Source: Thiomargarita sp. (GTDB lineage Bacteria; Pseudomonadota; Gammaproteobacteria; Beggiatoales; Beggiatoaceae). From it: a stretch of DNA of 36,351 bases. Below the pieces are notes generated by a model. The model did no database searches. It had not been told where the DNA came from and saw only the letters and a program-made list of their open reading frames with translations. The DNA lies in contig DYNN01000017.1 of the NCBI GenBank assembly GCA_020721045.1, forward strand, positions 1 to 36,351, written 5' to 3'. Shown here in pieces: positions 1 to 36,351 of this stretch (position 1 is the first letter of the stretch; each line of letters opens with the position of its first letter). The translations under genes and the position numbers were made by a program.

Positions 1-3000
1 CATACCCGCTGAAAAACCGACAAAGGCTTCTAATTGAAAATGAATATCAAATTGGGTTAATTGCGTCTTAAGATAACCCCATTGATCTAGTAAATCTGCA
101 TGACCAAGCGTTTCAGCACTTATATCTCCAGTGACAATAGGTTCAATAGACACATCCCCTGCTACCATTCGATAAAATTCTGTTTTTAGATTGGGAATAA
201 ATCTAACCTTTCCACTAACAGAACCTTGTAAATGAATATCTTCAGTAAGAGATTTCTCAAATTCTAAGGATGGAGAAGTGATTTTCCATGAATTAGTTTG
301 TGGATCAAATTCTGCCCCCATCTCAACGGTGGCTGAAGCATCTGCTGATATGTTTGCCTCAATTGCACTGGAAGCTGAAGCATCTATAATAGCGTCAACT
401 GTAAGAATATTACGTTGGTAAACAGGTACACCCCCAATCAAATAACGCATGGTAAACACTTTTTTACCACCAATAGCACGAATTTCCTTATGCACAGAAT
501 CAGAGGATTTAAAATTGTAGTTTACATCTAAGTTCGCATTTAACTGCCCTTTTACCTTTAATTTTCCTCTAGTTAAAATAGGTCCTGATTCTCCCATTTT
601 CCAACCAAAACCAATTGCGACAGAGGGTTGAAAGCTAATACTTGTTTTAATTTCAACTTCTTCAGTACTGTCTCGTACACCACGTTTTGTTGTGTTCTCT
701 GTATCATCAATTTGTTCAGCAACTAAAACATCATCTTGCCAACGCATCACCGTATATTGACCATCATTACGAATAGAACGTGAAGTTCTGACACTTGCTT
801 GCCGATCCGCTCGACGCGCTTCAGCGTTAACATCAAACAAGGTGATTTCAGAATTGATCTCTCCTTGTTCAATAATATCAGTGAGTTCTGCTTCATTAGT
901 TTGAACGATGAATCCGCCAGCGACAGGAATGATTGAATCCACTTTACGTAAATAAGTTTCATCTCCAACGTTAGCAAACAACACACTGCCTGTTTCAGGG
1001 ACAGTACCACCATCAGAGTAAATAAATTGCACACCATCTGTAGTTGTTGCGTTGTCTAATCCTACATCTTTGTCTTGAATAAATCGTGTGGTGTTACTGA
1101 GAATGATTGAATCAGTAAATGTGGTAAAAGTACGATAATCTTGATTTTCACTTTGGTTTCCTTGTTGATCAAAAGCAATAATCAATACGTTGTAAGTTTT
1201 GCCAGCATCAAGCTCTGTAATTTCTACTTGATGTTGACCTATTACAGTACTGCGTAGAGTGTTAGTAGAAGGTATAAAGTTAGCTTGTTCTGATAGATGA
1301 ACTTCATAACGCATGACATCTGCTGTTGTTGAATCACTCAATGAAGGTAACCATGCTAATGAAACTCTATCTGTGTTGGTAGGAATTAACTGTACTAACT
1401 TTGGAATAGATGGTTTTGGGTTATTTGCGCCTGATGTAGTAACAATAATAGGTACACTGGTATAAACAATAGAACCATTTGCTAAACGATACCCAATAAA
1501 ATAATAACTTGCACTGGTATCATTGGGTAATTGTTGACCTATCTTATCTTCCATTAACATAGTGTTTTGTAAAGTCACACTACGTTTGAATGGATTTTCA
1601 GCTAATTGTGGCATCCATACGCTTGCATCACTATACAAATCGAGATTGTGCATATTACCTGCATCATCAAGCGTAAAATATGCCGTGTCCATTCCACCAT
1701 CAAATGGAGGTAATAACTCAATAGCAATGACATACAATAAATCTGCTTGTTTTCCTACATCTGCTGGATCAACAGTGATTTGTCCTTGCGTCTTTACATA
1801 ACTAGAAGGGATCGTTTGAAGAAAAGTATGATAATTGTTACCATCAGTAGATACACCACCGGAGAAATGAGTGTTAGTACTGATAAATTGTCCAGTATTG
1901 TTAAGAGCTATGCCTGATCCGAGCTCAGGTAATTCAATAGAATTTGGTATTGTAGTATTTTCATTATTAGTGAAAGTAACTTTGCGGATGCGATTATTTG
2001 GGAACTCCGCAATATAGAGATTACCATCATTATCAATAGTTATACCATAAGGATAGATTTGGGCATTAGTAGCTGTTCCACCGTCTCCACTAAAACCACA
2101 TTTACCATTTCCTGCCACAGTAGATATAATACCTGTTGAACTAACTTTACGAATGCGACAGTCTCCCGAATCTGCTATGTAGAGATTACCATTATTATCA
2201 ACTTCAATATCCCTAGGAGACACAAGTTCGGCATTAATGGCTACCTTACCGTCTCCACTAGAACCACTTTTCCCATTCCCCACTACAGTAGAGATAATAC
2301 CATTACCATCTACCTTACGGATACGATGATTACCACGATCAGCAATATAGATGTTAGCCTTACTATCAATGGCTATTTCACTAATACCAGAAAATAACGC
2401 GTCAACAGCGGGTCCGCCGTCGCCACTAAACCCAGATTCACGTGGGACAGAGTTTCCATCACCATATATCTCTCCAGCAACAGTAGATACAATATTAGAT
2501 ATATCTACTTTGCGGATATGATCGAAAAACTCAGCAATATAAACATTACCAATGTTATCAATAGCTACTCCTTCAATTTGATGAAACTTCGCAGCAGTTG
2601 CAATTCCACCATCGCCAACACCATAGCTATTGAGTGTTGAGGAAACATTACCAACCCCAATTATGGTAGAAATAATTCCACCAGAGTCAACCTTGCGAAT
2701 GCAGTAGTTATCTCTATCCGCAATATATAGATTATTATTATCATCGACCGCTACCCCGCTTGGATTATCAAGTTTGGCACTGATGGCTAGACCACCATCT
2801 CCACCAAAGCCACCAAAACTAAAACCACTAATGGGACCGGCTGGACCACTCCCAGCCACAGTGGAAATATTACCCTTTGCATCGACTTTACGAATACGTT
2901 GGTTGCGTGACTCAACAATATAAAGGTTGTTTACACTATCAATTGCTACATCAACGGGACCATTAAATTGAGCATTGATAGCTAATCCGCCATCGCCACT

Positions 3001-3114
3001 AAAACCAGCAACACCATTTCCTGCTACTGTCGTAATAATGCCTTCATCAGCATAAACACTGATCCCAAAGCAATTGAGTATACTCAATAAAAAAATATAT
3101 TTAACCCACTTCAT
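1..3114 (-). CDS. Secreted NHL-repeat / fibronectin III protein, partial (C-terminus off the left edge)
   Basis: The frame starts at an ATG at 3114-3112 and stays open to base 1, giving at least 1,038 residues with no stop. Residues 1-22 form a Sec-type signal peptide ending VYA before DEG. Six NHL repeats follow (about residues 20-385), each carrying a version of GVAID-x-GNLYIAD-x-N-RIRKVD plus ISTVAGNG, enough for one six-bladed beta-propeller. Residues about 565-670 read like a fibronectin type III domain (VSLAWLPS, RYEVHLSE, AGKTYNVLI). The remaining ~370 residues are beta-rich and alanine/serine-rich, and I do not recognise them. The protein is probably extracellular or cell-surface and used for binding; no catalytic motif is visible. 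It is divergent from ppdK with a 273-bp gap. Function is unknown; the NHL and signal-peptide calls are firm and the Fn3 call moderate. Confidence 0.85.
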   Translation of the reverse strand, partial: MKWVKYIFLLSILNCFGISVYADEGIITTVAGNGVAGFSGDGGLAINAQFNGPVDVAIDSVNNLYIVESRNQRIRKVDAKGNISTVAGSGPAGPISGFSFGGFGGDGGLAISAKLDNPSGVAVDDNNNLYIADRDNYCIRKVDSGGIISTIIGVGNVSSTLNSYGVGDGGIATAAKFHQIEGVAIDNIGNVYIAEFFDHIRKVDISNIVSTVAGEIYGDGNSVPRESGFSGDGGPAVDALFSGISEIAIDSKANIYIADRGNHRIRKVDGNGIISTVVGNGKSGSSGDGKVAINAELVSPRDIEVDNNGNLYIADSGDCRIRKVSSTGIISTVAGNGKCGFSGDGGTATNAQIYPYGITIDNDGNLYIAEFPNNRIRKVTFTNNENTTIPNSIELPELGSGIALNNTGQFISTNTHFSGGVSTDGNNYHTFLQTIPSSYVKTQGQITVDPADVGKQADLLYVIAIELLPPFDGGMDTAYFTLDDAGNMHNLDLYSDASVWMPQLAENPFKRSVTLQNTMLMEDKIGQQLPNDTSASYYFIGYRLANGSIVYTSVPIIVTTSGANNPKPSIPKLVQLIPTNTDRVSLAWLPSLSDSTTADVMRYEVHLSEQANFIPSTNTLRSTVIGQHQVEITELDAGKTYNVLIIAFDQQGNQSENQDYRTFTTFTDSIILSNTTRFIQDKDVGLDNATTTDGVQFIYSDGGTVPETGSVLFANVGDETYLRKVDSIIPVAGGFIVQTNEAELTDIIEQGEINSEITLFDVNAEARRADRQASVRTSRSIRNDGQYTVMRWQDDVLVAEQIDDTENTTKRGVRDSTEEVEIKTSISFQPSVAIGFGWKMGESGPILTRGKLKVKGQLNANLDVNYNFKSSDSVHKEIRAIGGKKVFTMRYLIGGVPVYQRNILTVDAIIDASASSAIEANISADASATVEMGAEFDPQTNSWKITSPSLEFEKSLTEDIHLQGSVSGKVRFIPNLKTEFYRMVAGDVSIEPIVTGDISAETLGHADLLDQWGYLKTQLTQFDIHFQLEAFVGFSAGM
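1965..3060 (-). repeat. Six degenerate tandem repeats encoding NHL propeller blades
   Basis: The codons for the YIAD/YIVE/YIAE core recur near 2920, 2726, 2540, 2347, 2179 and 2015, so units are roughly 160-195 bp apart. They are diverged at DNA level but keep the GNG-x-x-G-x-SGDGG linker and the RIRKV motif. Unit length varies through linker insertions between the early blades. Confidence 0.8.
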
Positions 3115-3387
3115 AAAATAGTTCCTTTCACTATTGGACGAAGATTCATTGTAATACTGTTATATATGAAAAGTATAGTTGTAGAAGGTGAAATTAATAT
3201 CCCTGTAAAGAATCCACTAAATCAGTAATCTATAGGAAGCGATAGCGTCATACACCATTTCCATGTGTGGCAACTGCTTAATTCAACCCTCATCTTGCCA
3301 TTTTAAACGTGACTATGACAGATAAAATGGAGTATGATCATAGTCATTAATGATTTTATTACCCGCTCGAGATCAGGAGATTAACCT
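3115..3387. promoter_or_regulatory. Divergent intergenic region with a 9-bp dyad upstream of ppdK
   Basis: The 273-bp gap separates two divergent genes. TGACTATGA (3310-3318) is repeated inverted as TCATAGTCA (3338-3346) with a 19-bp spacer. A possible promoter lies within it: a weak -35 TGACTA (3310-3315), 17 bp, then -10 TATGAT (3333-3338). The dyad would flank or overlap both elements, which suits a regulator site, or it could form a hairpin in a 5' leader. AGGAG at about 3375-3379 is the ppdK ribosome-binding site. The promoter call is tentative. Confidence 0.4.
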
Positions 3388-6138
3388 ATGAGTAAAAAAT
3401 TTGTTTATTCTTTCAATGACGGTGATGGCAAAAACAAGCATTTATTAGGTGGTAAAGGGGCTAATTTATGTGAAATGACTCAAATTGGTCTAAATGTACC
3501 GCCAGGATTTGTTATCACTACAGAAGCTTGTTTGGCTTATCTTGATTCAAAAGCCTTGCCTGATGGATTAATGGATGCGGTTAAGCAACAAATTAAAGAA
3601 GTTGAACAAGCCTCTGGGCGCGGTTTTGGTGATCCCGAAAATCCGTTGCTGGTGTCTGTGCGTTCTGGTTCTGCGATGTCAATGCCGGGTATGATGGATA
3701 CTATTCTTAATTTGGGCTTGAATAAGGATACTATTAACGGTTTAATCAAACATACCAGTAATACTCGCTTTAGTTATGATGCTTACCGTCGTTTTGTCCA
3801 GTTATTTGGTAAAGTTGCTTTAGGTGTGCATGATGAAAAATTTGATGCTATTTTTGATGAAATTAAAAAGCGCACCGGTGTCACTGCAGATGTTGGTTTG
3901 GGGGCTACTGAGTTGAAAGAAGCTTATGAACGCTTTCTGCAAACCGTTAAAGAAGAAACTGGACGTGCATTCCCAGAAGACGTTTATGAACAATTAGAAA
4001 TCGCAATTAAGGCTGTGTTTAATTCATGGACAGGTAAACGCGCTATTGACTATCGTCGTGAATTTAATATCACGCCCGCAATGGCAAATGGTACAGCCGT
4101 CAATATTGTTGCTATGGTTTTTGGTAACATGGGTAATGATTGTGCGACTGGTGTTGGTTTTACCCGCGATCCGGGTACTGGTGAAAATAAAATGTACGGG
4201 GAATATTTGGTCAATGCGCAAGGTGAAGACGTGGTTGCCGGTATTCGTACTCCAAAACCGGTGCAAGAAATGGAAACAGAAATGCCAGAGATGTATAAGC
4301 AACTGGTTGATTTAAGAAATAAATTAGAATCACATTACCACGAAGTACAAGATTACGAATATACGATTGAAAAAGGTATTCTGTACTGTTTGCAAACCCG
4401 TAACGGTAAAATGAATGCCGCTGCCATGGTACGCACTTCTGTTGAAATGTTTAATGAAGGATTAATTGATAAACGACAATCTTTATTACGCGTTGATCCT
4501 AAACACTTGGAGCAATTACTACATCCGCGTTTAGACCCACATGGTACTATCCAACCGCTCGCACAAGGTTTGCCCGCTTCTCCGGGTGCCGCTTCTGGTC
4601 GATGTGTATTTGACGCTGATCAAGCTGAATTATCTGGTAAACACGGTGAAAAAGTGATTTTAGTCCGTGAAGAAACTAAACCAGAGGATATTCATGGTTT
4701 CTTTGCTGCACAAGGTATTTTAACCAGCCGCGGCGGTAAAACTTCTCACGCTGCTGTTGTTGCTCGTGGCATGGGTAAAGCCTGTGTTGCCGGTGCTGAA
4801 GGCATCAGTGTTGATACGCGTTTGCGTCAAGCGGTTGTGGGTGATGTCACTTTACGTGAAGGCGATATCATTACGATTGATGGTAGTACAGGTAATGTCT
4901 ATCTAGGTGAAATTCCTACGATTCCACCTAAGTTCTCAGAAGAATTAAAAACCTTGTTATCTTGGGCAGACAGTGCCGCACAATTGAAAGTGATGGCAAA
5001 TGTTGATACGCCTGAAGCCGCTGAAAAAGCAGTAGAATATGGTGCAATGGGGATTGGTTTATGTCGCACTGAGCGGATGTTTAATGCAGTTGATCGTTTA
5101 CCGATTGTGATTGACATGATTTTAGCGCGTACGCCAGTAGAACGCGAAGCCACATTACAACGTTTGTTACCGATTCAACGCCAAGATTTTAAAGAATTAT
5201 TTACTGTAATGTCGCCACGTCCAGTCACCGTGCGTTTGTTAGACCCGCCTATGCACGAATTCTTACCCACTGAACAGCAACTGATTGATGATATTGATGC
5301 TTTACGTCAATACCGTATTATTGTAAAAGGACGTGCCACCGCATTAAACACTATACACACGACTACGCCATTACCAGCACCTTTTAACGAAATTAGCGAA
5401 GAATTGGTCAATACTGCGATTTCTAAAAAAGAACAAATGTTGCGTAAAGTCCGTGAATTGTATGAAGTTAATCCTATGTTAGGACATCGGGGCGTACGTT
5501 TGGGTATTACCTATCCCGAGATTTACGCCATGCAAATTCAAGCAATTTTAGAAGCGGCTGCTGAATGTGTTAAGGAAGGTATTGAAGTGCATCCGGAAAT
5601 TATGGTGCCTCAAGTTATTACCTCGCAAGAATTGAAGCATGTCAATAAAACGGTAACGGTAATTCATCAAAGGGTGGAAAGTCAACATCGAGTTAAACTT
5701 AATTTCAAATTCGGTACGATGATTGAAACTGTACGCGCTTGTATGAGATCACCACGTTTAGCCGAAGTAGCAGAATTTTTCTCCTTTGGTACCAACGATT
5801 TAACGCAAGCAGCTTTCTCATTTTCTCGTGAAGATGCTGAAAATAAATTTTTGCCGTTATACAATGAATCTGGTATTTTGCAAGACAATCCCTTTGAAGT
5901 CCTAGATGTCAATGGTGTCGGTCGTTTAATGCAAATGACAGTTGAACATGGTAGAAAATCACGTCCTGGTTTAAAAGTGGGTATTTGTGGAGAGCAAGGC
6001 GGACATCCAGCTTCAATCCGTTTTTGCCATCATATTGATTTAGATTATGTTTCTTGTTCAGCACCGCGTGTACCTGTTGCACGTTTAGCCGCTGCTCAAG
6101 CTAAATTGTTGGAAGACAAATATTCTATTCCTGAATAA
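3388..6138 (+). CDS. ppdK: Pyruvate, phosphate dikinase
   Basis: This 916-residue enzyme interconverts pyruvate, ATP and Pi with phosphoenolpyruvate, AMP and PPi in the cytoplasm. The N-terminal ATP-grasp part opens with LLGGKGANLCEMTQIGLNVP. The phosphohistidine swivel domain has GGKTSHAAVVARGMG with catalytic His454. The C-terminal TIM barrel ends with GICGEQGGHP, where Cys867 is the active-site acid/base. The Clostridium symbiosum enzyme is 874 residues with His455 and Cys831, so the extra length lies between these sites, around IVKGRATALNTIHTTTPLP, just before the NPMLGHRGVRLG motif. The ATG is preceded by a good AGGAG. The gene is monocistronic, with a hairpin after the stop. It probably serves PEP formation or PPi-linked glycolysis, in keeping with the nearby acetate permease (inference). 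Confidence 0.97.
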   Translation: MSKKFVYSFNDGDGKNKHLLGGKGANLCEMTQIGLNVPPGFVITTEACLAYLDSKALPDGLMDAVKQQIKEVEQASGRGFGDPENPLLVSVRSGSAMSMPGMMDTILNLGLNKDTINGLIKHTSNTRFSYDAYRRFVQLFGKVALGVHDEKFDAIFDEIKKRTGVTADVGLGATELKEAYERFLQTVKEETGRAFPEDVYEQLEIAIKAVFNSWTGKRAIDYRREFNITPAMANGTAVNIVAMVFGNMGNDCATGVGFTRDPGTGENKMYGEYLVNAQGEDVVAGIRTPKPVQEMETEMPEMYKQLVDLRNKLESHYHEVQDYEYTIEKGILYCLQTRNGKMNAAAMVRTSVEMFNEGLIDKRQSLLRVDPKHLEQLLHPRLDPHGTIQPLAQGLPASPGAASGRCVFDADQAELSGKHGEKVILVREETKPEDIHGFFAAQGILTSRGGKTSHAAVVARGMGKACVAGAEGISVDTRLRQAVVGDVTLREGDIITIDGSTGNVYLGEIPTIPPKFSEELKTLLSWADSAAQLKVMANVDTPEAAEKAVEYGAMGIGLCRTERMFNAVDRLPIVIDMILARTPVEREATLQRLLPIQRQDFKELFTVMSPRPVTVRLLDPPMHEFLPTEQQLIDDIDALRQYRIIVKGRATALNTIHTTTPLPAPFNEISEELVNTAISKKEQMLRKVRELYEVNPMLGHRGVRLGITYPEIYAMQIQAILEAAAECVKEGIEVHPEIMVPQVITSQELKHVNKTVTVIHQRVESQHRVKLNFKFGTMIETVRACMRSPRLAEVAEFFSFGTNDLTQAAFSFSREDAENKFLPLYNESGILQDNPFEVLDVNGVGRLMQMTVEHGRKSRPGLKVGICGEQGGHPASIRFCHHIDLDYVSCSAPRVPVARLAAAQAKLLEDKYSIPE

Positions 6139-6159
6139 GTGAACGTTTGAGTTAGATAA

Positions 6160-6182
6160 GGTGGGCGAAAATAGTGCCCACC
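6160..6182. terminator. Bidirectional stem-loop between convergent ppdK and the exonuclease gene
   Basis: GGTGGGC (6160-6166) pairs with GCCCACC (6176-6182) around a 9-nt loop, a 7-bp GC-rich stem between the two convergent stop codons. Neither strand has a clear T-tract after the stem, so this is a symmetric hairpin terminator without the classical tail, or an mRNA-end stabiliser for both transcripts. Confidence 0.6.
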
Positions 6183-6186
6183 ATTA

Positions 6187-6807
6187 CTAACGCTTTATTT
6201 TTGTTTGATTTTTTAACTTCACATACATCATCGCAGTCATCAAGGCATCGTTAAACGCATCATGTTTACCCAAAGCTGGAATTGCTAAATCGGCTAAAAT
6301 TGCATCAAAACGTAAATCAACATAAACTGGATTGAGCACATCTTGTTTTTTGTCATAATATAAGCCAGACACTTCAATACATTGATTAGGCAAAGAAAAT
6401 CCTAATATTTGCTTAATATATTTGTTAATCATTGCAACATCAAATTCTAAGTAATAACCTACCAACGGACGTGAGCCAATAAATTTTAGAAAAATCGCAA
6501 TCGCTTGTTCTAATTCTAATCCGCCTTCCAAATCACAATGACGTAATTGATGTACTTTAATGCTTTTTTCGCTAATAAGCGTATTAGGGCGAATAAATAA
6601 TTCTAATCGTTGACTTGCAAGAACTTGATTATCTTTAATTTTTACCGCGCCAATAGAAAGTAATTCGGCTTTTTTAGGATTCAAATCTGTCGTTTCACAA
6701 TCAAAACACACCAATTCATCTGTCGGATATTGATTTGAAAATAAAGTATCAAAAATTTTATGACTTAATTGCTTACGACTTCGCCATTTTTGGACCAAAC
6801 TGACCAT
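6187..6807 (-). CDS. DnaQ-family 3'-5' exonuclease (Pol III epsilon-like)
   Basis: The 206-residue protein has the DEDDh exonuclease signature: FDCETTD (Asp36, Glu38), GYYLEFDVAMIN (Asp123) and KHDAFNDALM (His182, Asp187). It should remove nucleotides from 3' ends of DNA or RNA with two metal ions. The ~30 residues before the first motif are basic and not conserved in DnaQ proper, and it lacks a polymerase-binding tail I can recognise, so it is more likely a stand-alone exonuclease than the replicative proofreader. The start overlaps the upstream stop by one base (TAATG), so translation is probably coupled to the CBS/nucleotidyltransferase gene. The pairing of this exonuclease with a DUF294/CBS protein beside actP recurs in gammaproteobacteria; the functional reason is not known to me. 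Confidence 0.9.
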   Translation of the reverse strand: MVSLVQKWRSRKQLSHKIFDTLFSNQYPTDELVCFDCETTDLNPKKAELLSIGAVKIKDNQVLASQRLELFIRPNTLISEKSIKVHQLRHCDLEGGLELEQAIAIFLKFIGSRPLVGYYLEFDVAMINKYIKQILGFSLPNQCIEVSGLYYDKKQDVLNPVYVDLRFDAILADLAIPALGKHDAFNDALMTAMMYVKLKNQTKIKR

Positions 6808-8636
6808 TAACTCACCAAATTTAATTTAAAGTGATAAATAATGAATTTCTTTAATTCGTTGACGATTTTTAAAGAATCTTTGAGTAAATCGCGTTCTAAT
6901 TTATTGAGTTGACTAGGAATAATAAAATTGTCGTAGGCTTCATTAACTTCAACTTTCTTCAACTCAAATTCTAAGCGCAAGGTAATCATAAAGGCTAATG
7001 CTTCAATCAATTCATGCCCGAAAGTTTTATCAAAAATACCCCTGTCAACCAACACTTTAATCCGTTCTATCGTACTGTTTTGTGGAATTTTATACTCTAA
7101 TGCTAAACTGCGTACACCGTGCACAATGGGAAAAATACCGCCTTTTTTAATATCTAATAAATGACCTTGTTGCGATTTTTTAACGATAAAATTAGCAAAC
7201 CAATTTAATGGGGTTTCAAATGCTAAAATCGGTTTAGCAAAATAGGAGAAAAAGGCTTGATTATCAGTTAATCGTTCAAACAAGTAATTTTTAGCCTCTT
7301 TAAGTAATTCAGGGTCTCCGGCGACCACTAAAGCATCACAAAAAATTGCCAAATTCATTAGCGGTTCTTTTGTATGCATAACCCATTGATAAATTTCATC
7401 TTTAAATTCTTTAAGTGATTTACACCAGTAAGCATTATTCACCATGATTTGACCCGAACAAGGCGGATAACCAAAGTCATTTAAAATATTGGTTAATTCT
7501 TGTGTAATGGTCGTTAAATTGTTTAAAGTGAAGCCGTCACGCAAAATAATTGCATTATCTTGATCGGTCTTTAGAATTTGTTCGCCTCGCCCTTCACTAC
7601 CCATCACTAATAGACAAGAATTTTTAATTAGTTCTGGTGGTGCGATTAAATCGTATAATTTCTTGAAAACTTGACGATTTAATTCGCTGACTAACTGCAT
7701 AATATAGCCGATTTTTACCCCTTTGGATTGCAGAGCTTGAATCATTTTGGTGAGATTTTGACTGGCTAATTTTAATTGTTCTGGCGTAGTCGCACGTTCA
7801 ATTTGTACAGCAACCAAACGGGTATGATTGGAAAAAAAGCTTAATAAATCAATCTGTTCTAATACACCATAAATGTCACCATTTGCACAAACGAGTAAAT
7901 GTTTAATATTGTGTTTGGTCATCAATAATAGAGCATGTAACAAAAAATCGTTAATATTCATGCTAATCAAATTATAGGTGGCGATATTATCTATACATTC
8001 ATCGATAGAATATCTTTCTAATACCACATGATCGCGTAAATCCTTATCAGTCACGATACCGATATTATCGTCTCGACGAATTAAAATAAAATTGGCTTTG
8101 TGATCACTCATGATTTTAACGGCATTAAAAACAGAAGTTTCTTTTTCTACCCATAAAGGCGGATGAATATAGGCATCACTGACTTTTGCCACCAGTAATG
8201 AAGCTAATTCTTTGCTGTTTCTCTGTTCAATAAGTTGATTAATGCGGGTGGAAAGATTTTGGTAATAAAACTCTTCAAAACGATTATTTTGTCGAATGAG
8301 GTCTAAAAATATCTTTTTGGGTAGTAAATAGCAGATGAGTTCTTCTTGAACGATAAAATTGTTTTTATTTTTTCCTTCTAATAATGCCATGGCATCAAAC
8401 GAATCTTGCGAGACATATAATGAGATGGTTTCATCATTTTTGTTATTTTCTTTAACTGCACCTTTAATAATAATATAGAGATGCTTGGGTGATTTTCCGC
8501 CTTGTACGATCAAGCATTCACCGGCTCTAAAATAGCCAATGTCCATAGATTGGGTGACAATGTCAAGTTCGTTGGAATCAAGTCGATCGAAAGGGGGAAT
8601 TTCTGAAATGAAACTGCGTTGTTCTAATAAACTCAA
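6807..8636 (-). CDS. cNMP-binding / CBS-pair / DUF294 nucleotidyltransferase signalling protein
   Basis: The 609-residue soluble protein has four parts: a Crp-like cyclic-nucleotide-binding fold (about residues 12-125), two CBS domains (about 155-270), a DUF294 nucleotidyltransferase-like domain (about 295-430) with GSEGRGEQ (346-353) and the acidic DQD pair (358-360), and a DUF294 C-terminal helical domain (about 470-605). The layout resembles GlnD-type transferases joined to ligand sensors, so a regulatory nucleotidylation role is likely; the target is unknown. The start is TTG at 8636-8634 with AGGA seven bases upstream; no ATG lies near the N-terminus. It follows actP on the same strand after an 83-bp gap holding an attenuator-like hairpin, which suggests its expression is set lower than, or separately from, the permease. 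Confidence 0.9.
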   Translation of the reverse strand: MSLLEQRSFISEIPPFDRLDSNELDIVTQSMDIGYFRAGECLIVQGGKSPKHLYIIIKGAVKENNKNDETISLYVSQDSFDAMALLEGKNKNNFIVQEELICYLLPKKIFLDLIRQNNRFEEFYYQNLSTRINQLIEQRNSKELASLLVAKVSDAYIHPPLWVEKETSVFNAVKIMSDHKANFILIRRDDNIGIVTDKDLRDHVVLERYSIDECIDNIATYNLISMNINDFLLHALLLMTKHNIKHLLVCANGDIYGVLEQIDLLSFFSNHTRLVAVQIERATTPEQLKLASQNLTKMIQALQSKGVKIGYIMQLVSELNRQVFKKLYDLIAPPELIKNSCLLVMGSEGRGEQILKTDQDNAIILRDGFTLNNLTTITQELTNILNDFGYPPCSGQIMVNNAYWCKSLKEFKDEIYQWVMHTKEPLMNLAIFCDALVVAGDPELLKEAKNYLFERLTDNQAFFSYFAKPILAFETPLNWFANFIVKKSQQGHLLDIKKGGIFPIVHGVRSLALEYKIPQNSTIERIKVLVDRGIFDKTFGHELIEALAFMITLRLEFELKKVEVNEAYDNFIIPSQLNKLERDLLKDSLKIVNELKKFIIYHFKLNLVS

Positions 8637-8650
8637 GGATGTTTCCTGCT

Positions 8651-8685
8651 TAAAAATAGAGATAACACCTATGGCATTATCTCTA
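8651..8685 (-). terminator. Attenuator-like stem-loop between actP and the CBS/DUF294 gene
   Basis: On the minus strand TAGAGATAA (8685-8677) pairs with TTATCTCTA (8665-8657) around an 11-nt loop, giving a 9-bp perfect stem, followed at once by five T residues (8656-8652). It sits inside the operon, 15 nt before the next start codon. It fits partial Rho-independent termination, with readthrough feeding the regulator and exonuclease genes. Confidence 0.65.
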
Positions 8686-8719
8686 AGTTTAACAAATAGT
8701 TAATTACGCATAAACTGAA

Positions 8720-10396
8720 TTAATGGCTTGCACCTTCTGCACCAATACCTGTTTGACAACGGAGATTTTGTGCTTCGTAAGCAGCTTTGTCTTTGGCAGC
8801 TCGCTCGCTATTATCAGTAATAGAAAAGAACCAAATGGCAACAAATCCAGCGACCATAGAGAAGAGCGCAGGATATTCATAAGGGAAGATGGCTTTTGTA
8901 AACCCGAAGGTTTTTACCCATACAGCAGGTCCAATCACTACGAGTACAAAGGCTGTGATAAGACCAATAAAACCACCAATGGTTGCACCTCGTGTAGTTA
9001 AGCCTTTCCAGTAAATTGATAAAAATAATACTGGGAAGTTAGCGCTGGCTGCAATAGTAAAAGCTAAATAAACCATGAAAGCTACATTTTGGTTTTGGAA
9101 TTGAATACCCAAAATAATTGCTAAAATACCTAAAGCAATTGTCGCCATCTTAGAAATTCTAATTTCATCGGCTTCTGTGGCAGTGCCTTTTTTAAATACA
9201 TTGGCGTATAAATCATGGGAAACAGCTGAAGCACCGGCTAAAGTTAAACCTGAAACTACAGCTAAAATGGTAGCAAATGCAACGGCTGAAATAAAACCTA
9301 AGAATAAGTTACCGCCAATCGCATGGGATAAGTGTATGGCGGGCATATTGGTGCCTCCAATTAACGCTCCTTTGGCAATATCACCATCTACTAGGTATTG
9401 TGGATTTTGAGAAACAAACACAATTGCACCAAATCCAATAATAAAGGTTAAAATGTAAAAATAACCAATAAAACCTGTAGCATAAAATACTGATTTTCTA
9501 GCTTCTTTTGCGTCAGCAACGGTGAAAAAACGCATTAAAATATGAGGTAAACCCGCTGTACCAAACATAAGTCCTAAACCTAACGAAATCGCAGAGATAG
9601 GATCAGAAATCAATACCCCAGGTGCCATTATTTTTCCACCTTCTTTATGTATTTCAGTCGCTTTTAGGAACAAGGCTTCAAAACTGAAATCAAAATGCTT
9701 TAGCACTAAAAATGCCATCAAGGTAGCACCGGTCAAAAGCAAACCAGCTTTGATGATTTGTACCCAAGTTGTGGCTAACATGCCGCCAAAAGTCACATAT
9801 AAAATCATTAAAAAGCCAACTAGCACAACTGCCATCCAGTAATCTAAACCAAATAATAATTGAATTAATTGACCTGCGCCCACCATTTGAGCGATCAGAT
9901 AAAATAAAACAGTGACTAAAGACCCACAAGCTGCCATTGTACGAATGGGTTTTTGTGATAAGCGATAAGAAACAACGTCGGCAAAAGTGTATTTACCTAA
10001 ATTTCTCAATTGTTCTGCAATCAAGAATAACATGATGGGCCAACCGACTAACCAACCAATTGAGAAAATTAAGCCGTCATAGCCTTTGGTATAAACCATT
10101 CCCGAAATACCTAAGAATGACGCGGCTGACATGTAATCGCCCGCCATTGCAAGCCCGTTTTGAAAACCTGTGATTCCACCGCCAGCTGCATAAAAATCTT
10201 TCGCAGTTTTAGTCCGTTGTGCTGCCCAATAAGTAATAAATAGCGTTGCACTCACAAAAGCTAAGAACATGATGATGGCATGCATATTCATACCTTGCTT
10301 TTCAACATCACCACCAAGATCGCCCGCCCCAAAAACGCTGCCAGTCGCCAAAACAGTGGTCATTGCAAAGAGTGAAAACAGAATAAAATTTCTCAT
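8720..10396 (-). CDS. actP: Cation/acetate symporter ActP
   Basis: The 558-residue sodium:solute symporter family protein is close in length to E. coli ActP (549). An N-terminal hydrophobic signal ([18 protein letters not shown]) is followed by about 13 membrane segments. Characteristic stretches include [34 protein letters not shown] and [15 protein letters not shown]. It takes up acetate and similar short monocarboxylates across the inner membrane with a cation. The gene starts 2 bp after the yjcH stop, so the two form a coupled pair. No acs gene for acetyl-CoA synthetase is in the window. Confidence 0.95.
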
Positions 10397-10398
10397 GC

Positions 10399-10707
10399 TT
10401 ATTTTACTCCCTCTTTAATTTCTTTAGTTAATTGGTCAAATTTGGAATTAGCACGCCACACATATATGCCTGTTAATAAAAATGAGCTCACAATTACCAA
10501 CACACCTATTGGAATGCCTACTGTAGTCAAACTGCCTTCTCCAAGTGGTGCGCCTAAAAAGCTAGGAAAATAGGCAATGAGTAAAATGAAACCAAAGTAG
10601 ATAATACAAACCAAAATGGATAACACCCAAGCTAAGAAACTACGTTGCGAAACTAGCTCATGATACTTAGGGTCACTTTTTATCTTGTCAACAATATTCT
10701 GTTGCAT
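10399..10707 (-). CDS. yjcH: DUF485 inner-membrane protein YjcH
   Basis: The 102-residue protein has two membrane segments (about residues 25-48 and 62-84) separated by a short loop, with the DUF485 signature [20 protein letters not shown]. Genes of this family almost always precede actP, and the product is taken to be an accessory subunit of the acetate permease. A strong AAGGAG sits eight to nine bases before the ATG. It is the first gene of the minus-strand operon. Confidence 0.93.
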
Positions 10708-11119
10708 TGTTTTTTCTCCTTTACCGTATTAATTTATTTTATTTACAGCGTATTAGTTCTATTCCATCCTTAGTTAATGGATTTTTTACTGCAAGCTAGC
10801 AATTGTAATTGTAAATAAACCAAACTGCTAGCTATTCAAAAAGCATTTCACTAAATTACACTATTAATCAGAGAATTTTTGGATAAAAAATATAAATATC
10901 ATAATCAATTCTACTTTATATTTATAGACTTAGCATACATAAAAGGACTAAATGATTTCTATATAATTTTTTTCAATAACACTTATATAAAATGATTGGA
11001 AAGCAGTTAATAATTTAAAATGTTTTAATCCATCGGTTACAAGAAGACGGCACGACGGATAAAGCGTTCAAGATAAGGGAATTAATTAACGGTAATGCAA
11101 TTGCCCTAGTTCAAATAAT
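10708..11119. other. Non-coding spacer upstream of yjcH with possible gene and IS remnants
   Basis: AT-rich spacer. An 8-bp inverted repeat (AGCTAGCA 10794-10801, TGCTAGCT 10826-10833) lies upstream of yjcH and could be an operator. Between about 11016 and 11118 the sequence becomes richer in GC and is open in one plus frame (RLQEDGTTDKAFKIRELING), with a stop on each side and no start codon, so it may be a coding remnant. Bases 11093-11109 (TAATGCAATTGCCCTAG) resemble the ends of the ISAs1-type elements in this window. No intact gene is seen. Confidence 0.4.
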
Positions 11120-11148
11120 TTGACACTATAAATCAATAGTTATAGAAT
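11120..11148 (+). promoter_or_regulatory. Sigma-70 promoter of tRNA-Arg
   Basis: A consensus -35 TTGACA (11120-11125) and -10 TAGAAT (11143-11148) are separated by 17 bp. The predicted start, near 11155, leaves about 25 nt of leader before the mature tRNA. Confidence 0.85.
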
Positions 11149-11179
11149 AACTAATTCAATGTAGAAATTTCTAAAATTT

Positions 11180-11257
<78 letters not shown>

Positions 11258-11264
11258 CTTTATC

Positions 11265-11295
11265 CAGTCTCTATATCATCATTACAGACTGTTTT
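11265..11295 (+). terminator. Weak hairpin after tRNA-Arg
   Basis: CAGTCT (11265-11270) pairs with AGACTG (11286-11291), followed by TTTT (11292-11295). The 6-bp stem with a 15-nt loop and short T-run is marginal. It ends exactly at the next start codon, so it could also sequester that gene's translation start region. Confidence 0.35.
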
Positions 11296-11733
11296 ATGAC
11301 AAATACATATCCCTCTTTCAAACAACACTATGTAAGTTCTTTTACCAATATGTTACGTTGGCATCAGCTTGATGAACTGTGGAAAAACGTAAAAAATAAC
11401 GCTGAAGGTTGGTATATTTATTTAATTGGTGATACCGTACCTGACACTGCTGTTACGTCAGAAGAACTTTATCAATTTATTCAAGAAATTGACGAATTAT
11501 TGCATCGTGAACATGATTATGATTATTGTGGCATCGTATATGCGGACAATAAGGAATCGCCATTGATGATTAAGATATTTGATCCCTCCAATTTAGGTTC
11601 AGCCTGTGGTTGTTCTGGTCAAGTTATTCCACCACGCTGGTTACTTACGCGCATTCCGCCTGAAGCTATTATCGATGACACTATCATTCCTGCAAATCGC
11701 ATACGTTGGTGGCAGCGACTGTTTCGGCGATAG
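11296..11733 (+). CDS. Hypothetical protein with a C-terminal Cys-Gly-Cys motif
   Basis: The 145-residue soluble protein is not one I recognise. It has an aromatic-rich N-terminal half (GWYIYLIGDTVP), an acidic helix (QEIDELLHREHDYDY), and a conserved-looking block SACGCSGQVIPPRWLLTRIPPE that could bind metal or form a disulphide. The tail is basic (RIRWWQRLFRR). The start codon follows tRNA-Arg by 38 bp with no good ribosome-binding site, so expression may depend on readthrough from the tRNA promoter. The balanced codon use and lack of internal stops suggest a real gene. Confidence 0.65.
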   Translation: MTNTYPSFKQHYVSSFTNMLRWHQLDELWKNVKNNAEGWYIYLIGDTVPDTAVTSEELYQFIQEIDELLHREHDYDYCGIVYADNKESPLMIKIFDPSNLGSACGCSGQVIPPRWLLTRIPPEAIIDDTIIPANRIRWWQRLFRR

Positions 11734-11809
11734 TACCCTCACCTTTCAAAGCACATTATGAAAATTTTACCATTAGAATTTGCTGCTTTCGGACTTTTTA
11801 CTCAAACAA

Positions 11810-12298
11810 TCAAGGCAAACGCATTAAAACTCGCCTGAAAAAAGAAAGTTAGAAATAATCCAATTTGAATTTCTAATCAGGAATATCCACGTGAACACGA
11901 ACATTATAGAACACTTTTCATCCCTGCAAGACCCACGCATAGAGCGAAAGAAATTGCGTGCGTTAATGGATATTATAGTTATTTGCGGAATTATCAGTTG
12001 TCATAAATAATCGTAGCCCTCTTCACATGGTAAGCGCATGGGCTAACGAAAGTCATTTGGTTTTAGGGCAAGAAGCCACTGATAGCATTGCTGGAATTAG
12101 AAGGTTGCATTGTCACCATTGATGCAATGGGTCGCCAACGGAATATTACGAAACAAATCATTAACCAAGATAGCGACTATTCAATTGGGCTAAAAGGCAA
12201 TCAAGGTTTATTGCATGCAGAATTCGCAAAGCAAGCTGGAGTAATACTTACCGCGCTAAACTTGTGTTTGGTCTAAAGTTTTAATGCGTTTGCCTTGA
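11810..12298 (+). mobile_element. Decayed ISAs1-type insertion sequence with perfect terminal inverted repeats
   Basis: Bases 11810-11831 and 12277-12298 are perfect 22-bp inverted repeats with the core GGCAAACGCATTAAAA. The 489-bp element is far shorter than an intact ISAs1 member (over 1 kb), and the transposase inside is broken by deletion and frameshifts. No matching direct repeat is visible just outside either end. Confidence 0.85.
11891..12276 (+). pseudogene. ISAs1-family transposase remnant
   Basis: Three pieces in three frames match the order of an ISAs1 transposase. From 11891 (GTG) to a stop at 12008-12010 is the N-terminal motif SSLQDPRIERKKLRALMDII. From about 12021 comes [19 protein letters not shown]. 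From about 12085 comes [20 protein letters not shown], then [10 protein letters not shown], part of the DDE catalytic core around its Asp. The central third and the C-terminus are missing, so no active transposase can be made. Confidence 0.85.
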
Positions 12299-12349
12299 GT
12301 TGATTCTTGACATTTTTAATGTATTCACTGAAAAACATCAATACTAAGT

Positions 12350-12377
12350 TTGACATCAAGGTCATAATAATTATATC
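12350..12377 (+). promoter_or_regulatory. Putative promoter of the yceD-rpmF-plsX-fabH operon
   Basis: TTGACA (12350-12355), a 16-bp spacer, then TATATC (12372-12377). Transcription would start near 12384, only about five bases before the yceD ATG at 12389. A second TTGACA at 12307-12312 lacks a good -10. Both lie just downstream of the decayed insertion sequence. Confidence 0.5.
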
Positions 12378-12388
12378 ATTACGCGCTT

Positions 12389-12883
12389 ATGTCAAGAGAC
12401 TTACCAGCATCAATTGAACCATTGCATCTTGCTAAAATAGGAATGACTTTAACAGGCTCTCTTCCATTGGTAAAAATGGAAAGAATTAAAGAAAGTCTTT
12501 GTGATTCTCACGGCGAGGTTTATATTCATTGGTCATTTTTCCAAGATGATCAACGTCGTTCTGTTATTCAAGGAAAAATACACACTCAATTGCTATTACA
12601 ATGTCAGCGTTGTTTACAACCAATGACTTATCAAATAGATGCGCCTGTTGCACTGATGATAGTAAGCAATGGTACGGAACCGGATGATTTACAGATAGAA
12701 TATGAAATGCTTGAACTCACAGATACCTCCATTTCTTTGCTGACTTTGGTTGAAGATGAACTGATTTTGGCATTACCTCTTGTGGTTATGCATGAACACT
12801 GTCCTAACAATAAGTTTGTCAATGCATCATCAGAAGATTTAACTTATAACCCTTTTCATATACTAACAAAATTGAAACAATAA
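12389..12883 (+). CDS. yceD: YceD family protein (DUF177), ribosome-linked
   Basis: The 164-residue protein has the family's N-terminal pattern (LPASIEPLHLAK) and the CQRCLQPM motif at about residues 71-78, then an acidic C-terminal half. Members precede rpmF in most gammaproteobacteria and are implicated in 23S rRNA or 50S subunit maturation; the molecular role is not settled. The gene heads the rpmF-plsX-fabH block, and its position supports the call. No Shine-Dalgarno is visible before the ATG, and the likely promoter is very close, so the message may be almost leaderless. Confidence 0.9.
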   Translation: MSRDLPASIEPLHLAKIGMTLTGSLPLVKMERIKESLCDSHGEVYIHWSFFQDDQRRSVIQGKIHTQLLLQCQRCLQPMTYQIDAPVALMIVSNGTEPDDLQIEYEMLELTDTSISLLTLVEDELILALPLVVMHEHCPNNKFVNASSEDLTYNPFHILTKLKQ

Positions 12884-12922
12884 TCGTTTTTTGTTAGGTA
12901 ATTACGCAACGAGATTGATACT

Positions 12923-13102
12923 ATGGCTGTTCAACAAAATCGTAAAACCTCTTCTAAACGTGATATGCGCCGCTCTCATGACGCATTAACTGCCCCTACT
13001 TTGTCAACTGACCGGACAACCGGTGAATTACATCGTCGTCATCACATTACGTCAGACGGATATTATAGAGGACGTAAAGTGTTAAATGTGAAGGTAGATT
13101 AA
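12923..13102 (+). CDS. rpmF: 50S ribosomal protein L32
   Basis: The 59-residue basic protein starts [20 protein letters not shown], the usual bL32 N-terminus, and ends with [14 protein letters not shown]. It lies 39 bp after yceD and 4 bp before plsX, the standard gammaproteobacterial order. Like the gammaproteobacterial protein, it lacks the zinc-binding cysteines found in some L32 versions. Confidence 0.97.
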
Positions 13103-13106
13103 AACT

Positions 13107-14138
13107 TTGGAACCGCGCATTGCGCTGGATGCGATGAGTGGCGATCATGGTCCTGCTGTCATTGTCCCAGCAGCACTTCACGTTCTGTCGACAAACGATG
13201 ATATACGTCTCGTTTTAGTTGGGGATCAAAACATCCTCAACGAAATGGTGGGAAAACAACCGGATCACATTAAACGGCGTTTATTTATTCATCATACTAC
13301 ACAAGTAGTGGCAATGGATGAATTACCTTCTTCAGCATTGCGCAATAAAAAAGATTCATCAATGCGTGTTGCTATTAATTTAGTCAAACAACGAGAAGTT
13401 GATGCTTGTGTGAGTGCAGGCAATACCGGTGCACTTATGGCAACAGCTCGTTATGTGCTTAAAACATTGCCCGGCATTGATAGACCCGCTATTATCACTG
13501 CATTACCTACAATAAAAGAAAATCATAATACACATGTACTTGATTTAGGTGCAAATATTGACACAACTTCTGAACAATTGTTTCAATTTGCTATCATGGG
13601 TAGTGTGTTGACTAAAGCTGTTGATAATATCTCTAACCCTCGTATTGGCTTGCTTAATATTGGTCAAGAGGAAATTAAGGGTAATGAAAACATCAAAGAA
13701 GCCGGGCGCTTGTTAGCAAATAGCAATATTAATTACATTGGATTTGTAGAAGGTGATGATATTTATAAAGGCATTGCTGATGTTGTGGTATGCGATGGTT
13801 TTGTCGGTAATGTCGCTTTAAAAACTACTGAAGGTGTTGCCAAAATGATCAGTCACTACCTTAAGCAAGAATTTAATAAAAATATATTGACTCGATTTGC
13901 GGGATTAATCGCGTTACCTGTACTTAACAGTTTGCGCCACAAAATCGATCCACGTCGTTACAATGGTGCGAGTCTTCTAGGATTACGAGGAATTGTCATT
14001 AAAAGTCATGGAAGTGCAGATATTCTTTCCTTTTCGCAAGCAATTAGGGAAGCAATCATTGAAGTGAAAAAAAATGTGCCAACTCGTATTAGTGATCAAT
14101 TAGCCACCTTATTAGGTGAAAAAAGGCGTGATGGGTGA
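13107..14138 (+). CDS. plsX: Phosphate acyltransferase PlsX
   Basis: The 343-residue cytoplasmic enzyme makes acyl-phosphate from acyl-ACP for PlsY, the first committed step to phosphatidic acid. The conserved N-terminus [13 protein letters not shown] follows directly from a TTG start at 13107, and no earlier ATG exists in frame. AAGGT lies about ten bases before it. Other family motifs are [18 protein letters not shown] and [12 protein letters not shown]. Its stop overlaps the fabH GTG (GTGA), so the two are translationally coupled. Confidence 0.97.
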
Positions 14139-15097
14139 AATATTCTCGTATTATTGGCACTGGAAGCTATCTTCCAGACAGAATCGTAACTAATGCAGAA
14201 TTAGAAACATGGGTTGATACGAATGATGCATGGATTGTCGAGCGTACCGGTATTCACGCAAGACATTTGGCGGCAGAAGGAGAAGGGACGTGTGACATGG
14301 CGTTGCAAGCGGCTAAACGTGCTTTGGAAATGGCTGCTTGTTCAGCGCAAGACCTTGATTTAATTATTTTAGCCACAACAACACCTGATCAAATTTATCC
14401 AAGTACTGCCTGCTTATTGCAATCACGCTTAGATAATCACGGTGCACCTGCCTTTGATGTACAAGCGGTTTGTAGTGGTTTTCTATACGCTTTTAGTATT
14501 GCAGATAAATTTATTAAAACCGGTGCAGCCAAGCGCGCATTGGTCGTGGGTGCAGAAACGTATTCTCGTATTTTAAATTGGCAAGACCGAAATACCTGTG
14601 TTTTATTTGGAGATGGTGCGGGTGCCGTTGTGCTTGAAGCGAGCGATGAACCCGGTGTATTATCAACGCATATTCATGCTGAGGGCTCTTTTAATCATTT
14701 GCTTTACGTGCCCGGTACTGTGGCACAAGGACAAATTCAAAACGGTGATGGTTTTACTAAGATGCATGGACAAGAAGTGTTTAAATTTGCTATTTCTGCA
14801 CTCAGTTCTGTAGTTGAAGAAGCCTTAGTTACCAATCAGTTAGACAAAAGCAAAATTGACTGGTTAGTTCCTCATCAAGCCAATATTCGCATTATCAACG
14901 CCACTGCCAAAAAATTAAAATTACCGATGGAAAAAGTAATTGTCACCGTTACTGAACAAGGCAATACTTCTGCGGCTTCCGTGCCTTTAGCATTAGATGC
15001 TGGCGTAAGAGATGGACGAATACAACGTGGACAAACTCTGATATTAGAAGCTATTGGTGGTGGATTTACTTGGGGTGCCGCGTTGGTTAAATATTAA
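14135..15097 (+). CDS. fabH: 3-oxoacyl-ACP synthase III (FabH)
   Basis: The 320-residue thiolase-fold enzyme condenses acetyl-CoA with malonyl-ACP to start fatty-acid synthesis. The catalytic triad is Cys113 ([11 protein letters not shown]), His247 (PHQANIRII) and Asn277 ([11 protein letters not shown]), within 1-3 residues of the E. coli numbering. It starts at GTG 14135 with a 4-bp overlap with plsX. In E. coli and many relatives fabD, fabG and acpP follow; here a cytochrome gene follows instead, so the rest of the pathway must be elsewhere. Confidence 0.97.
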
Positions 15098-15121
15098 GTG
15101 GATGACTTTGGAATTTAAATT

Positions 15122-15499
15122 ATGACAGACGTTGATAAATCCCATTCTCTAAATAAAATAATAATTCTTATATCAATTATATTAATAATGACAATTGGTG
15201 GAGGCGTTGGCTATTTCATTATGGTAAATAAACCCGATTTAAGTCAGTTTGATTTGGTGCGTGGCGAACAAATCTATAACAGTATTTGCATTGCCTGTCA
15301 TTTACCCGGGCAATTTGGTGCCCCTAAAGTCGGTAATCATGCTGATTGGTCTCCACGTCTTGCCAAAGGATTGGATTCTTTATTTATTAGTAGTATCAAT
15401 GGATTAAATGATATGCCGCCTCGTGGAGGTAATGCCAGTTTATCCGATGATGAAGTAAAAAACGCAGTTGCATTTATGGTTTCTAAATCTTGGTGGTAA
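15122..15499 (+). CDS. Membrane-anchored c-type cytochrome (cytochrome c5-like)
   Basis: The 125-residue protein has an N-terminal membrane anchor (about residues 12-33) and a single haem site CIACH (Cys56, Cys59, His60). The probable distal ligand is Met98 in NDMPPRGG, and the domain ends with the usual helix (DDEVKNAVAFMVSKSWW). The GQFGAPKVGN segment is typical of cytochrome c5/c4-type domains. It should shuttle electrons on the periplasmic face of the inner membrane. It lies 24 bp after fabH, and its last 17 bp overlap the convergent glycosyltransferase gene. Confidence 0.92.
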   Translation: MTDVDKSHSLNKIIILISIILIMTIGGGVGYFIMVNKPDLSQFDLVRGEQIYNSICIACHLPGQFGAPKVGNHADWSPRLAKGLDSLFISSINGLNDMPPRGGNASLSDDEVKNAVAFMVSKSWW

Positions 15500-16649
15500 T
15501 GTTGTACAATTCGTTGATTTTACTAGCAACATGAATAATATTAAACTGTTGAAAAAAACGCTGTTGTCCTGCTAATCCTAAAGTTGCACGTAACGCATTA
15601 TTATCATGTAGGTGTTGGATAGCATGAGCTAAGGCGGTAGCATCACCGATAGGAACTAATAAGCCAGTTTTTTCGGCTTCTACAACCCAAGTCACGCCTG
15701 ATCCCATAATATTACTGGCAATAATTGCTTTGGCGTAGCGCATGGCTTCTAGTAACACAACTCCAAATGCCTCAGTGCGTTCTAAAGAAGGTAAACACAA
15801 ACAATCTGCACTGATTAACAAGGCGCGTAGTTGCTTTTCTTCACAATAACCGAGCAATTTGACTTTCTCGGTTAAATTTAACTCTCTAATTAATTGTTCT
15901 AACAACTTTTTTTCTTCACCCTTACCAACAATAAACAATTGCACCTCACCTAATTGTGCGACTGCCTTAATCAATACCTCATATCCCTTATAATACGTTA
16001 ATCGCCCAATTGCCAATAAACGCATCTTATTAGGTTGCCATTGTTGTTTCGCCCAAGTTTGCATGTCAGCAGTCGATTCTGGTAAACGGTTTAAATCAAT
16101 TCCTAAGGGAATCACATGCGATTTTGCCTGCCAAGTTTGCAATGCGTGGCTTGAAGCAAGATAAGGTGGCGAAGTGGCAATGACTGCTTGCGCACGCGAT
16201 AACAAACTTTGTTCAAAGGGTTTATATCCATGATAAGCAATTGATAAACCAGTATTTAAATTAGAGATGACATCTGAATGCCAATGTAATATCCACGGTA
16301 ATTTTTTTGCCTGTGATGATAATAACGCCCAAAAAGCAGATGTATTAGGCAAATGAAAGTGTAAAATATCTGGTTGCCATTGTTTTATCGCATGATTTAA
16401 CCAAAATGGAAAATGAGGACTGACGGGTGCGTACAACACTCTACCATAACTGGGCGTGCGATAAATGGTATGATTTTGATAAAATTCTGCTTGAATAGGG
16501 CGAAAAGGAGATGAAAAATCATGATCGTGCACTAATGCAGCTACTTGATTTCCCTGTGCTATTTGAGCAGTCATAAGATCAGCTAGGAAACTCTCCATTC
16601 CACCCGCAAAAGGCGGAAAATATTTTCCAATGTGTAAAATACGATACAT
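15483..16649 (-). CDS. Glycosyltransferase family 4 protein
   Basis: The 388-residue GT-B protein starts with an acceptor-side domain (HIGKYFPPFAGGMESFLADL) and carries a GT4 nucleotide-sugar-binding domain: LLAIGRLTYYKGYEVLIKAV, FIVGKGEEKKLLEQL, then SLERTEAFGVVLLEAMRYAK, the E-x7-E motif that contacts the donor. It resembles mannosyl- or rhamnosyl-type transferases of surface-glycan synthesis; donor and acceptor cannot be assigned. It is a single gene, divergent from the coiled-coil gene. Its 3' end overlaps the cytochrome gene by 17 bp. Confidence 0.9.
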   Translation of the reverse strand: MYRILHIGKYFPPFAGGMESFLADLMTAQIAQGNQVAALVHDHDFSSPFRPIQAEFYQNHTIYRTPSYGRVLYAPVSPHFPFWLNHAIKQWQPDILHFHLPNTSAFWALLSSQAKKLPWILHWHSDVISNLNTGLSIAYHGYKPFEQSLLSRAQAVIATSPPYLASSHALQTWQAKSHVIPLGIDLNRLPESTADMQTWAKQQWQPNKMRLLAIGRLTYYKGYEVLIKAVAQLGEVQLFIVGKGEEKKLLEQLIRELNLTEKVKLLGYCEEKQLRALLISADCLCLPSLERTEAFGVVLLEAMRYAKAIIASNIMGSGVTWVVEAEKTGLLVPIGDATALAHAIQHLHDNNALRATLGLAGQQRFFQQFNIIHVASKINELYNITTKI

Positions 16650-16772
16650 GAGCGCATTATATCAAAATTAGCAAGTAAAATGATTTTCCCTAATTTTCAA
16701 CACAAAGCTTATTATATTTGCTAATATAATCATATAACTATTTATGTTTAGATTGATACACAGGAATATTTT

Positions 16773-18008
16773 ATGAAATTTTTACACTTGCTTATTATCA
16801 TTACGGAATTATTAGGATTTAATGTATATGCGACTGATGAAAACACAAAAACACTTTGGGAAACAACGACAAATACGACAACTGATTTGTGGAATGAGTC
16901 AAAAAAAACTGTAGATAATTTAGTTGATACTTGGATGGCAAAAGAAGATGTTAATCAGCAATTACCTGAAATTTGGCAAGAAATTACTCCAAAACTGGAT
17001 AAATTGTTAGTTTTAGAAGAGCAACATGAGCAACTGCCAGATGAAGCTTGGTTTGGATTGGATAAGAAGAAAAATCAAGTGAGTATTGAGCAATTGTTGG
17101 ATGAATCTATTCTTATTTTAAGTAATTCACCTAACAATGAAATTAAATGGCAGATTCAATTGCTAGATGAAAAAATTGCCACAAGTAAAGCAAAAATTGA
17201 CGAATATCGACGTGAACAAATCAGTGCACCGATGCAATCGCCTTGGAAAATGACTGTCGATGACTATAAGAATAAAATTAAAGAAACTCAACGTGAAGTT
17301 GAAAAATATGAATCTGAGATTAAACAGCATAAAATCAAATTTAACATGAGTTTAGCTGAAATGGGTTTGCAATTAACACCGGAACAAATCGATTTACTGT
17401 TTACCAGTGTTGTGGGTGATGATTTGATTCAAAGTAACGTCATTTATAATAATATTAAGCAAATCAGTGAAAAATTGGTCGAATTGGCTAAGAGTAGTGG
17501 CGAAGATTTAGATATTAGCAAACGCTACTACGGGCTACACACCATTTTGTTAGAAATTTTACTTCACATGCAACAAAATTTTATTAATAATATCAATCTA
17601 CAATATTTACCAAAAATTGATAATATTGTAACTGAAATCAATAATGTCGCTGTGGTAACTCGTAATCTGCAAGAACAAATTCGTGATGAAACTCATCTGC
17701 AATATTTAAAAGCCAATCTCGCCGCTCAAGAATTGACATTAAATACGGCTAAATTATATCGCGAACATTTGTTGACGCAACGCAGTAAAATAGAAGTTGC
17801 ACGATCTCAAACAATGGATGCATTGCAAGTTGCTCAAAATACTTATAAAACAGTCAAATTAAGCGGTGAATTACTTTCTTTATTACGCACAAATCAGAAA
17901 ACCTTTGATATACTACTCAGCATTCAAATGCCTACACTGTTAATTTTTGAAAATCTACAAATGAAACAAGAGTTTGCAGCATTAACTGCGCAATTAAAAG
18001 ACAAATAA
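16773..18008 (+). CDS. Periplasmic coiled-coil protein of unknown function
   Basis: The 411-residue protein has a signal peptide (residues 1-20, cleavage after VYA). The mature part is almost wholly helical and charged. Residues about 130-200 form a coiled coil (ETQREVEKYESEIKQHKIKF), and residues about 280-390 form another, with hydrophobic residues at heptad-like spacing. There is no catalytic motif and no C-terminal membrane anchor. AGGA sits nine bases before the ATG. It starts a plus-strand run with a P-loop protein and nth, only 13 bp from the next gene. A structural or scaffolding role in the envelope is possible; I do not recognise the family. Confidence 0.75.
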   Translation: MKFLHLLIIITELLGFNVYATDENTKTLWETTTNTTTDLWNESKKTVDNLVDTWMAKEDVNQQLPEIWQEITPKLDKLLVLEEQHEQLPDEAWFGLDKKKNQVSIEQLLDESILILSNSPNNEIKWQIQLLDEKIATSKAKIDEYRREQISAPMQSPWKMTVDDYKNKIKETQREVEKYESEIKQHKIKFNMSLAEMGLQLTPEQIDLLFTSVVGDDLIQSNVIYNNIKQISEKLVELAKSSGEDLDISKRYYGLHTILLEILLHMQQNFINNINLQYLPKIDNIVTEINNVAVVTRNLQEQIRDETHLQYLKANLAAQELTLNTAKLYREHLLTQRSKIEVARSQTMDALQVAQNTYKTVKLSGELLSLLRTNQKTFDILLSIQMPTLLIFENLQMKQEFAALTAQLKDK

Positions 18009-18021
18009 GTGATCGATAAGC

Positions 18022-18588
18022 ATGATGCAGTTTAATATTGGTATATGTGGCAGTCATCGCACGGGTAAAACGACATTAGCCAAAGCGTTAGCTGAAAAAT
18101 TAGAAATTGATTTAGCAATTACATCTACCAGTGAAGTTTTTAAACAATATGGGTTAGACCCAGCGCAACCATTGGATTTTAAAAGAAGATTATGGATTCA
18201 ACAACAAATTGTACAAGCGAGTGAACAAATTTGGCAACAATCATCAAATTTTGTGACTGATCGCACGCCACTGGATATGATTGCTTATACTTTGGCTGAT
18301 ATTCAAGGAAATACTCAAGTCGATTTTGTTGCATTACAAGCCTATATTAGTGATTGTTTTCGTGTTGCTAATAAATACTTTTCGCATTTTGTTATATTGC
18401 AGCCTGCTATTCCGTTGATTTATGAGGATGGAAAAGCTGCATTAAATCAAGCTTATATTGAACATTTAAATAGTTTAATTATTGGGTTGTGTCATGATGA
18501 GCGTTGCAAAAAAATATCATTTATAATTGAACGTAATATCACTCATTTGGATAAGCGCGTTGAATCGGTCAAACAATCGTTACTATGA
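18022..18588 (+). CDS. P-loop NTPase, AAA_28/NadR-kinase-like
   Basis: The 188-residue protein opens with Walker A GSHRTGKTTLAK (about residues 9-20) and has VTDRTPLDMIAYTL, a DR-x-P-D block seen in NadR-type nucleoside kinases and related ATPases. It is probably a small-molecule kinase or regulatory ATPase, substrate unknown. The ATG pair at 18022/18025 leaves the exact start open by one codon. The stop overlaps the nth start (ATGA, 18585-18588), so the two are coupled. Confidence 0.75.
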   Translation: MMQFNIGICGSHRTGKTTLAKALAEKLEIDLAITSTSEVFKQYGLDPAQPLDFKRRLWIQQQIVQASEQIWQQSSNFVTDRTPLDMIAYTLADIQGNTQVDFVALQAYISDCFRVANKYFSHFVILQPAIPLIYEDGKAALNQAYIEHLNSLIIGLCHDERCKKISFIIERNITHLDKRVESVKQSLL

Positions 18589-19235
18589 ATCATAAACAAT
18601 GTTATCTCTTATTTTCACGTCTACAAGCACAAAATTCAAACCCTACGACTGAATTGCAATATTCAACACCCTTTGAACTACTGGTTGCGGTGATCTTATC
18701 TGCACAAGCCACTGACAAAAGCGTCAATAAAGTCACAGCCAATTTATTTAAGGTGGCTAATACACCTGCAGATTTACTTGCTTTGGGAGAAGAACGGCTT
18801 AAATCTTATATCAAAACTATTGGTTTATTTAATACTAAAGCACGCAATATTATCAAAATGTGTGATATATTAATTAAGCAACATCAAGGGGTTGTACCAC
18901 GTCAACGAATTGATTTAGAAGCATTACCCGGTGTTGGAAGGAAAACTGCAAATGTTATTTTAAATACGGTATTTGGAGAAGCCACAATTGCCGTAGACAC
19001 ACATATTTTTCGCTTGGCAAATCGTACGGGTTTAGCGGTAGGTAAAACGGTGATTGAAGTTGAAAAACAATTACTTAAGAAAGTACCCAAAACATTTCAG
19101 CGTCATGCGCATCACTGGCTAATTTTGCAAGGTCGATATACCTGTACGGCGCGTAAACCCAAATGTGAGACCTGTATTATTGCAGATTTATGTGAATATA
19201 CAGAAAAAGTATATTTTGCCAAGACAAAAACTTAA
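18585..19235 (+). CDS. nth: Endonuclease III, DNA glycosylase/AP lyase
   Basis: The 216-residue base-excision repair enzyme removes oxidised pyrimidines and cuts the abasic site. The helix-hairpin-helix LPGVGRKTANVIL holds catalytic Lys120, and VDTHIF holds Asp138, identical in number to E. coli. The [4Fe-4S] cluster loop is Cys187-x6-Cys194-x2-Cys197-x5-Cys203. It overlaps the P-loop gene by 4 bp; in other gammaproteobacteria nth usually sits beside rnf or rsx genes, which are absent here. Confidence 0.97.
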   Translation: MNHKQCYLLFSRLQAQNSNPTTELQYSTPFELLVAVILSAQATDKSVNKVTANLFKVANTPADLLALGEERLKSYIKTIGLFNTKARNIIKMCDILIKQHQGVVPRQRIDLEALPGVGRKTANVILNTVFGEATIAVDTHIFRLANRTGLAVGKTVIEVEKQLLKKVPKTFQRHAHHWLILQGRYTCTARKPKCETCIIADLCEYTEKVYFAKTKT

Positions 19236-19348
19236 ATAACCGTTTAATCATGCAGATCGCTCTTTTACAACTAATGAGCTAGTAAAAAAATTAAACTATT
19301 ACCATACTCAAAATAATAATAAATTCGTCAAAATTGTGAGTTTAACAA

Positions 19349-19948
19349 ATGAAACATCAATCAGGTTTTACGCTAGTAGAAATTGCCATTGTTTTGGTTA
19401 TTATCGGCTTGCTATTGGGTGGCGTATTAAAAGGTCAACAAATTATCACTAACGCCAAAGTGAGTAATGTAGAGAAAGAATTCAATAGCGTAAGTGTGGC
19501 TATTTATAATTATCAAGATAGATACCGCGCTTTACCGGGCGATGATAAAAAAGCAGATACGCGATTTGGACTGGCGATTACCAAGAAAGGCAATGGAAAT
19601 TGGAAAATTGATGGTGGTGTTTTTGACGTTTCCACCGGCGATTTTGAACCTCGCCTATTTTGGCTACATCTACGTAATGCAGGTTTGATTACAGGTCCCA
19701 CCGACGATAACGGTTTAGAACAACCAATGAACTCTTTTAATGGTATTGTTGGTGTAGCTACTGCTGTGGCTAATATTCCAGGGCTTTTTGTTGGTTTTAG
19801 TAATATTCCACCCGATATCGCATCATTCATTGATACTCGTAATGATGATGGTACGCCTAATAAAGGTAGTGTTCAAGCAAGTGTAGGGACTACAACAGCC
19901 ACTGATTACAAAGGTACTGGGCTTTATAGTATTTACTACGCTATGTAA
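19349..19948 (+). CDS. Type IV pilin-like protein (prepilin N-methylation domain)
   Basis: The 199-residue protein has a six-residue leader ending in Gly, then FTLVEIAIVLVIIGLLLGGVLKG, with the Glu5 needed for processing and assembly. The N-terminal helix is followed by ALPGDDKKADTRFG and a C-terminal globular half without an obvious disulphide pair. It is probably a pseudopilin or minor pilin exported and cleaved by a PilD-type peptidase. No pilus or type II secretion assembly gene is nearby, so its machine is encoded elsewhere. It lies 9 bp before rsmG. No strong ribosome-binding site precedes the ATG. Confidence 0.88.
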   Translation: MKHQSGFTLVEIAIVLVIIGLLLGGVLKGQQIITNAKVSNVEKEFNSVSVAIYNYQDRYRALPGDDKKADTRFGLAITKKGNGNWKIDGGVFDVSTGDFEPRLFWLHLRNAGLITGPTDDNGLEQPMNSFNGIVGVATAVANIPGLFVGFSNIPPDIASFIDTRNDDGTPNKGSVQASVGTTTATDYKGTGLYSIYYAM

Positions 19949-19957
19949 TCGCTGAAA

Positions 19958-20599
19958 ATGAAAGCAGCAGAAATTTCTAAGTTGGAAATAGGATTGCAGC
20001 AATTACGATTAGATTTATCAGAAACGATGAAAAATCAACTGATTAATTATTTGAATTTGCTAGATAAATGGAATCAAACCTACAATTTAACTGCAGTTCA
20101 CCAAAATGACAGATTAGTCAAACATATTTTCGACAGTTTGGTTATTTTACCCTATTTACAAGGGGATAGAATTGTCGATGTGGGTACGGGTGCAGGCTTA
20201 CCTGGAATTGTACTGGCAATCGCACGTCCAGATTTACAATTTGTTTTGATTGATAGTAATGCTAAAAAAATTCGTTTTGTTAAACAAGTGATTATAGAAT
20301 TATCTCTTTCCCACGTTACTGCAATTTGTACCCGGGTAGAACAATGGAAAACCGCTGATTCATTTACTAGTATTGTTTCAAGGGCTTACAGTCGATTAGC
20401 ACAATTTTATTCACAAACCGCGTTACTGGCTACTTCAGATACCCGTTGGTTAGCCATGAAAGGGGCGATTGCAACTGACGAACTCGCTGAAGTGGCGAAC
20501 CTTTCTATAGAAATCATTCCATTACAAGTGCCGCAACTCGAAGCAGTGAGAACACTGTGCATAATGACACAATTTAAAGAGAAGCACGGCTCAGCTTGA
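19958..20599 (+). CDS. rsmG: 16S rRNA (guanine-527-N7)-methyltransferase RsmG
   Basis: The 213-residue S-adenosylmethionine enzyme methylates G527 of 16S rRNA. Family signatures are LLDKWNQTYNLTAV, VDVGTGAGLPGIVLAI (SAM-binding loop), LIDSNAKKIRFV and IVSRAY. The N-terminal helices and total length match the family. RsmG usually sits with mnmG and parAB; here it is separate, following the pilin gene closely. Its last 26 bp overlap the convergent rhomboid gene. Confidence 0.95.
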   Translation: MKAAEISKLEIGLQQLRLDLSETMKNQLINYLNLLDKWNQTYNLTAVHQNDRLVKHIFDSLVILPYLQGDRIVDVGTGAGLPGIVLAIARPDLQFVLIDSNAKKIRFVKQVIIELSLSHVTAICTRVEQWKTADSFTSIVSRAYSRLAQFYSQTALLATSDTRWLAMKGAIATDELAEVANLSIEIIPLQVPQLEAVRTLCIMTQFKEKHGSA

Positions 20600-22154
20600 G
20601 TAATAAAAAAGTCAATATAAATCCAATCATTGCACCGCTAATATGGTGAATAAAGCTAATTTCCGCTATAGATAAATCAACTATCGTTTGCAAAATCAGT
20701 ATGGTTGCTACCAATTTTAATGAACGATGAGCGACTTGTGCGCGTTGAGTACGCCATCCATATAGTGATAATGCACCCACACAACCCAATATTCCCATAA
20801 TTGCACCCGACGCACCCACCACGGTAGTTATATCATTATGGGGTTGTATCCATAAAAAAATTAAATTAGCCCCAATCCCTGCTGTCAAATAAACGAGCAG
20901 ATATTTAACAACTTTTAATCGCATTTCTACAAACGAGCCTAGTAAAAATAAAGCGAACATATTAAACAGTAAATGTACATAGCCATAATGTAGGAAAATT
21001 GACGAAATAGTTCGCCACCATTGTCCACCTTCCCAGACCACAACTGGAATTAATGAACCCAATTCGTATAATACGCGACCATTTTCGCTGCCGCCATAAA
21101 AAATTTCCAATGCAAACATGATCAAATTTGCTATTATCAACAAATAAGTAATGTATATTTTTTTGATCGCAATCGGTGCATTAAGATTAAATTTTTGTTC
21201 TAATTGAATTTCTACTGTAATAGCAGCTAATAATTGTTGTGCTAACGCGGTTAAAGTCACTGGTAAACGATGTTGTGCTAAACGTTGTGACGCGCTGTTA
21301 CGTATGATAATGTCTTGGCTATTAATGAGTTGAGTTAAACGGAAACTTGCTTCGGTGGGTTGATTCGCTGCTAATTGTGCCGTTGCTAACCAAAAAGATT
21401 GTTGTTCTACAGAAAGTGATTTTAAATTATTGTGTTGCAACAAATGCTTAACCACATCGATTCTACCACAAAAAGCAAAGATAAATAAATGGCAAATTGT
21501 ATTAATTTCTTGCAATGCGGGAGAATGTAAACGTGCTTGATGTCGTTGATAACACATTAACATTTCTTCCAAATAACCCATTTCACCCAATGCTCTGACA
21601 TGGTAACTAATCAATGAAAGATAAAGCGGTTTATTTTGGCTATTTTCATCAGGAAAGTGCGTATGAATCCATTGTAAATACTTTTCCCATTGCCAAGAAA
21701 GCCGATAAAAATGCGTAGATAACAACATACTACCTACAGTTGATTTATTTTGATAACGCTCAAAAATAATCGCTGCTTGCTGCAAATTGCCTTGCATAGC
21801 CAATTCACTCATATTGATAAAATCACGATATTCTCGCCAATCAAAAAACGGATAGACATAACGCATAATGCCTAACCAACGGCGTGCTTGTGTAAACTGA
21901 TTGTTATGAATCGCATTTTTTATTTTAGTAAACCCTAAATTGGGCAACAATAACAAAGTAATCCAAACAAATAAACCAATCGCACTGGCAAATTGTGGGA
22001 CAGTCAAAACAGCAATACTCGTTACAATTAAAATAATTAGCGTCGTAACAACGAGACCTTTTTTTTCTACAGAATAGTAACGAATTGATTTTACTAAGAT
22101 AGTAAATGCGGAAATGAAAATGATTAATAATATCAGTTTATCATTAATATCCAT
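20574..22154 (-). CDS. Rhomboid-family intramembrane serine protease with N-terminal helical extension
   Basis: The 526-residue protein has two or three N-terminal membrane segments (residues 1-85), a soluble helical region of about 220 residues with TPR-like pairs (NMSELAMQGNLQQAAIIFE), and a rhomboid core (about 325-526). The catalytic dyad is Ser449 in GASGAIMG and His504 in HHISG. The HYGYVHLLFNMFALFLLGS segment carries the conserved oxyanion-side His and Asn. It should cleave membrane proteins within or next to the bilayer. The extension may select substrates (inference). It lies 45 bp downstream of the cysteine-hydrolase gene on the same strand. Confidence 0.88.
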   Translation of the reverse strand: MDINDKLILLIIFISAFTILVKSIRYYSVEKKGLVVTTLIILIVTSIAVLTVPQFASAIGLFVWITLLLLPNLGFTKIKNAIHNNQFTQARRWLGIMRYVYPFFDWREYRDFINMSELAMQGNLQQAAIIFERYQNKSTVGSMLLSTHFYRLSWQWEKYLQWIHTHFPDENSQNKPLYLSLISYHVRALGEMGYLEEMLMCYQRHQARLHSPALQEINTICHLFIFAFCGRIDVVKHLLQHNNLKSLSVEQQSFWLATAQLAANQPTEASFRLTQLINSQDIIIRNSASQRLAQHRLPVTLTALAQQLLAAITVEIQLEQKFNLNAPIAIKKIYITYLLIIANLIMFALEIFYGGSENGRVLYELGSLIPVVVWEGGQWWRTISSIFLHYGYVHLLFNMFALFLLGSFVEMRLKVVKYLLVYLTAGIGANLIFLWIQPHNDITTVVGASGAIMGILGCVGALSLYGWRTQRAQVAHRSLKLVATILILQTIVDLSIAEISFIHHISGAMIGFILTFLLLKLSRASL

Positions 22155-22199
22155 AAGTGATTTGCAATAATGTGGTAAAATTGGGTTAAATAATTGACG

Positions 22200-22994
22200 T
22201 TACGCCAATAAATCTGTTGATTTTGCTGTTTTCATTCCACGATCTTGCATTTCAATTAAAAATTGCTCACCCAACGCCTCAAATCCGGGTACTGACGACG
22301 TTGTATCTTCAATTAAGATGAGTTTGTGAATATTTTCCTCACCGATATTATCTGCAATATCTCTCACCGTATTTGCCACACAATGTGACAATGCTTGTCC
22401 AGAAATTGCAATTAAATCAGCTTGTTGTAAAGTTGCAATTAAATCAACATTCAATTGCGTTTTAGGATCAGCTACATCTGGTACATCAGCCTTGATTGCA
22501 CTGTAATGTTCCGTCCAACAATTTGATCCTTTTAAGATATAATTAACTACCGCATAATTATTTTCCCATTGATTCAACACTGAAATAAGAGGCGCAACCA
22601 CATTATGTCCGGGTTGCCCGATCAAACAATGTGGGGGCCAAATGGTTAAATTGTAACGTTGGTTATTTTTCAATGCCATCAAATAATTAAGCGCACGTTG
22701 TTGGCTATGTACATCGGTTGTTCGCCATTGGTTGGATAAAACCGCTTCCAAAGTAATTATTGTAAAAGGATCAGGATGTTGTCCTTGTGAATTTTGCCAA
22801 AAAATAGGGTGAGCGATATGTACCCAATGATGCGAATCTAACGTTACGTGAATTTGATCAATTTTATCAAGATGACGCTGTAACATAACCGCCAACCTTG
22901 CAACATCTTTATCCGCACCGGTGACAAACAATTGTCCATCAGGATGCGCAAAATCATTTTGTGGATCGATAATTAGAAACTGTATATTTACCAT
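22200..22994 (-). CDS. Nicotinamidase/isochorismatase-type cysteine hydrolase
   Basis: The 264-residue protein aligns in pattern with PncA: Asp10 (IIDPQNDF), Lys155 (ILKGSN) and Cys204 (ALSHCVANT) form the catalytic triad, and Asp53, His55 and a later His (about 62) are candidate metal ligands. WPPHCLIGQPGH replaces the WPDHCVQ block of PncA. It probably hydrolyses nicotinamide or a similar amide in NAD salvage; the exact substrate is uncertain. I chose the ATG at 22994 because GAGG lies about nine bases upstream and homology begins there. A frame extension to 23042 has no ribosome-binding site. Confidence 0.85.
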   Translation of the reverse strand: MVNIQFLIIDPQNDFAHPDGQLFVTGADKDVARLAVMLQRHLDKIDQIHVTLDSHHWVHIAHPIFWQNSQGQHPDPFTIITLEAVLSNQWRTTDVHSQQRALNYLMALKNNQRYNLTIWPPHCLIGQPGHNVVAPLISVLNQWENNYAVVNYILKGSNCWTEHYSAIKADVPDVADPKTQLNVDLIATLQQADLIAISGQALSHCVANTVRDIADNIGEENIHKLILIEDTTSSVPGFEALGEQFLIEMQDRGMKTAKSTDLLA

Positions 22995-23183
22995 TGAAAC
23001 TGCCTCATTCTCATTAAAAATTAAATTCCTACAAAGTATCACTAAGTAGTGACCAATCTACAACATCCATACGAATGGGTAAATCAGATTTGCTAAATTA
23101 TGCAGACGAAAGTTCGTAGGCTAAATCGTAGCTTGCGAAAATCCAGCATTTTTAAATGATTAAAATTTTTATTCTAACGCAAT

Positions 23184-23747
23184 CTAATGGGATTGATGTA
23201 AATATTGCATTGCTTTATTTAATTCGCCCGCTTGTAAGGAAGGTATTATTGTTAATGCCGTATCAAGTGCGGAATCAATTGCGATTTGTTCTGATAAAAT
23301 CGGGGCATGTAATACATAATTGGTCACTTCACTACTGTGCGCGGGTCGTCCAATCCCTACACGTAATCGCAAGAAATCGTTAGTATTTAGATGAGCGATA
23401 ATATCTTTTAAGCCATTATGTCCACCGTGTCCACCTCCTTGTTTTAAACGCGCAGTGCCCGATGGTAAATCTAGCTCATCGTGGACAATCAAAATCTCAG
23501 TTGGCATGATTTTATGGAAATGTATGAACGCAGCAACAGCTTGTCCACTGCGGTTCATAAAGGTTGCTGGTTTGAGTAACCACATCGAATTCACTTGACA
23601 AATTTCACCATGAAACTTGCTTTCTGGACGAAAGATGGCTCTATGTTGTGCTGCCAATCGCTCGATCAACCAAAAACCCGCATTGTGACGTGTTTCTGTA
23701 TAGCGTGCACCTGGATTGCCCAAACCAACAATTAGCGTAATTGACAC
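23184..23747 (-). CDS. pth: Peptidyl-tRNA hydrolase
   Basis: The 187-residue enzyme frees tRNA from stalled peptidyl-tRNA. Catalytic residues are visible: Asn11 (GLGNPGARY), His21 (TRHNAGFW), Asn65 (TFMNRSG) and Asp90 (VHDELDLP), plus the GGGHGGHNGLKDI motif. It follows rplY by 12 bp on the same strand, the normal gammaproteobacterial arrangement. Confidence 0.97.
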   Translation of the reverse strand: MSITLIVGLGNPGARYTETRHNAGFWLIERLAAQHRAIFRPESKFHGEICQVNSMWLLKPATFMNRSGQAVAAFIHFHKIMPTEILIVHDELDLPSGTARLKQGGGHGGHNGLKDIIAHLNTNDFLRLRVGIGRPAHSSEVTNYVLHAPILSEQIAIDSALDTALTIIPSLQAGELNKAMQYLHQSH

Positions 23748-23759
23748 GCTTTTTTCACC

Positions 23760-24389
23760 TTATTTAGCATTATCTTCTGTTGTAGCAGCGGCTTCATCAT
23801 CTTGACCACCACGTGCTATATGCACAGAAACAACGGGTAAATCATGTTCTGAATCGCCATGTGATAATGCAACTAATTCAACACCTTCTGGCAATTTCAA
23901 ATCAGATAAGTGGATAGTATGACCCAGTTGCACATTGGTTAAATCAACTTCAATAAATTCAGGCAAATCTTTAGCTAAACAAAGAATTTCGATTTCCATC
24001 ATTTGTTTGGAAATAGTTCCACCTCCTTGTTTTACGCCAACACAGATGCTTTCATTAAGGAAGTGCAAAGGGATATGCATATGGAGTTTTTCGGTTTCGC
24101 TAACTCTTTGAAAATCAGCATGTAACAATGTTGGATGATAGGGATGACGCTGTAAATCTTTAAGTACAGCTTTCTCTGCCTGCCCATTCACTTTGAGGGT
24201 TAATACATGTGAATAAAATGATTCGTGCTTCAGATGCTTCATCATTTCATTGTGTGATAAGTTCAGAGAAACCGGCTCTTTGCCCCCACCGTATAATATG
24301 CCGGGCATGACACCTGTGCGACGTAGGCGGCGGCTCGCACCTTTCCCCATATCTGTACGCAAGGTTGCATCCAATTCAAAATTTTCCAT
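23760..24389 (-). CDS. rplY: 50S ribosomal protein L25 (bL25, CTC/TL5 type)
   Basis: The 209-residue protein has the 5S-rRNA-binding N-terminal domain (GASRRLRRTGVMPGILYGGG, then HADFQRV) and the extra C-terminal beta domain of the general stress protein CTC/TL5 form, ending in an acidic tail. GGAG lies 11 bases before the ATG. Its leader is strongly structured. The prs and ispE genes often found upstream are absent; a miniature transposon-like element and fdhA lie there instead. Confidence 0.96.
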   Translation of the reverse strand: MENFELDATLRTDMGKGASRRLRRTGVMPGILYGGGKEPVSLNLSHNEMMKHLKHESFYSHVLTLKVNGQAEKAVLKDLQRHPYHPTLLHADFQRVSETEKLHMHIPLHFLNESICVGVKQGGGTISKQMMEIEILCLAKDLPEFIEVDLTNVQLGHTIHLSDLKLPEGVELVALSHGDSEHDLPVVSVHIARGGQDDEAAATTEDNAK

Positions 24390-24407
24390 TAATATTACGC
24401 TCCAAAA

Positions 24408-24437
24408 TTCCCATTTCGGGAAAGATACGAGTATCTT
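24408..24437 (-). promoter_or_regulatory. Two adjacent hairpins in the rplY leader
   Basis: On the minus strand an AAGATA/TATCTT stem with a CTCG loop (24437-24422) is followed directly by TTCCC-GAAAT-GGGAA (24422-24408) and TTTT, about 19 bases before the rplY ATG. The second hairpin looks like a short attenuator or a protein-binding site. A TTGACA at 24493-24488 could be the promoter -35, but I see no convincing -10 at the right distance. Confidence 0.45.
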
Positions 24438-24557
24438 CCGCGACCAGAAGGTTTGATAATAAAAGATTTTTGTTTAATTTCGTGATTTGTCAAAACAGAA
24501 ATAACCCGTAATTGTAACAGAATGAGATGATGCAGTGGTAGTCTTACACAGAAATTT

Positions 24558-24675
24558 CTGGGCAATCGCATTAAATTATACAATGGCTTTTTAGTTAATA
24601 ACTTATAAATACTACTTTTTACTATATTTTTATAATTAATTGATATAGCTAAAAATTTTAATGCGCTTGCCCTAG
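24558..24675. mobile_element. MITE-like element with ISAs1-type terminal inverted repeats
   Basis: The left end CTGGGCAATCGCATTAAATT and the right end (reverse complement CTAGGGCAAGCGCATTAAAA) share GGGCAA-n-CGCATTAAA. The 118-bp interior is very AT-rich and has no coding capacity. The ends resemble those of the decayed insertion sequence at 11810-12298 (GGCAAACGCATTAAAA). It sits 15 bp past the fdhA stop and upstream of the rplY leader. No clear target duplication is seen. Confidence 0.7.
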
Positions 24676-24689
24676 AATATATTGAAACA

Positions 24690-27536
24690 TCAAACCATAT
24701 AAACTTTACACAACGTAATTTTATTAGCAGGTACGCCAGTTACGGGTTCATAACCATAATTGACTAAGTGATTACAGGCTTCTCCCAAGGCATAAGGCTC
24801 AGTATTTTCTGGATAGTGTGAATGTAAATTTTTACCTTGCCAATAACCACTAAATTGAAATGGCATAAACACAATTCCAGCTTTAACACGTTGAGTTTCA
24901 ATAACTTTAGCCTGTATTTTGTGTCCGTTGGTCGACTCAACCCATACAGTTTTTCCAGCTTGTACGCCATAATTATTGATATCTATCGGATTCATTTCAA
25001 TAAATACAGTGGGTTGTAATTCTGCTAACCAAGGATTTGCCCGACTTTCATCACCACTACCTTGATACTCTGCCAAACATCCTGTTGTCATGGTTAAAGG
25101 ATAATCTTTTGTATAATCAATTTGTTGAATCGATTCATAGCGCGTGGGTAAGCGAAATAAAGAAGGATAATCCGAGTAAGTGGGATATTTTTTCACCAAA
25201 TCGCGCTGATTTGAATATAACGGTTCACGATGTACCGGTACTGGATCAGGAAAATGCCACACGACACAACGGGCTTTAGCATTACCCGATGGCACACAAC
25301 CATGTTGAATCGCAACTCGTTGAATACCACCAGATAAATCTGTTTGCCAATCTTTATCTTGGGCTAGTTTTTTCTCAGCAGCAGTCAATTCATTCCACCA
25401 GCCCTGTTGTTTCAAATACTCTGCTGAAAAGCTGTCATAACCGGTCTGAATTTCAGAATCTTTGGAATAATTGTTTTCAGCCAATAAGTTATCACCTTCA
25501 TACTCACTACCAAATTTTGCTTGAAAACTAGAGCCGCCATGCATCACTGATTTTGAAGTATCATATAAAATTGGAGTACCCGGATGTTTCAACTCGGGTG
25601 TACCCCAACAGGGAGCAGGTAAACCGTAAATTTCACCATCGATTTCAGTACCTTGTGCTTGCAAAGCGGTGCTGTTAAAAACACCCCAATTTTTTTGATG
25701 TAATTTTAATCTTTCAGGACTTTGACCCGTATAACCAATAGACCACATACCTTTATTAATTTCACGGGTAATATCTTCAATCACGGGCTCATCGTTATTC
25801 ACTTGCATTTGCTGACATAACTGTTGCGAAAATCCTAATGACTTAGCTAACTTATACATAATCACATGATCGGGTAAAGCTTCAAATAAAGGGGTTATAA
25901 CTTGATCGCGCCATTGAATAGAGCGATTAACCGCAGTGACAGAGCCATAAGTTTCAAATTGTGTACAAGCCGGCAATAAATAAACGTTATCCGTACGTTC
26001 CGATAAAATAGCCGCTTCATTCACATAACTATCGACAACAACAACTAAATTTAACGCATCTAATGCTTTTTTAATTTCTATACCACGACTATGTGTATTC
26101 GGTGAGTGTCCCCAAAAAAAAGCTGCTTTTAAATTATCTTGTTGATTTAAAACTTCTTTATTTTCAAGCACGCCATCCATCCAGCGAGAAGCAGGAATAC
26201 CACTGGCATGCATCATAGAGACAGAATTCATTGTAGAATCAGTCACTTTGCTCATAGAAAAGCGCGCACTCAACCATTCATAATCAATATCCCACACTGT
26301 AGCCCAATGTTTCCAAGCAGATTCTGTTAAACCGTAATAACCTGGCAAGGTGTCAGCAGATAAACCTAAATCTGTTGCACCTTGTAAATTATCATGTAAA
26401 TGAAGGAGATGAATCCCGCCACCTGTCACACCGATATTGCCTAAAGCCAATTGAAGAATACAATATGCTCGGGTGTAATTAACGCTATTTTCGTGTTGTG
26501 TGGCTCCCAAAGCCCATAATATGGCACCCGGCCGGTTATCTGCTAATAATTGGGCAATTTTTTTCACTTCATTTTCAGCAACACCAGTGACTTTTTCCAC
26601 TTCTGTTGGCGACCATTTGGCAACTTCAGTGCGAATTTCTGCCATGCCATAAACACGTTGTTGAATAAAAGTTTCATCTTCCCATTTATTTTCAAATAGA
26701 TGCCATAATACGCCCCAAATTAATGCAACATCACTACCCGGACGCAGTTGTACAAAATGATCAGCATGAGCAGCCGTTCTGGTAAAACGTGGATCAGCTA
26801 CAATTAACTGCGCACCTCGTTCTTTCGCTCGAAAAATATGCTGCATAGCAACCGGACTCGATTCAGCCGGATTGCTGCCTATAATTAAAATAGCTTTGCT
26901 ATGATGAATATCATTGTAAGAGTTAGTTGCAGCACCAATACCCCAAGTTTCACTGACACCGGCGACGGTTGAAGCGTGGTAAAGACGGGCTTGTTGATCT
27001 ACATTATTGGTGCCCCATAATGCGGCTAATTTGCGATATAAGTAGGCTTGTTCATTGCTAAATTTTGCTGAACCTAACCAATAAACACTGTCAGGACCGC
27101 TTGCATCACGAATAGTTAATAACTGTTGACTAATTTCTTTAATCGCTTGATCCCACGAAACTTTTTTCCATTGTCCCGCTTGCAATTTTAAGGGATATTT
27201 TAAACGTTTTGTGTCTTGACCATAGTGACGCAAACTGGCACCGCGCGCACAATAACTACCTAAATTAAAAGGATGATCAAATGCCGGTTCTTGTCCCACC
27301 CATATTCCATTTTCAACTTCAGCAATTACTCCACAACCCATTGAACAATCAGTACAAATCGTGCGTACGGTTTTAATTTCATTTTTTACTTCATCGTCTG
27401 CTTGTACTTTTTTAACTAAACCGGGCGCGACACCAGTCAGCGCAGTTAATCCGCCAATAGATATTGTTGAACGTTTCAAAAAAGTACGACGATCAATGTG
27501 TTTATCTTTGGTTATATTTAGCTTGCTTATTTTCAT
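24690..27536 (-). CDS. fdhA: Formate dehydrogenase-type molybdopterin oxidoreductase, alpha subunit (Tyr at the metal-ligand site)
   Basis: The 948-residue protein has a Tat signal (RRTFLKR, Arg16-Arg17), a [4Fe-4S] motif Cys61-x2-Cys64-x3-Cys68 with Cys96, and a C-terminal molybdopterin-dinucleotide domain. Stretches such as LALGNIGVTGGG, NRSIQWRDQV and GYTGQSPERLK place it with the periplasmic FdhA of Shewanella and Campylobacter. The active-site arginine is Arg356 (VNYTRAY) and the active-site His is present. However, the residue that is selenocysteine or cysteine in E. coli FdnG (QARVUHGPTV) is Tyr186 here (QARLYHASTV, codon TAC 26979-26981). I chose ATG 27536 because AAGGA lies seven bases upstream; an in-frame TTG at 27584 has none. 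No beta or gamma subunit follows. Formate oxidation is therefore uncertain. Confidence 0.88.
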   Translation of the reverse strand: MKISKLNITKDKHIDRRTFLKRSTISIGGLTALTGVAPGLVKKVQADDEVKNEIKTVRTICTDCSMGCGVIAEVENGIWVGQEPAFDHPFNLGSYCARGASLRHYGQDTKRLKYPLKLQAGQWKKVSWDQAIKEISQQLLTIRDASGPDSVYWLGSAKFSNEQAYLYRKLAALWGTNNVDQQARLYHASTVAGVSETWGIGAATNSYNDIHHSKAILIIGSNPAESSPVAMQHIFRAKERGAQLIVADPRFTRTAAHADHFVQLRPGSDVALIWGVLWHLFENKWEDETFIQQRVYGMAEIRTEVAKWSPTEVEKVTGVAENEVKKIAQLLADNRPGAILWALGATQHENSVNYTRAYCILQLALGNIGVTGGGIHLLHLHDNLQGATDLGLSADTLPGYYGLTESAWKHWATVWDIDYEWLSARFSMSKVTDSTMNSVSMMHASGIPASRWMDGVLENKEVLNQQDNLKAAFFWGHSPNTHSRGIEIKKALDALNLVVVVDSYVNEAAILSERTDNVYLLPACTQFETYGSVTAVNRSIQWRDQVITPLFEALPDHVIMYKLAKSLGFSQQLCQQMQVNNDEPVIEDITREINKGMWSIGYTGQSPERLKLHQKNWGVFNSTALQAQGTEIDGEIYGLPAPCWGTPELKHPGTPILYDTSKSVMHGGSSFQAKFGSEYEGDNLLAENNYSKDSEIQTGYDSFSAEYLKQQGWWNELTAAEKKLAQDKDWQTDLSGGIQRVAIQHGCVPSGNAKARCVVWHFPDPVPVHREPLYSNQRDLVKKYPTYSDYPSLFRLPTRYESIQQIDYTKDYPLTMTTGCLAEYQGSGDESRANPWLAELQPTVFIEMNPIDINNYGVQAGKTVWVESTNGHKIQAKVIETQRVKAGIVFMPFQFSGYWQGKNLHSHYPENTEPYALGEACNHLVNYGYEPVTGVPANKITLCKVYMV

Positions 27537-27587
27537 GTTTAATCCTTTGATTATTAATAAATTTATCTTTAAAAAGCCAGTCAAACT

Positions 27588-27773
27588 TTATGAATCAACC
27601 AAGGTATCATAATAAGCACGTATATGGTCAGTTACGTGGTAACCATTGGTTTGCACCGTTTGAGCAGGTTGTTCTTCGGCAATCAGTGTCTGCGGCAAAG
27701 TCACTGCCACTGTTGTTGCTGCCCCTAATAAACTGATTTTCTTGATGAATAATCGTCTTTCTAAAGTGGACAT
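27588..27773 (-). CDS. Formate dehydrogenase region Tat-target protein (FdhX-like)
   Basis: The 61-residue protein has a twin-arginine start (ERRLFIKKISLLGAATTVAV) followed by a short exported tail (YHVTDHIRAYYDTLVDS). Small proteins with exactly this layout precede fdhA in many gamma- and epsilonproteobacteria and are catalogued as formate-dehydrogenase-region Tat targets; their role is not settled. GAGG lies ten bases before the ATG at 27773. An upstream in-frame ATG at 27791 is less well placed. It lies 51 bp before fdhA and is probably cotranscribed. Confidence 0.85.
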   Translation of the reverse strand: MSTLERRLFIKKISLLGAATTVAVTLPQTLIAEEQPAQTVQTNGYHVTDHIRAYYDTLVDS

Positions 27774-28120
27774 TTGTATCTTACCTCGCATTAATTAAAC
27801 AAATGATGATGGTTAATGTTGACATAAACTGCTTAATTCTATGTTCTTTTTTTTAATTAAGCAAGTTTCAATCTGTTACCTTTCCGCTAATTACAATTAA
27901 CAAAGATTGTTTTAAATAATTAATTGCACGATTGTATTACTAACAACTTAATTCCAAATATTGATGAGCCAACTCTTTTCATCTATTCCTCTTAATATTA
28001 TATCCCTTTTTTACTTTTTGATGAAATGCTCTAACTGACGCGCAAAATCTTATCTATGAATGTATTAATTGATTATAATAGCTTTTCAAATGTTTCTTTT
28101 ACACTGACTGAGGATGCGAT
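27774..28120. promoter_or_regulatory. Divergent intergenic region between the formate dehydrogenase and TRAP operons
   Basis: This AT-rich spacer of about 350 bp must hold two divergent promoters. On the plus strand TATAAT (28074-28079) is a good -10 without a matching -35; dctQ has GAGG about eight bases before its ATG. I looked for FNR-type (TTGAT-N4-ATCAA) and sigma-54 sites and found none that are convincing. Confidence 0.35.
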
Positions 28121-28729
28121 ATGTTGAGCTATCTCTTTAATAAATTTGAAGAAATGCTGATTGCTTTTTTATTAGCAGCGATGACCTTAATTACTTTTGC
28201 GCAAGTTGTTACCCGTTATTTAAACAGCAAATTTTGGGCATCTGATTATGGTGTTGAATTATTAGAAAAATTTCCGGCATTACATCTATTTGCTGATTTT
28301 CATATGGTGTGGGCACTTGAAGTCACACAATACTTATTTGCATGGTTAGTGCTTTTAGGCATGTCTTATGGAGTTAAAGTGGGGGCACACATTGGGATTG
28401 ACTCGTTTACCCGTTTATTTACTGAAAAATGGCAGAAAATCTTTGCCATCTTAGCAGCTTCACTATGTATTGTGTATTGTATAATTTTATTTATTGGCGG
28501 CAGTCAATACGTTTATAAAATTTATCAAATTGGTATTCAAACAGAAAATTTACCGATTAAACAATGGATTCCATATAGCGTTTTGCCAATTGGTTTATTA
28601 TTACTTGCTTTTCGTTTTATTCAAGTAATAGTGAAAATTATACAAGGCAATAAAGTCACTTTATTAGCAGATGAAGCCCGTGATGCTATTGAAGAACATT
28701 TAAAACCAGAGTCTGACATAAAAAAATAA
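28121..28729 (+). CDS. dctQ: TRAP transporter small permease (DctQ)
   Basis: The 202-residue inner-membrane protein has four membrane segments. The family motif is LEVTQYLFAWLVLLGMSYGVKVGAHIGID, with conserved Gly, Ala and His. It pairs with DctM to import organic acids using the sodium gradient and a periplasmic binding protein. No dctP binding-protein gene lies beside it, so the substrate cannot be guessed from the binding protein. It lies 12 bp before dctM. Confidence 0.95.
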   Translation: MLSYLFNKFEEMLIAFLLAAMTLITFAQVVTRYLNSKFWASDYGVELLEKFPALHLFADFHMVWALEVTQYLFAWLVLLGMSYGVKVGAHIGIDSFTRLFTEKWQKIFAILAASLCIVYCIILFIGGSQYVYKIYQIGIQTENLPIKQWIPYSVLPIGLLLLAFRFIQVIVKIIQGNKVTLLADEARDAIEEHLKPESDIKK

Positions 28730-28741
28730 GGATATCTAATC

Positions 28742-30043
28742 ATGACCACTTTGTTTTTATTTGGATTATTATTCATTTTAATGTTAATCGGTGTACCGAT
28801 CGCCATTGCGCTGGGTTTGTCTAGCGTGTTGACTATCTTATTCTTCTCTAATGATTCTTTGGCTTCTTTGTCGCTAAAATTATTTCAAGGCATGGAACAC
28901 TACACCTTGATAGCAATTCCCTTTTTCATTTTATCCGCAGCTTTTTTATCAACGGGTGGTGTTGCGCAACGAATTATCCGCTTTGCCATTGCTTGCGTGG
29001 GTTCTTTGCGTGGTGGATTAGCCATGTCTTCAGTGTTGGCTTGTATGTTATTTGCCGCTGTATCCGGTTCTTCACCTGCCACTGTGGTTGCTATTGGTTC
29101 TATCGTGATTGCCGGCATGGTTTCTAGCGGTTATAGCAAAGAATTTGCCGCTGGCGTTGTGGGTAGCGCGGGCACATTAGGCATTTTAATTCCACCGTCT
29201 ATCGTTATGGTTGTCTATTGTGCAATTACTGAGGTTTCAGTTGGGCGTATGTTTATTGCGGGTGTTATTCCCGGATTATTAGCAGGCTTCATGTTAATGC
29301 TAGGAATTTACTTCTTTGCGCGCAAACATAATTTACCAAAAATGCAACCCGCTTCTTTAACTGAAGTATTTTCAGCCGGTCGTGATGCAATTTGGGGATT
29401 AATGTTGGTTTTCATTGTATTAGGTGGAATTTATGGCGGCATTTTCACGCCTACAGAAGCCGCTGCCGTTGCAGCAGTCTATGCTTTTATCATTGCGTTA
29501 TTTGTTTACCGTGATTTAAAATTTAGAGAAGTGCCAAAAATATTAACTGATTCAGGTAAGATCACGATTATGCTGATGTTTATTATTGCTAATGCGATGT
29601 TATTTGGACATGTATTAACAACAGAACAAATTCCACAGCATATTACAGAAATTATTACTCACTGGGGTATGCCAGCTTGGGTATTTTTGATTGTAGTCAA
29701 TGTGTTATTATTAATTGGCGGTAGTTTTATGGAACCTTCTGGCTTATTATTAATTTTAGCTCCCATTTTATTTCCCATTGCCATACAATTAGGGATTGAT
29801 CCAATACATTTAGGCATCATTATGGTTGTTAATATGGAAATTGGCATGATTACGCCACCGGTAGGACTTAATTTATTCGTTTTAGTCGGTATTAGTAGCA
29901 ATACGTCCTATGAAATGAGCTTGATGGGTGCGGTGAAAGCAATTTTACCTTGGCTTTTGATTTTATTAATCTTTTTAATAATAATTACTTATATACCAGC
30001 GATCAGCTTATTCTTACCAAATTTATTTTTTCCAGAATCTTAA
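28742..30043 (+). CDS. dctM: TRAP transporter large permease (DctM)
   Basis: The 433-residue protein has about 12 membrane segments and typical DctM motifs: GVPIAIALGLSS, AIPFFILSAAFL, AAVSGSSPATVVAIGSI, GTLGILIPPSIVMVVY and MEIGMITPPVGLNLFV. It forms the transport channel with DctQ. The stop overlaps the next start (TAATG), so the stress-protein gene is probably coupled. Confidence 0.96.
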   Translation: MTTLFLFGLLFILMLIGVPIAIALGLSSVLTILFFSNDSLASLSLKLFQGMEHYTLIAIPFFILSAAFLSTGGVAQRIIRFAIACVGSLRGGLAMSSVLACMLFAAVSGSSPATVVAIGSIVIAGMVSSGYSKEFAAGVVGSAGTLGILIPPSIVMVVYCAITEVSVGRMFIAGVIPGLLAGFMLMLGIYFFARKHNLPKMQPASLTEVFSAGRDAIWGLMLVFIVLGGIYGGIFTPTEAAAVAAVYAFIIALFVYRDLKFREVPKILTDSGKITIMLMFIIANAMLFGHVLTTEQIPQHITEIITHWGMPAWVFLIVVNVLLLIGGSFMEPSGLLLILAPILFPIAIQLGIDPIHLGIIMVVNMEIGMITPPVGLNLFVLVGISSNTSYEMSLMGAVKAILPWLLILLIFLIIITYIPAISLFLPNLFFPES

Positions 30044-30546
30044 TGAGAAATATCATGTTGCCTGAAATCAAGCATATCCTTTACACAACCGACTTAGGCG
30101 ATAATACACGTCCTGTATTTCGCTATGCTATCAGTTTAGCGCAACAATACCATGCGCAAATTACTTTGTTGCATATTCTTGAACCGTTGAGTACCTTTGG
30201 CAACGCGCTCTTGGAAACTTACATGCCAAAAGCAACTTCTACCCAATTGCACCAAAAGGCGATTGACAATGTGCGATTAAAAATGCAAAAACGCTTAGAA
30301 GCCTTTTGTACTGAAGAATTACATTCTACATCGGCTGAAAGTCATTTAATTGCCAATTTAATCGTTGTTGAAGGTGAACCCGCCTCCACCATTGTTGCAC
30401 AAGCAAAACAACATCAAATCGACCTTATTGTCATGGGAACACACAGCTATTCACCGATTAATGAAGTGTTTATTGGTTCTACAGCCCGTAAAGTCACTCA
30501 AATAGCGACAATTCCGGTGCTTGTTGTTCCCATGAAAAAAAAATAA
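30043..30546 (+). CDS. Universal stress protein UspA family
   Basis: The 167-residue protein has the Usp fold: KHILYTTDLGDNTRPVFRYA at the start and DLIVMGTHSY then NEVFIGSTARKVTQ at the end. The ATP motif is normally G-2x-G-9x-G-S/T; here the middle Gly is Ser (GTHS-N9-GST), so ATP binding may be altered. The start at 30043 overlaps the dctM stop; a second ATG at 30055 is also possible. In Halomonas elongata the Usp protein TeaD is encoded with the TeaABC TRAP transporter and adjusts its activity, and a similar role is likely here. Confidence 0.88.
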   Translation: MRNIMLPEIKHILYTTDLGDNTRPVFRYAISLAQQYHAQITLLHILEPLSTFGNALLETYMPKATSTQLHQKAIDNVRLKMQKRLEAFCTEELHSTSAESHLIANLIVVEGEPASTIVAQAKQHQIDLIVMGTHSYSPINEVFIGSTARKVTQIATIPVLVVPMKKK

Positions 30547-30579
30547 GTTAACCACCCATTATTATGACAGGAGTTCATT

Positions 30580-31107
30580 TTGTTACGCTATTCGTTGCCA
30601 CTGGCAATATTTTTTATATTAGCCATCTTTCTACTGATTGGATTAAAATTAAACCCACGCGATATCGGCTCAACTTTGATTGATAAGCCTGCGCCAAGCT
30701 TTGTATTGCCACAACTTGAAAACACTGCAAACACATTGAGTGATAAAGATTTTTTGGGTAAAGTTTCTATGCTTAACGTTTGGGCATCGTGGTGTACTAC
30801 TTGTCGTTATGAACATCCCTTATTAATGGCACTGGCTAAAAATCAAAAAATAGCGATTTACGGGCTTAATTACAAAGATACCCTGACAGAAGCACGCGAT
30901 GTTTTGCTTAATGATGGCAACCCTTACTTGAGCAATGCTTTTGACCAGAAAGGTAACACTGGTATTGATTGGGGTGTTACTGGTACACCTGAAACATTTA
31001 TCATTGATAAAAAGGGTATTGTGCGTTATAAACACACCGGACAACTCACGGAGAAAGTTCTCCAAGAAACAATTTTTCCTTTAATTGACACTTTAGAGAA
31101 AAGCTAA
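30580..31107 (+). CDS. ccmG: Thiol:disulfide interchange protein CcmG/DsbE
   Basis: The 175-residue protein has an N-terminal anchor (residues 5-22) and a periplasmic thioredoxin domain with active site WCTTC (Cys72, Cys75), then GLNYKD, GNPY and GVTGTPETFIIDKKGIVRYKHTG, all CcmG hallmarks. It reduces apocytochrome c cysteines for haem attachment. The start is TTG at 30580 with AGGAG about six bases upstream. E. coli CcmG has WCPTC, so Pro is replaced by Thr here. The gene stands away from any ccm operon in this window; the cytochrome c at 15122 is one possible client. Confidence 0.93.
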   Translation: MLRYSLPLAIFFILAIFLLIGLKLNPRDIGSTLIDKPAPSFVLPQLENTANTLSDKDFLGKVSMLNVWASWCTTCRYEHPLLMALAKNQKIAIYGLNYKDTLTEARDVLLNDGNPYLSNAFDQKGNTGIDWGVTGTPETFIIDKKGIVRYKHTGQLTEKVLQETIFPLIDTLEKS

Positions 31108-31109
31108 AA

Positions 31110-31484
31110 ATGGCTATTATTGATCCAAATATTACTGATTTTACTGAAGAAGAATTAGCTATCGTTCGTGCTGTCATTGATGAACGTTATCGTTACGGCA
31201 AAGAAGTTGAGATAGAACTGGCTGATGCCGAATTAAGACTCAACACGCCAGAAGGTGAATTGGCACGCGAACTCACTTTGTGTCCCACTATTTACTGGCA
31301 AGTCAACAAAGTGAGTTTTGTGATTTTTAAAGTCGGTGTTCAAAAATACCGCTGCCAATTTTTTTACAGTATCAAGGAACATTATGGTACAGGTATTGAA
31401 GAATTTAATGATATTGGTCAATGTGTTACGGTATTATTACAAATTCAAGCTGATCATGAAGGGCGTAAATTTTTAGCGGAGTGA
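31110..31484 (+). CDS. Hypothetical protein downstream of ccmG
   Basis: The 124-residue soluble protein begins 2 bp after the ccmG stop and is surely cotranscribed. It has an acidic helical N-terminus (DFTEEELAIVRAVIDERYRYG, with ELADAELRL) and a beta-rich C-terminal half (YWQVNKVSFVIFKVGVQKY). No motif or signal peptide is recognised. Codon use matches the neighbours. Confidence 0.7.
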   Translation: MAIIDPNITDFTEEELAIVRAVIDERYRYGKEVEIELADAELRLNTPEGELARELTLCPTIYWQVNKVSFVIFKVGVQKYRCQFFYSIKEHYGTGIEEFNDIGQCVTVLLQIQADHEGRKFLAE

Positions 31485-31606
31485 TTTTGATGTTTTGGTA
31501 GACTTTTTTACGATGAATCATTTTTGTTTCTAGCTACGTTTATGATAGAATTTTTCTTGAACATTTACAGGTTGTTGTCAACCCTCAATTAATTCTGACA
31601 TTTCTG

Positions 31607-32638
31607 ATGAATAAATCTCTGTGGTATAAACCGATTGATCAAAACATTTGTATCATTGTCCTTAATTGGGAAAATTGGCAAGATACCGTACAATGTTTAA
31701 CCTCATTGCAATCTTTGCCGGCGATTAAAAATGTTTCTGTGATCGTTTGTGATAATGGTTCATCTAATCATTCTGTGCAGCAAATTCTTTCTTGGGCGCG
31801 ACACTATTATTCGGCTCAAGAAATACGCACATTAACAGCGACTTCTCGCTATACCAAATCAACACTATCTCCCTTTGTTTTAATTCAATCTGGTGAAAAT
31901 CTTGGTTTTGCAGGCGGTAATAATGTGGCTATTCGTTTTGCGCTTGCTCAAGAACGGTATGATTATATTTGGTTACTTAATAGCGATACTGTGGTTGATG
32001 TTCACGCGCTTGCTAGTTTATACGGTTTTGCGCAGGCTTATTCCAAAACGGCTCTAGTGGGTAGTACTGTTTTATATTATGATCAACCAGATATTGTGCA
32101 ATCTGCTGGCGGTTGTCGATATAATTCTTTTCTAACAAAAATCGATAGCCTAATGGATGGCGAACCTTTGCATTACGTAGAACAAATTAATCAGGTCAAA
32201 CTTGATTATATCTATGGTGCGAGCCTATTCATGCGAGTGGCAGCCATTCGCACTGTGGGTTTACTCAATGAAGAATATTTCTTATTTTACGAAGAACTCG
32301 ATTACACGCAACGTCTAAAAAAACGCGGCTATCAAATTGCGTGGTGTCCTTATAGTTTCGTTTTTCATAAAGGCAGTGCAACGATTAAATATACCAATCC
32401 TCAAACCCTTCAACGCTTGCAATTTACGCATTATTACGAAAATTTAAACACCCTAAAATACACCGCACGCTACCACAAAATCACATTACCTATCGCTTTA
32501 TGTACTCGATTCATATTAAAATCTCTCCTACTCATTTCACGTCGACAATTTTTTTTATTTCCATCATTATTTAAAGCCTATTGGGATTTTTTTCAATACA
32601 CACTTCCTAAAAATCGCACAAATAGAAAAAACGATTAA
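31607..32638 (+). CDS. Glycosyltransferase family 2 (rhamnosyltransferase-like)
   Basis: The 343-residue GT-A protein resembles WbbL-type transferases: IIVLNWENWQDT at the start, CDNGSSN, NLGFAGGNNVAIRF, LLNSDTVVD (DXD-like metal site) and FYEELDYTQRLKKRGY (catalytic ED region). It probably adds a deoxy-sugar to a surface-glycan precursor. The hydrophobic, basic C-terminus may associate with the membrane. The gene follows a 122-bp spacer with a possible promoter (TTGTTT 31524-31529, 16 bp, TAGAAT 31546-31551) and leads a plus-strand run to 35455. Confidence 0.9.
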   Translation: MNKSLWYKPIDQNICIIVLNWENWQDTVQCLTSLQSLPAIKNVSVIVCDNGSSNHSVQQILSWARHYYSAQEIRTLTATSRYTKSTLSPFVLIQSGENLGFAGGNNVAIRFALAQERYDYIWLLNSDTVVDVHALASLYGFAQAYSKTALVGSTVLYYDQPDIVQSAGGCRYNSFLTKIDSLMDGEPLHYVEQINQVKLDYIYGASLFMRVAAIRTVGLLNEEYFLFYEELDYTQRLKKRGYQIAWCPYSFVFHKGSATIKYTNPQTLQRLQFTHYYENLNTLKYTARYHKITLPIALCTRFILKSLLLISRRQFFLFPSLFKAYWDFFQYTLPKNRTNRKND

Positions 32639-32645
32639 AAGCATC

Positions 32646-33662
32646 ATGTTAAAAGCAGATTATGAATATCAAGCACAAATTTTACAAGGCGTATCACGGA
32701 CTTTTGCCTTAACAATTCCACAACTACCTCCTGCGCTGTGTCCAGTGATTAGTAACGCCTATTTGCTTTGTCGTATTGCAGATACTATTGAAGATGAACC
32801 CACGCTATCATCGATACAAAAACAACACTTCGCCAATCTTTTTACACAAGTGGTTGCCAACACTGCAAATCCACAAGAATTTAGTCAAACCCTATTTCCA
32901 CTCTTATCAGAAAGCACTTTACCCACAGAAAAAGAACTCATTCAAAATACACCCCGCGTGATTCGTCTCACCCACCATTTTACGACACTACAACAAAAAG
33001 CCTTACTTCGTTGCGTGAGTATTATGGCAAAAGGCATGGCAGAATTTCAGCAGCAAAATACACTACATGGCTTAAAAAATTTAACCGAAATGAATGACTA
33101 CTGCTACTATGTTGCGGGTGTCGTAGGTGAATTGTTAACTGAACTTTTTTGCGAATATTCCCCTGAAATTGCTAAAAATCAAGCTCAATTAAAAAAATTA
33201 GCAGTTTCCTTTGGGCAAGGTTTGCAAATGACCAATATTCTCAAAGACATATGGGCAGATCAACAACGCGGTGCTTGCTGGTTACCACAAGATATTTTTA
33301 GTCAAAATGGTTGTGATTTAACTCAATTATCGACTCAACACCATACAATCGCTTTTAAAACCAGTTTATTACAATTAATTACCATTGCCACTGAACATTT
33401 ACATAATGCTTTACGTTATATTTTATTGATTCCAAAGAAAGAACAAGGTATTAGACGTTTTTGCTTGTGGGCTGTGGGTATGGCAATTTTAACTTTAAGA
33501 CGCATTCATCAAAATCCATTTTTTTCTGATGGACAGCAAGTAAAAATCTCGCGGCGTAGTGTAAAAGCTGTTATATTATTGAGTAGTGCTGCAGCTTACA
33601 ACGATACCAGTTTAAATTTTCTATTCCACTTGTTAACAAAAAAAATAATCCACCCTATGTAG
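32646..33662 (+). CDS. Squalene/phytoene synthase family protein
   Basis: The 338-residue all-helical prenyl-condensing enzyme has both aspartate-rich motifs: DTIED (46-50) and KDIWAD (Asp201, Asp205), plus SRTFALTIPQLP, YCYYVAGVVGELLTELF and SFGQGLQMTNILKD. It joins two prenyl diphosphates head to head to squalene or phytoene. Sequence features lean towards squalene synthase, but no desaturase or hopene cyclase is in the window to settle it. It lies 7 bp after the GT2 gene. Confidence 0.9.
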   Translation: MLKADYEYQAQILQGVSRTFALTIPQLPPALCPVISNAYLLCRIADTIEDEPTLSSIQKQHFANLFTQVVANTANPQEFSQTLFPLLSESTLPTEKELIQNTPRVIRLTHHFTTLQQKALLRCVSIMAKGMAEFQQQNTLHGLKNLTEMNDYCYYVAGVVGELLTELFCEYSPEIAKNQAQLKKLAVSFGQGLQMTNILKDIWADQQRGACWLPQDIFSQNGCDLTQLSTQHHTIAFKTSLLQLITIATEHLHNALRYILLIPKKEQGIRRFCLWAVGMAILTLRRIHQNPFFSDGQQVKISRRSVKAVILLSSAAAYNDTSLNFLFHLLTKKIIHPM

Positions 33663-33674
33663 TTGGAGCCAACT

Positions 33675-34034
33675 ATGTTGTATATCACTAAATCTCACCT
33701 GAAAGGTCGAGGCGTTTTCACAGATAAAGCGATTGAAGCTAATGAAATTATCGAATCTTGTCCTGTTGTCGTCTTAACAGAGCAAGATGTGCCTCACGTG
33801 CGTTTAACTACCTTAAATTACTACTATTTTGAATGGGGTGCAGATAAAACAGAAGGTGCGATTGCGCTGGGTTATGGCTCACTGTATAACCACGCGTTTA
33901 AACCCAATGCTGCTTGGCGAATTCAGGAAGAGCAAAAAATGATTGAATTCTATGCTACGCAACCTATCCAAGCAGGTGAAGAAATTACGATTGATTACGA
34001 TACCGATTATGTTATTGCTTTGGGTTTTGTGTAA
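33675..34034 (+). CDS. SET-domain protein (putative lysine methyltransferase)
   Basis: The 119-residue protein is little more than a SET core: KGRGVFTDKAIEANEII at the start, LGYGSLYNHAFKPNA (the N-H-S/C motif region) and AGEEITIDYDTDY at the end. It should bind S-adenosylmethionine; a protein substrate is not known for such short bacterial members. I chose ATG 33675 because GGAG lies six bases upstream; an in-frame TTG at 33663 is less likely. It follows the prenyl synthase directly. Confidence 0.88.
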   Translation: MLYITKSHLKGRGVFTDKAIEANEIIESCPVVVLTEQDVPHVRLTTLNYYYFEWGADKTEGAIALGYGSLYNHAFKPNAAWRIQEEQKMIEFYATQPIQAGEEITIDYDTDYVIALGFV

Positions 34035-34048
34035 TGTGAGTAAAGATT

Positions 34049-35455
34049 ATGTTAGACGAAATGCTTAAATTAGCAGTGAGTATGATTCAGAAAAACCAAT
34101 TGAATCAAGCATTGCATGTATGTCAAAGTATCCTACAACAAGATATTAAAAATGCGGAATCATACCATTTAATTGGGCTGATTCATGCGATGAACAAACA
34201 ATATGACAAAAGTATTGAATATATCCAACAAGCGATTAAACTCAATCCACTTCCCTATGTCTATGCAAATAATCTTGCTCTTTCTTATCTTTTGTTAAAT
34301 CAACAGAAAGAAGCGTTACATTATTTTGAATATGCTACTTTACTGAGTCAAGCTGAAAAAGACGCATCTCAACACTATGACAGACTATTACGTTCTGGCG
34401 TCACCTCACCAAGAAAAAAAATTGCTTATTACACCTCAGATAATCTTGCTTTTGCTGTATCAAGGCTTAGAGTCATAGACCCATTAATGTATTTGCAAGA
34501 TCATTTTACCTTGCTTTATGGGATAACACAGGTTAATAGACAAATGGAAATTCGGGTGGATATTTTGGAAAAAGCAGATGTGATCATTGTACAACGCGGT
34601 TTTCCATGTGCCGAAACTCAAAAATTTATTAATGCTATTTTACAATCTGGCAAACCAGTTATTTATGAAACTGACGATTTACTGACTGAATTCTCTTTAA
34701 CAAAAGAAACACCTAATCACGCACAACGACCTGATTATCAAAAAAAATTTCCTTTTATCAAACAATTTATCAAAGCAGTCACCACAGTTTCAGTATCTAC
34801 TGAGTTTTTAAAAGAACAATATAGTCCTTTGAATGATAACATTATTGTGTTGCCTAACTTACTTAATGATACTCTTTGGCAATTTTCTGAAAAAGATGAT
34901 ACACAACAAGATAAATTAACTATAGGTTTTGCAGGCTCTCAAGGACATATGGAAGATTTACGTATGATTGAAGATGTATTGTTAGCTATCTATGAAAAAT
35001 ATTACAATAAGGTAACATTTTCATTTATTGGTTGTATTACTGATAAATTGAAGACATTGCCTGATTCTACTTTTATAGAAGTAAATTTTCAATATGCCAA
35101 TTGGTCCACTAGACTGCATAAGGCAAAATTTGATATTGCTATTGTTCCTTTAATTGATAACTTATTCAATCAATGTATAAGTCACATTAAATGGTTAGAA
35201 TACAGTGCATTAGGTATCCCTACCATTTTTTCCAACATAGCTGAATATCCAAAAAGTGTGACACATTTACAAACTGGATTATTAGTGGAGAATAACTATC
35301 AATCTTGGTTTGATGCGCTTGAAACATTGATCAATAATGTTACGTTAATTAAACAAATAGGACAAAACGCAAAAAGGGAAGTCATGGAAAATTACACATT
35401 ACTAACAAGAGGTAAAATGCAGTATTTGAACTTTTATCAATCATTGTTATCATAA
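34049..35455 (+). CDS. TPR-glycosyltransferase fusion
   Basis: The 468-residue protein has TPR motifs in residues 1-115 (LNQALHVCQSILQQDIKNAE, YDKSIEYIQQAIKLNPLPY, KEALHYFEYA), then a linker and a GT-B-like transferase domain: KIAYYTSDNLAFAVSRLRVI, VIIVQRGF, KPVIYETDDLLTEF, LTIGFAGSQGHMEDLRMIED and HIKWLEYSALGIPTIFS. It looks like a cytoplasmic glycosyltransferase acting on a glycan or protein held by the TPR part. The order, TPR before transferase, recurs in surface-glycan loci. Substrates cannot be assigned. It lies 14 bp after the SET gene. Confidence 0.82.
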   Translation: MLDEMLKLAVSMIQKNQLNQALHVCQSILQQDIKNAESYHLIGLIHAMNKQYDKSIEYIQQAIKLNPLPYVYANNLALSYLLLNQQKEALHYFEYATLLSQAEKDASQHYDRLLRSGVTSPRKKIAYYTSDNLAFAVSRLRVIDPLMYLQDHFTLLYGITQVNRQMEIRVDILEKADVIIVQRGFPCAETQKFINAILQSGKPVIYETDDLLTEFSLTKETPNHAQRPDYQKKFPFIKQFIKAVTTVSVSTEFLKEQYSPLNDNIIVLPNLLNDTLWQFSEKDDTQQDKLTIGFAGSQGHMEDLRMIEDVLLAIYEKYYNKVTFSFIGCITDKLKTLPDSTFIEVNFQYANWSTRLHKAKFDIAIVPLIDNLFNQCISHIKWLEYSALGIPTIFSNIAEYPKSVTHLQTGLLVENNYQSWFDALETLINNVTLIKQIGQNAKREVMENYTLLTRGKMQYLNFYQSLLS

Positions 35456-35490
35456 CCGCATATTAGATTTCACCTTACCAAGGAATTCCA

Positions 35491-36051
35491 ATGGGTTTAG
35501 CTATTGAACGTACAGCGACTTACGAAGATTTATTTGATTTACCAGAGAATGTGGTAGGACAAATTATTTATGGACAACTTATCGTCCAACCACGACCTGC
35601 GCCAAAACATGCAGTTGCTAGCTCTAATGTGGGTGTAAAAATTGGCAGCCAGTATCACAGGAATAGTGATGGCAATACTGATGGTTGGTGGATTTTAGAT
35701 GAACCAGAATTACACACTAGAGGACATATTCTTGTACCCGATTTAGCGGGTTGGCGACGTGAAAGGATGCCAGAATTACCAGAAACGGCTTATTTTACTC
35801 TTACACCAGATTGGATATGCGAAGTATTATCACCTTCTACTGCACGACTTGATCGCGCCAGTAAAATGCCGATCTACGCACAAATAGGCGTTTCATTTAT
35901 TTGGCTGGTTGATCCTGAAATTCAGACATTAGAAATATTTGAATTACAAAATAGTCGTTGGGTATTAGTAGCAATATATAAAGAAAACGATACAGTGAAC
36001 GCGCCACCCTTTGAAGCACTGACCTTTGATTTGGCATCGTTGTGGAATTAA
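35491..36051 (+). CDS. Uma2-family (DUF820) putative endonuclease
   Basis: The 186-residue protein has the family pattern: TYEDLFDLPENVVGQIIYGQL at the start, DEPELHTRGHILVPDLAGWRRERM and PDWICEVLSPSTARLDRASKMPIYAQIGVSFIWLVDP. Restriction-endonuclease-fold residues are the Asp in VPDLAG and the Glu in CEVLSP. Members are usually multicopy in cyanobacteria and filamentous sulfur bacteria; their biological role is unproven. AAGGA lies about eight bases before the ATG. Confidence 0.88.
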   Translation: MGLAIERTATYEDLFDLPENVVGQIIYGQLIVQPRPAPKHAVASSNVGVKIGSQYHRNSDGNTDGWWILDEPELHTRGHILVPDLAGWRRERMPELPETAYFTLTPDWICEVLSPSTARLDRASKMPIYAQIGVSFIWLVDPEIQTLEIFELQNSRWVLVAIYKENDTVNAPPFEALTFDLASLWN

Positions 36052-36076
36052 CTATAAATTAAGTGATAAAGCAAAT

Positions 36077-36253
36077 TTAGGCATGATTCTGTGCTCGGTG
36101 TTTTGCTTGAACTATATTTTTATAGCTTTTAGGCTGGGTGACACTTATTCTAAACAAATCTGTTTTGCTGTTAAGGTATTTGCAGCCTATAAATGGTGCA
36201 TAAACAGGTGAATATTTTTTGGTATATCGTAAAATAACATCCCAATCAACCAT
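36077..36253 (-). other. Possible small or truncated gene at the right edge
   Basis: An open minus-strand frame runs between stops from 36346 to 36077. From an ATG at 36253 it encodes 58 residues (VDWDVILRYTKKYSPVYAPF, then NSKTDLFRISVTQ) without any motif I know, and it has no clear ribosome-binding site. It may be the tail of a gene cut by the element-like sequence TAGGACTTACGCA at 36298-36310. The rest of the stretch 36052-36351 holds nothing else I can support. Confidence 0.3.
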
Positions 36254-36351
36254 TCGTTTTAAGGTTTCATCAAATCCATCTAATTCTTCATATAAATTAG
36301 GACTTACGCATTGACGGCAGTCCGAAATTGTGGATTGAGATAATCTTTACC

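Follow-up and report, generated by a model that had tools for sequence, protein, structure and literature searches.

An fdhA-like gene in the window analysed here encodes a complete molybdopterin subunit with tyrosine at the position where its orthologues have cysteine as the molybdenum or tungsten ligand, and the protein is very likely no longer an ordinary formate dehydrogenase. We consider it moderately probable that its product, orthologous to the catalytic subunit of periplasmic FDH3-type formate dehydrogenases, has lost formate chemistry and is kept under selection in a membrane redox complex; judging from the sequence, this complex would very probably be used for something other than formate. 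The window, a stretch of 36,351 nucleotides, is contig C126 of genome G000 (assembly of 3.39 Mb in 253 contigs, 99.92% complete), which alone represents its genus in the genome collection; the variant is known from one genome among those searched.

The fdhA-like gene and its locus

The fdhA-like open frame (27536..24693, minus strand) has 948 codons followed by a stop codon at 24690-24692, and its translation contains the Pfam Fe4S4, molybdopterin and dinucleotide-binding domains. An earlier note on this DNA had described an intact gene, open for 948 residues, that has lost the usual Mo/W ligand, and this description holds. The following features, all on the minus strand, define the locus.

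24690..27536, minus strand: fdhA-like gene, molybdopterin subunit, 948 aa, with TAT signal RRTFLKRS (stop included)
27249..27356, minus strand: the four [4Fe-4S] cysteines 61, 64, 68 and 96, all kept (orthologue alignment)
27588..27773, minus strand: fdhX-like gene upstream of fdhA, encoding a TAT miniprotein of 61 aa (TIGR02811, 47 bits, cut-off 48.45)
23760..24389, minus strand: ribosomal protein L25/Ctc gene, directly downstream of fdhA

The L25/Ctc gene occupies the place that fdhB takes in relatives, so that the operon is interrupted in the window. The fdhX-like miniprotein of one relative, G010, also scores below the TIGR02811 cut-off (43.3 against 48.45). A similar picture was obtained for the alpha-subunit model TIGR01591 (NCBIfam), for which the window FdhA scores 433 bits against a cut-off of 666 and the cysteine-containing orthologue of G010 is also below it (476); the NCBIfam model for QrcB gives the window FdhA 91 bits (cut-off 440).

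No second intact fdhA was found in the G000 assembly, where PF00384 gave seven matches in six genes, the window gene included, and where the next best match to the window FdhA has 27% identity. Among 41 other genomes of the family, three contain an FdhA orthologue. A plasmid search returned 97 matching records; among the 40 of these 97 that were listed, all have <60% identity.

The metal-ligand column and other altered residues

The metal-ligand column was scored against FdhA homologues, as the earlier note had proposed, and its reading of tyrosine (TAC) in place of selenocysteine or cysteine (sequence context NVDQQARLYHASTV...GIGAATNSYND) is borne out. The orthologue set comprised 52 rows with 54-62% identity, some genomes supplying two rows; the column is Cys in all 51 rows with a letter (one row has a gap) and in three rows read later (L121-L123), that is, in 54/54, as well as in 21/21 distant homologues (alignment A2). 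Two Desulfobacterales loci have an in-frame TGA at this column, presumably encoding selenocysteine. The neighbouring GAATN does depart from the usual GAMTN, the column being Met in 46/51 orthologue rows, Gln in 5/51 and Ala in the window, and the alignment also confirms that His187 and the four FeS cysteines remain. E. coli FdhF numbers in the following list were counted by hand along printed alignments, in which FdhF Lys44, Sec140, His141, Arg333 and Gly334 align with Arg98, Tyr186, His187, His379 and Leu380 of the window FdhA.

26979..26981, minus strand: TAC, Tyr186, Mo/W-ligand column (FdhF Sec140); Cys in 54/54 orthologue rows with a letter
26976..26978, minus strand: CAC, His187, catalytic His kept (FdhF His141); His in 51/51 orthologue rows
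27243..27245, minus strand: CGC, Arg98, conserved Lys between the FeS cluster and the pterin (FdhF Lys44); Lys in 50/50
26400..26402, minus strand: CAT, His379, substrate-arginine column (FdhF Arg333); Arg in 52/52
26397..26399, minus strand: TTA, Leu380, invariant Gly column (FdhF Gly334); Gly in 52/52
26856..26858, minus strand: AGT, Ser227, invariant His column; His in 52/52
26484..26486, minus strand: AGC, Ser351, invariant Gly column; Gly in 52/52 and in 20/21 distant homologues
25077..25079, minus strand: TGT, Cys820, new; the column is invariantly Arg in orthologues (alignment)

The earlier note thus underestimated the oddity of this gene, whose active site has lost further residues besides the one replaced by Tyr186. 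It had named Arg356 among the residues that remain; this arginine exists and is conserved (52/52), but it is no sign of an otherwise intact active site, since FdhF Arg333 aligns with residue 379, which is His. Correspondence with E. coli FdhF suggests that the altered residues would lie near the metal. Published work bears on such residues: an FdhF K44R variant retained ~7% of its activity, with a formate Km ~32-fold up and cluster occupancy down by only 4.5% (as reported in PMC12176258), and PMC11134731 ascribes catalytic relevance to a second-sphere His and Arg. A change from Met to Leu at residue 343 had been considered as a further catalytic loss and was dropped; it is not diagnostic because E. 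coli FdhN carries Leu at the same site.

Changes in the window FdhA extend well beyond these positions. The protein differs at 42 of the 261 columns that do not vary among the 52 orthologues, as compared to 0-5 when each of 31 other rows was tested in the same way. In an earlier 26-row set, the window FdhA breaks 46/293 invariant columns, followed by L055 (30/320) and L045 (13/306); partial rows L050 and L052 were omitted from this one-by-one test and from the FdhA tree, and L055 is not among the 31 rows tested singly in the 52-row comparison. L055 also has a long branch (0.56). With 42/261 invariant columns broken, a single wrong base is not the explanation, and the comparison does not support a lone G-to-A substitution in TGC as the origin of Tyr186, as the differing columns include Lys98, Arg379 and Gly380. 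That an ordinary formate dehydrogenase was altered by a single-base sequencing or assembly error is therefore a practically negligible prospect; the sequence does come from one assembly only, but the separate changes at the Lys98, Arg379, Gly380 and His227 columns and at dozens more, in a frame that stays open, speak against it.

A predicted structure suggests that the fold of FdhA is retained. The model used (59 alignment rows) has a pLDDT of 85.5, an earlier one (23 rows) with a pLDDT of 60 having been set aside, and it superimposes on the periplasmic SoFdhAB of Shewanella oneidensis MR-1 (9vap) with Z 49.8 and an rmsd of 1.6 over 883 residues (Foldseek TM 0.92/0.97); because its alignment contains canonical orthologues, the model may lean to the canonical fold. 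SoFdhAB is the closest solved structure (57-58% identity to the window FdhA), and the two differ in motifs ARICHST, HCAKGA and FRGHDN, which read ARLYHAS, YCARGA and LHLHDN in the window. E. coli FdhF (1aa6/1fdo) has the fold and the FeS motif in common with the window FdhA, which keeps the equivalent of His141 and has Tyr, His, Leu and Arg for Sec140, Arg333, Gly334 and Lys44, respectively.

Conservation was also scored at 81 deeply conserved columns, defined as invariant in 37 orthologues and common to at least 60% of the 21 distant homologues. The window FdhA keeps 69 of these and alters 12; the distant homologues, which helped to define the columns, keep 52-76 (median 72). Besides the residues discussed above, the altered columns that are deeply conserved include Trp641, Arg820, Ala853, His894, Asp930 and Glu937. 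NuoG, a subunit without a Mo cofactor, was tried as a yardstick for cofactor-free subunits and rejected; NuoG of G000 keeps 36/73 columns and does not separate from three further members of the DMSO reductase family, which keep 38-43 of 73-77, so that this control does not discriminate.

Partner genes, FdhD and rates of evolution

Gene orders were judged by eye and by alignments from open reading frames of >55 codons. Two relatives (G015 and G010) have the order TorD-like gene, TAT miniprotein gene (fdhX), fdhA, fdhB, small lipoprotein gene and fdhC; G019 has the same order without a listed lipoprotein gene and with a short fdhC, and G049 and G044 contain fdhA, fdhB and fdhC, with a TorD-like gene in G049 only. 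The partner genes of G000 are scattered over three other contigs: C222 carries fdhB, and fdhC (C220) and the TorD-like gene (C35) are both located among unrelated genes. On C222, fdhB starts 140 bases from the contig start and is followed by a small lipoprotein gene that by eye resembles those of the relatives and has no family match; a search of the 140 bases before fdhB found no fdhA tail.

The partner proteins are retained. FdhB has 75% identity to FdhB of G010, scores 316 bits against the FDH3_beta cut-off of 240 and keeps 16/16 cysteines invariant in five relatives. FdhC (49% identity; 150.7 bits against a TIGR01583 cut-off of 115.85) keeps six of the seven histidines invariant in four relatives, G019 being omitted as truncated. 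The seventh histidine column has Pro, in an alignment-shifted stretch beside a His. The TorD-like protein of G000, which belongs to a type of chaperone that assists cofactor insertion, has 48% identity.

FdhD is required for the sulfido ligand of FdhF, and FdhF made without FdhD is inactive until chemically sulfurated, according to PMC6239281; the same requirement is given in PMC12140954. No match to the FdhD family (PF02634) was found in the 99.92%-complete assembly of G000. Seven of eight relatives contain FdhD, among them each of the five that carry an FdhA orthologue (G010, G015, G019, G044 and G049), and of the 47 genomes in which an FdhA orthologue was hit, 42 have an FdhD match (5/5 and 37/42); the ligand column was read in 34 of these 47. 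FdhD was considered as a strict marker of formate chemistry and this use was weakened by the remaining five genomes (G133, G163, G195, G253 and G305), which are without a match and yet have FdhA proteins that keep Cys and Arg, as well as Lys in the four covered. Because of these genomes, absence of FdhD alone is weak evidence; its loss in G000 fits a retirement from formate chemistry and is no proof of it.

In the FdhA tree, the window protein has a branch length of 0.63 and groups with three family members (SH-aLRT 94), whose own branches are 0.11, 0.16 and 0.20. The tree program flagged the window FdhA for branch length and amino-acid make-up. Trees of six rows each, which are small, with some poorly supported forks and a truncated G019 FdhC, gave branches of 0.47 for FdhA (three family members, 0.11-0.16), 0.35 for FdhB (0.08-0.10; out-of-family branches, 0.23-0.28) and 0.93 for FdhC (0.26-0.34; out-of-family branches, 0.55-1.16). 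Neither LigA (0.38 against 0.22-0.59 in family members; six rows) nor the TorD-like protein (0.61 against 0.31-0.61; five rows) is accelerated. The acceleration of FdhA, FdhB and FdhC is equally expected under relaxed constraint. In a simple simulation with an assumed base bias, unselected amino-acid change would have brought ~32 nonsense changes to fdhA and 20 to fdhC, and none are seen, so that the unselected share of the divergence is at most ~9% for fdhA and ~15% for fdhC at the 5% level; for fdhB, 3 nonsense changes are expected, too few to inform.

Possible roles of the altered subunit

Whether the window FdhA is still a catalytic bis-MGD enzyme is, on its sequence, evenly balanced, and this putative enzyme is favoured both over an electron wire without a molybdenum cofactor (Moco) and over decay. 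FdhA would be exported by the TAT pathway, would assemble with FdhB and FdhC and would exchange electrons with the quinone pool. With less certainty, a bis-MGD metal site would have an oxygen donor, either the Tyr186 phenolate or water/oxo with no protein ligand, and may act on a substrate other than formate. If bis-MGD is bound, its metal would have either an oxygen donor or no ligand from the protein and would lack the sulfido group inserted by FdhD, which suggests a chemistry other than formate oxidation. In its most specific form, this reading makes the window FdhA a natural bis-MGD oxidoreductase that descends from a formate dehydrogenase; the Tyr186 phenolate (or no protein residue) would ligate Mo or W, an FdhD-inserted sulfido group would be absent and a non-formate substrate would be served via FdhB and FdhC. 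We regard this form as tentative and rather doubtful.

As protein ligands of the bis-MGD metal, the relevant parts of PMC6650914 and PMC9370002 list Asp, Ser, Cys and Sec, and tyrosine is missing from the list in that part of PMC6650914. The word "tyrosine" is absent from both papers, and a full-text literature search for ligation of molybdenum by tyrosine found no paper. Oxygen-donor ligation would be the likeness between the window FdhA and the Asp- and Ser-ligated bis-MGD oxidoreductases (types II and III of the DMSO reductase family; PMC6650914), with which it has no close sequence kinship.

The deeply conserved columns that are altered, such as that of Trp641, would also fit a loss of the cofactor and thus count against the best explanation given above. 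A Moco-free subunit, in which the fold and FeS cluster serve as an electron wire and the metal-pterin is unbound or unused, as in QrcB, ActB and NuoG, is a somewhat unlikely alternative that would account for the lost metal ligand and the changes at 12/81 deeply conserved columns, and equally for the retention of all FeS cysteines of FdhA and FdhB. These three proteins are distant from the window FdhA by sequence and resemble it as molybdopterin-type subunits reused in an electron-transfer complex; ActB and QrcB, which are tabulated as lacking the Mo cofactor in PMC8076601, provide the precedent. However, the remaining 69/81 deeply conserved columns are kept, as compared to 52-76 in the homologues that helped to define them, although the NuoG control does not discriminate, and a TorD-like chaperone gene is kept as well; both would count against a Moco-free subunit.

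Decay, in which formate use has stopped, fdhD has been lost, the operon has broken up and fdhA is drifting without a stop codon so far, is unlikely. The broken operon, the lack of an FdhD match in G000, the faster evolution of FdhA, FdhB and FdhC and the 42 broken columns of FdhA are all consistent with it; however, the lack of any of the nonsense changes that the simple simulation gives for unselected fdhA and fdhC, and the conservation of the FdhB cysteines and of six FdhC histidines, speak against it. Even less probable, indeed highly so, is that the window FdhA remains a formate dehydrogenase with another ligand, for example the new Cys820, or with none. His187, the FeS cysteines, the partners and the predicted fold are kept, and Cys820 arose at an otherwise invariant Arg column, as this explanation would have it; yet the substrate Arg and the conserved Lys are lost too, FdhD has no match, the translation contains no Cys between residues 96 and 359, and FdhF K44R by itself was nearly inactive, as described in PMC12176258.

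The capabilities of a bis-MGD site are believed to be set by its protein ligand and its sulfido group. In the window FdhA, the thiolate, the substrate Arg, the conserved Lys and perhaps the sulfuration factor have apparently been removed, and the fold, clusters and partners are kept, making this protein a natural test of the roles of these residues; as a putative bis-MGD enzyme, it possibly offers a new type of ligand. Annotation by similarity would call it a formate dehydrogenase and would ascribe formate oxidation to the organism in error. Arg at the site of FdhF Lys44 is also found, in a crude alignment, in two other DMSO reductase family members of G000, encoded on contigs C160 and C185.

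FdhA in genomes without an FdhD-family match

Five genomes presented no match to the FdhD sulfurase family and contained an FdhA that retains the Cys and Arg residues:

L124: FdhA, G133
L117: FdhA, G163
L121: FdhA, G195
L123: FdhA, G253
L122: FdhA, G305

These include two same-genus pairs (G133 and G253 in one genus, G195 and G305 in another); therefore, sulfuration may proceed by an alternative route, or FdhD may be present in a diverged form.

In-frame TGA at the ligand column

Two homologues from Desulfobacterales MAGs presented an in-frame TGA at the Mo/W-ligand column (context YLEHQARI*HSATV), which is consistent with selenocysteine:

L057:3293-4219, homologue with in-frame TGA
L058:6001-6816, homologue with in-frame TGA

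Neighboring genes and repeats

DctQ and DctM TRAP transporter genes (window 28121-30040) are divergent from fdhX, the TAT miniprotein gene, and are followed by further ORFs:

29950-31484, next ORFs

The fdhC frame of G019 (L070:9410-10159) encodes 249 aa and stops early compared to its relatives, possibly due to a frameshift or an assembly error. A repeat of ~100 bp (copies 93-96% identical) was found at the start of C220, the Thiomargarita contig carrying fdhC, and at six sites, four of them clustered, on C35, the contig with the TorD-like gene:

L088:1-101, repeat
L089, near 4921-5030, 7975-8451 and 11126-11234, repeat
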